A stretch of 64,000 nt of DNA from Bacillota bacterium. GTDB lineage: Bacteria; Bacillota; Sulfobacillia; JAJZYS01; JAJZLH01. The notes beneath the pieces were generated by a model. That model was not told the DNA's origin and ran no database searches. It worked only from the letters and a program-made list of their open reading frames with translations. A program made the position numbers and the translations under genes. Positions 1 through 64,000 of the stretch are shown here, piece after piece. The stretch spans positions 147,879 through 211,878 of the forward strand of contig JAJZLY010000008.1 of assembly GCA_021850485.1 (NCBI GenBank), in the 5' to 3' direction. The stretch's first letter is position 1. Each line of letters begins with the position of its first letter.

Positions 1-31
1 ATACCACGTCCGGGTGCGGTCGCCCTCTCTC

Positions 32-47
32 CTAGATTACAATCTAG
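32..47. promoter_or_regulatory. 16-bp perfect palindrome, candidate operator
   Basis: CTAGATTACAATCTAG is a perfect inverted repeat (7-bp arms, 2-bp spacer) about 70 bp upstream of the aldehyde dehydrogenase start. It is AT-rich in an otherwise GC-rich region, as expected of a regulator binding site. The regulator is unknown, and no clear -35/-10 pair is visible beside it. Confidence 0.4.
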
Positions 48-118
48 AGGTGCGTTCTGCCCTAGTTCGCACGGCCGGTCGCAAGTTTTGAACGTCCCCA
101 TCCAGGAGGCAACCACCG

Positions 119-1594
119 ATGGCCGCACGCCAAGTCGATACCACACTACCAAAAGATGTGCCGACCCAGTTGCTGATTGGCGGCAAGTGGCGCCCCGCCC
201 ACAGCAGCCAGACGCTGGCGGTGTCCGATCCGGCCACCGAACAGGTGGTGGCCGAGGTGGCCGACGGCTCGGTCGAAGACGCCCGGCTGGCACTTGAGGC
301 CGCAGTGGTGGCCTTTTCCGGCTTCAAGAAAACCTCGGCCTATCAGCGCAGCCGCTGGCTGCGGTCTTGGTTTGAGGCCATCTTGGCCCATCGCGATCCG
401 CTGGCTCGGTTGATCACCATCGAAAACGGCAAGCCGCTGACCGAGGCGCTGGGCGAGGTGGACTACGCTGCCAGCTTCGTGGAGTGGTTTTCCGAGGAGG
501 CGAAGCGGGTCTATGGCCGCACCATCCCCGCCACCACCACCGACCGCCGCTTGCTGGCCATCCGCCAGCCGGTAGGCGTGGTGGCGGCCATCACCCCGTG
601 GAATTTTCCGGCTGCCATGATCACGCGCAAACTGGCGCCGGCGTTGGCCGCTGGCTGTACAGTGGTGCTCAAGCCGGCCTCCCTGACTCCGCTGACCGCC
701 CTCTACCTGGCCAAGTTGTGGCAAGAGGCGGGCCCACCGGATGGCACCTTGAACGTGATCACCACTTCTCAGGCCTCTGCCGTCGCCGACGCCTGGATGT
801 CCGATCAGCGGCTGCGCAAGGTCACCTTCACCGGCTCCACCCCGATCGGCCAGGAGCTGATCCGAAAGTCCGCCGACCAGGTGCAGCGGCTGTCTCTGGA
901 GCTGGGCGGGCAGGCACCCTTTGTGGTGTTCGACGACGCCGACCTCGATCTCACCATCGCCGCCATGCTGGTCAGCAAGTTCCGAAACGGCGGCCAGTCG
1001 TGCGTTGCCTCCAATCGCATGCTGGTGCAGCGCAACATCCTGGCCGCCTTCACCGAACGGGCCACGGCCGCCACGGCTGCCCTGCGCATCGGGCACGGCC
1101 TGACGCCTGGGGTGGAGATCGGTCCCTTGATCGATCGACCCGGGCGACAGAAGGTACTCGATCACATTGCGGACGCCCTGGCCAAGGGCGCCCAGGTGCA
1201 GACCGGCGGCCGGGCCTTGGACGGATCAGGGTTCTTCGTCCAGCCGACAGTGCTGTCCGGGGTCCAGCCCGGCATGCGGGTGATGGAAGAGGAAACCTTC
1301 GGCCCGCTGGTGGCGATCAGCGCCTTTGACACCGAGGAACAAGGTGTGGCCCTGGCCAACTCGAGCCCATTCGGGCTGGCTGCCTACGCCTTCACCGCCT
1401 CCGCCGGACGGGCTTGGCGCGTGGCGGAACGCTTGGAGTACGGCATCGTCGGGCTGAACGAGGGATTGCCGTCCACCGCCCAGGCGCCGTTTGGCGGCTG
1501 GAAACTTTCCGGCATCGGCCGCGAGGGTGCCAGTGAGGGACTGGACGCCTTCTTAGAAGAAAAATACATCGCCTGGGGCGGCATCGACGCCTGA
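119..1594 (+). CDS. NAD(P)-dependent aldehyde dehydrogenase, succinate-semialdehyde dehydrogenase-like
   Basis: This is a full-length 491-residue ALDH-superfamily enzyme that oxidises an aldehyde to a carboxylate in the cytosol. The cofactor-binding stretch ITPWNFP lies near residue 160, the general base Glu is E261 in LELGG, and the catalytic Cys is C295 in GQSCVASNR. The closing motifs EETFGPL and FGGWKLSG are present. ATG 119 follows AGGAGG with good spacing. The overall look is that of GabD or 2,5-dioxovalerate dehydrogenases. A DapA-family lyase lies nearby, so a role in sugar-acid or hydroxyproline breakdown is possible, but the substrate cannot be read from sequence. Confidence 0.9.
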   Translation: MAARQVDTTLPKDVPTQLLIGGKWRPAHSSQTLAVSDPATEQVVAEVADGSVEDARLALEAAVVAFSGFKKTSAYQRSRWLRSWFEAILAHRDPLARLITIENGKPLTEALGEVDYAASFVEWFSEEAKRVYGRTIPATTTDRRLLAIRQPVGVVAAITPWNFPAAMITRKLAPALAAGCTVVLKPASLTPLTALYLAKLWQEAGPPDGTLNVITTSQASAVADAWMSDQRLRKVTFTGSTPIGQELIRKSADQVQRLSLELGGQAPFVVFDDADLDLTIAAMLVSKFRNGGQSCVASNRMLVQRNILAAFTERATAATAALRIGHGLTPGVEIGPLIDRPGRQKVLDHIADALAKGAQVQTGGRALDGSGFFVQPTVLSGVQPGMRVMEEETFGPLVAISAFDTEEQGVALANSSPFGLAAYAFTASAGRAWRVAERLEYGIVGLNEGLPSTAQAPFGGWKLSGIGREGASEGLDAFLEEKYIAWGGIDA

Positions 1595-1931
1595 TTTCCC
1601 AGAGCCGGGGACCATGTGTACACCTAGATCAACTGCCCGATACCCCGTCCAGCCGTCTCGTGCAGGGTTCGGTGCCACCCAGACGATGTGATAGACGCAA
1701 CTGTGATCGGCAAGATCGCCCATCCGCTCCGCCTCCGGACTGCCGCTTAGGATGAACTCCGGTTCCGAGCGAAACTGCTCGGAAAAGTGGACGACAGCAC
1801 ATCGGCCAGGCGACCGCCAGCACCTCTGGCACTCCGGTGCTGGCGGCAATCGCCACGCTCATGGGGAGAGCCCGGTCGAGGTCCTGCTGGCACAAGACCC
1901 GGACCGGTCTGGGCGGGGGCTCGACCGTCAT
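1553..1931 (-). pseudogene. Possible frameshifted small gene downstream of the DUF1028 gene
   Basis: This fills the 336-bp gap between the aldehyde dehydrogenase and the DUF1028 gene. Reading leftward, an ATG overlaps the DUF1028 stop as TAATG, the arrangement of a translationally coupled gene. The first frame reads plausibly for about 40 residues (start MTVEPPPRPVRV). Protein-like sequence then continues in a second frame (VVHFSEQFRSEPEF, VYHIVWVAPNP) and runs into the end of the convergent aldehyde dehydrogenase. The simplest reading is one gene broken by a frameshift and lacking its natural stop. It resembles no family I recognise. Confidence 0.35.
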
Positions 1932-2776
1932 TACCCCAGCTGTCTGCGCATGTACTCCAGCACCCGCCGGTCGATGGCCGCCCCTTCGGGTCGTCGGTCT
2001 TCGAAGTTCTCGCGGCTGTGGTAGGCGGCCAGAGCCTGGTCCAAGGAGCGGCTACCCGTCAGGTCCCCGCTCTTGGTCAGCAGGCCTCGCAACTCCGCAT
2101 CGAGCTTGGGGTCAATGTCCATCCGGTCGGCCGGGTCCATCTCCGAAAAGTAGAGCTGGTGCAGGTCCAAGATCCTTTTCAGTTCGGCGATCGGGCTCGG
2201 ATGGTCGTCCACCCGCAGGTCGACCGCCCGGTCGTTGAACCCGCTGTAGCCTGCCTCCTTGCGTACCACCAGCAACGCTGCCGATTCCTGGCCGCGGCGG
2301 TCGCCGCCGGCTGCCTGACCGGCCTCCAAGGCGGCCACCAGCCGATAGGCGAAGGGGGCGGTGGACTTTCGAAACGCTTCGGCCATCGCACTGGCCACCG
2401 CTGCCCCGGCCAAGATATTGCCTTGGCAGCTGAAGCCGTCGCCCACGACGTGCCCCGCCCAGTCCATGCACTCGCTACCGGTGTAGGCTGCCGCCCGGCC
2501 CGCTTGGTCGACCACCCCTAGCTGGCGGTGGGCGCGTCCTGCGTCTTCTTCGGTCAGCCGCTGCACGACCTCAGGGGCCGCCATGCCCGCCCGCAGCCAC
2601 TCCAGGGCGCGCGGGCCATAAGTGGTATTGCCCCAGGCCTGGGTGGCAATGGCGCCGGCATCCCAGGCCGCGAAGGGAACCACCGATCCTACCGCCAAGA
2701 ACTTGGACTGCACTGCCACACCGAAGCTAGCGGTGGCAAGATCTCGGGCGACAATGGAGAAGGTGCTCGGATGCAC
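1931..2776 (-). CDS. DUF1028 family protein (Ntn-hydrolase-like)
   Basis: The N-terminus THFSIVARD-like (here STFSIVARD) and the following AVQSKFLAVGSVVPFA, QAWGNTTYG and LLVVRKEAGY segments are diagnostic of DUF1028. This uncharacterised family has a predicted N-terminal-nucleophile hydrolase fold and is often found beside amidohydrolase and peptidase genes. I place the start at GTG 2776, which follows GGGAGG with proper spacing, rather than at the ATG 33 bp upstream; this gives about 281 residues. A putative small gene follows with overlapping stop and start. The gene is divergent from the DapA-family gene, with about 100 bp between them for both promoters. The reaction is unknown. Confidence 0.85.
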   Translation of the reverse strand: MHPSTFSIVARDLATASFGVAVQSKFLAVGSVVPFAAWDAGAIATQAWGNTTYGPRALEWLRAGMAAPEVVQRLTEEDAGRAHRQLGVVDQAGRAAAYTGSECMDWAGHVVGDGFSCQGNILAGAAVASAMAEAFRKSTAPFAYRLVAALEAGQAAGGDRRGQESAALLVVRKEAGYSGFNDRAVDLRVDDHPSPIAELKRILDLHQLYFSEMDPADRMDIDPKLDAELRGLLTKSGDLTGSRSLDQALAAYHSRENFEDRRPEGAAIDRRVLEYMRRQLG

Positions 2777-2880
2777 GTGGCCGCCTCCCATTTGAGATGT
2801 CGGTCGCAAACCCGATGTGTGCGCTTCGCCTTGGTTCTGTGTCTCCCTGCCACTACCAAGTGAAGGAGGACTCGTCCGCC

Positions 2881-3771
2881 ATGAACCCGGAGATCTTGGT
2901 GCCGCTGGTCACCCCGTTTCGCTCAGACGGCCGACTGGATTTCGATGGCTATGTCGCCAATGTGCATCGGCTCTCCGCCCAGGGGGTGGACGGAGTGGTG
3001 CTGATGGGCTCGAGCGGAGAATTCCCGCACCTCACCCACGGGGAACGCCGCCAACTGATCTCAGAGGTGGCCGCGCAGAGACCGGACCGGTTTCAGGTTT
3101 TGGTCCATAGCGGTGGCGGAGCCATGGCAGACGTCGTCCAGTTGGTGGAAGACACCGTGGCACACGGACTGGACGGGGCGATGGTGATCACGCCCTTTTA
3201 CTTTCAGCCCCAACTGGACCGGCGGGCCCTGGTCGCTTATTACCGTCAGTTGATCCAGCTCGGGCCGATCTACCTCTACCACTACCCGCGCTTCACCGGC
3301 GTCACGCTGGACAGCGCCACCGTTGGCGAGCTCGCCCAGGCCGGCCTCAAAGGCATGAAGGATTCGTCCGGCCAAAGTGCGCTCTTCTCCCAGGTGGCGA
3401 GTGAGACCAGAGGGCTGGACTTTCGCCTGTTCACCGGCAGCGGATCAGCCTTTTTGGCTGCAATCGCCCAGGGTGCGGCCGGCGGCATCATGGCGCTGGC
3501 CCAGCTAGCCCCCGCCGAGTTGATCGAACTGCGCCGCTTGGCGTTGGCCGGCGACTGGCCGGCGGCCCGCGTCTTGCAGGACCGCCTAGTGGCCCTTGAT
3601 CAGGCTACCGGTACCCGTTTTGGCATTGCTGGCTTGAAGTGGGCGGCCAAACAGCGGGGCTTGGTCTCCTCCGGGCCCAGGTCGCCCCTGACCGGCCTCG
3701 ATCCCGCCGCCGAGCAGACACTGGCAGACATCTTGCAGGCTACGGCGCTGGAACCGCTGCGCTCGGTGTAA
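2881..3771 (+). CDS. DapA/NanA-family class I aldolase (dihydrodipicolinate synthase-like)
   Basis: This is a 296-residue TIM-barrel lyase that forms a Schiff base with a 2-oxo acid. The Schiff-base lysine is K160 in GLKGMKDSSG and the catalytic tyrosine is Y133 in LYHYP, almost the same positions as in E. coli DapA. The GTTGE motif is GSSGE here, so the first hydroxyl is Ser rather than Thr. ATG 2881 follows AAGGAGG; upstream in-frame starts lack a site. There are no lysine-pathway neighbours, so a catabolic relative (2-keto-3-deoxy sugar acid or hydroxyproline pathway) is as likely as lysine biosynthesis. Its 3' end overlaps the convergent lipoprotein gene by 32 bp. Confidence 0.85.
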   Translation: MNPEILVPLVTPFRSDGRLDFDGYVANVHRLSAQGVDGVVLMGSSGEFPHLTHGERRQLISEVAAQRPDRFQVLVHSGGGAMADVVQLVEDTVAHGLDGAMVITPFYFQPQLDRRALVAYYRQLIQLGPIYLYHYPRFTGVTLDSATVGELAQAGLKGMKDSSGQSALFSQVASETRGLDFRLFTGSGSAFLAAIAQGAAGGIMALAQLAPAELIELRRLALAGDWPAARVLQDRLVALDQATGTRFGIAGLKWAAKQRGLVSSGPRSPLTGLDPAAEQTLADILQATALEPLRSV

Positions 3772-4555
3772 CCACCGCCACCGCCACCGCCAGGCGATGG
3801 CCGCCCGGGAACGGCGGGCTGACCAACCACACCGTGAACTTGCCGCCGCTGAGCGCCTGTGGCCACGTCAGCTGGCCACTGAGGGTGCCCTGCCAGGTCT
3901 GGGTTAAGCGCCCTAGGGCATGGCTGGCGGCGGGCGGTGTCGTGATCCACTGTCCGCCTAGCGGTTGGGCACCGGCTTGTGCCACCACCTGATAGCCGCC
4001 TGGCCCGAAATTGCCACCGGTGAGCGGCGCCGTGCCCTGTACCGTGAAGCTGCCGCCCAGGCTGGGCCGGGCGGGCATGGTCAGACTGGCACATGGGTGG
4101 CCCTTGGTGCAGGACAGGTTCGGCACCCGGATCAAGAGATTGAACACCGCCTTGGCGTAGCCGTGTACCTGGGCACAGCTACCGCCAGAGGTCAGACAGG
4201 TGGCACTCACGGCGTAAGCGCCGGAGGTCACCGGGTGTGGACCGCTCGCCTCCAGCCAAGGCACGGTCGGAACTTGGAGCCAGGTGGAGAAGGTGGCGTG
4301 GTTGGGGCCACCGGCGGTACTCGTGACCACGATGCGCAAGCCATGGCTACAGCCGTTCCAGCACAGCACCAGACGGTGGTCTGCAGCGACCTGCACCTGG
4401 CCGCCGCTCACCGCCAGCACCGTGCCCGGCAATCCGGTGCCGGGATTCACCGCCAGCCACGGTCCGGAGGTGGGAGGGATGGAAACACCGTAGACACTGC
4501 AACCGGCCAGCACCAGCAGCAGTGGCAACAGGGCTAGGCGGACCAGTCGGGCCAT
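3740..4555 (-). CDS. Hypothetical secreted lipoprotein
   Basis: This 271-residue protein starts with a lipoprotein signal peptide: Arg at residues 3 and 6, a Leu-rich core, then lipobox VLAGC with C19. It is therefore anchored on the outer face of the membrane. The mature part is rich in Gly, Pro, Ser, Thr and Val, with a few Cys (LCWNGC, SATC, LSCTKGHPC), suggesting a beta-sandwich possibly held by disulphides. The start at 4555 is chosen because GGAGGG precedes it and the signal peptide begins there; a longer frame exists upstream. No family is recognised. TACAAT at about 4581-4586 on the coding strand may be its -10. Confidence 0.7.
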   Translation of the reverse strand: MARLVRLALLPLLLVLAGCSVYGVSIPPTSGPWLAVNPGTGLPGTVLAVSGGQVQVAADHRLVLCWNGCSHGLRIVVTSTAGGPNHATFSTWLQVPTVPWLEASGPHPVTSGAYAVSATCLTSGGSCAQVHGYAKAVFNLLIRVPNLSCTKGHPCASLTMPARPSLGGSFTVQGTAPLTGGNFGPGGYQVVAQAGAQPLGGQWITTPPAASHALGRLTQTWQGTLSGQLTWPQALSGGKFTVWLVSPPFPGGHRLAVAVAVVTPSAAVPAP

Positions 4556-4805
4556 CAGCTTCCCTCCTGTCCGTAGGTGATTGTACCGAAGGCCGCCGCC
4601 GCCGACACGGATAAGCCCGAAGAAATGGTATCCGACGGTGCGCAGGTCCACGATGAGGGCACCGCGCCATGGCGCCCAGAGGTGGTCGCCGATCGCATCC
4701 ATAGACGTCGCCGCGCCAGTGGCCGATGCGGCTCATCGCCGGACGACGTCGCCAAATTGCCTGCCCTGGCCTCAGGCTCATCCCGTTCTCGGCGCAGGGT
4801 AGGTG

Positions 4806-5657
4806 CTAGCGCGCCGTGTCGAAGAGAGATCGCAGCGCCCACGACAAGTTCAACCACTGCGCCGTCGCGTGATACTCGTCGGCGTGCGTCCGCCGCTCGA
4901 GCTCGAGGCTCGGGTAGTGGCGCCGCTCCAACCGGCTGACCATCAGTGCGACATCGGCCACCATGTCGATCGTATCCGCTTCCGTCTCGGCGTAGGCCGC
5001 GGCCCGCTTCTCCTCCGGCAGCCACTTGGCAGCGTGGAGATCGCCCGCCGGATTTTCCATCGCGCCAATCCCGATGAAAACCCGAGCAGGTAGGTCGTCG
5101 TGCGCCGCGGCGTACGCGGCTTCGGTTTCCAAAATGGCGCGATCTCCCCACCAGTAGGACGGGCTGCCGATGCCGTAGCGGCCAAACACCTGCGGCCGAG
5201 TCAACAGGGCCCAGGTCGCAAACAGGCCCCCGAGCGAGTTGCCGAATAGGGTGTAGTCGGCGGCCGCGACCCGATAGCGCTCAGCCAGGTGCGGCTTGAG
5301 CTCGTCAGCCAGGAAGGCGAGGAACGCCGGCGCCCCACCGCCTCCCTCCTCGCCTGGCACCGGTGTGAGATCGCGCCTCCGCCTCTCGATCGTCTCGCCG
5401 AAATACTTGGCCCGATAGCCGATTCCGACGACCAGCAGAGGTGGAACCTGCTCCAGTCGGTAGAGGCGGGCCATCTCCACCGCAGCGCCATACTGCAGCT
5501 GAGCATCCGTAACTACTAGGACGTGTTGCGGCGGCAGTGGATCGTCCGGCGCCGTACGCGCCACGAAGAGTTTGAACTCGTCGCCGACTTGCTTCGAGGC
5601 GAGGTAACTCACCTCGACATCGGCGACGACGCTGGTGTCATCGGTAGGACCGGCCAT
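4806..5657 (-). CDS. Putative esterase, esterase D / ferri-enterobactin-esterase-like alpha/beta hydrolase
   Basis: This 283-residue alpha/beta hydrolase of the PF00756 type has the nucleophile elbow GNSLGG with S141. It also shows the family pattern of an early VLVV strand, LLVVGIGYRAK before the elbow, SPSYWWGDRAIL after it, and a late HADEYHATA segment likely to hold the catalytic His. There is no signal peptide, so it is cytosolic. I use ATG 5657, preceded by GGGAGGGATG; a longer frame to 5771 lacks a site. The family cleaves esters of siderophores or S-formylglutathione. No siderophore genes are nearby, so the substrate is open. Confidence 0.8.
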   Translation of the reverse strand: MAGPTDDTSVVADVEVSYLASKQVGDEFKLFVARTAPDDPLPPQHVLVVTDAQLQYGAAVEMARLYRLEQVPPLLVVGIGYRAKYFGETIERRRRDLTPVPGEEGGGGAPAFLAFLADELKPHLAERYRVAAADYTLFGNSLGGLFATWALLTRPQVFGRYGIGSPSYWWGDRAILETEAAYAAAHDDLPARVFIGIGAMENPAGDLHAAKWLPEEKRAAAYAETEADTIDMVADVALMVSRLERRHYPSLELERRTHADEYHATAQWLNLSWALRSLFDTAR

Positions 5658-6034
5658 CAGACATCCCTCCCGAAAAACTCGCACGGACTCTCCCGGGCAC
5701 GGCAAGATCGCCACTACACCGGCCGTCTGGGCAGGCCCCGAAACTGCCTGTCTGAGGGCAAATGCTCGCACAAATTCGACTCACGGACCGCTCCGGCCTG
5801 TGCAGCTGCCCACTGCCAATGACGAATCACGGCCGAACACTCGTCGGTTTCAACGTCAGGCCACACCTGCAAGCTTGGTTGCAGGTCTAGCCCGTGGCGG
5901 CATCTTCACGGGCGCCTAGCCTAGCCATGGATTTGTGGCAACAGCCAACACCGCCAAGCCAGTCCCGGCCACATTCAAAACGGTGGTAAGATATGGAGTC
6001 ATCACAACGCCAGCACTGTCGAAGGAGATGTCCG
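5658..6034. other. Intergenic region, 377 bp, divergent promoters
   Basis: This region separates the divergent esterase and glyoxalase genes. It has one clear element, an 8-bp inverted repeat at 5865-5886. Near 5985 the sequence AAGATATGG could hold a weak -10 for the glyoxalase gene. I see no credible gene in it. Confidence 0.5.
5865..5886. repeat. 8-bp inverted repeat, operator or hairpin
   Basis: ACCTGCAA, a 6-nt loop, then TTGCAGGT: perfectly complementary arms midway between two divergent genes. With no T-run on either side it is a better operator candidate than terminator. Confidence 0.4.
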
Positions 6035-6406
6035 ATGCGGCTTTTGCACACACGCCTGCGGGTGGCTGATCTGGACCGATCGATCGCCTTTTACGGCCTA
6101 CTCGGCATGACGGTCAGGGGGCGTTCGCAGTCGCCGCGCGGAAACCAACTGGTCTTCTTGCAAGCTCCGGAGGGCGGCTCAGAGATCGAGTTGTGCCGTA
6201 TCCCGGACGGCCTGCCATTCGCTTTGCCCGAAGACCTGGTGCACATCGCCTTTCAGTCGCTTGACCTGAAGGCTGACCTCAGCCGCCTCAGCGCCCTCAA
6301 CGTCAAGGTGACAGAGCCATACACGCCAACCGGGCACGGTGCGTTGGCCTTCATCGAAGACCCGGACGGATATGAGGTGGAGTTGCTGGAGACAGACCAC
6401 CGGTGA
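6035..6406 (+). CDS. gloA: Glyoxalase I-like (lactoylglutathione lyase family) protein
   Basis: This is a 123-residue single vicinal-oxygen-chelate protein. All four metal ligands of glyoxalase I are in place: H5 (MRLLH), E52 (EIEL), H70 (LVHIAF) and E116 (YEVELLE). The motif RVADLDRSIAFYGLLGM is typical of GloA, which isomerises the thiol hemiacetal of methylglyoxal. In a Gram-positive the thiol could be bacillithiol or mycothiol rather than glutathione. ATG 6035 follows AAGGAG; an upstream in-frame ATG at 5993 has no site. The stop overlaps the next gene's GTG by 4 bp, so a glyoxalase I-like and a metallo-hydrolase protein are co-translated. Confidence 0.8.
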   Translation: MRLLHTRLRVADLDRSIAFYGLLGMTVRGRSQSPRGNQLVFLQAPEGGSEIELCRIPDGLPFALPEDLVHIAFQSLDLKADLSRLSALNVKVTEPYTPTGHGALAFIEDPDGYEVELLETDHR

Positions 6407-7170
6407 GCCGGTTCGAGGATGAGCCGGGCGACATCTTAAAAAAAGTGCGTTTTGGCCGCTCGCTCACAGTCGCTCAGGCGGCCAAACTGGGCGGCCTGAC
6501 CGCGGACACGCTGGAGCGCCTGGAATCGTTGCAGCTGGCGTTTGACCCCAGCCACCTGGCCTTGGCCGAGGGGCTGGGTCTCAACGGTGAAGCCCTGCTG
6601 ATGCTGGCCGCAGACGAGGGCTTGGACGTCGTCTTGCCCACCGATGTGGCTGCCATCCGATCGCCGTGGAGTTCTTGGACCTATGTCTGGTTCGGTCCGG
6701 CCGGGGCGGTGGTGATCGACCCGGCAGTACCCTATCGGGCCCTGGAGCGGCACCTGGGTGGCAACCCGCTGGCCGCCGTCTTCGTCACGCACAGTCATCA
6801 GGATCACCTGGCCACCTACGAGATGGTCGCCCCGCACGCTGCCGCCTGCTATGCCCATCCCGACCTGGCGGCCACGCTCGGCGCCAGTCCGCTGGCCCCT
6901 GGCGAGCAGGCAGCCGGGCTGCGCGCCCTGGCTGCGCCCGGTCATGCCGAAGACGGCTTGGTCCTTTATGGTGACGACTTGGCCTTTACCGGCGATGCAC
7001 TGTTCGCCCGTTCTGCCGGCCGGGCCAGAACGGCCGCCGACTTTCGCGATGTGCTGGAGAGTGTGCGCCGGATCTTGGCCCTGCCGCCCGCTACTGTCTT
7101 GTTGCCGGGTCACGGGCCACCGACCACAGTGGCGCTGGAGCGGCGGCTGAACGCGTTTTACCTGATCTGA
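6403..7170 (+). CDS. XRE-type HTH fused to metallo-beta-lactamase-fold hydrolase (glyoxalase II-like)
   Basis: In this 255-residue protein, residues about 8-65 look like a Cro/CI-type helix-turn-helix (LTVAQAAKLGGLTADTLERL). Residues about 80-255 are a metallo-beta-lactamase fold. The metal motif is H130-S-H132-Q-D134-H135, followed by H181 (APGHAED), D198 (GDALF) and H237 (LPGHGP), so a complete dinuclear site is predicted. The GTG start overlaps the glyoxalase I-like stop (GTGA). Known glyoxalase II enzymes hydrolyse the thioester product of glyoxalase I, and the pairing supports that role. The HTH suggests the enzyme also binds DNA and might act as a substrate-sensing regulator, which is inference. 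Confidence 0.8.
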   Translation: MSRFEDEPGDILKKVRFGRSLTVAQAAKLGGLTADTLERLESLQLAFDPSHLALAEGLGLNGEALLMLAADEGLDVVLPTDVAAIRSPWSSWTYVWFGPAGAVVIDPAVPYRALERHLGGNPLAAVFVTHSHQDHLATYEMVAPHAAACYAHPDLAATLGASPLAPGEQAAGLRALAAPGHAEDGLVLYGDDLAFTGDALFARSAGRARTAADFRDVLESVRRILALPPATVLLPGHGPPTTVALERRLNAFYLI

Positions 7171-7191
7171 GTCTGCCAAGGAGGATGCATC

Positions 7192-8358
7192 GTGGCAGCC
7201 GAGACCAAAGACTACTTTCGCACCCATCTGCCTACCTATCTGCAGCGGCTGGAAACCATCGTCAACATGGATTCCGGGACCGCCGATCCGGATGATGTGG
7301 CTGCCGTGTCGGCGCACTTTTCCGGTTGGATGGAACAACTTTCTGGCACGGTCGAAGTCTTGCGCCCCAATTCGGCCTACGGCCCCTTCTTGATCGGCCG
7401 CTGGCAGGGACATGGTCAGGGCCGGGTGCTACTGGTCGGGCACCTGGACACGGTCTACAGCCGAGGTGAGGCCGCAAGGCGTCCGTTCACGGTGTCGGGA
7501 GGCAGGGCCACCGGCTGCGGCGTGATCGATATGAAATCCGGCTGCCTGCTGGCGCTCACGGCCATCCAGGCAATGCGGGATCTGGGGCGTGAGTTTGGCG
7601 AACTGGTGTTGGCCCTGACGCCGGATGAGGAAGTCGGCTCTCCTGTCTCCCAGCCGCTGCTGGCCCAGCTGGCGCTTGATCAAGACGCCATCTTGGTCCT
7701 GGAGCCGGGACGCTCTGGCGGCGGCGTGGTGGTCGGGCGCAAGGGCGTTGCCGACTACACCATCCGGGCCTTCGGCCACGCCTCTCACGCCGGAGTGGCC
7801 CCGCAAGAGGGCCACAGTGCCGTGCTGGAGTTGTGCCACCAGGCACTCGCCCTGTCCGCCCTAAACGGCCAAGAAGACGGCCTGCAGTTCAACGTCGGCG
7901 TATTCTCGGGCGGCAGCCGGCCAAACGTCGTTCCGGGCGAGGCCCAGATGGTAGTGGATGTGCGTGCGGCGTCTGACGCTGCCGTCAAGCGGGCGGGCCA
8001 GCTCTTCTCCAGCCTGCGCGCCAAAACCCCGGGTGTGCGGCTAGAGGTCGAGGGCGGTTTTGCGATGCCGCCGATGGAAACCACAGATCAGATCCGCGCC
8101 CTGTTCGCTCTGGCCCAGCGCCAGGCGCTGGCTATCGGCGAGCAGTTGACTGCCGTCTCCACCGGCGGTGGCTCAGATGCCAACCATCTGGCAGTGTCCG
8201 GGAAGCCCGTTTTGGACGGCCTGGGACCGGTCGGCGGCGGTGCCCACAGCCCCGAGGAGTTCATGGAAGTGGACTCCGTGGTGACCCGTGGCGCCATCTT
8301 GACGGCGCTGCTCAGTCAAATCGGCGCCCATGGCCGGGCGGCCTTTGCCACCGCCTAA
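7192..8358 (+). CDS. M20-family metallopeptidase (glutamate carboxypeptidase / ArgE-DapE-like)
   Basis: This 388-residue zinc hydrolase cleaves an acyl-amino acid or C-terminal glutamate bond. Motifs in order are GHLDTV (H84, D86), bridging D113 in GVIDMKSG, catalytic E146 and ligand E147 in TPDEEVGS, VLEPGRSGG, the dimerisation domain starting at IRAFGHASHAGVAP, and the last ligand in GGGAHSPEE. GTG 7192 follows AAGGAGG. It lies 21 bp after the HTH-hydrolase gene on the same strand and may share its transcript. There is no signal peptide. Carboxypeptidase G2-like proteins are the nearest match by pattern; the natural substrate is unknown. Confidence 0.85.
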   Translation: MAAETKDYFRTHLPTYLQRLETIVNMDSGTADPDDVAAVSAHFSGWMEQLSGTVEVLRPNSAYGPFLIGRWQGHGQGRVLLVGHLDTVYSRGEAARRPFTVSGGRATGCGVIDMKSGCLLALTAIQAMRDLGREFGELVLALTPDEEVGSPVSQPLLAQLALDQDAILVLEPGRSGGGVVVGRKGVADYTIRAFGHASHAGVAPQEGHSAVLELCHQALALSALNGQEDGLQFNVGVFSGGSRPNVVPGEAQMVVDVRAASDAAVKRAGQLFSSLRAKTPGVRLEVEGGFAMPPMETTDQIRALFALAQRQALAIGEQLTAVSTGGGSDANHLAVSGKPVLDGLGPVGGGAHSPEEFMEVDSVVTRGAILTALLSQIGAHGRAAFATA

Positions 8359-8401
8359 CCGGCCGACCTGGGCGGTCAGTCTTTAGCCTGTCCGCCTTGG
8401 T

Positions 8402-8430
8402 TTGACAGCGCGCAGTCGGCCCCGTATACT
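8402..8430 (+). promoter_or_regulatory. Near-consensus sigma-A promoter of the FTR1 gene
   Basis: The -35 TTGACA (8402-8407), a 17-bp spacer and the -10 TATACT (8425-8430) are the best housekeeping promoter match in the window. Just downstream, AGTCAATCAGTCA (8446-8458) carries a repeated AGTCA that could be an operator over the initiation site. Confidence 0.75.
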
Positions 8431-8517
8431 CGGCGAGAAATCCTGAGTCAATCAGTCACCTTTAGCCAGCGAACCGCCGTCGCCAATCACACGATCACCC
8501 GGCTGCAGGAGGGCAAC

Positions 8518-9336
8518 ATGATCGCCGAGTTCTTGATCTTCTTGCGCGAGGGTCTTGAGGGCTCGATGATCATTTCTATTTTGCTGGCATCGCTGCGCCA
8601 GATCGGGCAGCCAGAGCGGGTGCGCGAGGTTTGGTGGGGCGTGACGGCGGCACTCGTCGTCGCCTTGGGCGGCGGCGTCTTGGCCTATCAGGCACTCCAT
8701 GCCTACAGCGGCACGCCCCTACAGACAGCGTTGGAAGGATCCACCTACCTGGTGGCGGCAGCCGCCCTCACCTATATGACCTTTTGGATGCGCCAGGAGA
8801 GCACGCACCTGCGCGGCGACCTCAGTGCCCAGACCAGCCGGGCAGTCGCCAGCCACAGCCGCTGGGCGATCACCAGTTTGGCTTTCGTCACCGTCGCCAG
8901 GGAGGGACTGGAGACCGTGGTGTTCAGCCTCGCCATCGCCCTGGCGGCGCAGGCCTGGCAGGTGATGGTGGGTGCGGTGATCGGCCTGGTGGTCGCGTTA
9001 ATGATCAGCCGGGCGATCTATCGCATGGGCCTGAGGGTCAACCTGGGCCGCTTTTTCGCGGTGATGGGCAGTCTTTTGATGGTGACCGGCGCCGGACTGC
9101 TGGCTGACGCCATCGAAGACTATCAGCAGCTGGGTTGGCTGCCCGGAGCCCACGCTGGACTGTGGAGCACCAGTCAGTGGCTGCCGGAGCAGAGTTTTTG
9201 GGGCGACCTAGCGCACACCTTTGTCGGCTACGCCGCCACCCCCACCTTCTTGCAACTAGCTGTGTGGGCAGTCTATCTGGCGATTGTCCTGTCCTTCTGG
9301 CTAAGCCGGCGGCCGCGGCTGGTCGGCCCGGCCTGA
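8518..9336 (+). CDS. FTR1/EfeU-family high-affinity iron permease
   Basis: This is a 272-residue integral membrane protein with about seven hydrophobic helices. It has the two REGLE motifs of the OFeT family, one at residues 10-14 and the second near residue 130 (AREGLETVVF). These glutamates bind iron in the yeast Ftr1 and E. coli EfeU transporters. ATG 8518 follows AGGAGGG. No EfeO, EfeB or ferroxidase gene is adjacent, so it stands alone behind its own strong promoter. The family imports Fe3+ after oxidation of Fe2+. In an acidic, iron-rich habitat iron supply is less limiting, so direction and regulation deserve care. Confidence 0.88.
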   Translation: MIAEFLIFLREGLEGSMIISILLASLRQIGQPERVREVWWGVTAALVVALGGGVLAYQALHAYSGTPLQTALEGSTYLVAAAALTYMTFWMRQESTHLRGDLSAQTSRAVASHSRWAITSLAFVTVAREGLETVVFSLAIALAAQAWQVMVGAVIGLVVALMISRAIYRMGLRVNLGRFFAVMGSLLMVTGAGLLADAIEDYQQLGWLPGAHAGLWSTSQWLPEQSFWGDLAHTFVGYAATPTFLQLAVWAVYLAIVLSFWLSRRPRLVGPA

Positions 9337-9349
9337 GCCCAGCCGGCAC

Positions 9350-10576
9350 TCAGGGGCCAGGCGCCGGGCCCGTCTCACCGGCCGGTCGCACGTTGCGAAA
9401 GGCCAGGTAGTAGGTGATCACGTTCAGGCCCATGAAGAACACCGAGCCGAAGATGGGAATGTCGATCACGCTGTCCATCAAGGCACCGCCAATCGCCGGC
9501 GAGATAATGGCGCCGGCCTGCGATGGCAGCGAACTGTAGGCGGCGATGCGGCTGCGGTAGCGCTCCGCTGCCACCCCCATCACATAGGACTGGCGCGCAG
9601 GCATGCCCAGCGAGTTGAGCATCATGCGCACAGTGTAGGCGGCACCTGCCCACCAGAAGCTGGGCATGAAGATCATGGTGGCCATCGCCACCAGACCGGC
9701 CGCCCTAGTCAGGGTGATGGTGCGCACGGCGGAGCCCAGATAGGCCGTGAGCCGCGATGATCCCAGATAGGGGACGGCTGAGGCTAGGTTGATGACGGTG
9801 TAGAGCAGGCCGATTTCTGCTGGCCCTACTCCATAGCGACGGTAAAACCAGTAGGTGAGCATCGGCCCCAGGAAACCAAAGCCCAGTCCGTTCAAACCAT
9901 TGGTCACGGCCAGCCGGCCCAGCAGTTGGCGAAAACTCAGCGCCTGCGGCGGCTCCGCTGCCGTCTCCACGGCGCTGGGCCGCGCCTCTCGCAGCCCCAG
10001 CGCCACCAATACCATGCCAACAGCCAAGATGGCGCCCACCCAAAACAGCACCCGATAGGCGGGCAACCAGCCCATCCCACCCTGTACCAAGATGGCCGGC
10101 ACGGCCGCCACCAATGAGCCGGCGGCACCGGCCATCACGCCGATGAAGGACAAAATGCCAAAGGCTCCGGTCCGCTCTTCCGGCCGCACGGCGGCTGCCA
10201 TCAGCGGCTGCTCAGCCGGAAACAGCGGTCCCCAGGAACCGCCTGAGCCAGCACCACCGCCACGGCCGACACCGCCCAGGCCGCTGGCCAGCACCACCAC
10301 CAAAAACGACGCCGAACTGGCCATGGCCGCGCCGCCAGCCACTGCCAGTACCGATAGACCGATGATCACCCGCCGCCGGCCGAAGCGGTCACCGATCGGG
10401 CCCACGGCCGCGACCAGCAGCAGGGTCATCAGGCCGGACAGGGCAAGCGCCAATCCGATCCGGCTGGCGCCGTATCCGGATTGAGCCAGATAGAGCGGGA
10501 AGATGACCGTCAAAAATGCGGTGACAAAACTTCTGAGCGCACGCCCCATGTACAGCCAGCGCAGATTTTGGGCCAT
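9350..10576 (-). CDS. Major facilitator superfamily transporter
   Basis: This 408-residue protein has about twelve membrane segments. It has the MFS motif A (GPIGDRFGRRRVI) between helices 2 and 3, and a central cytosolic loop rich in charge (LREARPSAVETAAE). A Gly-rich stretch after helix 4 (GLGGVGRGGGAGSGG) is unusual. The start ATG 10576 follows GAGGGGG; a longer frame would run into the riboflavin leader. It is convergent with the FTR1 gene and divergent from the rib operon. The substrate is not evident. A riboflavin link is possible only by proximity, since the riboswitch faces the other way. Confidence 0.85.
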   Translation of the reverse strand: MAQNLRWLYMGRALRSFVTAFLTVIFPLYLAQSGYGASRIGLALALSGLMTLLLVAAVGPIGDRFGRRRVIIGLSVLAVAGGAAMASSASFLVVVLASGLGGVGRGGGAGSGGSWGPLFPAEQPLMAAAVRPEERTGAFGILSFIGVMAGAAGSLVAAVPAILVQGGMGWLPAYRVLFWVGAILAVGMVLVALGLREARPSAVETAAEPPQALSFRQLLGRLAVTNGLNGLGFGFLGPMLTYWFYRRYGVGPAEIGLLYTVINLASAVPYLGSSRLTAYLGSAVRTITLTRAAGLVAMATMIFMPSFWWAGAAYTVRMMLNSLGMPARQSYVMGVAAERYRSRIAAYSSLPSQAGAIISPAIGGALMDSVIDIPIFGSVFFMGLNVITYYLAFRNVRPAGETGPAPGP

Positions 10577-10641
10577 CCGTCGCCCCCTCACGTCGGTCGC
10601 TGCCACTAGCGGACTCCAGTGTATCAGACCAATTTCGCCCC

Positions 10642-10669
10642 TTGCGCTGGGCAGGACAGGTGCTACCAT
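10642..10669 (+). promoter_or_regulatory. Candidate promoter of the rib operon
   Basis: TTGCGC (10642-10647), a 16-bp spacer and TACCAT (10664-10669), with TG one base before the -10 (extended -10). It ends 8 bp before the FMN aptamer, the right place for the start of the riboswitch transcript. Confidence 0.5.
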
Positions 10670-10677
10670 GAGGGCAC

Positions 10678-10814
10678 CACCTTCAGGGTACGGTGCGGGA
10701 CCAGTCGGTCCCAATTCCGAATCGGCGGTAGCCCACATCGGGAAGCCCGCGAGCCGTCAAGGCAGATCCGGTCAAATTCCGGAGCCGACCGTACAGTCGG
10801 GATGAAAGAAGGGG
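10678..10814 (+). ncRNA. FMN riboswitch (RFN element)
   Basis: The conserved RFN blocks appear in order: AGGGTACGGTG, CAATTCCGAATCGGCGGTA, AGCCCGCGAGC, GTCAAATTCCGGAGCCGAC and AGTCGGGATGAAAGAAGG. The closing helix pairs CCTTC (10680-10684) with GAAGG (10808-10812). It is immediately followed by an intrinsic terminator and the riboflavin genes. FMN binding should favour the terminator and stop transcription of ribD-ribE-ribBA-ribH. Confidence 0.93.
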
Positions 10815-10832
10815 AACACGCTTGCCATGCGG

Positions 10833-10857
10833 CCGGCACCCCTGGGGTGCCGGTTTT
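10833..10857 (+). terminator. Intrinsic terminator of the FMN riboswitch expression platform
   Basis: A 9-bp perfect stem, CCGGCACCC (10833-10841) with GGGTGCCGG (10845-10853), has a CTG loop and is followed by TTTT. It sits between the aptamer and ribD, so control is by transcription attenuation. Confidence 0.88.
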
Positions 10858-10891
10858 GTGTTCTGTGAGCAGATGGCGAGGAGGGAGCCCG

Positions 10892-12034
10892 TTGGATCAA
10901 GTCGCCTGGATGGCCCGTGCGCTGGACCTGGCGGAACTGGGCCGCGGCTTCACCTCCCCCAACCCGCTGGTCGGGTGCGTCGTTGTCAAAGACGGCGAGA
11001 TCGTAGGCGAGGGCTATCACCGCGGGGTGGGCTTGCCTCACGCCGAGGCGGAGGCCCTGGCAGCAGCCGGTGAACGGGCCGCTGGCGCCGACTTGTACGT
11101 GTCTTTGGAACCGTGCTGTCACTTTGGGCGCACACCGCCGTGCACGGCTGAGATCATCGGCCATCGGGTGGCGCGGGTGTTTGCCGCCATCGCCGACCCC
11201 AACCCCCGCGTGTCGCTGCGTTCCAAGGCCGAGCTGGAGTCCGCCGGCATCCCGGTCAGCTTCGGACTGTTGGCCGAACAAGCGACCAGCCAAAACGCCG
11301 CCTATTTGAAGTGGGTGGATAAGGGGCTGCCGTTCGTATCCTTGAAATGGGCGATGACGCTAGACGGCAAGGTGGCCTGTCACAGCGGGGACTCCATGTA
11401 CTTCACCGGCCAAGAGGCGCTGGCCCGGGCCCATCTGCTGCGCCGGGACGCAGACGCCGTGGCGGTCGGGCTCGGCACCGTCCGCCAGGACGACCCGCAA
11501 CTGACCGTGCGTCACGTCAGCGGCCGCTCCCCTGCCCGGGTGGTGTTCGACACCCACCTCGCCTTGCCGGCGACCAGCCGCCTGCTGGCGCCAGGCGGGC
11601 CCCCGGTATTCGTGATCGGCTGCGAGAGCGCCTCCCAAGAGCGCCAGGCGCGGCTCACCGATCTGGGCGCCACCGTGTTGCTGGCGCCTGGCTTCGAGGG
11701 CCGGGTCGATCTCCTCTCAGCGCTGCGCCTGCTCGCCCGTCATGACATCACGAGTCTGCTGGTAGAGGGCGGGCCCACCTTGCACGGCAGCTTCGTCGAC
11801 CAGCACCTGGCCGATCGCTTTTTCGTGTTCCTTGCACCTCGTGTGTTCGGCAATCCGAAGGCGCCATCCGCCGTCGGTGGGCTGGGCGTGGATCATCCGC
11901 AGGCGGCACCCAGATTGACCCTGGTGCGGATGGAAGCTTTGGGAGAAGACCTGTTCATCGAGGCCCGACCAGAGGAGGTGGCAGAGCGTGTTCACCGGCA
12001 TCATCCGGCTGAAAGGACAGCTGTTGGCCAGTGA
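10892..12034 (+). CDS. ribD: Bifunctional riboflavin biosynthesis deaminase/reductase RibD
   Basis: This 380-residue protein carries out the second and third steps of riboflavin synthesis: deamination of the pyrimidinone and then reduction of the ribose. The N-terminal deaminase has H50-A-E52, P74-C75 and C84, the same zinc-site positions as E. coli RibD. The C-terminal reductase domain starts around residue 150 (FVSLKWAMTLDGKVA) and has LLVEGGPTLHGSFV. I choose TTG 10892, six bases after AGGAGGG. An open frame extends upstream through the riboswitch but cannot be coding. Its end overlaps ribE by 47 bp. Expression is controlled by the FMN riboswitch. Confidence 0.93.
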   Translation: MDQVAWMARALDLAELGRGFTSPNPLVGCVVVKDGEIVGEGYHRGVGLPHAEAEALAAAGERAAGADLYVSLEPCCHFGRTPPCTAEIIGHRVARVFAAIADPNPRVSLRSKAELESAGIPVSFGLLAEQATSQNAAYLKWVDKGLPFVSLKWAMTLDGKVACHSGDSMYFTGQEALARAHLLRRDADAVAVGLGTVRQDDPQLTVRHVSGRSPARVVFDTHLALPATSRLLAPGGPPVFVIGCESASQERQARLTDLGATVLLAPGFEGRVDLLSALRLLARHDITSLLVEGGPTLHGSFVDQHLADRFFVFLAPRVFGNPKAPSAVGGLGVDHPQAAPRLTLVRMEALGEDLFIEARPEEVAERVHRHHPAERTAVGQ

Positions 12035-12593
12035 GGTAGGTACGGCTGGTGGCCGCCTGGTGATTGAGGCGCCCGGCCTGCAGCCGCACATCGGCGACTC
12101 GGTGGCGGTGGCCGGCGTGTGCCTGACCGTCACCGCCTCCCATGGCACGCGCCACCACTTCGACCTGGCTGTGGAGACTCTGGCCCGCACCACGCTGGGC
12201 CGCCTGAAGGCCGGCGATGTGGTCAACCTCGAGCCGAGCCTGCATCTTGGGGATGCTCTGGATGGCCATCTGGTGATGGGCCACGTGGACGCCACCGCCG
12301 AGGTGGTCTCGCTGGCTCCGGAGGGAGACGGTGCCCGTCTCACCTTGCGCCTGCCGGGGGACATCGCGACGCTCACTGCCGTCAAGGGATCTCTCAGCGT
12401 GGACGGCGTGTCCCTGACGGTGGCCGCATTAGGACCAGGTGAGACAGCTTCGTTCGCCCTCTTGCCGTACACCCTGGCCGAAACCACCCTCGGCCTGCTC
12501 AAGCCGGGGATGAGCGTGAATATCGAGGCCGACGTCATCGCCCGCTATGTAGCCAGGAGTCTGAGTTCAGTCGGAGGAGGCCCCCAGGGATGA
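11988..12593 (+). CDS. ribE: Riboflavin synthase alpha chain RibE
   Basis: This 201-residue enzyme dismutates two 6,7-dimethyl-8-ribityllumazine molecules into riboflavin. It has the internal two-fold repeat of the family: N-terminal barrel MFTGII...GDSVAVAGVCLTV and second barrel HLVMGHVDATAEV...KGSLSVDGVSLTV. The MFTGII start is typical. GTG 11988 lies inside the ribD 3' end, with AGAGGAGG before it, implying translational coupling. The stop overlaps the ribBA ATG. Confidence 0.93.
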   Translation: MFTGIIRLKGQLLASEVGTAGGRLVIEAPGLQPHIGDSVAVAGVCLTVTASHGTRHHFDLAVETLARTTLGRLKAGDVVNLEPSLHLGDALDGHLVMGHVDATAEVVSLAPEGDGARLTLRLPGDIATLTAVKGSLSVDGVSLTVAALGPGETASFALLPYTLAETTLGLLKPGMSVNIEADVIARYVARSLSSVGGGPQG

Positions 12594-13786
12594 TCGACAT
12601 CGACCAGGCAATCGAGAAGATGCGCATCGGCGAGATGATGATCGTGGTCGACGACATGGACCGCGAGAACGAGGGCGACCTGGTGCTGGCCGCCGAGTGC
12701 GTCACCGCTGAGGCCATCACCTTTATGGCCAACCACGGCCGCGGCCTGATCTGCCTGCCGATGACCGCGGAAAAGGCCAGGGCGCTGCAGCTGCCTCCGA
12801 TGGTTGAGGAGAATCAAGAGCACTGGCGGACCGCCTTCACAGTTTCGATCGACGCCAAGGAGGGCGTTTCCACCGGCATTTCGGCAAAAGACCGCTGCCG
12901 CACCATCCGGGCGGCGGCCCGGGTCAATGCCAAGCCGACGGACCTGGTGCGGCCGGGCCACGTGTTCCCCCTGGAGGCGGTTGCGGGCGGTGTCTTGAAG
13001 CGAGCTGGCCACACCGAAGCAGCTGTCGACTTGGCGCGGCTGGCAGGGCTAGAGCCGATGGCGGTGATCTGCGAGATCATCAAGGACGACGGCACCATGG
13101 CCCGCATGCCGGATCTGGAGGCATTCGCCGAGATTCACCATCTGCCGATCGTGTGCATCGCCGATCTGATCGCCTATCGCCGGCGAGGCGAACAGTTGGT
13201 CAGACGGCTGGCCGAGACCACACTGCCCTCTCGCTACGGTTCCTTTCGGGCCGTCGCCTACGAGGACGTGGTCAGCGGCGAGATTCACCTGGCCCTGGTC
13301 AAGGGCGATGTCTCGACGCCGGGACCGGTGCTGACCCGCATGCACTCTGAGTGTCTGACCGGAGATGTGCTGGGATCGCTGCGCTGTGACTGCGGCGAAC
13401 AGCTGCAGTCGTCCTTGCGGCGGATCGAGGCAGAGGGCCGGGGGGTGCTCGTCTACCTGCGCCAAGAGGGACGCGGCATCGGGCTGGGCGCCAAGATCCA
13501 GGCCTACGCCTTGCAAGAACAGGGCCTGGATACTGTGGAAGCCAACGAGCGCCTGGGCTTTCCCGCCGACCTGCGCGACTACGGCATCGGCGCCCAAATT
13601 CTGACCGACCTGGGCATCCGCGAGCTGGACCTGATGACCAACAACCCAAAGAAGATCGCCGGTCTGGAGGGACACGGTCTCACCGTGCACCAGCGGGTGG
13701 CGATCGAGGTGGCGGCCGGGCCCGACAACCGCCACTACCTGGAGACCAAGAAGACCAAGCTCGGCCACATCTTCTCTCAGATCTGA
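12590..13786 (+). CDS. ribBA: Bifunctional DHBP synthase / GTP cyclohydrolase II RibBA
   Basis: This 398-residue fusion supplies both precursors of riboflavin. Residues 1 to about 200 are 3,4-dihydroxy-2-butanone-4-phosphate synthase (DMDRENEGDLVLAAE, STGISAKDR, RAGHTEAAVDLARLAGL). Residues about 205-398 are GTP cyclohydrolase II, with zinc cysteines in SECLTGDVLGSLRCDCGEQ and the RQEGRGIGLGAK motif. Both halves retain their signature residues and look active. ATG 12590 overlaps the ribE stop as ATGA, and the stop overlaps the ribH start as TGATG. Confidence 0.95.
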   Translation: MIDIDQAIEKMRIGEMMIVVDDMDRENEGDLVLAAECVTAEAITFMANHGRGLICLPMTAEKARALQLPPMVEENQEHWRTAFTVSIDAKEGVSTGISAKDRCRTIRAAARVNAKPTDLVRPGHVFPLEAVAGGVLKRAGHTEAAVDLARLAGLEPMAVICEIIKDDGTMARMPDLEAFAEIHHLPIVCIADLIAYRRRGEQLVRRLAETTLPSRYGSFRAVAYEDVVSGEIHLALVKGDVSTPGPVLTRMHSECLTGDVLGSLRCDCGEQLQSSLRRIEAEGRGVLVYLRQEGRGIGLGAKIQAYALQEQGLDTVEANERLGFPADLRDYGIGAQILTDLGIRELDLMTNNPKKIAGLEGHGLTVHQRVAIEVAAGPDNRHYLETKKTKLGHIFSQI

Positions 13787-14283
13787 TGCGCACACGAAGC
13801 CAGGCGGCGGACGCCTCGATGGCACCGGTCCGGGGCAAGGTGGCGGTAGTCGCCTCTGCGTTTAACCGGCCGGTGGTCGAGGCCTTGGTGCGGGGGGCCC
13901 TGGCAGCCATCGCTGCCAGTGGCGCCGAACTGGTCGGACCGGTGTGGGTCGCAGGGGCACTTGAACTGCCGCTTGCCTGCCAATGGGTGGTCGAGGCTGC
14001 CCAGCCCGTGGCCGTGGTCGCCCTTGGCTGTGTCATCCGCGGCGAGACCCGCCACTTTGAGCTGGTTTGCGACAATGCAGTCGCTGGCTTGCAGCAGGTT
14101 TCCCTGGCCCTCGGTGTTCCCGTTGGCCAAGGGGTACTGGCCTGCGAGACATTGGATCAGGCCATGGAGCGATCGGTAGAAGGTTCCGCCAACAGCGGCT
14201 ATCAGGCCGCCGAGGCCGCCCTGGGCATGGCCCGGCTTCGCCCGGCAGTGGAGTCGACGATCGGCTCCGTGCGGCGCCGCTGA
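13786..14283 (+). CDS. ribH: 6,7-dimethyl-8-ribityllumazine synthase RibH
   Basis: This 165-residue protein condenses the RibBA and RibD products into lumazine, and family members assemble as pentamers or 60-mer shells. Motifs are the FN substrate loop (ASAFNRPVVEAL), GALELPLAC, GCVIRGETRHFELVC with the conserved His, and GVLACETLDQAMERS ending in NSGYQAAEAAL. A charged extension of about 15 residues precedes the usual N-terminus; an internal ATG at 13819 (MAPVRGKVAVV) could be the true start. It is the last gene of the rib operon. Confidence 0.92.
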   Translation: MRTRSQAADASMAPVRGKVAVVASAFNRPVVEALVRGALAAIAASGAELVGPVWVAGALELPLACQWVVEAAQPVAVVALGCVIRGETRHFELVCDNAVAGLQQVSLALGVPVGQGVLACETLDQAMERSVEGSANSGYQAAEAALGMARLRPAVESTIGSVRRR

Positions 14284-14298
14284 AAACTGCCTAGCGGT

Positions 14299-14323
14299 GC
14301 CCTTGGCCCAACTCGGCCAGGGC
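14299..14323 (+). terminator. Possible rib operon terminator hairpin
   Basis: GCCCTTGGCC pairs with GGCCAGGGC (one bulged T, loop CAACTC) 15 bp after ribH. There is no real T-run, so this may be a processing or Rho-type end rather than a strong intrinsic terminator. Confidence 0.35.
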
Positions 14324-14365
14324 TGCGTTGAGGTTGGCTCCACCTGTGGCCACGGCTGCCTCCAT

Positions 14366-14381
14366 CCCCAATAGATAGTGG
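14366..14381. promoter_or_regulatory. NrdR box 1 (upstream)
   Basis: CCCCAATAGATAGTGG matches the NrdR consensus ACACTATATATAGTGT at 11 of 16 positions. It starts exactly 32 bp before a second box, about three helical turns, which is the spacing known for NrdR. NrdR is the Zn/ATP-cone repressor of ribonucleotide reductase genes. Confidence 0.6.
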
Positions 14382-14386
14382 TTATC

Positions 14387-14395
14387 TGGTAGAAT
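14387..14395 (+). promoter_or_regulatory. Candidate extended -10 of nrdJ
   Basis: TGGTAGAAT is an extended -10 (TG-n-TAGAAT) lying between the two NrdR boxes. No good -35 is visible. Repressor bound to both boxes would cover it. Transcription would start near 14402, leaving a leader of about 245 nt. Confidence 0.45.
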
Positions 14396-14397
14396 TA

Positions 14398-14413
14398 TCA
14401 CTAGATATCGTGG
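14398..14413. promoter_or_regulatory. NrdR box 2 (downstream)
   Basis: TCACTAGATATCGTGG matches the NrdR consensus at 12 of 16 positions and keeps the conserved CAC/GTG core. Together with the box at 14366 it forms the tandem arrangement found ahead of nrd genes in many bacteria. Confidence 0.7.
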
Positions 14414-14417
14414 ATTG

Positions 14418-14590
14418 GTGCTCAGCGACTAGAGGATTTTCGGGTTCCCCGGTGAAACGCAATCCCTACAGTTTTGGGTGGTCGTTACCGACCATCCGTC
14501 TCTATCTCAACGTGAACACCAAAGGGGGAAGGCTAGCGCTATCTGTCCGGCGCCATCTCAGGCGACCGGCCAGAAATCGACCGCCGCTTT
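14418..14590 (+). ncRNA. Structured nrdJ leader, candidate diverged cobalamin-type riboswitch
   Basis: The leader between the promoter and nrdJ contains TCAGGCGACCGGCC (14558-14571), two mismatches from the B12-box core TCAGGAGACCTGCC. GGGAAGG lies about 30 nt before it and GGTGAAA further upstream, in the order seen in cobalamin riboswitches. The usual CCCGCNACTGT block is absent. Two hairpins are clear: a 9-bp stem at 14476-14497 (loop TTAC) and CCGGCGCC paired with GGCGaCCGG at 14547-14569. The hairpin alone could explain the box-like sequence. A 60-codon frame here uses codons (CTA, TTA, AGA, CGA) unlike neighbouring genes, so coding is unlikely. Confidence 0.4.
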
Positions 14591-14646
14591 AGGCGCAGAG
14601 CTAGGTACTTAGGGTCTGTGATCGATGAAAACAGGGGGACACCGCG

Positions 14647-17600
14647 TTGAAGATTGAGAAGGACACCGCCCGCCACGGCCTACACATCGCTCGCCATTAC
14701 ACCCGGGCCGGCGAGAATCCCTACGAGTCGGTAACCTGGGACAAGCGTCACTCCCGGATTACGAACCCGGATGGGTCGGTGGTGTTCGAACTGCGCGATG
14801 TCGAGGTCCCCTCCGACTGGTCGCAAATGGCAACCGACATCGTGGTCTCCAAGTACTTCCGCAAGGCCGGGGTGCCGCTGCGCGGCGAAGATGGAGAGGT
14901 TGTGCGCGACGAGGCCGGCCAAGCCGTCCTCGGTTCTGAGACATCGGTCCGTCAGGTGGTTCACCGCCTGGCCGGCACCTGGCGCCACCACGGTGACCTC
15001 AACGGCTACTTCAAGAGCGATGCCGACGCCCAGGCCTTCTACGACGAGATCGTCTACATGCTGCTGCACCAGATTGCCGCTCCCAACTCCCCGCAGTGGT
15101 TCAACACGGGATTGGCCTGGGCGTACGGCATCACCGGGCCGGCCCAGGGCCACTGGCGGGTGCCCGCCGAAGGCGGCGAGGCGATCCGGTCAGAAGACGC
15201 CTACACCCATCCGCAGACCTCCGCCTGCTTCATCCAGTCCGTGCGCGACGACCTGGTCGGCGAAGGCGGCATCATGGACTTGTGGACGCGCGAGAGTCGC
15301 ATCTTTAAGTACGGCTCCGGTACCGGCACCAATTTCTCAACCATTCGCGGCGAGGGCGAGTCGCTCTCCGGCGGCGGTACCAGCTCAGGGCTGATGTCGT
15401 TTTTGCGGATCGGCGACCGGGCTGCCGGCGCCATCAAGTCAGGCGGCACCACGAGACGGGCGGCCAAGATGGTGGTGGTCAACGCTGACCACCCGGACAT
15501 CGAGAAGTTCATCAACTGGAAGGTGGAAGAAGAGCGCAAGGTAGCCGCCCTGCTGGCGGCTGGCTACGACTCGGACTTCAACGGCGAAGCGTACCAGACC
15601 GTCAGCGGGCAAAATTCCAATAACTCGGTACGGGTCACAAACCAGTTCTTGGAGGCGGTGATCACAGACCGGGACTGGGATCTAATCAATCGGACGGACG
15701 GGCAGGTAGCCAAGACGCTCAAGGCCCGCGACCTGTGGCAGAAGATCGCTTCCGCCGCCTGGGCCTGTGCCGACCCCGGACTGCAATACGACTCCACCAC
15801 CAACGACTGGCACACCTCTCCGCAGAGCGGCCGCATCAACGCCTCCAATCCGTGCGTGACCGGTGACACTCTGGTCGCCACCTCCTTCGGCTGGCGGCGG
15901 ATCGATGAACTGGTCGGCGAAGGCGTGTTCTTGCAGGGTCATCTGGGCAAAGAGCGCTTGGCCCCTCAGGTGTTCCCCACCGGCACCAAGCCGGTGTTCA
16001 CCCTGACCACCGTCAGCGGCTACCAGGTGAAACTCACAGCCGATCACAAGGTGGCTACGCAAAATCGCGCCGATGTCCCGGCCAGCGAACTGCGCCGCGG
16101 CGATCGTCTGATCTTGTCGGAAGCCGGATTCGGCCGCACCAGCCTGGCCGACGACCAAGCGGAATTACTGGGCATGGTGGTCGGCGCCGGACGGGTGTGG
16201 GGCGAAGAGGGTCAGCGCCAAGTCTACCTGCGTCTGGACGGCGAGGACGCCTATGTGCTGCACACATACGCAGACCTGATCAGAGACCCCGAAGAGGACA
16301 GCGGCCGCAGCAGCCGGCGCGTTGCCAACTCCCGACTCAAGCCGTCGCCCTCCCCGATGCAGCAGTTGGCGGCAGTGATGACGAATTACGCCCACTTCGG
16401 TCACTCGGAAGAGGACAAGCAGCTCACGCCCGAGGTACACGGTCTGGATGCCCAGAGTCTGTCTGCCTTCTTGCGCGGCCTGTTTACCGCAGCCGGCCGG
16501 GTGGAGATTCATCGGGCCGGCCCTTCGCTGGTGCTGGAGGCACCGTCCCGGCAGTTGTTGTCTCAAGTCCAGCTCTTGTTGCTCAACTTCCGCATCAAGA
16601 GCAGCCTCGGCGAAGAGAAGAGCGGCCTTCCGTCTTTGGTCATCGTCGGCGGCTACGTGGCCAATTTCGTCAAGTTCATCGGCCTGATTGACCACAGCGT
16701 GACGGCCCAGGATCTGGCCGACTGGGCAGGTGAGATCCCGTCCGACATCCCGTCTGTGATCACGGACGGTTTTGGCTCGCTGAAGTCTTTGGGTACGGAG
16801 CCTGTCTTCGACCTGACCGAGCCGATCGATCACCACTTTTCCGCCAATGGACTGTGGGTGCACAACTGCTCGGAGTATTTGTTCTTGGACAACAGCGCCT
16901 GCAATCTGGCGTCTGTGAACCTGCTCACCTTCCGCGACGCCACAAGTGGCCGCTTCGATGTTACGGCCTACCGGCACGCCGTGCGGCTTTGGACTATCGT
17001 GCTGGAAGTGGCCGTGCTGATGAGTCAGTTCCCCTCTCGGGAGATCGCCGAAATCAGTTACAAGTTCCGCACGCTGGGACTGGGCTACGCCAATTTGGGC
17101 GCCCTGTTGATGGTCGATGGACTGCCCTATGACTCACCCGGAGCTCGAGCCGTAGCCGGTGCCTTGACCGCCATCATGACCGGCGAGTCCTATGCCACAT
17201 CGGCCGAAATGGCCGAGCAGTTGGGCGCCTTCGCCGGCTTCGCCGAAAACCGTGAGGACATGCTGCGGGTGATCCGCAACCACCGGCGGGCAGCCTATAA
17301 CGCACCGCCCGAAGAGTACGAACAACTGGGCGTGCTGCCAGTTGCCATTGATGCCGAGTTTTGCCCCGACGACCTGTTGAAGGCGGCACGCGAGGCCTGG
17401 GACCGGGCTCTGTCACTGGGTGAGACCCATGGCTATCGCAACGCCCAGGTCACCTTGCTGGCACCGACCGGCACCATCGGGCTTCTGATGGACTGTGACA
17501 CCACCGGCGTGGAGCCGGACTTCTCAGTCGTCAAGTTCAAGAAGCTGGCTGGCGGCGGTTACTTCAAGATCGCCAATCAGTCGATCCGCCCGGCGCTCAG

Positions 17601-18855
17601 CCGCCTCGGCTACAGCGACCGGCAGGTCGAGGACATCTTGCGCTATGTGATGGGCACCTTGAGCCTGAAGGATGCTCCGGTGATCAGTCGCGACAACCTG
17701 AAAACCCGCGGGCTGGACGAGGACGAGGTACGCAAGATCGAGACTGCTCTGCCCAGCGTGTTCGAATTTGACCAGGCCTTTGCCGGCTGGGTGCTCGGCC
17801 CTGACAGCATGCAGCGGCTGAATTTGCCGCAGACCGCTTCTGGCCAAGACGTCCTTCTGGCCCTCGGATACAAGCAGGCAGAGATCGCTCAGGCAGCGGT
17901 CGTCGTCTGCGGCCAGATGACGCTGGAGGGCGCCCCCCACCTGAAGGAAGAAGATCTGGCCGTGTTCGACTGTGCCAATCCCTGCGGCAAGATCGGTACC
18001 CGCTACATCGCCCCCATGGGCCACGTCCGGATGATGGGTGCGGTCCAGCCGTTTTTGTCCGGCGGCATCTCCAAGACCATCAACATGCCCAACGATGCCA
18101 CCATTGAGGATGTGCAAACCGCCTACCTGGAGAGCTGGAAATTAGGTCTGAAGGCGATCGCCATCTACCGGGACGGTTCTAAGCTGTCCCAGCCGCTGAA
18201 CTCTCGTGGCACCGACAACGGCGATGGCGACGAGGCAGCACAAGAGGGTACGCCGATGCCGCGGCGCCGGCCCCTGCCGGCCAAGCGCCACGGCTTCACC
18301 CAAGAGGCCAGGGTCGGTGGGCACAAGGTGTACCTGCGCACCGGCGAATACCAAGACGGCACCTTGGGCGAGATCTTCATCGACATGCACAAGGAGGGCG
18401 CTGCCTTCCGCAGTCTGATCAACTGCTTCGCCATCGCCGTCTCCAAGGGACTGCAATACGGCGTGCCGCTGAGTGAGTTCGTCGACACCTTCATCTTCAC
18501 CCGATTCGAGCCCCAAGGCATCGTAGAGGGCCATCCCAACGTCAAGATGTCTACCTCGGTGGTCGACTACATCTTCCGAGTTCTGGGCATGGAGTATCTG
18601 GGCCGCACCGATTTCGTCCAGGTCAAGCCGATCGACGACGAGGGGACGGCCGCTGCCCAGCCGATCGCCATCCAGAGCGCTCCGGTGAAACGGGTGGCCG
18701 CTGAACCGACGGTGTCACCACGAAACGCCCTCGACGAGCAACTCTCCCAGATGCTCGGCGATGCCCCCATCTGCGAGATCTGCGGACACATCACGATTCG
18801 TAACGGCGCCTGCTACAAGTGCCTGAACTGCGGGAACACCCTGGGCTGCTCTTAG
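14647..18855 (+). CDS. nrdJ: Class II (adenosylcobalamin-dependent) ribonucleotide reductase NrdJ with intein
   Basis: The precursor is 1402 residues; removal of a 338-residue intein leaves about 1064, the usual size of long-form NrdJ. The mature enzyme reduces ribonucleotides to deoxyribonucleotides using a thiyl radical made from B12. The redox Cys of the active site is C194 ([10 protein letters not shown]). The thiyl-radical Cys is C741 in [10 protein letters not shown], and the pair partner lies in SACNLASVN. The Cys-rich tail CEICGH...[11 protein letters not shown] is the C-terminal redox/zinc element. The start is TTG 14647, seven bases after AGGGGGA. Two NrdR boxes and a long structured leader precede it. 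The gene appears monocistronic or cotranscribed with the small basic protein that follows. Confidence 0.95.
15853..16866 (+). mobile_element. Intein in NrdJ with catalytically dead LAGLIDADG endonuclease domain
   Basis: The 338-residue intein spans residues 403-740 of the precursor. The N-terminal block is CVTGDTLV (C403 nucleophile), block B is [10 protein letters not shown], block F is [18 protein letters not shown], and it ends WVHN followed by C741. All splicing residues (Cys1, TxxH, His-Asn, Cys+1) are present, so splicing should work. The central domain keeps the shape of both LAGLIDADG helices, but the catalytic Asp is replaced by Ala in each: LLGMVVGAG (A514) and LRGLFTAAG (A616). Homing activity is therefore predicted to be lost. 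The insertion point is immediately before the catalytic radical cysteine. Confidence 0.93.
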
Positions 18856-18939
18856 GTCCGCTGCGCTAGGCGTTTCAGCCGAGCCCCCAACGCCGCACGC
18901 ACCATTCTTGCCAGCACCAGCGGACCAGGAGGCGATCTC

Positions 18940-19092
18940 ATGCAGCGTCGACCCTCCAGCGGCAAACGGACCAGCCGTCCGGTCGCCAGCTTGGCCTCCA
19001 AGGTGGGCCGCGCTGATCGCTTTCCTGGTGCAGCCAAGCCGTCCGCTGCCAGCGCACCGAACCAACGGCCCAAGCGGCGCAAGAAGAAGTAA
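18940..19092 (+). CDS. Small basic protein (50 aa), function unknown
   Basis: ATG 18940 follows AGGAGG by seven bases. The 50-residue product is extremely basic, starting MQRRPSSGKRTSRP and ending RPKRRKKK, with low-complexity Ser/Ala/Pro in the middle. The composition suggests nucleic-acid or ribosome binding. It lies 84 bp after nrdJ on the same strand and is followed 17 bp later by a strong hairpin, which supports a real transcript end here. It resembles no named family that I know. Confidence 0.6.
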   Translation: MQRRPSSGKRTSRPVASLASKVGRADRFPGAAKPSAASAPNQRPKRRKKK

Positions 19093-19109
19093 CAGGCGAA
19101 GCGTGCCTG

Positions 19110-19144
19110 GGCACCGCCTGGAGATACCAGGCGGTGCCATTTCT
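19110..19144 (+). terminator. Terminator after nrdJ and small basic protein gene
   Basis: A 12-bp perfect stem, GGCACCGCCTGG (19110-19121) with CCAGGCGGTGCC (19127-19138), has loop AGATA and is followed by ATTTCT. It is the strongest hairpin in this region, lying between the nrdJ unit and the ABC exporter. Confidence 0.75.
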
Positions 19145-19163
19145 GCACTCTTAGACGGCTGAC

Positions 19164-20918
19164 ATGGCCCAGGTAGATGTCCATACTTTGGTCATGATCA
19201 GATTGCTCCACTTCTTGCGACCGTTTCGCAGCCTGGTGGCGTTGGTCCTGGCGCTCACCTTTGTTCAGACCACGGCCACTTTGTACCTGCCAACGCTGAC
19301 CTCGAACATCGTCGACACCGGCGTGGTCAAGGGCAATGTGCCGTACATCATTCAGATCGGCGCCCTGATGCTGGCCATCACGCTGCTGGGCGCAGCCGCC
19401 GCCGCCTTGTCCAGCCTCTTCGGTTCGCGCGCCACAGCCGGGTTCGGCCAGCGGCTGAGAAGCGCTGTCTTCTCCCACGTTCAGCAGTTCACGCTGCGCG
19501 GCTTCGACCAGATCGGCACTTCATCTTTGATCGTGCGCACCACCAACGACGTGATGCAGGTGCAGCAGCTGATCAACATGATGCTGAGCATGATGGTGAT
19601 GGCACCTTTGACCGCCATCGGCGGCATCGTGCTGGCGCTTTACACAGACGCCCGCCTGGCCGTGATCGCCTTCTTGGCCATTCCCGTGCTGGGCCTCGCC
19701 ATCTACCTGCTAATGCGCAGGGGGCTTGGCCTGTTCAGCACCATGCAGGTCAAAGTCGACCGTCTGAATCTGGTGCTGCGCGAGAACCTGACCGGCGTGC
19801 GCGTGATCCGCGCCTTCGACCGGGTCCCATTTGAGGTGGATCGCTTCGATCAGGGCAACCGCAGCCTGACCGACACTTCGGTGTCCGTGTTCCGCCTGAT
19901 GGCCCTGTTGATGCCGACCGTGATGCTGGTGATGAACCTGGCGGTGGTGGCAGTGGTCTGGTTTGGCGGCATCGAGATCGGCGCTGGCACTTTGCAGGTG
20001 GGCCAGCTGATGGCGCTGATCCAGTATGTGATGCAGATCATGTTCGCCGTGATGATGGTGTCGATGATGGCCTTCATGATCCCCAGGGGCCAGGCGTCGG
20101 CCAACCGCATCAACGAGGTGCTGGACATCGCCCCGGACATCACCGACCCCGCCGCCCCCCAGCCTGCGGCCCCTGGCGGCCGCCTAGCGTTCGAGCACGT
20201 CACCTTCCACTACCCGGGTGCTGAACAGCCTGCCCTCTGTGACATCTCGTTCGTGGCCACTCCTGGTCAGACGGTGGCGATCATCGGTGGCACCGGCGCC
20301 GGCAAGTCCACGCTGCTGAACTTGATCCCCCGTTTTTACGACGTGACCTCAGGCGCCATCACCCTGGACGGCGTGGACGTGCGCACCATCACCCAGGCGG
20401 ATCTGCGCGCTCAGATTGGCTATGTCCCCGCCCAGGCCGTGCTGTTTTCCGGTTCGGTCTTGGACAACTTGCGCTACGGCGACATGGACGCTTCGGAAGA
20501 AACCGCCACGGCGGCGCTGTCCACCGCCCAGGCAGACGAGTTCGTGGCCGAAATGGACGGCGGAGTGGCGGCCGAGTTGACTCAGGGCGGCGCCAACTTG
20601 TCGGGCGGTCAAAAACAACGCCTCTCGATCGCCCGTGCTCTGGTGCGCCAGGTCCCGCTCTACTTATTCGACGACTGCTTCTCGGCACTCGACTACCGGA
20701 CCGACGCAGCCTTGCGCCAAGCCCTGCGCCAGCGGGTGAGCGGTGCCACGGTGCTGATCGTCGCCCAGCGGGTCAGCACGGTCATGGACGCCGACCAGAT
20801 CTTGGTGATCGATGACGGCCGTCTGGTCGGAGCGGGCACCCATCGCCAGTTGATGGCCAACTCAGAGGTCTATCGCGAGATCGTCAACTCCCAGCTGCTG
20901 CCGGAGGAGATCGCGTGA
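19164..20918 (+). CDS. ABC exporter half-transporter, degenerate-site subunit
   Basis: This 584-residue protein is a six-helix membrane domain (residues about 15-310) followed by an ATPase domain. Walker A is GGTGAGKST and the signature is LSGGQKQR. The Walker B is LYLFDD, so the catalytic Glu is Asp, and the switch His is replaced by Gln (VAQRVST). This is the pattern of the inactive-site subunit of heterodimeric exporters such as BmrC/BmrD and TM287/288. ATG 19164 has no clear ribosome site; M11 at 19194 is an alternative. The stop overlaps the start of the partner gene. The likely role is export of drugs or lipids. Confidence 0.88.
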   Translation: MAQVDVHTLVMIRLLHFLRPFRSLVALVLALTFVQTTATLYLPTLTSNIVDTGVVKGNVPYIIQIGALMLAITLLGAAAAALSSLFGSRATAGFGQRLRSAVFSHVQQFTLRGFDQIGTSSLIVRTTNDVMQVQQLINMMLSMMVMAPLTAIGGIVLALYTDARLAVIAFLAIPVLGLAIYLLMRRGLGLFSTMQVKVDRLNLVLRENLTGVRVIRAFDRVPFEVDRFDQGNRSLTDTSVSVFRLMALLMPTVMLVMNLAVVAVVWFGGIEIGAGTLQVGQLMALIQYVMQIMFAVMMVSMMAFMIPRGQASANRINEVLDIAPDITDPAAPQPAAPGGRLAFEHVTFHYPGAEQPALCDISFVATPGQTVAIIGGTGAGKSTLLNLIPRFYDVTSGAITLDGVDVRTITQADLRAQIGYVPAQAVLFSGSVLDNLRYGDMDASEETATAALSTAQADEFVAEMDGGVAAELTQGGANLSGGQKQRLSIARALVRQVPLYLFDDCFSALDYRTDAALRQALRQRVSGATVLIVAQRVSTVMDADQILVIDDGRLVGAGTHRQLMANSEVYREIVNSQLLPEEIA

Positions 20919-22804
20919 GCGCCAACCGCCCGCTGCCGCAAGGGCGGCGCGGCTTCATGGGCGGCGGACCGATGGGCATGGGCATGCCGGTAGAGCGGCC
21001 GAAAAATGCCAAGGCGACCTTGTTTCGCTTGCTCGGCTATCTGAAGCCACACCGCCTGGCGCTATCTGCGGTGGCGCTGACAGCCGTGGCCAGCACAGTG
21101 TTCAGCATCCTCACGCCCAAGATCCTGGGCAACATCACCACCGATCTCTTCTCGGGCGTCCTCCGACGGCTGCGCGGCCTGCCCGGCGGCGGCATCAACT
21201 TCACGCAGGTGTGGGATCTGCTGGCGCTCTTGGTTGGCTTGTACGTGTTCAGCGCCGTCTTCAGCTGGCTGATGCAGTACACGATGGCCGGCGTCGCCCA
21301 GCGCACGGTCTACGGCATCCGCCAGCAGGTGATGGGCAAGCTGGGCCGGCTGCCGGTCAACTTTTTTGACACCCACCCGCACGGTGAGATCTTGAGCCGT
21401 TTCGTCAACGACTTCGACAACATCAGCACCACCTTGCAGCAGAGCCTGACCCAGGCGATCACGGCGGCCATCACCTTCGTCGGCGTGGTGGTGATGATGC
21501 TGACCATCAGCCCGCTGATGACGCTGGTGGTGGTGGCCACCTTGCCGCTTAGCTTCCTGATCACCCGAGCCATCGCCATGCGCTCGCAAGGCTACTTCTT
21601 ATCCCGCCAGCGCCGACTGGGCGAACTGAACGGCCACGTCGAGGAGATGTATACCGGCCATCTGATCATCAAGGCATACGGCCACGAACAGCGGGCTCTC
21701 AACACATTCGAGGCGATCAACGCCGAGCTCTACGAGTCGACCTGGCGGGCGCAGTTCATCACCGGCATCATCATGCCGGCGATGAACGCCATCGGTAACC
21801 TGGGCTACGTGCTGGTCAGTGTGGTGGGTGGCATCTTGGTCACCCAGGGCACGCTGCAGATCGGCGACATCTTGGCCTTCATCCAATACGCCCGCCAGTT
21901 TTCGCAGCCGATCACCCAGCTGTCCAGCATCTCCAACGTCATCCAGTCTGCACTGGCGTCTTCCGAGCGGGTCTTTGAGATCTTGGACCAACCTGAAGAG
22001 CAGTCGGCCGCCGCCTCAGATACCCCAGATCGGCCAGCGCGCGGCGACGTGTCTTTTGCTGATGTGGGCTTTTCCTATCTGCCCAGCCGGCCCTTGATCG
22101 ACCACCTGACCATCAGCGTGCACAGCGGCCAAAAGGTGGCCATCGTGGGACCAACCGGTGCCGGCAAGACCACTTTGGTCAATTTGCTGATGCGCTTTTA
22201 CGATATTGACCAGGGCCAGATCACCGTGGACGGCCGCGACGTTTCTCGCATCGGCCGCAGCCAACTGCGCCGCCAATTTGGAATGGTGTTGCAAGACACC
22301 TGGCTGTTCAACGGCACCATCCGCCAAAACATTGCCTACGGGCATCCCGGCGCCACCGACGCTGAAGTGGAGTCGGCGGCTCAGGCAGCCCACGCCGACC
22401 ATTTCATCCGCACCTTGCCGGACGGCTACGACACCGTGCTGAACGAAGAGGGCTCTAACATCTCCCAGGGCCAGCGCCAGCTCTTGACCATCGCCCGTGC
22501 CTTCGTCGCCAATCCACCGATTTTGATCCTGGACGAGGCCACCTCCAGTGTCGACACCCGCACCGAGATCGCCATCCAGCGCGCCATGCTCAACCTGATG
22601 AGAGGCCGTACCAGCTTTGTGATTGCCCACCGCCTCTCCACCATTCGCAACGCCGACTTGATCTTGGTCATGAACCACGGCCAGGTGGTGGAGCAGGGCC
22701 AGCATGACGACCTGCTGCAGCGGGGCGGACTCTATGCTGAGCTCTATCACAGCCAGTTCTCGCTGCAACAGCCCATCGGCGACCTGGGGCCCGCTCTGCC
22801 CTGA
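20915..22804 (+). CDS. ABC exporter half-transporter, catalytic-site subunit
   Basis: This 629-residue protein is the partner of the previous gene, starting at GTG 20915 within its stop (GTGA). It has an N-terminal cytosolic extension rich in Gly/Met (RRGFMGGGPMGMGMP), six membrane helices, then an ATPase domain. Walker A is GPTGAGKTT, the signature is ISQGQRQ, Walker B is ILILDEATS with the catalytic Glu, and the switch His is present in IAHRLST. It therefore supplies the hydrolysing site of the heterodimer. Substrate cannot be inferred from context. Confidence 0.9.
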   Translation: MSANRPLPQGRRGFMGGGPMGMGMPVERPKNAKATLFRLLGYLKPHRLALSAVALTAVASTVFSILTPKILGNITTDLFSGVLRRLRGLPGGGINFTQVWDLLALLVGLYVFSAVFSWLMQYTMAGVAQRTVYGIRQQVMGKLGRLPVNFFDTHPHGEILSRFVNDFDNISTTLQQSLTQAITAAITFVGVVVMMLTISPLMTLVVVATLPLSFLITRAIAMRSQGYFLSRQRRLGELNGHVEEMYTGHLIIKAYGHEQRALNTFEAINAELYESTWRAQFITGIIMPAMNAIGNLGYVLVSVVGGILVTQGTLQIGDILAFIQYARQFSQPITQLSSISNVIQSALASSERVFEILDQPEEQSAAASDTPDRPARGDVSFADVGFSYLPSRPLIDHLTISVHSGQKVAIVGPTGAGKTTLVNLLMRFYDIDQGQITVDGRDVSRIGRSQLRRQFGMVLQDTWLFNGTIRQNIAYGHPGATDAEVESAAQAAHADHFIRTLPDGYDTVLNEEGSNISQGQRQLLTIARAFVANPPILILDEATSSVDTRTEIAIQRAMLNLMRGRTSFVIAHRLSTIRNADLILVMNHGQVVEQGQHDDLLQRGGLYAELYHSQFSLQQPIGDLGPALP

Positions 22805-22824
22805 GCACTGCCGCTTACGGGCGG

Positions 22825-22855
22825 TTGCATCCGAGCTAGCGAGAGGGCCTACAAT
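22825..22855 (+). promoter_or_regulatory. Candidate promoter of the first sedolisin gene
   Basis: TTGCAT (22825-22830), a 19-bp spacer and TACAAT (22850-22855), 18 bp before the start codon. The -10 is good; the spacer is long. Confidence 0.45.
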
Positions 22856-22873
22856 GGAGCAGGAGATGGTTAC

Positions 22874-24466
22874 ATGATCCATGACATCATGCACGGTCAT
22901 CTGCTCTCAGAGGTCGGCGAAGGCTGGCGTCCGGCTCGCCCGGAGCGGGTGATCCGGGGCACCATCGTCTTCTTGCCGGCGGCGCCGGCCGCTGTGGAGG
23001 CGGCCATCTCCCGGCAGGCCGCCGGGGAACCGCCGCTGAGCAAGGCTGCGGTCGACCAGCTGATGGCGCCTGCACACGCTGCGGTTCAGCGCACACTCGC
23101 CTATCTGGAGCGGTCCGGATTGAAGGTGTCGAACTGGGCCTTCCCTGGCCTGACCGCCGACTTCACGGGACCAGTACGGGCCGTCGAGCGGGCCTTTTCC
23201 TGCGGCATGCTGGAGGCCAGCCGAGACGGCCTCACCCTGTACCGCAACCGCGGCGAGCCGCAGTTGCCGCCGACGTTGGCCGCCACTGTGCTGGCTGTCA
23301 TCGGTCTGGAGTCCCTGACCCGGGCTAAGCCGGCCTTTCGCTGGCCCTTCCAGCACCCGTTTCCAGCGAATGCTGGCCGCGGATTTTATCCGGACGACAT
23401 CATCAGCGCCTACAACCTGCCAGACACCTTATCTGGTGAGGGCCAGCGCTTGGTGCTGATGGAATTTTCCAGCGGCTTCAACCCTGGCGATCTAAACGCC
23501 TTTTGGGACCAGCATCGGATCATGCGGCCTACCGTCCAAGTCGTGTCGGTGGATGGTACTGCCAACGACGGCGGCGTCGCACCCCAAGATGCGGAGTGCA
23601 CGCTGGACCTGGAGTGGGCCGGAGCGATCGCCCCTGGTGCCGAGTTGGTGGTGATGCAGTCGTCATCGGGCACCTCCGATCTATCCTTCGCCCGCTCCAT
23701 GCTGATGGCGCTGGACCAGGTCTATGGACTCGACCCGTTGCCCGGTGCTGTTTCCATTTCCTACGGTGACGCCGAGAGCCACTTCCCCAAGCGGGCGCTG
23801 ATGGCATGGGATCTGCTGGTCAGCCGCCTGAGCCTGGCCGGATGCACCGTCTTGGCCGCCTCCGGCGATCGCGGCGCCTATGGGGAGGCCGGCCCCGGCC
23901 GGCCCTATCCGCATGTCGACGCCCCGGCCAGCTTGCCACACCTGGTGGCCGTCGGCGGTACCACCTTGACCCTGACCGCCGACTTGCAACGCAAGACCGA
24001 AACCGGTTGGTCGGACACCAATAATAATGGCGCCTCCGGCGGCGGCGTCAGTTTGATGTTCCCCCGCCCGACCTGGCAGGAAAGCGTCAACGTTCCGCTC
24101 AACCCGGTCGGCCGCTATGGGCGCGGCGTACCGGATGTGGCGCTCAACGCCGATCCGGACACCGGCTACGCCATCACCTTTCAGGGCCAGCGCACGGTGA
24201 TCGGTGGCACCTCGGCCAGCACTCCGATCACGGCCGGCTTGATCACCTTGATCAATGAGGCCCGGGCCCAGGCCGGCCGGGGTCCTGTTGGATTTGTGAC
24301 ACCGCGCCTTTACAAGTTGGGACCTTCTGCCGCATTTCACGACATCTTAGATGGCAACAACTCCATTCCCGGCGTGAGCGGCTACCGCTGCGGCCCGGGT
24401 TGGGATGCGGTCACCGGCTGGGGTTCAGTCGACGGCGGTCGCCTGCTGGACGCCCTGCTCAACTGA
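22874..24466 (+). CDS. S53 peptidase (sedolisin/kumamolisin type) without signal peptide
   Basis: This 530-residue serine-carboxyl proteinase has a pro-kumamolisin activation domain at residues about 20-165 and the catalytic domain after it. The catalytic residues are E241 and D245 (AECTLDLEW), D332 in the oxyanion site (ASGDRGAYGE) and S447 in GGTSASTP. The C-terminal calcium site is indicated by FHDILDGNN and GPGWDAVTGWGS. The N-terminus MIHDIMHGHLLSEVGEG is not a signal peptide, so it is either cytosolic or exported in another way. ATG 22874 follows AGGAG. Kumamolisins work best at low pH. Gene order suggests its own transcript. Confidence 0.92.
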   Translation: MIHDIMHGHLLSEVGEGWRPARPERVIRGTIVFLPAAPAAVEAAISRQAAGEPPLSKAAVDQLMAPAHAAVQRTLAYLERSGLKVSNWAFPGLTADFTGPVRAVERAFSCGMLEASRDGLTLYRNRGEPQLPPTLAATVLAVIGLESLTRAKPAFRWPFQHPFPANAGRGFYPDDIISAYNLPDTLSGEGQRLVLMEFSSGFNPGDLNAFWDQHRIMRPTVQVVSVDGTANDGGVAPQDAECTLDLEWAGAIAPGAELVVMQSSSGTSDLSFARSMLMALDQVYGLDPLPGAVSISYGDAESHFPKRALMAWDLLVSRLSLAGCTVLAASGDRGAYGEAGPGRPYPHVDAPASLPHLVAVGGTTLTLTADLQRKTETGWSDTNNNGASGGGVSLMFPRPTWQESVNVPLNPVGRYGRGVPDVALNADPDTGYAITFQGQRTVIGGTSASTPITAGLITLINEARAQAGRGPVGFVTPRLYKLGPSAAFHDILDGNNSIPGVSGYRCGPGWDAVTGWGSVDGGRLLDALLN

Positions 24467-24493
24467 TTTCCAGACAGAGCTCAAGGAGGTAGC

Positions 24494-25501
24494 ATGACGC
24501 GCCCTTTTCGCCTGGCCGAAGCGGCCTTGCTGGTGGCTCTGTTGGCCCTAAGTGCGTGCGGCAGTGCAGCACCGAGCGCTAGGGCCAAGGTCTCCGCCAA
24601 GACTCCTGTGGCGACGACGGTCAAGCAGCCGACGGCTGCAACTGCCACAGCGGCCGGCAAGCCCACCTTTGTCGGCGGCCAGGGCGGTGTGTACTACCAG
24701 AACATGGTGGTCGTGCTGACCTGGCACGCCATCGCTCAGACCGGTGTGTACGACACCATCTCGGTTTCGGCATTTCAAGGGCAGATGGCAGCGCTGGCGG
24801 CGGACGGCTTTCATCCGATCTCAGCCGCTCAGTTCAGCGCCTTTTTGCTGTCCAGTCAAGCGATTCCAGACAATGCCGTGCTCCTCACCTTCGACAACGG
24901 TGTGGAAGACGTCTACACCTTGGGTTTTCCCATCTTGCAGCACTTCCACTTCCCGTCTGTGATGTTCCCGGTGCTGGGCCGCACCAATGTGCTGAGCGGC
25001 TACTTCACGTCGGCCCAAATCACGGCGCTGGCCAAGAGCGGCCTGGTCACGATCGGTTCGCACACCTACGCCCAGCACATCGGTGTAGCGGTCGGACCGC
25101 ATCAGGCTGCGCCGGCGGATGTGATGCCCGCCTGGAACGGGGTGAGCACCGAGAGTGCGGCCCAGTTTCAATCGTCCATCGCCAACGACGCCGCCTTGGC
25201 CCAGGCAGCGATCGTCAAGTGGACCGGGCGGGCTGAGCCCTATTTTTCTGATCCCTTCGGCCAGTACACCCCGACGCTGATCGCAGCCTTGGCCAAAGCT
25301 GGCTTCACCCAAGATTTCACCACTCTCGGCTGGGCGGTGGTGCCCGGTGCACCCGCCGATCGCATCCCGCGCATCAATGTGGGCACTGGCTCTTCCAGCG
25401 CAGCCTCGATGGTTGGCGCCATCTTGCAAGTCGCTCGCCTCACCGCCGCCGATCCGACTTGGCATCCGCCGCTCAGCCATGTGGTGATCTGGCACACCTA
25501 G
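24494..25501 (+). CDS. Lipoprotein with polysaccharide deacetylase (NodB/PgaB-like) domain
   Basis: This 335-residue protein has a lipobox LSAC (C22), then a Thr/Ala/Lys-rich spacer to about residue 60, then a NodB-homology domain starting at VVLTWHAI. The first motif is LTFDNG where active deacetylases have TFDDG, so the second, metal-binding Asp is Asn. The His motif GSHTYAQH is intact and matches the PgaB spacing (His, four residues, His). It is expected on the outer surface, removing acetyl groups from cell-wall or exopolysaccharide if active. ATG 24494 follows AAGGAGG, 27 bp after the sedolisin stop, so co-transcription is likely. Confidence 0.8.
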   Translation: MTRPFRLAEAALLVALLALSACGSAAPSARAKVSAKTPVATTVKQPTAATATAAGKPTFVGGQGGVYYQNMVVVLTWHAIAQTGVYDTISVSAFQGQMAALAADGFHPISAAQFSAFLLSSQAIPDNAVLLTFDNGVEDVYTLGFPILQHFHFPSVMFPVLGRTNVLSGYFTSAQITALAKSGLVTIGSHTYAQHIGVAVGPHQAAPADVMPAWNGVSTESAAQFQSSIANDAALAQAAIVKWTGRAEPYFSDPFGQYTPTLIAALAKAGFTQDFTTLGWAVVPGAPADRIPRINVGTGSSSAASMVGAILQVARLTAADPTWHPPLSHVVIWHT

Positions 25502-25537
25502 GCAGGGGCAGCCTGGAGCCAGCGGCCTGCGGTCGCC

Positions 25538-25567
25538 TTGACAGGCCTGACCCCCAGCGGCTAACAA
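25538..25567 (+). promoter_or_regulatory. Candidate promoter of the membrane-anchored hypothetical gene
   Basis: TTGACA (25538-25543) followed after 18-19 bp by TAACAAT. The -35 is perfect and the -10 weak. It lies 60 bp upstream of the ATG at 25627. Confidence 0.45.
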
Positions 25568-25626
25568 TCTGAAGGGCCATCTTGTTTTGGCACGCACATC
25601 TTGAACCCACCGGAAGGACGGATCTG

Positions 25627-26295
25627 ATGTCCAAGCCTACCCAGCTATGGGTTGGCGGTTTAGCCGTCATCGCCGTGGCGCTGGTCGCCTTGATCTTGAT
25701 CTCGCATCGGCCCGCCGCTGTTCCTGCCCCTGGCAAGCCGCCAACGACGGCTAGTGCAGTCGGTCCCAGCCAGAAGGCCTTTACGGCCAAACTGGAGGCC
25801 CTGGCCAAGGCCAATAACCCGCTGGGCGCTGAGCCGACCGCCCAGGAGTTCACCAATCAGACCACGATCCCGGCGTATGCACCGACCGCCAAGACAGCTG
25901 CCGCCTACGCCACTGTGGCTCCCCAGATGCTGCAAGGTGAGTACCAGGCTGCGCCGCTGATGACGGAGACCTGGGCCGCTTCGGTGCTCGTGCCCTCCGC
26001 CTATATCGCCAAGATGGAGCAGGTTCCGCTCACCCTGGTGCCGGTCAATAGCAAAACACCCTGGCAGGCTGTCCAGGTCACCTACGGTGCCGCCAACAGC
26101 ACCGCCACAGTGGTGATGATGATGGAGGCCTCGGAGTACCACAGCGGCACCCTGATCGGATCAGGACTTTACGCTGCGGTGGAAGTATCCCTGGTGCACA
26201 GCACCAGCGGCTGGAAGGTGTCTGCCGTCAGCGCCTATACGGCCAGTCAGGCCCAGAGTCTGTACCAGCAATACGGGCAATACTACAAGCCCTAG
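25627..26295 (+). CDS. Membrane-anchored extracytoplasmic protein, unknown function
   Basis: This 222-residue protein has an N-terminal uncleaved-looking hydrophobic segment (residues about 8-26, LWVGGLAVIAVALVALILIS) after a short positive start. A Pro/Ala linker and an extracytoplasmic domain rich in Ala, Thr, Tyr and Val follow. It ends with QAQSLYQQYGQYYKP. ATG 25627 follows AAGGA; the open frame begins earlier without a site. No family is recognised. It may share the surface-protein context of the preceding lipoprotein gene. Confidence 0.7.
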   Translation: MSKPTQLWVGGLAVIAVALVALILISHRPAAVPAPGKPPTTASAVGPSQKAFTAKLEALAKANNPLGAEPTAQEFTNQTTIPAYAPTAKTAAAYATVAPQMLQGEYQAAPLMTETWAASVLVPSAYIAKMEQVPLTLVPVNSKTPWQAVQVTYGAANSTATVVMMMEASEYHSGTLIGSGLYAAVEVSLVHSTSGWKVSAVSAYTASQAQSLYQQYGQYYKP

Positions 26296-26320
26296 CCGCC
26301 AGCAATCTGCGCTCCGCTGA

Positions 26321-26881
26321 TCAGAGCTGGCCCTGCAGCCAGCGCAGCACGCTCAGAGCGTGGCGATCCGGGGGGAAGACCGGGTAAAAGACATGTTCGA
26401 CCACGCCGTCTCGGATGACCAGGGTCAGCCGCCGGATCAAGATCATCTGGTCCACCTCGAACAGCGGCAGCCACAGGGCCCTAGCCAAGCGCAACTGATG
26501 GTCGCTGAGCAGTTGAAAGGGCAGCTGTAGGCGGCTTACCGCCTCTTCTTGATAGGCGCGCTCCTGGCTGCTCAGGCCAAAGACGCGGACATTGGCCTGA
26601 GTGAACTGGGCGAAGGCCGCGGCAAAACCCAGCGACTCCGGCGTGCAGCCCCTGGCACCAGCAATAGAATCCCACCCCGTGGGCAGCGGCTGACCTGGCT
26701 GGCCGGTGCGCGGATAGACGTAGACCACGCTGCGCCCGGCCAGGGCGGACAGGTCGATGGTTCCGCCGCCGGTAGCGTCCAGGGCGATCGGCGGCAACAC
26801 ACTTCCGTCCAGATGCCGGCAGGCGCCATCGTCTTGCGGCACGGGCAGCCCGTCTGGCAGGCGGCTGGGGTCATCGAACAT
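26321..26881 (-). CDS. Peroxiredoxin-like redoxin, 1-Cys type
   Basis: This 186-residue AhpC/TSA-superfamily protein belongs to the subgroup with the YPRTGQPGQPLPTGWD and GARGCTPES motifs. The peroxidatic Cys is C79. The partner Cys five residues on, present in Prx Q-type enzymes (CTPxxC), is Leu84 here, so it should act as a 1-Cys enzyme relying on an outside thiol. It reduces peroxides in the cytosol. It starts 4 bp after the antiporter stop, so the two genes form an operon. Confidence 0.8.
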   Translation of the reverse strand: MFDDPSRLPDGLPVPQDDGACRHLDGSVLPPIALDATGGGTIDLSALAGRSVVYVYPRTGQPGQPLPTGWDSIAGARGCTPESLGFAAAFAQFTQANVRVFGLSSQERAYQEEAVSRLQLPFQLLSDHQLRLARALWLPLFEVDQMILIRRLTLVIRDGVVEHVFYPVFPPDRHALSVLRWLQGQL

Positions 26882-26884
26882 GCG

Positions 26885-28144
26885 CTAGCCTCCTCGCCTG
26901 GTCGCCCTGGCCGGCGCTTGGTCAGCCGTAACCAGTCCCAACTTCACGGCCCACCACTTGGTCGTCGGCACCTGGACCAGCATGGTGACGACCAAAACCA
27001 CTGTGGTCAGTGCTCCCACCTCCGAGGCGCCAGGAACCCGGTCCACGATCAATAAGCTGGCCAGTGCGGCCGCCATCACACCGGTCTCCCGCACCCAGGA
27101 GGCAAACCACAACTCAGCCGGCCGCCAGCGGGCCCAGCTATCTGGCCACAAGGTGACCCACACCACCAGCGGCCGCAGCACCACGATCATCCCTGCGGCC
27201 ACGGCCAATCCCACCCAGCCGGCCTGGGCGAACGCCGCCGGTACCACCTCGGCGCCGAGCAGGCCGAACAGCAAGATGCGGACCACCGTGCCCAGATGCC
27301 AGAGAAAGGTCTGGTGCTCAGCTTGATGCGTCCGCTTGGGGGCGAGGCCCAGGATGTGGGCGTTGCCGCTGACCATGCCGGCGGCGAAGGCAGCAATGAA
27401 GCCGCTACCTCCGATCGCCACCGCCGCCAGGTAGGCCAGAGCCATGGTGGGCAGGGCCGAAACCACCGCCTCCTCCCGCTCGTTCCACACCGCCAGCCTT
27501 TGTCCCTCAGCCACCCCCCACTGCACCAGGCCGCCGATGCCCAGCCCTGCCACGGCGCCCAGCACCAAAAGCCGGACGGCGCTCAGTCCGGTCGATGCCC
27601 AGCCAACGGCTGCCCCGGTGCTGGCGGCGACGATCAGCACGACGAGCAGGGCACTCATGGCGTCATTGAGAGCCGCCTCGCCGATCAGCAGCTGGGCGAG
27701 ACGGGCTGGCAGTTTGAGGCGGGCAAACAGCGGCACGATGGTGGCCGGGTCGGTGGAGGCCACCACCGCCCCCAACAGCGCCGCCGCCACCCAGGGCACG
27801 CCCAGTAGCCAGACGGCCAAGAGAGCCACTCCCAGGGCGGTCAGCACGGTGCCGACGACGGCCAGCAAAGCTACGCTCTGCCAGATCCGCTGCAAGACCC
27901 GCCACTGCACCGCCCGGCCGCCCTCGTACAACATGAACACAGCGCCGCCGGTGACGATCAGAGAGCTCACACCCAAATTGCCGCTGAGTTGCACCAGCCC
28001 GCCCACCTGCGGGCCGAGCAAGAATCCGGCTACCATGAACCACAACAGGTCGGGCACGCCGCTCCAGCGAGCCAGCGGCAACGCCACTAACCCTGCCGCC
28101 AGCAGCAGGGCAAGGCTCTGAAAGACGAGAAGATGCTGGCCCAC
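26885..28144 (-). CDS. Cation:proton antiporter (CPA1/NhaP-type)
   Basis: This 419-residue membrane protein has about twelve helices and the CPA signatures VASTDPATIVPLF and GEAALNDAMSALLVV, in which Asp residues bind and exchange the cation. The likely role is Na+(K+)/H+ exchange for internal pH control. GTG 28144 (or 28147) follows AAGGAGG; the frame extends 33 bp further upstream without a site. The next gene in the operon is the peroxiredoxin. It is divergent from the lipL-like gene. Confidence 0.85.
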   Translation of the reverse strand: MGQHLLVFQSLALLLAAGLVALPLARWSGVPDLLWFMVAGFLLGPQVGGLVQLSGNLGVSSLIVTGGAVFMLYEGGRAVQWRVLQRIWQSVALLAVVGTVLTALGVALLAVWLLGVPWVAAALLGAVVASTDPATIVPLFARLKLPARLAQLLIGEAALNDAMSALLVVLIVAASTGAAVGWASTGLSAVRLLVLGAVAGLGIGGLVQWGVAEGQRLAVWNEREEAVVSALPTMALAYLAAVAIGGSGFIAAFAAGMVSGNAHILGLAPKRTHQAEHQTFLWHLGTVVRILLFGLLGAEVVPAAFAQAGWVGLAVAAGMIVVLRPLVVWVTLWPDSWARWRPAELWFASWVRETGVMAAALASLLIVDRVPGASEVGALTTVVLVVTMLVQVPTTKWWAVKLGLVTADQAPARATRRGG

Positions 28145-28217
28145 CACAGCCCTCCTTGAGATCCAGGATTCCGGATCCATGCGCTCCGCCCTTCCCGGTC
28201 CGTAGCGGGAGGATCAA

Positions 28218-28892
28218 ATGGGGATTTTGTTCGACCTGGCCCCCAGGCCGTCTCTGGCCGAATCGTTCGTGGCTGAAGAGCAGCTCGCCCTCTCGGCCTC
28301 TCCCCAGCTAAGGCTTTGGACCCACGGCCGCGCCTTGGTGGCCGGGTCCCGAGACGGCAGGCTGCCGGACTTCGAGCGGGCCCGGAGCGCATATTGCCAG
28401 CAGGGCTGGGAGATGCACCTGCGCACTTCCGGCGGCGGCTTGGTCGTGCTGGACGAGGGAGTTCTCAATGTGTCGCTGGCCTGGCGTCAAGAGGCGCTCC
28501 CCAGCCTTGAAGCCGGCTACGCCACCATGCGCCAGGTGCTGTCTGTGGCGCTTGGCCGCCTGGGCGTCGATGCTGTGGCAAGCGGCGAGGTGGCGGGGAG
28601 CCTATGCCCCGGCCGCAGCGACCTGTCGATCGACAACCGCAAGCTGGCCGGCATCTCGCAACGCCGCAGGCGCCAGTTTTTGCTGGTCCATGCCTTTGTG
28701 CTGGTATCTGGGCGCGCCGACGACCGGATCACGACGGGGCGATCCTTCTATCAGCTGGCCGGTGGCCGGCCAGAGCTGGTTGTCTCGGGCACGATGTGTA
28801 CGGTGAGCGAGGCCACGGGCCAGCCTGTGCCCGTCGAGTCCTTGGCCGCACAGGTGGCAGAGGCAGCTCAGGGTGCAGTTTTGGGCCTGTGA
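28218..28892 (+). CDS. LipL-like octanoyl-[GcvH]:protein N-octanoyltransferase (BPL/LplA/LipB fold)
   Basis: This 224-residue protein is of the biotin/lipoate ligase fold. Motifs are RTSGGGLVVLDEGVLN, then LCPGRSDLSI with C130 at the place of the LipL acyl-thioester Cys, then RKLAGISQRRRRQFLLVHAF with the conserved Lys. In Bacillus LipL moves octanoate from GcvH to E2 subunits, so a lipoate-using pathway is implied elsewhere. It is shorter than Bacillus LipL (about 280). LipM is the alternative assignment. ATG 28218 follows GGGAGG. Confidence 0.75.
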   Translation: MGILFDLAPRPSLAESFVAEEQLALSASPQLRLWTHGRALVAGSRDGRLPDFERARSAYCQQGWEMHLRTSGGGLVVLDEGVLNVSLAWRQEALPSLEAGYATMRQVLSVALGRLGVDAVASGEVAGSLCPGRSDLSIDNRKLAGISQRRRRQFLLVHAFVLVSGRADDRITTGRSFYQLAGGRPELVVSGTMCTVSEATGQPVPVESLAAQVAEAAQGAVLGL

Positions 28893-29028
28893 CCCTAGTT
28901 TCTCGCGACACCACCGCGCCTGAAAAACTGGAAACGGCCGGCCCATGCTCAGGGCGCCAGTGTCGGCTATGAGGCCGCCGAGCCGGGCAGCTTGAGCGAC
29001 CCGGCTCGGCAACTGCGGTGGCTGGGTT

Positions 29029-30882
29029 CTAGGGGTGATTGTAGGCAGAGATGGCGGCAGCCAGCTCGGCGACGTCCGGCACGCCGAGGCCGGTGGTTGG
29101 GTCCCAGCCAGCAGACGCCGAATAGCCCCAGTTGTTGCCGCTGGAGATGTCCCTAAAGCCACTGACCGTTCCACCAGACGGTGGCAGATGATAGAAGACG
29201 TCGGTGGCCAGGCCGATCGGAGCACCAGTAGCCTGATCCAACAGGGCGGTGATGCCCGCCCACTGCGGGGCTGCAAACGAGGTGCCGCCCCAGCCGTTCG
29301 ACCACGGATCTGTGCTGTTCGAGTACACCGATGACGAGTCGTAAATGGCGTAGCCGGTGAACGGGTCAGCATTCAGGGCCACATCGGGGAGTCCGCGCTG
29401 GCCGGTCGACTGGAATCCATTTTGCCAGCTCGGCTGGTTGAAGTAGACACTGTAGCCGCCACCGGAGCCAACCGGGTAGACCAGCTGCTTCATGCGCTGG
29501 GCGCTCGGCACCCCGAACAGTTTGTAGTAGGGGACCAGATAGCTCCAGCCCCAGGCCGCCTCGGTGGTCGGTCCTACGTTCACGCCCGGCGCCAGAGCGA
29601 CACCCGCCGCAGACTGCGGCAACGTGGTCCCACCGGCAGCGGTGATATAGGTGGAAGACGCCGGAGAGTCGACGGCAGGTGCTTTGTACTGGGGGTATGC
29701 ATCGTAGGCGCCATAGTCACCAGAGGCGGCAAACAGGCTCATGCCCTCGGCCGCTCCCTGCTCGAAGGCTTGGTTCAGCAATGTGGCATAGCCCTGGGTT
29801 TCAAACTGCTCGGCCAGCCCCCATGAGGTGGACATGACCTGGGCCTTGCCTTGGGAAACGACGGTGTTGAACAAATCCACGAAGCCGTTGTTGGTATTGG
29901 GTGCGATGTACGCAACGATGTTGGCTCCAGGCGCCATGGCGCCCGAACGCTCGACATCGAGGGAACTCTCGGAGCCACCCTGGCCAGCTCCTGACGTATT
30001 GGTCGGTGCGCCGTCCACCGAGACCTGAGCGAGCGTACCGGTGCGATGGATCCCATAGTAGGACCAAAAGGCCTGGGCGTCTGAGCTGAGCAGCGGCGCC
30101 AAGGTGGCGATGGCAATCGTAACGCCAGAACCAGTCACACCAGAGTTCTGCACGGAGGTGGCGTCGTAGGCGCTGGCGATCTGTTGCGGTGAGTATCCCT
30201 GCGGGCTAGAGCAGTCGCTCGAACACGGGGTGGCGCCGGAGACGGCTGGTAGCTGGGAGCGGTTGACGGTCATGGTGTGCAGGGCGTTGTAGGTCAAGAG
30301 CCCAGACACCCCGGATACCATGGTGGCCAAGTCGTAGCTGACACCGTCATAGGTGTAGGCGGTCGGCAGCGAGGGACTTTGTTGGTTGGCAAAGTAAGAG
30401 TGCCCGCCGAACTGGTAGGCGTTGATCGCCACACTCAGGGCCTGTTCTACCTGACCCACCGAGCCAGTGGCCTCCAGGCGATTGGCGTAGGTGACGGTAG
30501 TAGTAATGCCGTAGCTGGCCAGATAGGCGGATAGTGCAGCCACCGCAGTTGGCGACGGGTCATAGGTGGCCACAAACTGACGGGGCGTGAGATAGGCATG
30601 GAAGTACAAGTTGCCCGGCGTCACCGTGTCTTGAATAAACGTGGGCAGCGCCGGCATGTCGGCAGGCGTCACATAGTTGAAGCCGATCAGCAAGGTGACT
30701 TGCTCCCCTAGTGCAGCGGCACCGAGGTCCTTGGAGTTGGCGATCAGCCATTTGGCCGTGTTGCCATGGATTACGGCCTCGGTGCCGGGTCGTCCAGTGG
30801 CGGCCACCGGCAGACTCCAGCCGAGACACAAGCCCAGGGCCACCGTTGCGACCAGAATCACCCGCCCCACTCGATCTCGCAT
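29029..30882 (-). CDS. Secreted S53 peptidase (sedolisin/kumamolisin type)
   Basis: This 617-residue preproprotein has a signal peptide at residues 1 to about 30 (basic start MRDRVGR, hydrophobic core, AAATG-like cut region VAATG). A pro-domain runs to about 230. The catalytic domain has E305 and D309 (SESSLDVERSG), D389 (ASGDYGAY) and S535 (GGTSFAAP), and the C-terminal calcium site is in FRDISSGNN...GWDPTTGLG. ATG 30882 follows GGAGGAGGG. The enzyme should degrade protein outside the cell at low pH and may feed the amino-acid permease gene, which is divergent from it by 112 bp. Confidence 0.92.
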   Translation of the reverse strand: MRDRVGRVILVATVALGLCLGWSLPVAATGRPGTEAVIHGNTAKWLIANSKDLGAAALGEQVTLLIGFNYVTPADMPALPTFIQDTVTPGNLYFHAYLTPRQFVATYDPSPTAVAALSAYLASYGITTTVTYANRLEATGSVGQVEQALSVAINAYQFGGHSYFANQQSPSLPTAYTYDGVSYDLATMVSGVSGLLTYNALHTMTVNRSQLPAVSGATPCSSDCSSPQGYSPQQIASAYDATSVQNSGVTGSGVTIAIATLAPLLSSDAQAFWSYYGIHRTGTLAQVSVDGAPTNTSGAGQGGSESSLDVERSGAMAPGANIVAYIAPNTNNGFVDLFNTVVSQGKAQVMSTSWGLAEQFETQGYATLLNQAFEQGAAEGMSLFAASGDYGAYDAYPQYKAPAVDSPASSTYITAAGGTTLPQSAAGVALAPGVNVGPTTEAAWGWSYLVPYYKLFGVPSAQRMKQLVYPVGSGGGYSVYFNQPSWQNGFQSTGQRGLPDVALNADPFTGYAIYDSSSVYSNSTDPWSNGWGGTSFAAPQWAGITALLDQATGAPIGLATDVFYHLPPSGGTVSGFRDISSGNNWGYSASAGWDPTTGLGVPDVAELAAAISAYNHP

Positions 30883-30994
30883 CTCTCGCCCTCCTCCAGA
30901 ACAGTGCAACTTGTGGTATTTTTCTGCGCCGGTATGCCACGGTCCTGCCCGCGAGGAGACAGCCCGCTGGCACCGAACCTCTTGCTCCACTGCG

Positions 30995-32257
30995 ATGCAA
31001 ACACTCAAGCGAACGGTTGGCATTCCGGCTGGCGTGGCGATCACGGTGGGAGCTGTGCTGGGAACCGGCGTGCTGGTGCTGCCCGCCCTCACCGCCGACC
31101 AGGCCGGTCCAGCCGCGCTGGTGGCGTGGGCGCTGATGGGACTGATGTCGTTTGTCTTCGCCGTCACCTTCGGCCGGATGGCGGTGACCATCCCGGACGC
31201 GGGCGGCATCGCCGCCTACGTACGCGCTGCCTTCGGGCGGCCGCTCGGCTTCGCTTCGGGCAATTTGATCATTGCCACCGTGCCACTCGGCGGCCCGGTG
31301 GCAGCGATGATCGGCGCTGTCTATGCCGTGGAGTTATTCGCCCTACCCACGGCCAGTGCACCGCTGATCGCTGCAGTCCTCTTGTTCTCCTCGCTGGCCC
31401 TCAACTACCGCGGCATCACCTTGAGCGCCCGCACCCAGATGATCGCCATCTTCTCGATCGGCGTAATCATCCTGGTGGCGGTGGCGGCGGCCTGGGGGCA
31501 TGTCCAGACAGCCCGCCTGGTCCCGTTCGCCCCCGATGGCTGGGCAGCGGTGGGTGTCGACTTTGTGCTGCTGTTTTGGGCGTTTGTGGGCTGGGAGATG
31601 ACCGTGCATCTGGTCGAGGAGTTCACCGACCCTGGGCGAGACATGGTCCGGGTGATGGTGCTGTCGGTTTTGGCGGTGGATTTGGTCTACCTGGCGCTGG
31701 CCTGGGTGACGGTCGGCACCGGGGCCTATCTGGGGCGCGGGCACACAGTGGCGCTGGCGGTGCTGATGGGCGTCGGGCTTGGGCCGAGCGGCTTCGCCGT
31801 GGCCGGCGTGCTGGCTGTGCTGCTCAGCTTCGCCACCACCCACGCCTACATCACCGGCTTCTCGAGACTGGTCTACGCCCAGGCCAGACGCGGCGAGATG
31901 CCCGCCTACCTGGCCCGCTTGCACCCGCGATTTGCGACACCCGGGCCGGTGCTGCTGACGGTCGGCGCCTTGTTCGCCATCTTCCTGGCGCTGATTGCCA
32001 CCTTCCACATCTCGCTCGCCACCTTGATCCTGATCCCCTCCAGCGTGTTCGTGTTGCTCTACATCGTGGCCATGGCTGCCGCCTTCCGGCTGCTGCGCCG
32101 GGTGCATGAGCGGGTGGTGGCCGCCTGCGGCTTTGCGGTCGCCCTGGCCGCGCTCTTCTTCACCGGCTGGGCCGTGCTCTACCCGGCGGCCGTGATCGTG
32201 CTGTCCCTCCTGCTCTATGGCAGACTAGCCAAGTGGCGACCAGAAAGGAAAGCGTGA
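30995..32257 (+). CDS. APC-superfamily amino-acid permease
   Basis: This is a 420-residue integral membrane protein with about twelve helices. The first helix GIPAGVAITVGAVLGTGVLVLP has the GxG unwound region of APC transporters. WAFVGWEMTVHLVEEF matches helix 6 of YjeH-type exporters and importers. ATG 30995 is chosen because the first helix begins just after it; the ribosome site (GAGGAG) is some distance upstream. The stop touches the start of the aminotransferase gene, suggesting joint function in amino-acid use. Confidence 0.85.
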   Translation: MQTLKRTVGIPAGVAITVGAVLGTGVLVLPALTADQAGPAALVAWALMGLMSFVFAVTFGRMAVTIPDAGGIAAYVRAAFGRPLGFASGNLIIATVPLGGPVAAMIGAVYAVELFALPTASAPLIAAVLLFSSLALNYRGITLSARTQMIAIFSIGVIILVAVAAAWGHVQTARLVPFAPDGWAAVGVDFVLLFWAFVGWEMTVHLVEEFTDPGRDMVRVMVLSVLAVDLVYLALAWVTVGTGAYLGRGHTVALAVLMGVGLGPSGFAVAGVLAVLLSFATTHAYITGFSRLVYAQARRGEMPAYLARLHPRFATPGPVLLTVGALFAIFLALIATFHISLATLILIPSSVFVLLYIVAMAAAFRLLRRVHERVVAACGFAVALAALFFTGWAVLYPAAVIVLSLLLYGRLAKWRPERKA

Positions 32258-33436
32258 ATGCAGACTGCACTTGACCTGCGCCCTGATATCCCGGCGCTAT
32301 CCAGTCAAACCTATCTGAACTGGGGCACCTTGGGCGCCTCCCCCAACCGCATCACCGATGCCTTCATTAGCGCCTACCGGTCTTGGCAGGCGCAGGGGCC
32401 GGGCCGGCCGGCTGTGTACCTGGGCCAGCGCGACCATCTCAATGACCTGCGTCTTGAGCTGGCAGCCTTCATCGGCGCCAAGCCCGAGCAACTGGCCATC
32501 GTCCGCAACGTCACCGAGGCGATCGCCCTGATCGCCGTGTCGTTTCCGTTCACCGACAACGACGTGGTGTTGCTGTCTGATCAAGAGCACCCCGCCAACT
32601 TGTTCGTCTGGCGGGGGCTGGAACAAGCCGGACGGATCAAGGTGCGCCTGATGTCCCCAGGTAAGACCGGCCAGGACACGGTGGCTGCCTTGCGTCTGGC
32701 GCTGGCAGAGGGGCCGGTCCGGCTGTTCGGGATCAGCCACGTCTTAGCCGCCACCGGCCGCGTCCTGCCGGTGGCGGAGCTCTCTGCGATTGCCCACCGG
32801 GCGGGGGCGGCGGTGCTGGTGGACGGAGCCCAAGCCCCCGGGGCCATCCCGGTCGACGTGATGGCCACCGGGGCCGACTTCTACGCCCTAAACGGCCATA
32901 AGTGGATGCTGGCCCCGGTCGGTTGCGGCGCCCTGACCATCTGCGACGACTGGCGGCCCCGGCTCTTGCCGATCCCGATGGGGGCTGGCTCGGCGACCTC
33001 GGACGAAGACGGCCGCTTCACACCACTGACCTTTTTGGCCACGGCCAGCCGCTATGAAACCGGCACCCACAACGGGTCCTTGGCGGTGGGCTTTCGCGAG
33101 GCCGTCCGCCTGCAGTGCGAACTTGGTGCGAGCGCCCTGTTCGCCCGCTCGGCTGTGCTCAGAGACCGCTTTTTGGCGGGCATTCAGCGCCTGGACACCG
33201 TGACCGCCGTGGACGGGGATCAAAACGGCACCATGGTTTCGGTGCGCATCGAGGGCTGGCCGGTCGACCAGGTGGTGGCCGAGCTGTGGCAGCGCCACCA
33301 GGTGACAGTGCGCATGGTTCATGAACTGCGGCCGTTTGCCGTGCGCTTTTCGTTCGCCGCCTTCAATACGGAAGAGGAAGTTGACCTGGCCGTCTTCGCC
33401 GTCGGCGAGCTGGCCCAGGCACAACGTCGACCCTGA
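32258..33436 (+). CDS. Class V aminotransferase (cysteine desulfurase / isopenicillin epimerase-like)
   Basis: This 392-residue PLP enzyme of fold type I binds PLP through the lysine in LNGHKWMLAPVG, with the Asp in LVDGAQAPG holding the pyridine nitrogen and His in SDQEHPANL stacking on the ring. There is no cysteine-desulfurase Cys loop, so sulfur transfer is not implied. ATG 32258 comes directly after the permease stop with AAAGGAAAG as ribosome site. The reaction may be epimerisation, lysis or desulfuration of a small amino acid. The coupling to a permease suggests catabolism. Confidence 0.82.
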   Translation: MQTALDLRPDIPALSSQTYLNWGTLGASPNRITDAFISAYRSWQAQGPGRPAVYLGQRDHLNDLRLELAAFIGAKPEQLAIVRNVTEAIALIAVSFPFTDNDVVLLSDQEHPANLFVWRGLEQAGRIKVRLMSPGKTGQDTVAALRLALAEGPVRLFGISHVLAATGRVLPVAELSAIAHRAGAAVLVDGAQAPGAIPVDVMATGADFYALNGHKWMLAPVGCGALTICDDWRPRLLPIPMGAGSATSDEDGRFTPLTFLATASRYETGTHNGSLAVGFREAVRLQCELGASALFARSAVLRDRFLAGIQRLDTVTAVDGDQNGTMVSVRIEGWPVDQVVAELWQRHQVTVRMVHELRPFAVRFSFAAFNTEEEVDLAVFAVGELAQAQRRP

Positions 33437-33504
33437 CCGTCCGGATGTGGGAAGATAGGGCACTAAACGTCGCACAGTCAGGCAGACGAGGGAGGGAGAC
33501 CGCT

Positions 33505-34074
33505 GTGATTCGCGATGTGCTGACCATCCCGGGCCAGCGCTCAGTGCTCCGCTCGCGTTCGCTCAAGGTGCGGCCCGGCGATCCGACTCTGGCTGGGTTG
33601 ATCCATGATCTGGTCGACACCTGGACCGACGCTCACGCCTACGGCCTGTCTGCGCCACAGCTGGGCGTGTTGCAGCGGGTGCTGCTCTATCGCCAAGAAG
33701 ACGGTACGCCAGCGGTGGTAGTGAACCCCAAGGTGATCACCGTGCGCGGCGAAGAAAAAGGCTATGACGGCTGTCTGAGTATTCCTGGCATCTACGGCAC
33801 GACCAGAAGGCCCGAAGAAGTAGAGTTCACCGGCGAAGACCAGGTGGGCCAGCGCATCCGGCGCAGGCTGAAGGCGTTCACAGCCCGCATCTTCTTGCAT
33901 GAACTGGACCATCTGGAGGGCGTGTTGTTCATCGACCGCCTGGACAGTCTGGACGATCTGTACACCCTGGAACGAAACGACCAGGATGAAAGCGAAGAGG
34001 TGGCGCTGAGCGCCGCTGACCGCCGCTTTGTGGCCAGAGAGCAACGGCCGCTGCCAACGCACTTGAGCGTGTGA
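33505..34074 (+). CDS. def: Peptide deformylase
   Basis: This 189-residue metal enzyme removes formyl groups from new protein N-termini. The three motifs are complete: GLSAPQLG starting at residue 47 (normally GxGxAAPQ), GCLSIPG with metal ligand C90, and HELDHLEG with ligands H132 and H136 and catalytic E133. GTG 33505 follows GGGAGGGAG. The long acidic C-terminal tail (ERNDQDESEEVALS) is extra. The stop overlaps the next gene. Neither fmt nor other translation genes are adjacent, so this could be a secondary deformylase. Confidence 0.9.
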   Translation: MIRDVLTIPGQRSVLRSRSLKVRPGDPTLAGLIHDLVDTWTDAHAYGLSAPQLGVLQRVLLYRQEDGTPAVVVNPKVITVRGEEKGYDGCLSIPGIYGTTRRPEEVEFTGEDQVGQRIRRRLKAFTARIFLHELDHLEGVLFIDRLDSLDDLYTLERNDQDESEEVALSAADRRFVAREQRPLPTHLSV

Positions 34075-34895
34075 TGCCACGGTCCAGAGAGCAGGTAGAA
34101 GGCGCAGATCAGCCGCCGGTGGGCACGGCTGACTTGGCACGAGCACTGCGCCAGCTCGGCGTGCAGCCAGGGATGGTGCTGCTGGTCCACGCCTCTTTGC
34201 GTTCGTTCGGCCGCTGGCTGATCGGCGGCCCCACAGCTCTCTTGTTAGCGCTGGAAGAAACACTCGGTGCAGACGGCACTTTGGTCATGCCGACACACAC
34301 GGCCGGCCTCAGCGACCCTGCCTGGTGGCAACATCCGCCCGTTCCTGAGACGTGGTGGCAGCGGATTCGAGACGAGATGCCGGCCTATCGGCCGGACCTC
34401 AGCCCCACCTTGGGCATGGGCCAGTTGGCGGAGTGTTTTCGCCGTCAGCAGGGTGTGTTGCGCAGCAACCACCCTCAGGTCTCCTTTTGCGCCCGAGGTC
34501 CGCTGGCCGAGCGCATCGTCGGCGAGCACCCGCTGGCCTACGGCTTGGGCGAGCAGTCGCCCTTGGCCCGCATCTATGACCACTCGGGATGGGTGCTACT
34601 GGTGGGCGTCGATCACAGCGTGAACACGTCCTTGCATCTGGCCGAATACCGCTGTGCCTATGCGGGCAAGCATGATCTGACCCAAGCAGCTCCGGTCCTG
34701 ATCGCCGGTCAGCGGCAGTGGGAGCGCTTTTTAGATGTCGCCATCGACTCCGACGACTTCGCCAAACTGGGAGACGACTTCGAGGCCAGCACCGACGTGG
34801 TGCGCAAGATCACGGTGGGCAACTCACTGTGGCGGCTGATGCCGCAGCGCCCGTTGGTCGACTTCGCGACTTCGTGGCTGCTCGCCCATCGCTGA
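34071..34895 (+). CDS. AAC(3)-family N-acetyltransferase
   Basis: This 274-residue protein is of the aminoglycoside 3-N-acetyltransferase / YokD fold. Family marks are VLLVHASLRSFG, TLVMPTHTAG, MGQLAECFRRQQGVLRSNHPQVSF (with the conserved His) and SPLARIYDHSGWVLLVGV. GTG 34071 or ATG 34074 overlaps the deformylase stop. Known relatives use acetyl-CoA on aminoglycosides, but many genomic copies have other amine substrates. Resistance is therefore possible but not shown. Translational coupling to def is unusual. Confidence 0.8.
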   Translation: MMPRSREQVEGADQPPVGTADLARALRQLGVQPGMVLLVHASLRSFGRWLIGGPTALLLALEETLGADGTLVMPTHTAGLSDPAWWQHPPVPETWWQRIRDEMPAYRPDLSPTLGMGQLAECFRRQQGVLRSNHPQVSFCARGPLAERIVGEHPLAYGLGEQSPLARIYDHSGWVLLVGVDHSVNTSLHLAEYRCAYAGKHDLTQAAPVLIAGQRQWERFLDVAIDSDDFAKLGDDFEASTDVVRKITVGNSLWRLMPQRPLVDFATSWLLAHR

Positions 34896-34992
34896 GGGCT
34901 AGTGGCTGGACCGCGATCAATCTGACGAGTCGCTCGAAAGGGTCGCTGCCGGCCTTGGGGTTGACCTCGGAGCATCGCTGCGCGATATATGA

Positions 34993-35019
34993 CCATAGTC
35001 GTTAGCCCATGGTCGTTAG
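34993..35019. repeat. Direct repeat, candidate Phd antitoxin operator
   Basis: CCATAGTCGTTAG (34993-35005) and CCATGGTCGTTAG (35007-35019) differ at one base and repeat with a 14-bp period. They end 11 bp before the antitoxin start, overlapping its ribosome site. Phd/YefM antitoxins repress their own promoters through such paired sites. Confidence 0.6.
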
Positions 35020-35030
35020 GAGGGTTCCCC

Positions 35031-35264
35031 GTGAAAGTGGCGGCCGGAGACTTCAAGACCCACTGCCTGCAGCTGATCGCTCAGGTCCATGCGACCGGCC
35101 AGGAGGTGCTCATCACCAAACGCGGTGTGGCGATGGCGAAGCTCGTGGCGGTTAACAGCGCTCCGCCCCAGTCCTTGTTCGGTGCCATGAAGGGCTCGGT
35201 GGCGATTGTCGGTGATCTGATCGCACCGATCGATGAGGCCTGGGACGCAGAGATTGGTGGCTGA
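35031..35264 (+). CDS. Phd/YefM-family antitoxin
   Basis: This 77-residue protein has the Phd fold pattern: AAGDFKTHCLQLIAQVHATGQEVLITKRGVAMAKLV, with the VLITKRGxAxA strand-turn that forms the DNA-binding dimer. The C-terminal tail (SVAIVGDLIAPIDEAWDAE) would bind the toxin. GTG 35031 follows TTAGGAGGG. The stop overlaps the toxin start by 8 bp, the usual antitoxin-first order. A near-perfect 13-bp direct repeat precedes the gene. Confidence 0.85.
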   Translation: MKVAAGDFKTHCLQLIAQVHATGQEVLITKRGVAMAKLVAVNSAPPQSLFGAMKGSVAIVGDLIAPIDEAWDAEIGG

Positions 35265-35697
35265 GACCAGCGGCCTGCTCCTCGACACCCATGTCTGGAT
35301 CTGGCTGATGGAGCAAGACGACCGACTGCATCTAACGGCCAGGCAGGCCATTGACCGGGCGGCGCAGGGCCCTTATGGCGTCCACATCTCAGCCATTTCG
35401 ACCTGGGAGGTTGGCATGCTCGCCGTAAAGGACAGAATTCGCTTATCGATGGCACCGTTGGACTGGGTCCAGACGGCCCTCGCTCAGCGTGGCGTCCGCT
35501 TGCTGCCGCTCAGTCCGGAGGTGGTGATTGCCTCCACAAACCTGCCCGGCTCCTTTCACGGTGACTGGGCTGATCGCATGCTGGTTGCTTCTTGCCGACT
35601 GCACGATCTGGCCCTGGTCACCGCCGACAGCCGGATCTTGGAGTACGGCCAAGGACACCACCTGAAGCTCCTGAAGGCATCCTCGCCCCAGGGCTAG
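35257..35697 (+). CDS. PIN-domain toxin (VapC-like ribonuclease)
   Basis: This 146-residue PIN nuclease belongs to the group that pairs with Phd antitoxins. The acidic metal-binding residues are in LLLDTHVWIW (Asp), STWEVGMLA (Glu), GDWADRMLVA (Asp pair) and ALVTADSRIL (Asp). PIN toxins cleave tRNA or rRNA and stop growth when the antitoxin is degraded. GTG 35257 lies inside the antitoxin gene; TTG 35254 is an alternative. It closes the first of two neighbouring modules. Confidence 0.87.
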   Translation: MAETSGLLLDTHVWIWLMEQDDRLHLTARQAIDRAAQGPYGVHISAISTWEVGMLAVKDRIRLSMAPLDWVQTALAQRGVRLLPLSPEVVIASTNLPGSFHGDWADRMLVASCRLHDLALVTADSRILEYGQGHHLKLLKASSPQG

Positions 35698-35781
35698 CCG
35701 AGGGCGATTTCGGTCATCTGAACGAGGCCGTGAACCGGATGGTCGGAGCGATCGTTGCCCCGGTCGGAACGTTAGGCGGCC

Positions 35782-35802
35782 CCATTACCGTTAAAATGGT
35801 AA
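35782..35802. promoter_or_regulatory. Inverted repeat and -10, candidate operator of the second module
   Basis: CCATT with AATGG (35782-35786, 35795-35799) and TTACC with GGTAA (35785-35789, 35798-35802) form nested dyads around TTAAAAT, a likely -10. It is AT-rich and 33 bp before the antitoxin, fitting auto-repression. Confidence 0.5.
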
Positions 35803-35834
35803 ACTGGTGTCACTCGATAGACAGGGGGAACGCG

Positions 35835-36071
35835 GTGGTGGACAAGCTCACGGTATACGTATCCCCTGAAACCCATCGTCGCCTCAAGACGGTTGCCAGC
35901 AGCAACGGTATGAGCCTCTCCGACTTCATGGTTCAGGCGGCCGAGCGTGCCATGATGGCGCCTGATCGCGCTACGGCTGCACGGCAGATGGATCTGGTGC
36001 GCGCCTTGGTGATCGGAACTGTCACCAGCGACGAGATGCACGACATGCGCGCCGAGGGCCGGCGTTTTTGA
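35835..36071 (+). CDS. Putative RHH-type VapB-like antitoxin
   Basis: This 78-residue protein starts VVDKLTVYVSPETHRRLK, a beta-strand then helix typical of ribbon-helix-helix regulators. ASSNGMSLSDFMVQAAERAM follows as the second helix. The tail (TSDEMHDMRAEGRRF) would contact the toxin. GTG 35835 or 35838 follows AGGGGGAA; the longer upstream frame is not supported. The stop overlaps the PIN toxin start (TTGA). Confidence 0.75.
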   Translation: MVDKLTVYVSPETHRRLKTVASSNGMSLSDFMVQAAERAMMAPDRATAARQMDLVRALVIGTVTSDEMHDMRAEGRRF

Positions 36072-36505
36072 CGGCCGACGAAGCCCTGACCATCGCCGTC
36101 CTCGACGCATCGGTGGCGTTGGCCTGGGTGTTGCCGGGGGAAAGGTCGGCTCAGGCGATGCGACTTCGCGATCTGGCCGTCAGAGACGGGCACAGGTTGC
36201 TCTGTCCGCCGATCTTCTGGTACGAGATCGCCAACGCCCTGTGGGTGGCAAGTCGCCGCGACCGCTTATCCACTGATGGTGCGCACCAGGCGCTGGCAGC
36301 TTTGCGAGACTTCACGATGGAGTCATGCGACGCTGACCCCGCAGCCTGCCTGTCCCTGGCCACCCAGTGCCGGCTCGCCGTATCCGATGCGGCCTACTTG
36401 GTGATTTCCTTAGACCGCCAAGTGCCGCTGTGGTCTTTCGATCAGGGGTTGGTGTCTGCGGCAAGCCAGCTCGGCATTACTGTGCACCCATCTGCTGAGC
36501 TGTGA
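36068..36505 (+). CDS. vapC: PIN-domain toxin VapC
   Basis: This 145-residue PIN nuclease of the classical VapC kind has acidic residues in VLDASVALAW (Asp), IFWYEIANALW (Glu), VSDAAYLVIS (Asp) and PLWSFDQGL (Asp). The pattern ExANAL with SDAAYL is typical of VapC. It begins at TTG 36068 overlapping the antitoxin stop. It is unlike the first PIN toxin in sequence, so the two modules are not a recent duplication. Confidence 0.85.
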   Translation: MTADEALTIAVLDASVALAWVLPGERSAQAMRLRDLAVRDGHRLLCPPIFWYEIANALWVASRRDRLSTDGAHQALAALRDFTMESCDADPAACLSLATQCRLAVSDAAYLVISLDRQVPLWSFDQGLVSAASQLGITVHPSAEL

Positions 36506-36572
36506 TCAAGACCCGCACCGCCCCCACCGTGCCCCGACAGCGGACTGGCCGAACCGTGCCGCCTCAACGCCA

Positions 36573-37373
36573 CTAGCCCAGCGCAATCACGACTGCTCCC
36601 AGCACGATCATGCCGGCAGCGAGTACCCGCCGCCGCCCGATCGCTTCCTTTTGCCGCCAGGCCCAGATCAGGGCCATCGGGATGGCCAACTGACGCAGCG
36701 CCAAGGCGGACGCCACCGGCATGATCTGATATGCGGCGAGCATGAACAGGTAGCCGACTAACGACAAACCGCCAATCAAGCTGCCGGCCGCCAGCTGGCC
36801 CAGGGCCCAAGCCCGCCGTCCCTGCGTCGCCAAAAGAGCTGTCCCCGTGATGATGGAAGCGGTGGACATGTATAAGATGGGCGGCGTCAGGTGCACGCCT
36901 TGGCTGTCGGTCAAGGAGTAGGCAGCAATCACGGCGCCAAGGGTCAGGGCCGGCCAGATCGCACCAATGCGCTCGCCCTTGGCCATCAGCACCGAGCCCG
37001 TCCCCACCACCAAGATCCCGATCCACGCCGCCACAGGCGTGGCCACGCCCAGCAACACCGCCACCGCCAACGGCATCACCGCCACCCCCAGGCCACGGGC
37101 CAGGGGGTAGATGGCGCTGAGGTCAGCCAGCTGATAGCCTCGATTTAGGAGCAGATAATAAGCGATGTGGATGGTGGCGCTGGCCAACAAAAAGACCCAG
37201 CCACCAGGACCGATGCGCTCGCCAAACGCCAGTGCGACCGCCACGCCCACGATGCCGGTGGCCACCATGCCCTGGCCGAGCGCCACCAAGCTGGGCCGGA
37301 TCTTGAGCAGGGCGTTCCAAGAGACGTGCAGGCCACTGGAAAGCAGGACCAGCCAGGCTCCAGCCCAGGGCAC
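36573..37373 (-). CDS. EamA/DMT-superfamily transporter
   Basis: This 266-residue protein has about ten membrane helices arranged as two EamA repeats. The first ends with LLLNRGYQLADLSAIYPLARG, a characteristic DMT motif, and the second with FMLAAYQIMPVASALALRQLA. GTG 37373 lies 12 bp after the dehydrogenase stop, so it is probably the last gene of the paa-like operon. A metabolite exporter or importer is expected; no substrate evidence. Confidence 0.82.
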   Translation of the reverse strand: MPWAGAWLVLLSSGLHVSWNALLKIRPSLVALGQGMVATGIVGVAVALAFGERIGPGGWVFLLASATIHIAYYLLLNRGYQLADLSAIYPLARGLGVAVMPLAVAVLLGVATPVAAWIGILVVGTGSVLMAKGERIGAIWPALTLGAVIAAYSLTDSQGVHLTPPILYMSTASIITGTALLATQGRRAWALGQLAAGSLIGGLSLVGYLFMLAAYQIMPVASALALRQLAIPMALIWAWRQKEAIGRRRVLAAGMIVLGAVVIALG

Positions 37374-37385
37374 GACCTGATCCCG

Positions 37386-38450
37386 CTAAGAGGGCGCCAT
37401 CGGCTGCTGGGCACCGCCCGAGTGCGCCGCAATGCGGCGCCATGCCACACGCTCGGCCGCCAGCTCGGTGGTGATGTCCTCTGTGCGGGCCACCGCAAAC
37501 ACCTCCAGCAGGCGGTCGTAGATGCGCGCCACCGCCGCCATCGCCCGCTCAGGCTGATAGCCGCCGGGCAAGAATTCGTCGCTGATGTTGATCACGCCGC
37601 CGCCGTTCACGATGAAGTCTGGGGCGTACAAGATGCCCCGTTGTTTCAAGATCTCGGCCACCTCGGGGCTGGCCAACTGATTGTTGGCGGATCCGGCTAT
37701 CGCCCGCACCCGCATCGAGGCACAGCGCTCGGCGGTCAGCACCAAGCCCAACGCGCATGGGGAGAACACGTCTGCTCTCTCAGCGAACAAGGCCTCGCCA
37801 TCCACCACCCGTGCTCCGTACAGGCGGGCCGCCTGGGTTGCGTGCGCAGCCACGATGTCGGTCACCACCAACTCTGCGCCGTCCGCAGCCAGAAGCCGGC
37901 ACAACTCCAAGCCGACGTTGCCAACGCCTTGGATCAGGATCTTGCGGCCTTTGGCCGAAGGCTGGCCGGTGGTCTCGGTCAGCACCGCTCGAACCGCCAT
38001 GTAGGTGCCATAGGCAGCGGCCTTGGACGGATCGCCGCTGGTCGCCTGGCGGCCCACGATGTAGGGAGAGGCCTCAGCCATCTGCTCCACGTCTTGGGGC
38101 GTGATGCCCACATCCTCGCCGGTGTAGACCCGCCCGCCCATGGCCGTGATGAATTGGCCCATGGCGTGAAAGAGCTCTGGGCTCTTTTCGGGGTCGCCGT
38201 AGATCACACATTTGGACCCGCCGAAGTCGAGGCCAGAGGCAGCGTTTTTCAAGGTCATGCCCCGAGACAGGCGCAGGGCGTCGCTCAAGGCCTCATCTTC
38301 GCTGTCGTAGTGCCACATCCGGGTGCCGCCGGTCGCTGGGCCCAAGGTGCTGTCGTGGAGGGCGACGATCAATTTGAGGCCGGTCTTTTTGTCGTAAAAG
38401 AAGCTGACTTGTTCGTGCCCGTCTTTGGCCATGGCGTCGAAGATGTTCAT
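37386..38450 (-). CDS. Leu/Phe/Val-type amino-acid dehydrogenase
   Basis: This 354-residue NAD-dependent enzyme deaminates a hydrophobic L-amino acid to its 2-oxo acid. The substrate-binding and catalytic lysines are K68 and K80 in MTLKNAASGLDFGGSK, matching leucine dehydrogenase numbering. GGRVYTGEDVG and the Rossmann motif QGVGNVGLEL follow. Downstream come PDFIVNGGGVINISDE and the C-terminal domain. ATG 38450 follows AGAGGG. By sequence it fits leucine dehydrogenase; its place in a phenylacetate cluster raises the alternative of phenylalanine dehydrogenase. Confidence 0.88.
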   Translation of the reverse strand: MNIFDAMAKDGHEQVSFFYDKKTGLKLIVALHDSTLGPATGGTRMWHYDSEDEALSDALRLSRGMTLKNAASGLDFGGSKCVIYGDPEKSPELFHAMGQFITAMGGRVYTGEDVGITPQDVEQMAEASPYIVGRQATSGDPSKAAAYGTYMAVRAVLTETTGQPSAKGRKILIQGVGNVGLELCRLLAADGAELVVTDIVAAHATQAARLYGARVVDGEALFAERADVFSPCALGLVLTAERCASMRVRAIAGSANNQLASPEVAEILKQRGILYAPDFIVNGGGVINISDEFLPGGYQPERAMAAVARIYDRLLEVFAVARTEDITTELAAERVAWRRIAAHSGGAQQPMAPS

Positions 38451-38483
38451 GGTAGCCCTCTTTCGATCAGATGTGGGGGTGGA

Positions 38484-39968
38484 CTAGATCCTAAACGGGT
38501 TGATCGGCCGTTCGGTGGTTCTGGTGATCACACATTTCTCCTCCGTGTACAGGTCGATGGCACTTTGCCCCAGCTCGCGGCCAAACCCGCTGGCCTTGTA
38601 CCCGCCAAAGGGCAGCCCCGGGCCGGCCGTGAACGGCGTGTTGATGCCGATCAGCCCGCACTGCAGGGCCTGAGCCACCCGCTGCGCCCGCCCGCCATTT
38701 TCGCTCCAGATCGTGGCCACGAGTCCGTAGTCCACGGCGTTGGCCAGGCGGATGGCCTCCGCTTCGTCGCTAAAGGCGCAGGCCACGACCACCGGCCCAA
38801 AGATCTCCTCTTGGAACACCGCCATCTGCTCCCGCACATCTGCCAGCACGGTTGGCGGGTAAAAGAAGCCGCCCCCGGCCAAGCCGTCAGCCGGCAAACT
38901 GCCGCCAGTCAGCAGACGGCTTCCTTCGGCCACGCCAGCTTGGACGTGCGCGTGTACCTTTTGCCGATGGCTGGCCGAGATCAACGGTCCCATCTGGGTC
39001 TCAGCTGCCAGCGGGTCGCCCAGGCGCAGGCTCTTGGCCTTGGCCACAAACAGGGCCAGGAATTCTTCGTAGACCGAGCTCTCGATCAAAAGCCGGCTCC
39101 TGGCGTCGCAGGACTGGCCGGCACTGTAGAAGATGGCGAACACCGACCCGGCGGCGGCCGCCTCCAGGTCGGCGTCGGCGAACACGATGGAAGGGGATTT
39201 GCCGCCCAGTTCCAAAGACACCCGCTTCAGTCCCAGGGCCGCTTTGGCCATCACGCCCTTGCCGGTCTCGGTGGCGCCGGTAAACGTCACCTTGTTCACC
39301 TTGGGGTGGGCGATCAGGGCGCTGCCCACTGATTCGCCAGGACCGGAGATCACGTTCACCACCCCGTCTGGGATGCCCGCCTCCTTGGCCAGCTGGCCGA
39401 GCAGCACTGCCGTGGCCGGGGTCAAGGACGCTGGCTTGAGCACGACCGTACATCCGGCGGCCAGCGCCGGGGCCACCTTCCAGCCGGCCATCATGAACGG
39501 ATAGTTCCAGGGTACGATCTGGGCGCAGACCCCGACCGGTTCGCGATAGGTGGCGGCCACAGCGCGGGCGCCAACCGGGACCGTGCTGCCACCGATCTTG
39601 TCGCTAAGACCGGCGTAAAAGGTGAGGTCGTCGACCACCTGGCTCACCTCGGCCGCGGCGTCGGTGCGCACCTTGCCGGCGCCCAGGCTCTCCACCTCTG
39701 CGATCTGCGCACGGTGTAAATCGATCACTTCGGCGTAGCGAAACAGCACCCGGGATCGCTGTTGGGGGGCGAGCTTGCGCCACGGTCCGACCAGGGCGCT
39801 GTGCGCCGCTTCCACCGCCTGGTCGACTTGGGCGGCACTGGCGACCGCGCCCTCCGCCCACACCTGGCCGGTGGCCGGGTTGATCAGGGCAGCCCTCTTC
39901 CCGTCATCTGCCGCCACCTCTTGGCCACCAATCCACAGTCCGTAAAAAGCCCGCCGCAGATCTTGCAC
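38484..39968 (-). CDS. Aldehyde dehydrogenase of the paa-like cluster
   Basis: This 494-residue ALDH is of the betaine/phenylacetaldehyde dehydrogenase type. The cofactor region is IVPWNYPFMMA, the general base is in SLELGGKSPSIVF, and the catalytic Cys is in SAGQSCDARSRL. The end has FGGYKASGFGRE. It lies between paaJ and the amino-acid dehydrogenase on one strand. It could oxidise phenylacetaldehyde to phenylacetate, or act like PacL on the ring-cleaved semialdehyde in place of the PaaZ dehydrogenase domain. It has no MaoC domain, so it is not a full PaaZ. Confidence 0.88.
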   Translation of the reverse strand: MQDLRRAFYGLWIGGQEVAADDGKRAALINPATGQVWAEGAVASAAQVDQAVEAAHSALVGPWRKLAPQQRSRVLFRYAEVIDLHRAQIAEVESLGAGKVRTDAAAEVSQVVDDLTFYAGLSDKIGGSTVPVGARAVAATYREPVGVCAQIVPWNYPFMMAGWKVAPALAAGCTVVLKPASLTPATAVLLGQLAKEAGIPDGVVNVISGPGESVGSALIAHPKVNKVTFTGATETGKGVMAKAALGLKRVSLELGGKSPSIVFADADLEAAAAGSVFAIFYSAGQSCDARSRLLIESSVYEEFLALFVAKAKSLRLGDPLAAETQMGPLISASHRQKVHAHVQAGVAEGSRLLTGGSLPADGLAGGGFFYPPTVLADVREQMAVFQEEIFGPVVVACAFSDEAEAIRLANAVDYGLVATIWSENGGRAQRVAQALQCGLIGINTPFTAGPGLPFGGYKASGFGRELGQSAIDLYTEEKCVITRTTERPINPFRI

Positions 39969-39973
39969 CCTGG

Positions 39974-41176
39974 CTAGTCCTCCCTCTCAATCAGCAAAGA
40001 CACGCCTTGGCCGACGCCAACACACAAGGTGGCCAAGCCCCGGCGAAATCTGTCCCGGCGCATCTGGTGGAGCAGCGTCACCACCAGCCGGGCGCCGCTC
40101 ATACCGAGCGGATGGCCGATGGCAATGGCGCCGCCTTGGACGTTCACCCGCTGCGGGTCCAGACCCAGCTGGTCGATCACCACCAGGCTCTGCGAGGCAA
40201 AGGCCTCGTTCAGCTCCACCCGGTCCACCGCCTCCACCCCCAGCTTCAGCCGGTCCAGCAGCTTGCGGGTGGCAGGCACCGGGCCCAGCCCCATCAGCCG
40301 GGGGTCGACGCCACTTTGTGCGCTGCCCACCACCCGGGCGACCGGCGTCAACGCATAGCGTCTGAGCGCCTGGGCAGAGACCACGAGCAGCGCTGCCGCT
40401 CCGTCGTTGATGCCCGATGCGTTGCCAGCGGTCACCGTACCGCCGGCCCGAGCGATCGGCGCCAGCTTGGCCAGTCCCTCCAAGGTGGTGGCCGGACGCG
40501 GATGCTCGTCTTTGTCGAACAGGCGCGCCTGACGTTGCGCTAACAGCGGCACCGCCACCAACTCCGCATCAAACCATCCGGCCTGATCGGCCTGCTGCCA
40601 CTTCTGCTGGGAGCTCAGGGCGAAGGCATCTTGGCGCTCTCGGCTCACCGAAAAGGCCTCGGCCACATTCTCGCCGGTTTCGGCCATCGACTCTAGGGGG
40701 AACATCGCCTCCAGCTTCGGGTTGGGAAAGCGCCAGCCCAGCGTTGTGTCCCAGGCGGTGCGATTGCCCCGGGCAAACGCCTGCTCTCCTTTCTCCATGA
40801 CCAAAGGGGCTCGCGTCATGTTCTCTGCGCCCCCGGCCACCACCACGTCCGCCTGGCCGCTTGAGATCATGGCCGCCGCCAGCGCCAGAGCACTGAGACC
40901 GGAGGCGCACAGCCGATTGACGGTTAGACCAGGCACAGACTGCGGATAGCCGGCCAACAACAGCGCCATCCGGGCCAGGTTTCGGTTATCCTCACCGGCC
41001 TGATTGGCCGAGCCGAACACCACATCGTCCACCGCCGCCGGGTCCAGGCTGGGACTTCTCTCTAGGAGGCTGGACAGGACCAAAGCGGCCAGATCGTCCA
41101 CCCGCACGGTACTGAGCGATCCGCCGTGGCGGCCGACCGGCGTGCGCACCCCGTCCACCAGATAGGCCTCATTCAT
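39974..41176 (-). CDS. paaJ: 3-oxoadipyl-CoA / 3-oxo-5,6-dehydrosuberyl-CoA thiolase (PaaJ/PcaF)
   Basis: This 400-residue thiolase has C90 ([10 protein letters not shown]), H355 (AIAIGHPLG) and C385 (CVGVGQG). The CVGVGQG ending, the [20 protein letters not shown] segment, [11 protein letters not shown] and [11 protein letters not shown] are hallmarks of the PcaF/PaaJ branch, which cleaves 3-oxoadipyl-CoA to acetyl-CoA and succinyl-CoA. General fatty-acid thiolases end CIGGG. ATG 41176 follows GGAGG. It stands directly after the split paaH genes. Confidence 0.9.
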
Positions 41177-41191
41177 CCTCTCACCGCCTCC

Positions 41192-41848
41192 TTAGCGGGC
41201 ATAGCTGAAAAACCCGCGCCCTGCCGACGTGCCGGTGTGACCAGTACGCACCAGCCGCACCAGTGCTGGCGCCGGGCGGTAGATCTCGGCGCCGTAGGCC
41301 CGGCTGAGCGCCGAGAGCAAGCGTTCGACCACGTCCAGACCGATCTCATCCGCCCAAGCCAGTGGGCCCCGCGGATGGTTCATGCCCAGCACCATCGCCC
41401 GGTCGATCTCCTCGGCCGCTGCCAGCCGTTCGCCGAGCAGATGCGCCGCCTCGTTGATCAAGGTCGCCACCAGCCGCGGCCTAACCAGACCGGGGCCCTC
41501 TTCCACCTCCACCACATCGCCCAGCGCCTCGCTCAAGGTCTCTTTCCAGAGGCGCCGGCTGGACTCGTCGAGGCCAGGCGGCAAGCTGACATCGGTGGGA
41601 CCGGTTGAACTGAGCGGGAGCACAGAGCCAAAACTGGCCATCCGGACGCTAAGCCCGAGCTCTTGGCCCAACGTGCCGCCGCCGGCCGACCACGCGGTCA
41701 CCGCCAGCAGGCGGCCATCTCGGTGCAGGGCCTCTGGCAGTAGGGCCGGGTCAGTGACCAGAGTCAGCGGCTTAGCCGTGTGCCGGGCCGTTTCTCGTAA
41801 CGCCGCAGCCAGGGCGTCTTGGCCCACCACCAGCACCGGCTCAAGCAT
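41192..41848 (-). CDS. Second 3-hydroxyacyl-CoA dehydrogenase C-domain protein; PaaH C-terminal half as a separate gene
   Basis: This 218-residue protein has an N-terminal third (LEPVLVVGQDALAAALRE) that looks like a worn Rossmann-type segment without a dinucleotide motif. The rest is a clear 3HCDH C-terminal domain: ATLINEAAHLLGERLAAAEE, MVLGMNHPRGPLAWADEIGL and RTGHTGTSAGRGFFSYAR. E. coli PaaH (475 residues) has such a second domain fused at its C-terminus, and here it is a separate gene. ATG 41848 overlaps the stop of the catalytic half by 8 bp. It should form a complex with it. Confidence 0.8.
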   Translation of the reverse strand: MLEPVLVVGQDALAAALRETARHTAKPLTLVTDPALLPEALHRDGRLLAVTAWSAGGGTLGQELGLSVRMASFGSVLPLSSTGPTDVSLPPGLDESSRRLWKETLSEALGDVVEVEEGPGLVRPRLVATLINEAAHLLGERLAAAEEIDRAMVLGMNHPRGPLAWADEIGLDVVERLLSALSRAYGAEIYRPAPALVRLVRTGHTGTSAGRGFFSYAR

Positions 41849-42683
41849 AGGTGTAAAAGCCCCGGCCGCTCTTGCGGCCGAGCGCACCGCCATTGACCAT
41901 ACGCTGTTGCAGCGGATGCGGGCGCAGGCGCGGCTCGTGCATCAGTTGCCGGTAGACCGACTCGGATACCGCCAAGTTGACGTCAATGCCGATCAGGTCC
42001 ATCAGCCGAAAGGGGCCCAGCGGAAAGCCCAGCCCCTCGATCAGGCGGTCCACCAACTCCACGCTAGCTGCCCCGTCTCCGACCAGCCGCAAAGCTTCCA
42101 GGTAGATCGGCCGGGCCACCCGGTTGACGATGAAGCCGGGGGCGTCTTGGGCACGGACCGCTTGCTTGCCGATCTGACTGACGAAGGCCTCGGCCTCGGT
42201 CATGGTCTGCTCGCTGGTCTGGGCGCCGTGCACCACCTCGACCAGCACCATCCGCTCTGGCGGATTGAAAAAGTGCAGACCCAAAAACCGGCTGGGGTCC
42301 GGTGCGAAAGCCGCCAGGGCAGACACCGAAAGCGACGACGTGTTGGTGGCGACCAGGCCCAAAAAATCCCGCCGCAGCGCCAACAGCACCTGGCGCTTCA
42401 GCTCGAAGTCCTCCGCCACAGCCTCCACCACCAAGTCTGTGGCGGCTAGCTGAGATACCTCCTCCGACCAGGAGATGCGGCCCATGGCCTGAGCGGACTG
42501 ATCGGCGCTGAGCCGGTGGCGGACCAAAAGGGCCGCCAAGGACTTCTCGATACGGCCCTTGGCCGCAGGGTGCACCTCCACCCGATCCACCAACTGCACG
42601 CTGCAGCCAGCCACCGCCGCCACCACGGCGATGCCAGCGCCCATGGTGCCAGCTCCGATCACGGCCAGCCGCTTGGCGCTCAT
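41841..42683 (-). CDS. paaH: 3-hydroxyacyl-CoA dehydrogenase, catalytic half of PaaH
   Basis: This 280-residue enzyme oxidises a 3-hydroxyacyl-CoA (3-hydroxyadipyl-CoA in the phenylacetate pathway) with NAD. It has the Rossmann motif IGAGTMGAGIA at residues about 9-19, TNTSSLSVSALA, catalytic His in LGLHFFNPPERM, and the C-domain GFIVNRVARPIYLEALRL...MDLIGIDVNLAV. It resembles the first 280 residues of E. coli PaaH and also Hbd. The start overlaps the paaG stop (ATGA). Confidence 0.88.
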   Translation of the reverse strand: MSAKRLAVIGAGTMGAGIAVVAAVAGCSVQLVDRVEVHPAAKGRIEKSLAALLVRHRLSADQSAQAMGRISWSEEVSQLAATDLVVEAVAEDFELKRQVLLALRRDFLGLVATNTSSLSVSALAAFAPDPSRFLGLHFFNPPERMVLVEVVHGAQTSEQTMTEAEAFVSQIGKQAVRAQDAPGFIVNRVARPIYLEALRLVGDGAASVELVDRLIEGLGFPLGPFRLMDLIGIDVNLAVSESVYRQLMHEPRLRPHPLQQRMVNGGALGRKSGRGFYTYA

Positions 42684-43453
42684 CGGCCGCTAAAACGGGG
42701 GGCGCGCTTGGCCAAAAATGCGCTGACCCCTTCGCGGTGGTCTGCACTGGCTCCGGCCAGTTCCTGGGCGGCGGCCTCGTAGCTGAGCTGATCGCTGAGC
42801 GAGGCCTGGTACGCCCGGCGCACCGCTTGCTTGGTCAGGGCAAAGGCCAAGGTCGGTCCGGCGGCCAGATCCTGCGCCCAACTTGCGACCGTGGCGTCCA
42901 GCTGGTCGGCGGCCACCACCGTATTCAAAATTCCCCAGCGCACCGCTTCTGCCGCTTCCATCGGCCGCGCCGTGTAGAACAGCTCGAGGGCCACCCCGGG
43001 CCCGACAAAGCGCTCAAGCGTCTGACTGAGACCGGAATCGGGTACCAGACCGATCCGGCTGAAGGCGGCGATCAAGCGGGTGGCGTCGGTACCGATGCGC
43101 AGATCGGCGGCCAGTGCGATGGACAAGCCAGCGCCGGCGGCCACACCTTGCAGGCGGGCGATCACCGGCTTGTCCATTTCCACGATGGTCTGGATGATCG
43201 GGTTATAGCCACTCACCAGACTGTGCCGAAATGAGCGTGGGACACCCTCTGGGTGACTTTTTAAATCCTCTCCGGCACAAAAGGCCCGACCGCTGCCAGA
43301 GAGGACCACCGCCCGCACCTCGGGATCACGAGCCGCCTTGCGCAGTGCTGCCAGATACGCTGCCTTAGTCTCCTGGTCGAGGGCGTTCAGCACCTCGGGA
43401 CGGTTGAGCGTGATGGTCTCGACGGCGCCAGCGCGGCTGACTTCTACCTTCAC
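42680..43453 (-). CDS. paaG: Ring-1,2-epoxyphenylacetyl-CoA isomerase PaaG (enoyl-CoA hydratase family)
   Basis: This 257-residue crotonase-fold protein has the oxyanion loops SGRAFCAGEDL and GVAAGAGLSIALAAD. The single catalytic acid is D139 in FSRIGLVPDSG, as in PaaG, while the two glutamates of true hydratases are absent. The ending SADHREGVSAFLAKRAPRFSG closely follows E. coli PaaG. The enzyme turns the epoxide of phenylacetyl-CoA into the oxepin form. The presence of paaG implies an epoxidase (PaaABCE) elsewhere in the genome. Confidence 0.88.
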   Translation of the reverse strand: MKVEVSRAGAVETITLNRPEVLNALDQETKAAYLAALRKAARDPEVRAVVLSGSGRAFCAGEDLKSHPEGVPRSFRHSLVSGYNPIIQTIVEMDKPVIARLQGVAAGAGLSIALAADLRIGTDATRLIAAFSRIGLVPDSGLSQTLERFVGPGVALELFYTARPMEAAEAVRWGILNTVVAADQLDATVASWAQDLAAGPTLAFALTKQAVRRAYQASLSDQLSYEAAAQELAGASADHREGVSAFLAKRAPRFSGR

Positions 43454-44217
43454 GACGACACGCCCTTGAACTTGGGCGGCCGCTTTTCCAAAAAGGCGGC
43501 CATGCCCTCTTTTTGATCCTCGGTGGAAAACAGCAAATAGAAGTTCTTACGCTCAAAGGCGTAGTCCAGGCCGTTTAAGGCCACCCGGCGCACCGCCTCC
43601 TTGGCCAGCTGCGCTGCCGTGCGCGGCATCTTTGCGATCTCCTGGGCCAGCACCATGGCCTCTGCCTCGGCCGTGCCTGCTGGCACCAGTCGGGCCACCA
43701 GCCCCATCTTGTAGGCTTCTGCGGCTTCCACCATTCGCCCAGTCAAAACCATCTCCATCGCCCGCTGGGCACCGACCAGTCGGGTCAGCATCTGGGTGCC
43801 GCCGGCCCCGGGCATGACGCCGATCTTGATCTCGGGCTGGCCAAAACGGGCGTCTTCTGAGGCCACGATCAGATCGGCGCACATCGCCAGCTCCAGCCCA
43901 CCGCCCAGGCAAAAGCCGTGGACGGCGGCAACCAGCGGCTTTTTGACCTGACGGATGCGATCCCAAAGCGCCAGGTGGTTGAGTTCCATCAGGTCTGTGG
44001 CAGAGGCGGTGGCCATCTGCGAGATGTCGGCGCCAGCCGCAAAGGCCCGGCCGCTGCCGGCGATCACTAGCACGGCCACCTCGGGGTCATGGTCGGCGTG
44101 AGACAGGGCGTCCGCCAGCTCGGCCATCACCTGGCTGTTGAGGGCATTTAGCACCTCGGGGCGGTTTAGCCGCACCAGGGCCACCGCTCCTTGTCGTTCG
44201 CTCAGCACACCGGCCAT
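43450..44217 (-). CDS. paaF: 2,3-dehydroadipyl-CoA hydratase PaaF (enoyl-CoA hydratase)
   Basis: This 255-residue crotonase-fold hydratase retains both catalytic glutamates, E109 (GGGLELAM) and E129 (GQPEIKIG), spaced 20 apart as in rat enoyl-CoA hydratase. VMPGAGGTQ and the ending EDQKEGMAAFLEKRPPKFKG match PaaF/Crt proteins. It hydrates dehydroadipyl-CoA, or crotonyl-CoA if used in general beta-oxidation. It overlaps paaG by 4 bp. The ribosome site GGAGGCG precedes its start. Confidence 0.87.
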   Translation of the reverse strand: MAGVLSERQGAVALVRLNRPEVLNALNSQVMAELADALSHADHDPEVAVLVIAGSGRAFAAGADISQMATASATDLMELNHLALWDRIRQVKKPLVAAVHGFCLGGGLELAMCADLIVASEDARFGQPEIKIGVMPGAGGTQMLTRLVGAQRAMEMVLTGRMVEAAEAYKMGLVARLVPAGTAEAEAMVLAQEIAKMPRTAAQLAKEAVRRVALNGLDYAFERKNFYLLFSTEDQKEGMAAFLEKRPPKFKGVSS

Positions 44218-44235
44218 CTCAAGTCGCCTCCTTAC

Positions 44236-45507
44236 TTAGGTCGAAGTCCGCTCGTCGATCAGCCGCTTGGCCTTGCCCTCGGAGCGGGGCAGGCTGCCCG
44301 GCTCTTTGGCCAAGACCGCAATGCGGACGCCAAAGGCGTCGTGCAGCTGGTGCTGCAGCTGGCGCACCGCCGCCTGAGCGTCGGCAGCGGGCAGTGCTTC
44401 CACCTCAACTGTGAGTTCGGCCAGCGCCGCCCTTTGGCTCAGGCGCAGCACATAGACCGGCGCCAACTGGCCCTGGGCCAGCACCAGCCGCTCGATCTCG
44501 GAGGGGAAGATGTTGACGCCGCGCAGCACGAACATGTCGTCCACCCGACCCTTGATCCGGCTCATGCGCACGGTGGTCCGCCCGCAGCGGCACGGTTCGT
44601 GATTCAACGAGGCGATGTCACCGGTGCGGTAGCGAATCACCGGTGAGACCTGGCGGGTGAGGGTGGTGAACACCAACTCGCCGTCTTCGCCGTCGGCCAG
44701 GACCTGGCCGCTTTTGGGGTCGATCACCTCCACCAGGAAGTGATCTTCGTGCACATGCAAGCCGTCTTTGGCTTGGTGGCACTCGGCCGCTACCCCGGGG
44801 CCAATCACCTCGGACAATCCGTAGATGTCGCAGGCGTCGCAGCCGAACTCCTTTTCGATCTCCCGGCGCATCTCCTCGGTCCATGGCTCAGCGCCCAAAA
44901 TCGCCCACTTCAGTCCCAGATGGCGGGGATCTTTGTGGTTTTGGATCAGATGCTCGGCGATGTTCAGGGCGTACGACGGGGTGCAGGCCAGCCCGTCTGG
45001 GCGCAAATCCTCCAGCAATAGGCACTGCCGGCTGGTCACACCGCCAGACGCTGGCATCACGGTCAGGCCCAGCCGTTCAGCGCCGCCGTGCAGGCCGAGG
45101 CCGCCGGTAAAAAGTCCATATCCGTATGCGTTGTGCAGCATCTGGCCGCTCTCGGCGCCAACTAAGACCAGGCAGCGGGCGACGACTTCGGCCCACATCG
45201 CCAGATCGTCTTTGGAATATCCGACCAAGGTCGGCTTGCCATGGGTGCCGGAACTGCCCTGGAGGCGCGCCACAGCCTGGCGGGGCACCCCGAACAATGC
45301 CATCGGGTAGGCCGCCATCAGGTCCGCCTTGGTCATCATCGGCCAACTGCTGAGTTCTTCCAGGTTGGTCAGCGGTTGTCGGCCGACCCCGTGCTCGGCG
45401 AAGCGGTGACCGAGGGCGGGCAGGTTGCGCTTCACCCGTTCGATCTGGTGGTTCAGCCGCTCGCGCTGCAAGGCTGCGCGTTCCTTTGGACTGATGGTCT
45501 CTTCCAA
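44236..45507 (-). CDS. paaK: Phenylacetate-CoA ligase PaaK
   Basis: This AMP-forming ligase activates phenylacetate to phenylacetyl-CoA. The ATP loop is QGSSGTHGKPTLVGYS, followed by DIYGLSEVIGPG, the CxxC-like EPCRCGRT, RYRTGDI and the C-terminal hinge MSRIKGRVDDMFVLRG, all PaaK hallmarks. The final lysine region is PRSEGKAKRLID. The start is uncertain. The frame is open far upstream, but TTG 45507 gives about 423 residues, the family size; AAGGAGG lies 17 bp before it, further than usual. It heads the paa block after the ferredoxin gene. Confidence 0.9.
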   Translation of the reverse strand: MEETISPKERAALQRERLNHQIERVKRNLPALGHRFAEHGVGRQPLTNLEELSSWPMMTKADLMAAYPMALFGVPRQAVARLQGSSGTHGKPTLVGYSKDDLAMWAEVVARCLVLVGAESGQMLHNAYGYGLFTGGLGLHGGAERLGLTVMPASGGVTSRQCLLLEDLRPDGLACTPSYALNIAEHLIQNHKDPRHLGLKWAILGAEPWTEEMRREIEKEFGCDACDIYGLSEVIGPGVAAECHQAKDGLHVHEDHFLVEVIDPKSGQVLADGEDGELVFTTLTRQVSPVIRYRTGDIASLNHEPCRCGRTTVRMSRIKGRVDDMFVLRGVNIFPSEIERLVLAQGQLAPVYVLRLSQRAALAELTVEVEALPAADAQAAVRQLQHQLHDAFGVRIAVLAKEPGSLPRSEGKAKRLIDERTST

Positions 45508-45541
45508 AAACGCCGCCGACGTTCCCTCCTTAGCACGAATC

Positions 45542-45566
45542 AGGCCGACCCCGGGGGGGTCGGCCT
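45542..45566. terminator. Strong hairpin between the ferredoxin gene and paaK
   Basis: AGGCCGACCCC (45542-45552) and GGGGTCGGCCT (45556-45566) form an 11-bp perfect stem with a 3-nt loop. There is no T-run on the minus strand, so it may weaken or stabilise rather than end the transcript. It separates the ferredoxin gene from the downstream paa genes. Confidence 0.5.
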
Positions 45567-45575
45567 CGGCATCGC

Positions 45576-46067
45576 TCAGCGCACGGACAGGCTGCGGCGG
45601 GAGAGTTCTAACTCGGTCAGCGGCCGCTTGGGGTCGCCGCTCACCTCTTCCAGCAGATCTTGCTTGTTGACCACGAAGCTTTGGCGGCTGTAGTCGGAGG
45701 GCACCAGGGTCGGGGTCAGGACAATGGCGTCCACCGGGCACGCTGCCTCGCACTCGCCGCAGAAGATGCAGCGGTAGAGATCGATCTCATAGCGAGAGGC
45801 GTAGCGTTCGCCGGGGCTGACCGGGTGAGCCGGGTCGTTTTCGCTGGCCTCGACGATGATGGCGTCCGCGGGACAGGCAGCAGCGCAAAGTGAGCAGCCG
45901 ATGCAACGCTCCAGGCCGTTTTCATGCCTGGTCAGGCGGTGGCGGCCCCTAAACCTTGTGGGCAACGTGCGGCGCTGTTCGGGGTACTGGACCGTGATCG
46001 ACTTGGAGAAAAAGAGCCGAAAGGTGGTAGCCATCCCCTTCAGGAGGGCACCAACACCCTTTAGCAA
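45576..46067 (-). CDS. NuoI-like 2[4Fe-4S] ferredoxin
   Basis: This 163-residue protein starts with an amphipathic helix (LLKGVGALLKGMATTFRLFF) and VTVQYPEQ-like SITVQYPEQ, followed by RFRGRHRL. Two clusters follow, CIGCSLCAAACP and CIFCGECEAACP, as in complex I subunit NuoI. TTG 46067 is chosen, eight bases after AGGAGG; ATG 46034 is an alternative. No other nuo gene is present. It may be a second copy serving complex I, or an electron carrier for the adjacent phenylacetate genes. Confidence 0.82.
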   Translation of the reverse strand: MLKGVGALLKGMATTFRLFFSKSITVQYPEQRRTLPTRFRGRHRLTRHENGLERCIGCSLCAAACPADAIIVEASENDPAHPVSPGERYASRYEIDLYRCIFCGECEAACPVDAIVLTPTLVPSDYSRQSFVVNKQDLLEEVSGDPKRPLTELELSRRSLSVR

Positions 46068-46155
46068 TCTGCCTGCCTCCTCATGAGGGTGATGTCGCAC
46101 TGCACGCGGCTAATGCACCTCATTGTAGCAGAAGCCCTAAGGTGCGCACCCGGCC

Positions 46156-46428
46156 CTACCAGGTCACTTTGCTGGGGTCCAGCAGTTCACGCTCAGGGCC
46201 CTGGGCTCGCCCTGCAAACAGCCGCTTTCGCCACGGGGCGCTCAGCCGCCAGATGCCACTTGACCAGGTCGTCTCCAGCCACTGGTCGGGGCTGCGATCG
46301 GTGGGGAAGGCGGCCGCCACCCAGTGCAAGGGGCCCCAGCGCGGATGATGCAAGGTGGCCCGAGCCGCATCCCAGCGGCCGGCCTGGTTCAAGGTGAACC
46401 ACTCCACTCCTGGCACCCGAATCCGCAT
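46156..46428 (-). CDS. Small hypothetical protein (90 aa)
   Basis: This 90-residue soluble protein starts MRIRVPGVEWFTLNQAGRW and is rich in Trp and Arg. The ribosome site GAAGGGG precedes ATG 46428; an ATG 33 bp upstream (46461) is possible. Codon use is like that of neighbouring genes. It lies alone between the ferredoxin gene on the same strand and the divergent moxR gene. I do not recognise the family. Confidence 0.55.
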   Translation of the reverse strand: MRIRVPGVEWFTLNQAGRWDAARATLHHPRWGPLHWVAAAFPTDRSPDQWLETTWSSGIWRLSAPWRKRLFAGRAQGPERELLDPSKVTW

Positions 46429-46572
46429 GGCGCCGCCCCTTCTCACCTGCCAGGGGTTCATTTCGAGACTGATCTGCCAATGCCTGGCCCACCACCTGTC
46501 TTGGCCTCAGGCGTGTGCTAGCATGGACCTGACCGGCCACGTGCGACGGTGAGAACGCTGAGGAGGGCCTAG

Positions 46573-47511
46573 ATGAACCCCAAGTTGGCACCGGTGATGG
46601 CTCAGATCGAGCAGGTGATCGTTGGCAAGCAGTCGGTGGTGGAGTTGTTCTTGGTCGCCCTCTTGTCCGAGGGTCACGTCTTGCTCGAAGACGTGCCCGG
46701 CACCGGCAAGACCATGCTGGCCAAGGCGCTGGCCAAGTCGCTGGCACTTCCCTTTCGCCGCCTGCAGTTCACCCCAGACCTCTTGCCGGCAGACGTCACC
46801 GGCAGTTCGGTGTTCAACCGCCAGACCAACGCCTTCGAGTTCCGGCCCGGCCCCATCTTCGCTCAGATTCTCCTGGCCGACGAAATCAACCGGGCCTCGC
46901 CCCGTACCCAGTCGTCTCTTCTGGAGGCGATGGCCGAAGGGCAGGTGTCGGCCGATGGCACCACCTACCCGCTCGCCCGGCCGTTCGTGGTGATCGCCAC
47001 CGAAAACCCGGTGGAGATGGAGGGCACCTTCCCTCTGCCCGAGGCGCAGCTGGACCGCTTTTTGCTCCGCCTGGAGATCGGCTACCCAGACCCGGCCGGC
47101 GAGATCGAGGTATTGCGCCGCCACGGCCAGCGCGAGCCTCTGGACCAGGTGACGGCCGTCCTCGGCCAAGAGGAGCTAGCTGCCTTAATCGCCGAGGCCC
47201 GGCAGGTCAGCGCCTCTGACGATGTGATGGCCTATGTGGTGGAGATCTCCCGCCAGACCAGAGAGCACCGCGACGTTCAGCTGGGCGTCAGCCCCCGCGG
47301 CTCGCTCAGCCTGCTGCGGGCTGCACGCAGCCACGCCTTCTTGGAGGGTCGCAACTACGTGCTTCCCGATGACGTCAAGGCCATGGCGATGGCTGCCTTG
47401 GCCCACCGCTTGATCTTGTCGCCAGAGGCCATGGTCCGCTCCATCTCCGCCCAAAGCGTGATCCAAGATGTGCTGGGGTCGGTCCCGGCTCCGGTCGAAC
47501 AGGTCCGCTAG
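46573..47511 (+). CDS. MoxR-family AAA+ ATPase
   Basis: This 312-residue AAA+ protein has Walker A at residues about 41-48 (VPGTGKTM), Walker B LLADEINRASPRTQ, sensor 1 ATENP in VIATENPVEMEGTF, and a lid domain with SPRGSLSLLRAARS. MoxR ATPases act as chaperones that insert cofactors or activate von Willebrand-domain partners. ATG 46573 follows GAGGAGG. The next two genes, DUF58 and DUF4129, complete the common MoxR cluster. Confidence 0.9.
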   Translation: MNPKLAPVMAQIEQVIVGKQSVVELFLVALLSEGHVLLEDVPGTGKTMLAKALAKSLALPFRRLQFTPDLLPADVTGSSVFNRQTNAFEFRPGPIFAQILLADEINRASPRTQSSLLEAMAEGQVSADGTTYPLARPFVVIATENPVEMEGTFPLPEAQLDRFLLRLEIGYPDPAGEIEVLRRHGQREPLDQVTAVLGQEELAALIAEARQVSASDDVMAYVVEISRQTREHRDVQLGVSPRGSLSLLRAARSHAFLEGRNYVLPDDVKAMAMAALAHRLILSPEAMVRSISAQSVIQDVLGSVPAPVEQVR

Positions 47512-47513
47512 CC

Positions 47514-48743
47514 TTGGTCAACTCCCGGCGTGCCGCGCTCAGCGGCATCGTGCTGCTGGTAGTGCTGTCGTTGTTCTTGCAGCTGCCGCTGGCCGCCGCC
47601 GGCGGCTTTTTGATGCTGCTGGTCGGCGCTCTGGCCGCCTACTACCAGCGCTACGGGCTGATGGGTGTGGCGCTGCGGGTCAAGATCCACCCAGGGTCTG
47701 TATTCCCAGATGAGCAAACCGAGCTGGCTTTGGCCATCGGCAACCCGAAGCGGGTGCCGCTGCCCTTTTTGACGCTGGAACAGGAGTGGCCGGCCGCGGT
47801 CACCCCGGTCGGCCGGCCCGAGTTGCTCGGTGATAGCTCCAAGCCGGGCCGAAAACTGTTTCGCCTGTTCACCCATTTGGGCGGACGCCAGCAGGTGAGC
47901 CGGCGCTATCAGCTGACCTCCTCTCGCCGTGGCCGTCACGTGTTTGGGCCGCAGACGCTGCGCCTGTACGATCCAATCGGATTGCTCTTCAGCGAGCGGC
48001 ACTACGAGCGGCCGCGGGATCTGGCCTCCTACGTGGTCTATCCCAAGCTGCGGCCGGTGCGCTCTTTGCCGGCAGTGCTCAGAGCTGGCGGCGAGTGGCG
48101 GGCCAGGTCGCTGCTGGAAGACCCCACCTTGCTGCGCTCCTTGCGCCAGTGGCAGGCCGGAGATGCGATGAAGCAGATCGACTGGCGGGCGTCTGCCCGC
48201 TCCGACGACGACTTGTACGTGCGCCAGCCGGAGTCGGTCAGTCGGCTTGAGGTCTATCTGGGGCTGAACCTGCAAAGCAGCCGGGAGACCTGGGGCGGAT
48301 TGCGCCAAGACTACATCGAGGAAGCAGTGTCCCTGACCGCATCCTTGGCCTGGGACCTGCTGGGCACCAAGCATCCGGTCGGGGTCTATGCCAACGGCAT
48401 GCTGGAGGGCGAGGCCACCCGTACGCTGGGCGTGGTCTTGCGCCCGGCTGCTCACGCCCGCCAGTTGCAGCACGTGCTCACCGCCTTGGGCGAAGTGCAG
48501 CAGGCGGCAGCCTATCTCGACCTGGGCCGGCTTTTGGTGGCAGAGGCCGGGCGGGCGATGGCCGGGTCGGTGTTCGTGGTGATCACCGCCTTCGTTTCGC
48601 CGGCCCTGACCCCGGTGTTGCTCTACTTGCGCCAGCGTGGGCACAAGGTCGTGGTCGTCCACTTCGACGCGCCGGAAGCCGGCGATGGCCCGATCCCAGC
48701 CGGGGTGGTGGCGCTGACCCCGGCTCATCTGTGGGCCTCATGA
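47514..48743 (+). CDS. DUF58 membrane protein (vWA-like) of the MoxR cluster
   Basis: This 409-residue protein has two N-terminal membrane helices (residues about 10-45, GIVLLVVLSLFLQLPL...). The extracytoplasmic-to-cytoplasmic region carries the DUF58 signature: DPIGLLFSERHYERP and WQAGDAMKQIDWRASARSDD. The C-terminal half resembles a von Willebrand A fold. It starts at TTG 47514, 3 bp after moxR, with no strong ribosome site, so coupling is likely. Its stop overlaps the next gene. Confidence 0.83.
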   Translation: MVNSRRAALSGIVLLVVLSLFLQLPLAAAGGFLMLLVGALAAYYQRYGLMGVALRVKIHPGSVFPDEQTELALAIGNPKRVPLPFLTLEQEWPAAVTPVGRPELLGDSSKPGRKLFRLFTHLGGRQQVSRRYQLTSSRRGRHVFGPQTLRLYDPIGLLFSERHYERPRDLASYVVYPKLRPVRSLPAVLRAGGEWRARSLLEDPTLLRSLRQWQAGDAMKQIDWRASARSDDDLYVRQPESVSRLEVYLGLNLQSSRETWGGLRQDYIEEAVSLTASLAWDLLGTKHPVGVYANGMLEGEATRTLGVVLRPAAHARQLQHVLTALGEVQQAAAYLDLGRLLVAEAGRAMAGSVFVVITAFVSPALTPVLLYLRQRGHKVVVVHFDAPEAGDGPIPAGVVALTPAHLWAS

Positions 48744-50035
48744 GGCGGCCGGCAGTGGTCCTGCTCTTGGTGTTGCGCACCGCTGTTGAAGCGGCAGCGC
48801 TCACGCCCTGGGCGGCGGTGTTCACCGGCGCCTTGGTGCCGCTTTGGCTGCTGTGGGCCGTGGCCCTGGTGTTGCTGGTGCCGGGCTTGGCCTGGCGGGG
48901 GTCGCCGCTGCAATCTCGCATCTTGACCCTGGTGCTGGGCGGGCTGATCGGACTGGGACTCGGTGCCGAGCACGCGGTCGGCCTGGTCACCCAGGTGGCG
49001 CCGACCATCACCTTTTTGGCCCTGGGCTGGCGCTCTGCCACCACTGCCGCCTACCCGGAGGACCCGCAGCAGATCCAGGCCGCCTTCACCGCCTCGATCT
49101 GGATCTTCTTTTTGGGCTTTGTGGTCTCCTTGCTGCACCAGCCGCCGTCGCCGCTCAGTTTGGCCGGCTCTGCTCTGGTCATCGCCGTGGCCGGCAGCGC
49201 CTGCTTGATCTTGGCCCGCGACCGAGAGTTGGCCCAGCGCACGGCCCTGTCCGCCGGGCGCACGGGCTTTAGCCCACTCGCCTCCTTCGGGCTGCTCACC
49301 GTGGCCGCCCTGACCGCCTTGTCCCTGATCTTGTCCATACTCAGCTCTCCGGCCACCATCTTTAGGCTCTTGCAACCTGTGGCCGCGGCCTTGATCAGTG
49401 GTTTTTTGACCGCCATGGACAAGGTCGGCGTCCCCTTTTTGGGCTTTTTGTTCGCCACTGCCGAGCGGGTCTTGCACATCCCCAAGTCCTTCGTGCCGCC
49501 CTACCACCCGCCGTCCAATCTGAACAACCAGATGCATCGCACATACCTGGCCACTCGTTTTGGTATGCAGGCGGAGACCGTGATCGTGATCGTCCTGGTG
49601 GTAGCGGTGGTGGTCGCCCTGATCGTGCTGCTGCGCCACCTCAATGGCCGCCTGCAGACCCGGGAGCGAGGAGAGACCGAAGAGCGCAGCCACTTTCAGA
49701 TGGAGACCGAAGCGGCGGACAGCGCTGGTCGCGATTGGGCCTATCCCTACACCCCGGCCGGAAGCCGGCTGCGCCGCTCAGTCAGAGCGATGCTGCGCGA
49801 GCTGACCAGCCGCCAAATCGGTCCCCATTCGTCCGAAACGATGCGGGAGTGGGCCGCCGATCATCGCGCCGACCCCGACGTGCAAAAGTTGATCTCCAAC
49901 TACGAAACCCACCGCTACGGCCAAGGTGAGGACCCGGCCGATGCCGAGGGGTTGGTGGCCCGGGCCAAGCAACGGATCTTGAGCCGCCGGCTGGGCCGGC
50001 GGGAGGACAAGCCAGAAGATCCTGGCGGCGGCTAG
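48740..50035 (+). CDS. Membrane protein with C-terminal DUF4129 domain
   Basis: This 431-residue protein has about seven membrane helices in residues 1-300. A charged linker (RERGETEERSHFQME) follows, then a cytosolic domain of about 100 residues (VRAMLRELTSRQIGPHSSETMREWA) typical of DUF4129. In related operons the third gene also carries a transglutaminase domain between these parts, but I see none here. ATG 48740 overlaps the DUF58 stop (ATGA). Its end overlaps the convergent trxB gene by 4 bp. Confidence 0.78.
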   Translation: MRRPAVVLLLVLRTAVEAAALTPWAAVFTGALVPLWLLWAVALVLLVPGLAWRGSPLQSRILTLVLGGLIGLGLGAEHAVGLVTQVAPTITFLALGWRSATTAAYPEDPQQIQAAFTASIWIFFLGFVVSLLHQPPSPLSLAGSALVIAVAGSACLILARDRELAQRTALSAGRTGFSPLASFGLLTVAALTALSLILSILSSPATIFRLLQPVAAALISGFLTAMDKVGVPFLGFLFATAERVLHIPKSFVPPYHPPSNLNNQMHRTYLATRFGMQAETVIVIVLVVAVVVALIVLLRHLNGRLQTRERGETEERSHFQMETEAADSAGRDWAYPYTPAGSRLRRSVRAMLRELTSRQIGPHSSETMREWAADHRADPDVQKLISNYETHRYGQGEDPADAEGLVARAKQRILSRRLGRREDKPEDPGGG

Positions 50036-50961
50036 TCTAGGTTAGCGGCCAGATAGGCCTCTGCTTCCAAAGCCGCCCGGCAGCCTTCGCCCGCAGCCGT
50101 CACCGCCTGCTGGTACTCCCGGTCATGGACGTCCCCGGCCACGAACAGCCCTGCGGTCTGGGTGGTCACACCCACGGTGTCGACGTAGCCGTCGGCGTCC
50201 AGCTTGACCAATCCCTTGGCCAAAAAGCCGGTGTTCGGGATGTGGCCGATGGCGTAAAACAGCCCGTTTGTCTCATGGCGCCGGGTCTTTCCGGACTTGG
50301 TGTCCTTGACTGAAACCGCTTGCACGGAACCGTCTTTGTCCTCGATACCCACCACTTCCGAGTTCCAGTGCACCGTGACCTTGTCGTGGGCGAGCAGGCG
50401 GTCGGCCATGATCTTCGAAGCCCGAAAACTCTCACGCCGGTGCATGACGTGCACCTCAGAGGCAAAGCGGGTGAGGAACAAGGCCTCTTCCATGGCCGAG
50501 TCGCCACCTCCCACCACAGTCACCGGCACGTTGCGAAAGAAGGCACCGTCACAGGTGGCGCAGGTGGACAGGCCGTGGCCGGTCAGCTCGCGCTCCCGGG
50601 GCAGGCCGAGCATGCGGGCGCGGGCCCCAGACGCCACGATCACGGTCTTGGCCCAAATCTTGTTCCGGCCCTTGACGTCGACTTCAAAGCCGCCATCTGC
50701 CTTAGTCAGCGAGGCCACCTCGCCGTACTCGAAACGGGCACCGAAGCGTTCGGCCTGGCTCTTCATCCGGCTCATCAGCTCAAAGCCGTCGATGCCGTCC
50801 ACAAAGCCTGGGTAGTTCTCGATCACAGACGTGGTGGTCAGCTGACCACCGGGCTCCATACCCTCGAACACCACAGGCTTGAGGTCGGCCCGGGCCGTGT
50901 ACACGGCCGCAGTGGCGCCGGCACAGCCGGAACCGATGATCACGACTTGTTCTTTGTCCAT
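50032..50961 (-). CDS. trxB: Thioredoxin-disulfide reductase TrxB
   Basis: This 309-residue FAD/NADPH enzyme has FAD-binding GSGCAGATAA near the N-terminus, a redox pair C134/C137 in CATCDG, NADPH-binding VVGGGDSAMEE with HRRESFRASKI, and GLFVAGDVHDREYQQAVTAAGEG at the end. It reduces thioredoxin and through it ribonucleotide reductase and peroxiredoxins. The first FAD motif has Cys where Gly-Pro is usual (GSGCAG), a minor variation. ATG 50961 follows AGGAG closely. The start is preceded by a 250-bp gap with no gene. Confidence 0.93.
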   Translation of the reverse strand: MDKEQVVIIGSGCAGATAAVYTARADLKPVVFEGMEPGGQLTTTSVIENYPGFVDGIDGFELMSRMKSQAERFGARFEYGEVASLTKADGGFEVDVKGRNKIWAKTVIVASGARARMLGLPRERELTGHGLSTCATCDGAFFRNVPVTVVGGGDSAMEEALFLTRFASEVHVMHRRESFRASKIMADRLLAHDKVTVHWNSEVVGIEDKDGSVQAVSVKDTKSGKTRRHETNGLFYAIGHIPNTGFLAKGLVKLDADGYVDTVGVTTQTAGLFVAGDVHDREYQQAVTAAGEGCRAALEAEAYLAANLD

Positions 50962-51214
50962 CTCCTGGTCCCCCCGTCAGATCTGGGCGCCCCGCTAGCG
51001 TAGTCCGGGGGGCTGCCTACCGCAAGGGGACGTCCTAGGCACGATGCTTGGCAAGGCGGCCACAGCCTCCGCTCAGACACCTCCTGACCTCAAGACAGCA
51101 ACACTTGATTCCAATCCCCACAACAAGACTCAGGCAGCCACTTGGGCTCGCCCGGATCGGACGTCCCGGCCTCGGTGGCAGGTTCCTCCGATACCGCTCA
51201 TAGCCACGATCAGG

Positions 51215-52426
51215 TCACTGTTCTGATTCCGAGGCAATTTGGGGTGCCTTGCCCCCCCAGAGATCTCTCTCGTCGCTCAGCAAGCGGATGTACGAGTCGT
51301 AGATAAACCTGCGGTCTCTCCGGCGGCCCGTGATCTCAACCAGAATCCCGACCTGCTGGAACGCAGCAACCAGGCTATTTGCCCGGGCGGTGCTGATGCC
51401 ACATAGCTCCGCCGCCCTCTGGACGCTGACGATCGGCCGATCGTATAACTGCTCGAGCAACCTCAACGCCGTCGCTGCGCCACGCCCAAAGTGCCGGGTG
51501 ACCACCGTTCGATCCTGCTCGCGGCGCTGGAGAATCTTCTGAGCGGTATCGGCGGCGTCCTCGGCGACCTCGGCAACTCCATGCAAAAAGAACCGGAGCC
51601 AGGCTTCCCAATCACCTCGATCACGCACGGCCTGAAGCCGGTCATAGTACTCGGTCTGATTCGCCTTGAAATAGTGCGACAAGTACAAAAGGGGCTGACG
51701 GAGCAATTGCCGCTCACAGAGCAGGAATGTGATCAATAGTCTCCCAACGCGCCCATTGCCATCCACAAACGGGTGAACGGTCTCGAACTGAGCATGGATC
51801 AGGCCGACCTTCACCAGTATCGGCATCGGCTCATCGGAGTGGATGAACCGCTCTAAGTCGCTTAGCGCGGTCATCATGGCGTCTGGCGGAGGCGGCACGA
51901 ATCGTGCAGTGGCGATGGTGCTGCCGGGAGCTCCAATCCAGTTCTGCGAGGTCCGGAAGACGCCGGGCGTCCGCTCGCCACCACGAACTCCAGTTAGCAG
52001 TGTATGGTGGATCTCACGAACGAGGCGCAGCGAAACGGGTAGCTCCGGAAGCAGTTTGAGGCCCATGTTCATGGCTTGGATATAGTTGACGACTTCTTGG
52101 ATGTCGTTGGGGTGATTAACCTTCCCAGCATTCGCTTCAAATTCCAAGATATCGATCAGCGAAGCCTGGGTGCCTTCGATCTGGCTAGACAGTACGGCCT
52201 CCTTGCGGACATACATGGCTACAAATAGGTCCGGGTTCGGAAGCGTTTCGCTCATTGCGTCCAATCGTCCGAGGGCTCGGTCTGCGCGCGATAGTTCTTG
52301 CCAAATTTCGTCTGTCATTGCCACAGCCGGATCCGGAGGTAGCGCCGCGGGCACAAATGCACGATACCCCTGCAGTTGCTTGATGTACCGCCCGGCACGC
52401 ACGGATCGCAGGGACTCACGACTCAC
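51215..52426 (-). CDS. Fic-domain protein with N-terminal inhibitory helix and C-terminal winged HTH
   Basis: This 403-residue protein has a Fic_N segment first, with inhibitory motif S80-x-x-x-E84-G85 (SSQIEGT), a class II self-inhibited Fic. The catalytic loop HPFVDGNGRVGR begins at H218 and is complete. The last 110 residues look like a winged helix (VSVQRAAELCGISTARANSLVAAFQQ). It should transfer AMP to a target hydroxyl when relieved. GTG 52426 has a weak ribosome site. The gene and its upstream region are less GC-rich than the neighbours and the codons differ, suggesting transfer. Confidence 0.88.
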   Translation of the reverse strand: MSRESLRSVRAGRYIKQLQGYRAFVPAALPPDPAVAMTDEIWQELSRADRALGRLDAMSETLPNPDLFVAMYVRKEAVLSSQIEGTQASLIDILEFEANAGKVNHPNDIQEVVNYIQAMNMGLKLLPELPVSLRLVREIHHTLLTGVRGGERTPGVFRTSQNWIGAPGSTIATARFVPPPPDAMMTALSDLERFIHSDEPMPILVKVGLIHAQFETVHPFVDGNGRVGRLLITFLLCERQLLRQPLLYLSHYFKANQTEYYDRLQAVRDRGDWEAWLRFFLHGVAEVAEDAADTAQKILQRREQDRTVVTRHFGRGAATALRLLEQLYDRPIVSVQRAAELCGISTARANSLVAAFQQVGILVEITGRRRDRRFIYDSYIRLLSDERDLWGGKAPQIASESEQ

Positions 52427-52464
52427 TTATTATCGCCTCGTTTACTAACGCACCCAAATCGCTG

Positions 52465-52502
52465 TCGTTATTATTGCCATGTAGCTTTAACGATAACAAC
52501 GA
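52465..52502. repeat. AT-rich inverted repeat upstream of fic
   Basis: TCGTTATTATTG (52465-52476) and CGATAACAACGA (52491-52502) are complementary at 10 of 12 positions with a 14-bp spacer. It lies 40 bp before the fic start. It may be the operator for the winged HTH of the Fic protein. Confidence 0.45.
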
Positions 52503-52681
52503 TGAGGTTCATGCCCCTACGGCGCGCCTGCCAGTCGCCTTCCTCCGGGAGTTTTGTCCAACCAGCCGCACTTGGTCCTCGATCCTATGTGCGACTGCGG
52601 ACGATGTTCCCGCTCTCGACGAGTCCCCTGTTCTTCTCGATGACGGCCCTTATCGTCGGCCCCTCCCCAACATGCGCTTCG

Positions 52682-53137
52682 TCAGCGCCCTGCGCTCGGC
52701 CGCACGTCGAACTCTACCTGCCACTCTGGGTGGCCCGTTCCGTCCAGGGTTAACCGCCACAGGTACCGCTCGCCGGGGGTGAGCGGCAGCGGGAACAGGC
52801 CAAATGCCAAGGGCACGCTCAGCCGGCTGCCCGGCCGGATGCCGGCCGGTCGGCCCACTTCCAGCTTGGTCTCGATCACGAGCGGCTGGGGGGCGCTCTC
52901 CGCTCCGGTCGGCAACGTCACCGGCTCACCCTGAGCATTCACCAGTTCCAGACGCAGTTGGTGCGGTTGGTTGGTCTCGCCCCACGGCACTTGAATCAAC
53001 ACGGCCAGAGCAGACGGCGTAGGCTGCGGTCCGGTGATGCTCCAGCCGCCGCCCAGCACGTACAGTTTGCCGTCCACTACCTGTGCGGCATCGGCCAACA
53101 ACATGGTGATGCGAAAATCGTCCAACCGGTCGCTCAT
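52682..53137 (-). CDS. DUF6941-like small protein
   Basis: This 151-residue protein with the pattern LADAAQVVDGKLYVLGGGWS, then VPWGETNQPHQLRLELVNAQG and GRPAGIRPGSRLSVPLAF, looks like a compact beta-sandwich as in DUF6941 proteins. No function is established for that family. ATG 53137 follows GAGGTGG. It lies 11 bp after the DHH phosphoesterase stop, in one transcription unit. Confidence 0.65.
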   Translation of the reverse strand: MSDRLDDFRITMLLADAAQVVDGKLYVLGGGWSITGPQPTPSALAVLIQVPWGETNQPHQLRLELVNAQGEPVTLPTGAESAPQPLVIETKLEVGRPAGIRPGSRLSVPLAFGLFPLPLTPGERYLWRLTLDGTGHPEWQVEFDVRPSAGR

Positions 53138-53148
53138 GGGCGCCACCT

Positions 53149-54024
53149 CTATTCCTTGGATTCCGACTCGTAGCGCAGCGGGTGGCCGAAGGTCTCTTCC
53201 ATCGGCTCCCTGATCTCGGGTCCGATCCGGGTTCTGGACAACACCGCCGGATAGGTGAGCCGCCGCACCACCCGGTGGTCCAGCACCAGGGCCAAGGTGG
53301 TGGTCTGGGCCTGGATGTCGATCCAGCTGAAGGCGAAAGGCCCGGCCTCACCTTCGGCGATGGCATCCACATCGGGGGCTGGTCCAAATCCACCGCCGGA
53401 TGCCCAGGGCAGGCCCAGGACCTGTTTGCGTCCAGCCGCTCGCCACTGCTCGGGGCTGAGTCCCGGATCTTGGGGGAAGACCACAGCAACCAGCTCTCGC
53501 CAGTCTGCCACCAACGCGCTCAGCGCCAGCCGATCGTAGTCGGTGGTGCGGTTGGAGGTGAGCGCCATGGTGTCGGCGACAATGGCTGCCGCCAGCAGGC
53601 GGCGATCCGCCTCGGTCAGGCGGTCTCTGACCCGGGCGATGATGGTGGCGGTGGCACCGACCTGTTCCACATAGACGGGGTACGGGCGAAGGCGCTGGCC
53701 CTGAGGATGGTGGTCCACTGCCCACAGCACGGTGCGCGGTTGCTGGGGCAGGCTGCAGTCCACCAGGCCGACTGTGCCTTCTTGCGGTAACGCAGGCAGT
53801 GCTGCCTGCCCAAGGCGGGCCCACACCGCCTCGGACAGCGGTTCGACCGTCTCCCAGCGCGCCGCCTGTGATCCGGTCAGGTGCGCCGCCACCAGCGCCG
53901 CGACCAAACTGTCCAAATCCGGGTTAAGGTGTCCCACCACCCAGTCGGGCGGAGATTTGGCCAGATCACGCCAAGCCGGTCCCGCACTCTGCTGGGGGTT
54001 CAAAGATGATCGCACGTCGCTCAT
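53149..54024 (-). CDS. DHH-family phosphoesterase (inorganic pyrophosphatase-like)
   Basis: This 291-residue protein has metal-binding motifs GHLNPDLDS (first Asp pair), LVDCSLPQ (Asp), AVDHHPQG (DHH) and VADTMALTSNRTT (Asp). These four motifs define DHH enzymes, and the layout is that of family II Mn-dependent pyrophosphatases or their nucleotide-cleaving relatives. The C-terminal part is the short DHHA2-like domain. ATG 54024 has a weak ribosome site; the frame extends much further upstream in low-quality sequence. The substrate could be pyrophosphate or an oligonucleotide. Confidence 0.78.
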   Translation of the reverse strand: MSDVRSSLNPQQSAGPAWRDLAKSPPDWVVGHLNPDLDSLVAALVAAHLTGSQAARWETVEPLSEAVWARLGQAALPALPQEGTVGLVDCSLPQQPRTVLWAVDHHPQGQRLRPYPVYVEQVGATATIIARVRDRLTEADRRLLAAAIVADTMALTSNRTTDYDRLALSALVADWRELVAVVFPQDPGLSPEQWRAAGRKQVLGLPWASGGGFGPAPDVDAIAEGEAGPFAFSWIDIQAQTTTLALVLDHRVVRRLTYPAVLSRTRIGPEIREPMEETFGHPLRYESESKE

Positions 54025-54255
54025 CTGCCGACCGTACCGAGCCGGCGCCAGCCGGCTTCGCCCCGGCCCGGCCAATGCCAACCCATCTTCTGGCCCCCTT
54101 CGGCGCACAAGGACAACGGTCGCAGGGTCAGGCCATTGAGCACGGCCGAAACTGGTCGAGACTGCCGGTCGCGAGAGGTCTGGGCCCGATGAGGCGCAGA
54201 TTCCCATTATCTTCCACCTCGCACCGGGCAGCAAGCTCGGCGGGGTCTTCGCCGC

Positions 54256-55905
54256 TCAGCCCTGTGACGGCAGATCGATGCCGTGCGCCTGAGCGAAGGC
54301 GATCGCACTCTCGTAGCCGGCGTCGGCATGACGCATGACGCCGCTTCCGGGATCGGTGGTGAGCACCCGTTGCAGTCGGCCCGCCGCCTCGTCTGAGCCG
54401 TCGGCCACCACCACCATGCCAGCGTGGATGGCGTTTCCCATGCCGACGCCGCCGCCATGGTGGACGGACACCCAATGGGCGCCAGCCGCGGTGTTGAGCA
54501 GGGCGTTGAGGATCGGCCAGTCGGCGATGGCATCAGAACCATCTTTCATCGCCTCGGTCTCGCGATAGGGAGATGCCACGGAGCCGGCGTCCAGGTGGTC
54601 ACGGCCGATCACGATCGGCGCCTTCAGCTCTCCCCGGCGCACCATCTCGTTGATGGCCAGCCCGAAGCGGGCCCGCTCGCCATATCCGAGCCAGCAGATA
54701 CGGGCCGGCAGACCCTGGAACTCCACCCGCTGGCGGGCCATCTCCAGCCAGTGGTGCAGCGGCACGTTGTCGGGAAAGAGCTCCTTGACCTTGGCGTCCG
54801 TCTTGTAGATGTCTTGGGGATCACCGGAAAGTGCCACCCAGCGAAAGGGACCCTTGCCCTCGCAAAACAGCGGCCGCACGTAGGCCGGGACAAATCCCGG
54901 AAAACTGTAGGCGCCGGCGAAACCGCCTTGCTCGGCACCCTGGCGAATGTTGTTGCCATAGTCGAAGACAAACGAGCCCTGATTCAAGAAGCCGACCATC
55001 GCCTCCACGTGGCGGGCCATGCTCTGCTTGGCCCTAAGCACATAGCCGGCCGGGTCGTCCTGCCGCAGGGATTGCGCTTCGGCCAAGGTGAGTCCGGCCG
55101 GTATGTAGCCGTTTAGCGGATCGTGGGCAGAGGTCTGGTCGGTGACCAGATCTGGCCGAAATCCCTGTTTGAGTAGCTCGGGCAAGACTTCTGCGGCGTT
55201 TCCGACTAGGCCCACGGACAAGGCGCGGCGCGCAGCTCTGGCGGTCTCCACCTGGGCCAGCGCATCTTCCAGACTCTGTGCCACCTGATCCAGGTAGCGG
55301 GTCTGAAGCCGCCGCTCGATGCGCTGGGGGTCCACCTCAACACACAGGCAAATGCCACCGGCCATGCTCACCGCCAAAGGCTGGGCGCCACCCATCCCGC
55401 CCAGGCCAGCGGTCAGCACCACCCGTCCGGCCAGGTCTTGGCCGAAATGCTGGCGGCCGGCCTCGGCAAACGTCTCGTAGGTGCCTTGCAAGATGCCCTG
55501 GGTGCCGATGTAGATCCATGACCCGGCCGTCATCTGGCCGAACATGGTCAGGCCGCGATCCTCCAGATCCCAAAAGGTCTCCCAGTTGGCCCAGGCTGGC
55601 ACCAACAGGCTGTTGGCGATCAGCACCCGCGGCGCCAGCGGATGGGTCTGAAACACCCCGACCGGCTTGCCAGACTGAATCAACAGCGTCTGGTCGCTCT
55701 CCAGCCGCAGCAAGGTGGTGAGGATGGTCTCAAAGCAGGGCCAATTGCGGGCCGCCTTGCCTCTGCCTCCGTACACCACCAGATCGTCTGGCCGCTCTGC
55801 CACCTCGGGGTCGAGGTTGTTTTGGATCATCCGCCAGGCGGCCTCTTGCGGCCAGGCCTTGGCAGTGAGGGTGGCACCGCGAGGGGCGCGAATGGGACGG
55901 GCACT
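54256..55905 (-). CDS. hutU: Urocanate hydratase
   Basis: This 549-residue NAD-dependent enzyme is the second step of histidine breakdown, turning urocanate into imidazolone propionate. It has the characteristic N-terminus [34 protein letters not shown], the NAD loop [34 protein letters not shown] and the C-terminal [18 protein letters not shown]. Length and motifs are typical. ATG 55905 follows AGGGAG. No hutH, hutI or hutG lies in the window, so the rest of the pathway must be elsewhere. Confidence 0.93.
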
Positions 55906-55929
55906 CATCTGATCAGCTCCCTTGAACAC

Positions 55930-56448
55930 TCACTGCGCCTTCGCCATCAGGGTCAAGAAGGCCTGTTCTGAGGCTTGTTTGCTCAGCTCACCGACGATCA
56001 CGCCCTGGGCATTGACCGCCAAGGTCAGCGGCAAATCCACCACCCCATAGGCGTACGACGTCTTGCCGTTTTGGTCGAGCAGCACCGGAAAGCGGATGTG
56101 GTTTTGAGCCAGTAGGGCTGTAGGCGCAGCTTGCCCTGGCTCGGAGAAGGTGAGGTCGATCGTGACCACATCGACAACGCCTTTTTCCATGGTGGCCGCG
56201 GCTTGCAAGGCGGGCAGCTCGGCCTTGCACGGTCCGCACCAAGAGGCCATGAAGTTGAGCAACAGCGGGTGGCCCCGCAACGAAGCCAAGGAGAGGGTTC
56301 CGCCCCCCACCTTGGTCAGGGTGAAGGGCGGCGCCTGATCGCCGACAACCGCCCCGACCACCGGCGTCTGCAGGCGATTGATGGTGACAACGGTGGCGCC
56401 GATGGCGACCAGCAACAAGATGGCGGAGACGATCAGACGAATACGCAA
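55930..56448 (-). CDS. TlpA/ResA-like membrane-anchored thioredoxin
   Basis: This 172-residue protein has one N-terminal membrane helix (residues about 5-22) followed by a redoxin domain on the outside. The active site is WCGPC in FMASWCGPCKAEL. The cis-Pro loop reads VDLPLTLAV. Members reduce apocytochrome c or other exported disulfides. The start is TTG 56448, six to seven bases after AAGGAGG. hutU follows at 24 bp on the same strand. The gene is divergent from the NifU-like gene. Confidence 0.85.
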   Translation of the reverse strand: MRIRLIVSAILLLVAIGATVVTINRLQTPVVGAVVGDQAPPFTLTKVGGGTLSLASLRGHPLLLNFMASWCGPCKAELPALQAAATMEKGVVDVVTIDLTFSEPGQAAPTALLAQNHIRFPVLLDQNGKTSYAYGVVDLPLTLAVNAQGVIVGELSKQASEQAFLTLMAKAQ

Positions 56449-56542
56449 CGGAGTCCTCCTTGCCTCAGGGCCTAAACCCTCCTAGAATGAAGGAGTTATC
56501 GATCACACACCCATTTTAGCGGACCGAGAGGATGTCGTAGCG

Positions 56543-56806
56543 ATGGCCGAAGAGCGGACGCCTGAACTTGTCGACCGCGAGGAAGACGTCAAGGCGCGCG
56601 TCTTGGAGGCTCTGGCCATGATTCGCCCTGCCATCCAGATGGACGGCGGCGACGTGGAATTGGTCAAGATCAAAAACGGCGACGTCTTCGTCCGCCTGCT
56701 CGGTTCATGCATCGGCTGCCCGATCTCGGCCCTGACCCTGAAGGCCGGGCTGGAGATGAACCTGAAGCGGATGATCCCCGAGGTCAACCAGGTGATCGCG
56801 GTTTGA
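56543..56806 (+). CDS. NifU C-terminal-domain iron-sulfur scaffold
   Basis: This 87-residue protein is of the Nfu type, with C56 and C59 in SCIGCP after IRPAIQMDGGDVELVK. A dimer holds one [4Fe-4S] cluster through the CxxC and hands it to target proteins. Length is that of the stand-alone Nfu of Gram-positives (YutI-like). ATG 56543 is preceded by GAGGATG. No suf or isc genes are adjacent. Confidence 0.88.
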   Translation: MAEERTPELVDREEDVKARVLEALAMIRPAIQMDGGDVELVKIKNGDVFVRLLGSCIGCPISALTLKAGLEMNLKRMIPEVNQVIAV

Positions 56807-56888
56807 CCTTTCGACCCCTTAACTCCTCTATATCCAAATAAAGGGATCTTTTGCCATTTCCTCGAACTGGCCACGCCGAGGTGATGGC

Positions 56889-58205
56889 ATGTTTTGGCGT
56901 CCGCTCAGGCTGATCGCAATCCTGTGCGTCGTGTCCGCACTTTTTTCCGCAACGCCCGCACTGGCGGCTGGCTTCACCGATCTGGCTCAGGTGCCATGGG
57001 CAGCGCCGGAGATCACCCTGCTCGCTGATCAGGGGGCGCTTTTGGGCGTCGGCGGCGGCCGATTCGACCCCTCGGCGCCGGTGTCTCGAGAGGCAGTTGC
57101 CATCATCTTGTCTCGCGTCTTGGCGCTGCACACCAAGGCGTCTTTGGCCGGTTTCGCCGACCAGTCGACGGTCAGTCCGTGGGCCCGGCCCCAGGTGGCC
57201 GAGGCAGTGGCGGCTGGCTTGCTCAAGGGCGAAGGTGCTCTGTTGGCGCCCTTGCAATCTCTCTCCCGTGCCCAGGCCGCCGTGTTGCTGTGGCGACTGG
57301 CCGGCCAGCCGGTGGCTCTCTCCGCAGCTCCATCTTTCGCCGATCAACCGACGATCCCAAGCTGGGCCGTGGCCGCGGTGCAAAGTCTGACCTCGCTTCG
57401 TGTGATTACGGGCGAGCCCGGACATCTGTTTGACCCGAACGGCGTCGTCAGCCGGGCCCAGCTGGCGGTGATGCTGGTCCGCTTGGAACCGGATCTGGCC
57501 GCACTGCCCGGTCTGCCCGCGGCGGTAGCCGGCCGAGTTGGCCAGTGGATCGCGCCCAATCAGGCTAGCCTGGCCGTGCAAAGTCAGCTGGCTGGGGCCG
57601 GTGGCGGCGTGCTGATGGCCAGCGGCAAGCTGTGGCCACTCTCTAGCTCAGCGGCGATCTGGCTGGGCCAACGCCGGTCCGACCTGTACGCCTTGGCCGC
57701 TGGTGATCCCTTGGCTGGCGTCTTGGCAGCAGGCGGCAGCCTCGCCCTGGTGCTCGACTTCGGGCCGGGAGCCGCCTCCCCGCTGACGGTGGAGAACGCT
57801 TCGGGAAACGCGCTGTTTTTGTCAGACGGCAGCGTCTGGCCGGTGACTGCCCCGCTTGTTGCCACCATGGGCACGCTGACTGCCAACGTTGTCCCCTCCG
57901 ACCTGGTCGGCGCTGTGCTGGCCCAGCCGCCGCAGCCCGGCCTAACGCTTGATCTGGCCCAGATCACGGTGCCAAATCTGAGCGGGACGGTCACCGCCGA
58001 GAGCGCCACTTCGATCACCGTGACCACAGCGAACGCGCCAACCCCGTTCTTGACAGCTGGCACCTGGACCCTCGCCACCACGGCGCAAACCAGTTACAAC
58101 GGCCCCCGTGCCAGTGGCAACATGCCACCACTGGGAGCCCAGGTGACGGTGCTCGCCACCTTGGCGGCAAGCGGCACCCTCAGCGCTCAGGTGGTGGCTT
58201 GGTGA
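56889..58205 (+). CDS. Secreted SLH-domain protein
   Basis: This 438-residue protein has a signal peptide (residues 1-26, RLIAILCVVSALFSATPALA-like, cut after ALAA). Three SLH repeats follow at about 27-210, each with the FxD...WA...GxxxG...FxP...R pattern (FTDLAQVPWA, FADQSTVSPWA, FADQPTIPSWA). The C-terminal half is a repetitive beta-rich region of Ala, Leu, Thr and Val. SLH domains bind pyruvylated secondary cell-wall polymer, so the protein sits on a Gram-positive-type wall. ATG 56889 follows GGTG. The 3' end overlaps the convergent Dph6-like gene by 19 bp. Confidence 0.85.
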   Translation: MFWRPLRLIAILCVVSALFSATPALAAGFTDLAQVPWAAPEITLLADQGALLGVGGGRFDPSAPVSREAVAIILSRVLALHTKASLAGFADQSTVSPWARPQVAEAVAAGLLKGEGALLAPLQSLSRAQAAVLLWRLAGQPVALSAAPSFADQPTIPSWAVAAVQSLTSLRVITGEPGHLFDPNGVVSRAQLAVMLVRLEPDLAALPGLPAAVAGRVGQWIAPNQASLAVQSQLAGAGGGVLMASGKLWPLSSSAAIWLGQRRSDLYALAAGDPLAGVLAAGGSLALVLDFGPGAASPLTVENASGNALFLSDGSVWPVTAPLVATMGTLTANVVPSDLVGAVLAQPPQPGLTLDLAQITVPNLSGTVTAESATSITVTTANAPTPFLTAGTWTLATTAQTSYNGPRASGNMPPLGAQVTVLATLAASGTLSAQVVAW

Positions 58206-58885
58206 TCGATCAGCATGAGGTCGGCGAAGGTGAAGCCATCGCGTTCGACCACCTCGCCGCGCTCCACCTCAAGCGGCATCTGGAAGATCGGGCCGTTGCA
58301 GACGAAGGTGTGAAATTCGCCGTTTTCGCCACAAGGGTCTGCAGGAGGCGGCAGCTCAGCCAGCAGCTGTCGGTCATAGGGACGCCCAGCTAACTCAGCC
58401 GGAATCTGACGCGGATCTACCGTCACCAAGATGGCCTCGTAGCCTTGGCTGATGAAGCTTTGGGCAAGCTTGGCCGTGTCCTTGCCCCACAGCGGGAACA
58501 AGGTGGCGAGGCCGCTGCCCGCCATCCGCTGCTCGCGGTAGGCGCGCACGTCTTGCAAAAATAGATCGCCGAAGGCGATGGCGTCGCAGCCGTCTGCGAC
58601 CAATGCCGCCACAGCGGCTGCCATTCGCTGTTCGTAGATGGCGTTGGGGCAGTTTTGCGGAATCCACACCGTGTGCAGCGGCAGGCCCAAAGCGGCGGCC
58701 TGGGCGGCCATCAGCGCCTGGCGCACGCCGTGCATACTCACCCGCTCGTAACCCTCGGTCATGGTGCAAAGCAGTCCACTCACTGGCAGCCCAGCTGCCC
58801 GTAGCTCGGCCACGGCCAAGGTGCTGTCTTTGCCGCCGCTGGTGGCGACGATCACCCGTCGGTAGTCGAAATCCATGGCCTGCAC
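58187..58885 (-). CDS. Dph6-like ATP-binding protein (PF01902, diphthine-ammonia ligase family)
   Basis: This 232-residue protein of the adenine-nucleotide alpha-hydrolase (PP-loop) fold has the PP-loop ATSGGKDSTLA at residues 14-24. C-terminal motifs DPCGENGEFHTFVCNGPIF are typical of the MJ0570/Dph6 family. In eukaryotes and archaea it amidates diphthine on EF2. Bacteria do not make diphthamide, so the bacterial substrate is unknown. ATG 58885 or 58876 is the start. It is divergent from the following lipoprotein gene. Confidence 0.82.
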   Translation of the reverse strand: MQAMDFDYRRVIVATSGGKDSTLAVAELRAAGLPVSGLLCTMTEGYERVSMHGVRQALMAAQAAALGLPLHTVWIPQNCPNAIYEQRMAAAVAALVADGCDAIAFGDLFLQDVRAYREQRMAGSGLATLFPLWGKDTAKLAQSFISQGYEAILVTVDPRQIPAELAGRPYDRQLLAELPPPADPCGENGEFHTFVCNGPIFQMPLEVERGEVVERDGFTFADLMLIDHQATT

Positions 58886-58970
58886 CGCCTTTGCCGTCTA
58901 CCTGGTCAGCAGGACGCGCCCGCTCCATCATTGTGCCGTATGATGGGCACCATGTGAGGAGGTTGAGATC

Positions 58971-59888
58971 ATGGCTTTCAGACTGCGCACCATGCTGGCG
59001 CTCAGCTTGCTGCTTGCGCTGATGGCCGGTTGCGGCGGCGCACCGGCGACACCGAGCGCCTCTACCAAGCCGGCCGCCAAGGCCAAGACCACCACCAGCC
59101 AGCCGCCTGCCACTGGCGGACCGCTGGGCACGGTCACGATTGTGGCGCCGGCAGCCGGGAGCACGGTGACCGCGGGCTCGGTCACCGTTCAACTGGCGCT
59201 CAGCTACTTCCAGTTCGTTTCGCCACGCACTGGCGACGCCCCAGGCACCGGCCAGGTGGAATTGTCCGTGAACGGCACTGTGATCGGAGTGTTCACCTTC
59301 CTGAAGGACACCATCACGCTCAAGAGCACGGGCCCGCAGACCCTCACCGCCGAGCTGCTCACCAACGGCAAGTTGATCCCCTCCTCTAAGACCAGTGTGG
59401 CCTTCACCGTGACGGCACCCACGGCGTCATCCGGCGCATCGTCCAGTACGTCCTCGGGTCAGGGCAGCTCATCTGGCAGCGGCTCCGGTTCGACCTCATC
59501 TGGAAGCACGACCAGTTCTGGTGGGTCCTCTTCCACCAGCGGCGGCCCCTATACCGTGACCAGCCATCAGGCTACGGTGAGCGGCCACAGCGAGACTGTG
59601 CTGACCGATACCCAGGGCCTCACCCTTTACTATCTGACCACGGACACCTCCACCACCTCGACCTGCACCGGGTCTTGCGCCAGCATCTGGCCTCCTTTGC
59701 TGCTCAGCGGCACGCTCAGCCTGGCCCCCAACTTGCCTGGCTATCTGACCGTGATCCAAGACGCCAACGGCGCACAGGTGGTGTATGACGGCCACCCCTT
59801 GTACACCTACAGCGGGGACAGCGCGCCGGGCCAAGCCAACGGTCAGGGACTACTTGGCACCTGGTTTGTGGTGACGCCCAGCCCCTAA
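58971..59888 (+). CDS. Lipoprotein with Ser/Thr/Gly linker and secreted-repeat (PF03640-type) domain
   Basis: This 305-residue protein has a lipobox MAGC (C21). A beta-type domain follows to about residue 150, then a low-complexity Ser/Gly/Thr linker of about 45 residues. A C-terminal domain follows with LTDTQGLTLYYLTTD, CTGSCASIWPPLL and VVYDGHPLYTYSGDSAPGQANGQG. That last block is typical of the secreted repeat PF03640, seen in extracellular lipoproteins of Gram-positives. ATG 58971 follows GAGGAGG. The function is unknown; an electron-transfer or cofactor role has been suggested for relatives with the same CTGxC motif. Confidence 0.8.
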   Translation: MAFRLRTMLALSLLLALMAGCGGAPATPSASTKPAAKAKTTTSQPPATGGPLGTVTIVAPAAGSTVTAGSVTVQLALSYFQFVSPRTGDAPGTGQVELSVNGTVIGVFTFLKDTITLKSTGPQTLTAELLTNGKLIPSSKTSVAFTVTAPTASSGASSSTSSGQGSSSGSGSGSTSSGSTTSSGGSSSTSGGPYTVTSHQATVSGHSETVLTDTQGLTLYYLTTDTSTTSTCTGSCASIWPPLLLSGTLSLAPNLPGYLTVIQDANGAQVVYDGHPLYTYSGDSAPGQANGQGLLGTWFVVTPSP

Positions 59889-59969
59889 GAGCGTCTTTCC
59901 CTTAGGACACCGCAACCCAGCGTTGCCCTGGTCCGAGCCTGCCCAGAAGACTGGGCCGACTCTACATGC

Positions 59970-61148
59970 TCACGGCTGTACGGTCCATGACTTCCCGCCA
60001 TCGTGGCTGATCGCCATCAACTGACCGTGAGCCGAGTCGGTGAGCACCAGCCACACATCTTGGGTGCCGAGAAGGTCAATTTGCTGAACCGTGCTTCCGG
60101 CGGGGAGCGTCGGAAGACCGAGACGGGTCCACGAGATCCCGCCGTTTGAAGTTGCCAAAAGCGCTCCTTGGACCGGGGCAAACCCGGCTTCAGGCGTGGC
60201 AAACATTGGGGCGGCGATGGCGTTATCTAAGGTTAGAGACTGACCGACCTCTTTCCAGCTCCGCCCGCCGTCCACTGTCTGAAATACAGCCGCTGCGGCG
60301 TGCGTGATCACCCCCGGAGGATTGGCAAGCCCGGCCACCATCGTCCCTCTTGAACCTTCGACCGTTGGCAGCGCGAGGGGGTCTACGTAATAGCCTTGGG
60401 GGGAGGCGATGGCGGACATGACCCAATGCACGCCCCCGTCTGATGACTGGTAGAGCCTCGGCGTGGTGGTCGAGGAGCTGCTCGCCAGCAGCCAGCCTTG
60501 CCCGGTCGCGGAAAAGCTAAGTATGCCAAGGGCGCTGGGCAGCGTCCCGCCAATCGACGCCGAGGCGACCAGGGTCCAGGAGGCGCCGGCGTTGGTGGTC
60601 TGATAGAGCCAACCGGAGTCTGAGTTCATGCCCTGCTCAGGTTCGACCAGCAACCAGCCCGTGGTGGGGGTGGAAAAGCTCAGTGCTTCTGGCAACACGA
60701 AGTTTCCGTTGGCAGCGGGGATGTTCAACGTTCTGCTGATCCAGTGCTGACCACCGTCGGCGGTCCATTCGAAGCTGACCGCTCCGGGCTCGCCCGTCGC
60801 CGTGACGGCCTCGTTGGTCGACACAAAGTCGTAAACGCGACCGGGCGGTTGCGAAAGCGCTGTCCACGAGTAACCGCCGTTTGTCGTTCGCCAGTACCCG
60901 CTCGGGCCGCTGCCCCAACCCACCTGCGGCGTGATCATGTCTACAGCGGTCAGCGGCACGGACCAGTACTTGACCGCAACGTGGGACCGAGACGCGCCTG
61001 CGGACGAGGTCGGCGCCGGTGACTTGGCTGGTGGTCGTGTCGTCGCCCCACAAGCGGCGCTGACCAGCAACAGGGCAACCAGTCCACCGAGCAGACGAAT
61101 CAGCCCAGTCTTGATCTCAATCGCCTCCGGACAAGATTCTGAAGACAC
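59970..61148 (-). CDS. BNR/Asp-box beta-propeller lipoprotein
   Basis: This is a 392-residue protein with lipobox VSAAC (C33) after a hydrophobic segment. A series of repeats follows with the Asp-box form TTNGGYSW, TADGGQHW, TTNAGASW, SSDGGVHW, TVDGGRSW, TSNGGISW and SHDGGKSW, roughly seven blades, consistent with a beta-propeller. Relatives include YCF48/Hcf136-like proteins and sialidase-fold sensors. GTG 61148 is the formal start, without a clear ribosome site; the N-terminal 15 residues may be untranslated. Convergent with the preceding lipoprotein gene. Confidence 0.8.
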   Translation of the reverse strand: MSSESCPEAIEIKTGLIRLLGGLVALLLVSAACGATTRPPAKSPAPTSSAGASRSHVAVKYWSVPLTAVDMITPQVGWGSGPSGYWRTTNGGYSWTALSQPPGRVYDFVSTNEAVTATGEPGAVSFEWTADGGQHWISRTLNIPAANGNFVLPEALSFSTPTTGWLLVEPEQGMNSDSGWLYQTTNAGASWTLVASASIGGTLPSALGILSFSATGQGWLLASSSSTTTPRLYQSSDGGVHWVMSAIASPQGYYVDPLALPTVEGSRGTMVAGLANPPGVITHAAAAVFQTVDGGRSWKEVGQSLTLDNAIAAPMFATPEAGFAPVQGALLATSNGGISWTRLGLPTLPAGSTVQQIDLLGTQDVWLVLTDSAHGQLMAISHDGGKSWTVQP

Positions 61149-61368
61149 AGCTTCGTCTGAGTCAGGCGGGCTTTGGTGTCACGGCTCTATCGTACCTGAC
61201 CCGGTGGGCACCCCATTTTGTTCCCCGACCACCGTCGCACCGATCAAGCAGCAGCGGTTATCTCAGGTTAGAGAACTGTCCTCCTCCGAGGGCACAAGCC
61301 AGGCTGTCACGACCGGTGTGCCCTCGTGGGCATGGACCGGCCCGTTCGTGGCAACGAACTCCTAGGTA

Positions 61369-61626
61369 CTAGAGGCTCCGCTCATGCGCGTCAGCGCGAG
61401 GCCAGTCATAGGGCGTTTTGCTCCCCATATCGGACGCGGCTTGGAACTGGTGGCGGGCACCCCGCCAGGCAACTGCATAGAGGTCTTCTTGTTCGACGAG
61501 TTGCGTCAGTGCACCAACCATGAGTTGCGATATTGATGTGTGGCGCTGCTTCGCCAGATGCCCGATCCGCTTCCACAGCGCCACGGGTACGCTCAAGGTG
61601 ACGTTTTTCTTCTCGATCTCGCTCAT
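61369..61626 (-). CDS. Orphan RHH (CopG/VapB-like) antitoxin
   Basis: This 85-residue protein begins SEIEKKNVTLSVPVALWKR, a ribbon-helix-helix strand and helix. HTSISQLMVGALTQLVEQED follows as the second helix, and then a charged tail. ATG 61626 follows GAGGTGAGG. The 220 bp downstream, where a PIN toxin would be expected, has no open toxin frame, so it appears orphaned or has lost its partner. It may instead be a plain transcription regulator. Confidence 0.7.
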   Translation of the reverse strand: MSEIEKKNVTLSVPVALWKRIGHLAKQRHTSISQLMVGALTQLVEQEDLYAVAWRGARHQFQAASDMGSKTPYDWPRADAHERSL

Positions 61627-61758
61627 AGCCTCACCTCACGCGCACAAAACTAGGCCACCATAGATGGGTACAGCTAATGGGGTTATCACTGCGACGCCCC
61701 GCAGGCAGGACCTGCCGCCATCGACCGGCGAAGCCAGTCCATACCATAGGGGGTGCGC

Positions 61759-62673
61759 GTGATCGACACGGGTAAGGTTCGCCTCGGCATCGAGATCCCC
61801 GGCCTTGACCTCACCTTGCCCGCCACCGCCATCGTCGGCAAGCAGGGCGGCCCCAGGCTGCTCGTCACAGCCGGGGTGCACGGCGGCGAGTACCCGGCGA
61901 TCGAGGCTGCCAAGAGACTCGCTCAGGAGCTGGACCCAGCCGATCTGAACGGCACGGTCACCATCGTTCACTTAGTCACGCCAGCGTCTTTTTTCGCTCG
62001 GCGCCAGTATGTGAATCCGCAAGACGGCAAGAATCCCAATCGTTACTTTCCCGGAGATCCCGCCGGTACGGCCAGCGAGCGCATCACCCACCGGCTGATG
62101 TCCCTGGCCCGTGAACACGAGGCCTGGGTCGATCTGCATGGCGGCGACATCCACGAAGCGCTGGTGCCATTCACCTTGGTTTCAAACGCTGGCCAGCCGG
62201 AGACCTCCCGGCGCTCGCTCGAGCTGGCGCGGGCCTTCGGCCTGGCCCGTCTGGTGGTGACCGCCACGGTGGGCGGCAGCTCCTATGTGGCAGCAGCCTT
62301 GGCCGGCATCCCGGCCATTTTGGCGGAGGCAGGCGGACTGGGCCAGCTCGATGCGGAGGCGGTCAGTCAGTTGCGCGACGGCCTGACTCGGGTGCTGGTC
62401 AGTCTGGGCATGATCGCCGGCCCGCCGCTGGCGGAGCGGCAGATCCGTCAGTTCAACCAGTTTGCCTGGAACCGGGCCGAGGCCAGCGGTCTGTGGTATC
62501 CAGAAAAGACAGCCGGAGATGCGGCCGAGGCCGGAGAGCTGGTCGGCAAGATCACCGATCCCTACGGCGACCTGTTGCAAGAGGTGAGGGCGCCCGGATC
62601 CGGCGAGATCTTGTTCTCGGTTCGGTCTTTGGCCATCGAGTCCGGCGATCCCTTGCTGGCGGTGGGCTCCTAG
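61759..62673 (+). CDS. AstE/AspA-family (succinylglutamate desuccinylase/aspartoacylase) hydrolase
   Basis: This 304-residue zinc carboxypeptidase-fold protein has zinc ligands in GVHGGEYPA (His, Glu) and the His of VDLHGGDI; the catalytic Glu is probably in ILAEAGGLG. RYFPGD-like NRYFPGD supplies the conserved Arg. The C-terminal part (GKITDPYGDLLQEVRAPGSGEI) is the beta-barrel of the family. GTG 61759 follows AGGGGG; an earlier GTG lies inside the ribosome site. It would remove an acyl group from an N-acyl amino acid. Substrate unclear. Confidence 0.82.
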   Translation: MIDTGKVRLGIEIPGLDLTLPATAIVGKQGGPRLLVTAGVHGGEYPAIEAAKRLAQELDPADLNGTVTIVHLVTPASFFARRQYVNPQDGKNPNRYFPGDPAGTASERITHRLMSLAREHEAWVDLHGGDIHEALVPFTLVSNAGQPETSRRSLELARAFGLARLVVTATVGGSSYVAAALAGIPAILAEAGGLGQLDAEAVSQLRDGLTRVLVSLGMIAGPPLAERQIRQFNQFAWNRAEASGLWYPEKTAGDAAEAGELVGKITDPYGDLLQEVRAPGSGEILFSVRSLAIESGDPLLAVGS

Positions 62674-62875
62674 GGCCCGAGGTGGGAACCCTAGGCCCTC
62701 TTGTGATCGCGACCTGTAGCCTCTTTTTTGCATCCGAATCAGCTTCACGCCAGCTCACTTCCCTGCGGCAGTCATCTCATCCTGATAGTGCAGAATCCGA
62801 GGAGGCGGCAGGTCAGCCAAGGCGTGCTACGTCTGCAGCGGCCACGGCTGGGTCTCCCATCACCGAGAAAATCCT

Positions 62876-62898
62876 TCTGGTGGCCGTCGGCCACCAGA
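62876..62898 (-). terminator. Hairpin terminator of the ctpA-like gene
   Basis: On the minus strand TCTGGTGGCC and GGCCACCAGA form a perfect 10-bp stem with a 3-nt loop, followed by AGGATTTTC. It lies 10 bp after the stop of the processing-protease gene. Confidence 0.65.
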
Positions 62899-62908
62899 CA
62901 GGGACAGA

Positions 62909-64000
62909 TCAGGGCGCTGGGGCGTGCAGGCTGCCAAAGGCGTTCACGAAGCGATAGGTGGAGCCGCTTTGCGTTTCGGAGGCGCCGGTTAGCTGGATCA
63001 GCGCCGAGACCGGCACCATCATCAGCCCGTTTTGGTCGAAAGGCGCAGGCTGGGTCTCCTTGACGCCGTTTTGGCTACCACTGGTCAATACCGCCGCGGT
63101 GCTGTTGTCGGTGAGTGCAATCTTGCTGGCGCCGTAGTGGATGGTGACCTGGGTGTTGGCCGTATTCGGCACCGGGTCGACGCCCAGCACCTGGGCGGCC
63201 CCAGCCAAGGAGAGATAGAGTTGCCCTGCGCGCACCACCGGCGCCTCATCCAAGGTCAGTGGCTGGCCGTTTTGGGTGCCCCCGACCGAACCAACCGTGA
63301 TCGTGGTGGCAAGGCTCACCTGCTCACCGAGCAGTTTTTCGGCCAGCACGATCGGCGCCGTGTTGCCGCTGACGAACAAATTGGGGCTGATCCCGACATG
63401 CTCGATGTTCACGCCGCTGGGCGTGTACCAATCGGCGATGGTGATCTTCAGCACGCCGCCGCCAGTCATCGGCATCAGCTGCTGGGCGATGCCCTTGCCG
63501 AAGGTCTGGGTACCGATCACCACCGCCTTGTGGTAGTCCATCAGCGCCCCAGTCAGGATCTCGGCGGCCGATGCGGTGCCGCTGTTGACCAACACCACCA
63601 TCGGCTGCGACAGCGACTGGCCGGAGCTGGAGGAGTAGACCTGATGGGTGATCTGGCCCTTGAAGGTGACGATGGTGCCAGAGGGGATCATGGTCTGGGC
63701 GATCTGCACCGCCTCGTTCACATAGCCACCGGGGTCATTTCTCAGGTCCAAGATCCAGCCCTTGGGATGTAGCGCCTGGTACTTGGCCAAGACCGCCTGC
63801 CACAGCACACCGGCGTCTTGAGACACCTGGTTGAGCTGAATGTATGCGATGTTGCCAGGCAGCATCTTATCCACGATCGTGGGTAGGTTCAGCGGCTCAC
63901 GGGTCAGGGTCAGGGGGAAGATGCGGGTGCCTCGCTGCACCGAGATGGTGACCTTGGTCCCTTGGTTGCCGCGGATCAAGGTGGCAGCCTGTTCAGCCGT
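62909..64000 (-). CDS. C-terminal processing peptidase CtpA-like (S41), N-terminus beyond the window
   Basis: At least 364 residues of the C-terminal part are visible; the frame stays open to the window edge, so start and signal are missing. It begins within a PDZ domain (residues before TREPLNL: GTKVTISVQRG). The protease domain has the catalytic Ser in VLVNSGTASAAEIL and Lys in QTFGKGIAQQ. A further C-terminal domain (APVVRAGQLYLSLAGAAQVLGV) resembles a copper-amine-oxidase-N stalk, often on cell-surface proteins of Bacillota. It would trim or degrade exported proteins. A hairpin terminator follows. Confidence 0.88.
   Translation of the reverse strand, partial: TAEQAATLIRGNQGTKVTISVQRGTRIFPLTLTREPLNLPTIVDKMLPGNIAYIQLNQVSQDAGVLWQAVLAKYQALHPKGWILDLRNDPGGYVNEAVQIAQTMIPSGTIVTFKGQITHQVYSSSSGQSLSQPMVVLVNSGTASAAEILTGALMDYHKAVVIGTQTFGKGIAQQLMPMTGGGVLKITIADWYTPSGVNIEHVGISPNLFVSGNTAPIVLAEKLLGEQVSLATTITVGSVGGTQNGQPLTLDEAPVVRAGQLYLSLAGAAQVLGVDPVPNTANTQVTIHYGASKIALTDNSTAAVLTSGSQNGVKETQPAPFDQNGLMMVPVSALIQLTGASETQSGSTYRFVNAFGSLHAPAP

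Follow-up and report, generated by a model that had tools for sequence, protein, structure and literature searches.

The locus analyzed here raises the question of what a fold best known from DNA-binding proteins is doing at the N-terminus of a metabolic hydrolase. In the window—the whole stretch of 64,000 nucleotides under analysis, from a genome of 1.6 Mb and 97% completeness—a gene for a glyoxalase I-like protein of the VOC type runs into one for a glyoxalase II-like metallo-beta-lactamase (MBL) that begins with a Cro/CI-type domain; and a preliminary description had proposed that the hydrolase could both act on the product of its neighbor and bind DNA, as a trigger enzyme sensing reactive aldehydes. 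We favor, as reasonably probable, the interpretation that the two genes specify a glyoxalase I/II-like detoxification pair joined by translational coupling, its hydrolase bearing a Cro/CI fold repurposed for something other than DNA binding. The coding features concerned are the following:

6035..6406, plus strand: VOC (glyoxalase I-like) gene, 123 amino acids, with an ATG start preceded by GGAG
6403..6406, plus strand: four-base overlap, GTGA, of the VOC stop with the hydrolase start
6403..7170, plus strand: gene for the Cro/CI-fold plus MBL (glyoxalase II-like) fusion, 255 amino acids, with a GTG start
6403..6621, plus strand: N-terminal five-helix Cro/CI-type domain of the fusion (residues 1-73), acidic, with E5, D6, D10, K14, R16, G18, and E41 invariant in the family
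6643..7167, plus strand: MBL domain of the fusion (residues about 81-255), with ligands H130, H132, D134, H135, H181, D198, and H237
7192..8358, plus strand: M20 peptidase gene, 21 bases 3' of the fusion gene

The four-base overlap of the two reading frames noted earlier is indeed present, and both available congeners (loci L033 and L034) have the same hydrolase GTG start with the same overlap, while in the sister family f4 the overlap at most of the VOC/hydrolase junctions is of one or four bases; from which recurrence we infer that the translation of the two genes may be coupled. Neither reading frame is a product of chance, since the orthologues are 85, 77, and 37-44% identical. An alternative in-frame start at 5993 would give a longer VOC reading frame, which choice is the less likely because the orthologues begin with MRLLH or MRILH and because GGAG precedes position 6035. 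Both congeners also retain the M20 peptidase gene, which is probably co-transcribed with the pair. On the 3' side of the peptidase gene lies a gene for an FTR1/EfeU-type iron permease (8518-9336, plus strand), likewise found in both congeners.

The glyoxalase I-like label given to the VOC protein proved to be well founded. The protein matches the Pfam Glyoxalase family with an E value of 2.1e-17, lactoylglutathione lyases are the closest of its relatives with solved structures, and a profile built on 12 VOC relatives recovered six sequences of glyoxalase I, none of them weaker than 2e-20. The four metal ligands H5, E52, H70, and E116 (His/Glu/His/Glu, the GloA type) are all there and are invariant in the 12 aligned VOC proteins. 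In length and in that four-ligand set the protein thus resembles the E. coli-type glyoxalase I (GloA), from which it differs in remaining below the cut-off of the curated GloA model, at 55.2 versus 165 bits.

The hydrolase, for its part, matches Lactamase_B (E 6.9e-13) and contains the THxHxDH motif plus a further His, Asp, and His, so that the assertion that all its metal ligands are present holds for seven out of seven; and the ligands of both enzymes show no variation among the aligned orthologues. The best MBL matches by sequence and by fold include the glyoxalase II or glyoxalase II-like hydrolases TTHA1623, S. aureus GloB, YcbL, and E. coli GloB, the closest solved structure being TTHA1623 (2zwr), with a fold match of Z 15.5 and an rmsd of 3.3 over 148 residues. 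S. aureus GloB, which is structurally close to TTHA1623 and YcbL, hydrolyzes S-lactoylglutathione (PMC8318587). With that type of enzyme the hydrolase shares the MBL fold, the metal ligands, and the absence of the C-terminal helical glutathione-binding domain of GloB/HAGH, since the protein stops after the MBL core; whereas it differs in possessing the N-terminal Cro/CI domain and in an identity of about 24-30%. Those matches, together with the ligands, uphold the glyoxalase II-like label, although the nearest NCBIfam model, GSH_gloB, is not reached (48.7 versus a cut-off of 200.8 bits). Because both proteins fall under the curated GloA/GloB cut-offs, we keep the names at glyoxalase I-like and glyoxalase II-like.

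Ligands, relatives, and linkage are best read as those of a putative glyoxalase I/II-like pair: the VOC enzyme would isomerize the hemithioacetal that a small thiol forms with an alpha-ketoaldehyde (methylglyoxal, for instance), and the thioester so produced would be hydrolyzed by the MBL enzyme. That linkage was followed through the genomes of the phylum, to which the survey was confined. In the 154 genomes of the class that were searched, full-length fusions turned up in only two families of the window's order—in 3 of 3 genomes of family f1 and 10 of 10 of family f4, amounting to 14 genes in 13 genomes, with an additional N-terminal fragment in genome G010—while the remaining genomes of the class gave MBL matches alone, lacking the N-terminal domain. 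A VOC gene lies directly upstream of the fusion in all 14 cases, even though the fusions of the two families are only about 37-44% identical to each other. Four more fusions came from a 398-genome sample of the phylum, in which a second search with a full-length profile revealed no additional carriers, and eight from 73 genomes of the class to which genome G472 belongs (one of these, L111, being cut by a contig end, and two reading with an in-frame stop).

Outside the order a VOC neighbor accompanies only one of the 12 fusions, namely L073 in genome G164, where it is situated 8-17 bases upstream. In five loci of families f102/f185 (L074, L075, L107, L109, and L110) the fusion is followed by an uncharacterized gene that has no significant Pfam match and whose complete copies encode 470-484 amino acids; and in three of families f170/f181 (L072, L104, and L108) by an AstE/AspA-like gene, supported in two of them by a weak match to PF24827. 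Within family f4, the pair in L008, L009, and L010 is followed by a GNAT protein of 281-286 amino acids in place of the M20 peptidase of the window's genus. The candidacy of this GNAT neighbor as a mycothiol synthase was rejected, its MshD score being far under the cut-off.

Since a VOC neighbor is missing from all but one of the 12 fusions found beyond the order, the substrate of the hydrolase may not be a glyoxalase product; and one may conceive of a hydrolase outside the glyoxalase pathway, acting on some other thioester or ester beside a VOC protein with another VOC activity, so that the pairing would reflect merely a shared operon. The other neighbors just described, the shortfall of both proteins from the curated cut-offs, and the functional breadth of the MBL and VOC families would agree with such an arrangement. 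We nevertheless hold it to be rather unlikely in view of the GloA-type four-ligand set, the predominance of glyoxalase I among the best PDB matches of the VOC protein and of glyoxalase II among those of the MBL domain, and the strict VOC linkage in two families with fusions so divergent.

Taken as a whole, the survey results indicate that the fusion architecture is real, old, rare in the phylum, and linked strictly to VOC proteins in one order and occasionally elsewhere; that homologues with this domain occur beside VOC genes, on which the preliminary description had depended, is accordingly seen in the 14 cases of the order and again at L073. The fusion tree allows a single origin for the VOC-linked fusions, although its deep forks are weak. 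A mobile origin of the fusion was considered and rejected: in plasmid tblastn searches the L009 query was matched nowhere in its N-terminal domain and the L073 query obtained only partial coverage at 25-28% identity, while viral contigs yielded MBL matches alone, none with that domain. MBL proteins of the Verrucomicrobiota may carry comparable N-terminal domains. Literature searches on the HTH-MBL fusion returned nothing relevant.

As to the thiol that the proposed pair would employ, BshC was found in none of the 13 genomes of the order that carry the fusion, its only occurrences there being in G003 and G004 (L098 and L099), the two genomes without the fusion; GCS2 is absent from the entire order. 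The anticorrelation between BshC and the fusion is, however, only a lead, because the independent points are few. In the class of G472, moreover, BshC is almost wholly missing with or without the fusion, no match exceeding the cut-off.

We come now to the N-terminal domain itself. In the window's hydrolase alone the HTH match is weak (HTH_31, E 0.032); but HTH_3 is matched by 9 of 12 orthologues, at 4.3e-7 in the best case, and searching the PDB with a profile of the domain retrieved the 434 repressor, Cro, and other Cro/CI proteins, so that the description of the N-terminus as Cro/CI-type stands. The full-length model, itself weak in this domain, places helices at residues 9-16, 23-30, 34-41, 49-57, and 62-72. 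For the isolated domain, AlphaFold gave a low-confidence model (pLDDT about 57), with a best Foldseek E of 0.41 and top rows consisting almost entirely of Cro/CI proteins, along with one cyanase structure. The invariant R16 and E41 are separated by 25 residues, as are R10 and E35, which form a buried salt bridge in the 434 repressor (PDB 2r63). That pair argues that the fold has been kept while the binding face has not: with the 434 repressor and Cro-type HTH proteins the domain has in common the five-helix pattern, the hydrophobic core positions, and the R16-E41 spacing, whereas it departs from them in being acidic or neutral, in having lost most of the DNA-contact residues, and in being fused to an enzyme.

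The chemistry of that face speaks against DNA binding. In 24 fusions the net charge of the HTH domain ranges from -7.2 to -0.05 (pI 4.4-6.9), whereas six other HTH_3 (Cro/CI) domains of the same genome have +2.8 to +5.8 (pI 9.6-11.4), and of 12 further comparators from the phylum nine are basic, one is neutral, and two are acidic, both of the latter being the middle repeats of triple-HTH proteins. The medians, -3.2 for the fusions versus +3.8 for the 18 Cro/CI comparators, differ with a Mann-Whitney p of 1e-5, uncorrected for relatedness. The position of 434 Q17 is occupied by Gln in 2 of 24 fusions versus 7 of 14 comparators, that of Q28 mostly by Pro or Ala, that of Q29 mostly by Ala or Leu, and that of Q33 by Ala in 12 of 24; the contact positions of the recognition helix are chiefly Ala, Pro, or Leu, and the recognition helix plus loop averages a net charge of -1.3 in the fusions versus +0.6 in the comparators. 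The main counterargument at the residue level is the Arg found at the position of 434 S30 in 12 of the 24 fusions. What the family has instead kept invariant, the motif E-D-x3-D-x3-K-x-R-x-G with E5, D6, D10, K14, R16, and G18, is located in the N-terminal extension and the first helix, off the recognition helix. This case for a loss of DNA binding is circumstantial rather than a proof, because few sequences were compared and relatedness keeps them from being independent of one another; but judged from the sequences, DNA binding by the fusion is unlikely, and the suggestion that the protein could bind DNA is not supported, none of the 24 domains being basic.

The region upstream of the VOC gene, where a conserved operator might be looked for, contains these features:

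4806-5771, minus strand: esterase-family gene (PF00756), adjoining the inverted repeat
5865..5886, no strand assigned: perfect inverted repeat of 8 + 8 bases with a 6-base spacer, ACCTGCAA-6-TTGCAGGT
5978..5992, plus strand: stretch AAACGGTGGTAAGAT, common to the window and to the upstream region of one congener (L033)

The repeat that had been put forward as a conserved upstream element is real and exact, but its conservation did not survive comparison, for it is absent upstream of the VOC gene in both congeneric loci, and we therefore rejected it as a conserved operator. Within the genome it exists as a single exact copy, sites with up to 3 mismatches numbering 13 versus 7 for a reversed control. 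The esterase gene was likewise not found at the corresponding place in the congeners, which joint absence is a local insertion or loss, and the repeat probably belongs to the esterase segment and not to the VOC-hydrolase operon. At L033 the region upstream of the VOC gene borders on a different gene, and only the short stretch at 5978-5992 is shared with the window; that stretch resembles an extended -10 element by eye, whereas the promoter scan made no call there and found no sigma-70-like promoter upstream of the VOC gene.

These observations bear directly on the trigger-enzyme proposal, according to which the Cro/CI domain would bind DNA and control its own or other genes, that binding being altered by a substrate or product at the MBL site. 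The recognizable fold in most of the members, the retained active-site ligands, the palindrome in the window, and the Arg present in half of the family speak for such a protein; yet domains that are acidic or neutral throughout, in a genome whose other Cro/CI domains are basic, with degenerate and variable contact positions and a single-copy palindrome missing from both congeners, render the proposal quite improbable. Nothing in the sequence analysis pointed to aldehyde sensing by the fusion.

The domain could, alternatively, influence transcription or translation indirectly, its contact being with RNA polymerase, the ribosome, or a regulator, much as MBF1 acts or as PqsE does together with RhlR. 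The N-termini of two relatives match the archaeal MBF1 model TIGR00270 weakly (E 7.9e-5 and 3.4e-3), the fold matches of the hydrolase include PqsE, an MBL thioesterase with a solved structure of its RhlR complex, and the fold alone does not explain the invariant charged motif. Since those MBF1 matches lie far under the family cut-off, the window's own protein has none, and no partner gene is linked, we regard an indirect action of this kind as improbable, albeit slightly less so than direct DNA binding.

Returning to the repurposed fold, we consider it most likely that the Cro/CI domain was exapted for a structural or partner-binding role: no longer binding DNA, it would more likely serve oligomerization, the gating of the active site or of a cofactor, or the docking of a partner. 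The N-terminal domain of cyanase likewise has a Cro/CI-like fold with a role other than direct DNA binding. MBF1/EDF1 offers a second parallel, being of Cro/CI-like fold without a direct DNA-binding role, and there the lack of 434-type contacts has been given the same interpretation, in agreement with experiments showing no direct DNA binding (PMC3062615). Neither is homologous to the fusion over its full length, cyanase being a different enzyme and MBF1 a coactivator or ribosome factor.

That an aldehyde-derived thioester at the hydrolase site changes the engagement of the Cro/CI domain with DNA, RNA polymerase, or the ribosome seems to us doubtful; if true, such an arrangement would constitute a direct control of carbonyl stress by the detoxifying enzyme itself. 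What the locus does present is a Cro/CI fold that became fixed onto a metabolic hydrolase in Bacillota genomes that are few but widely spread and that, in one order, is coupled strictly to a glyoxalase I-like protein in genomes where neither bacillithiol synthesis (BshC) nor GCS2-type glutathione synthesis was detected. The family thus raises two testable questions: what an enzyme gains from an HTH that apparently does not bind DNA, and with which thiol these bacteria counter reactive aldehydes.
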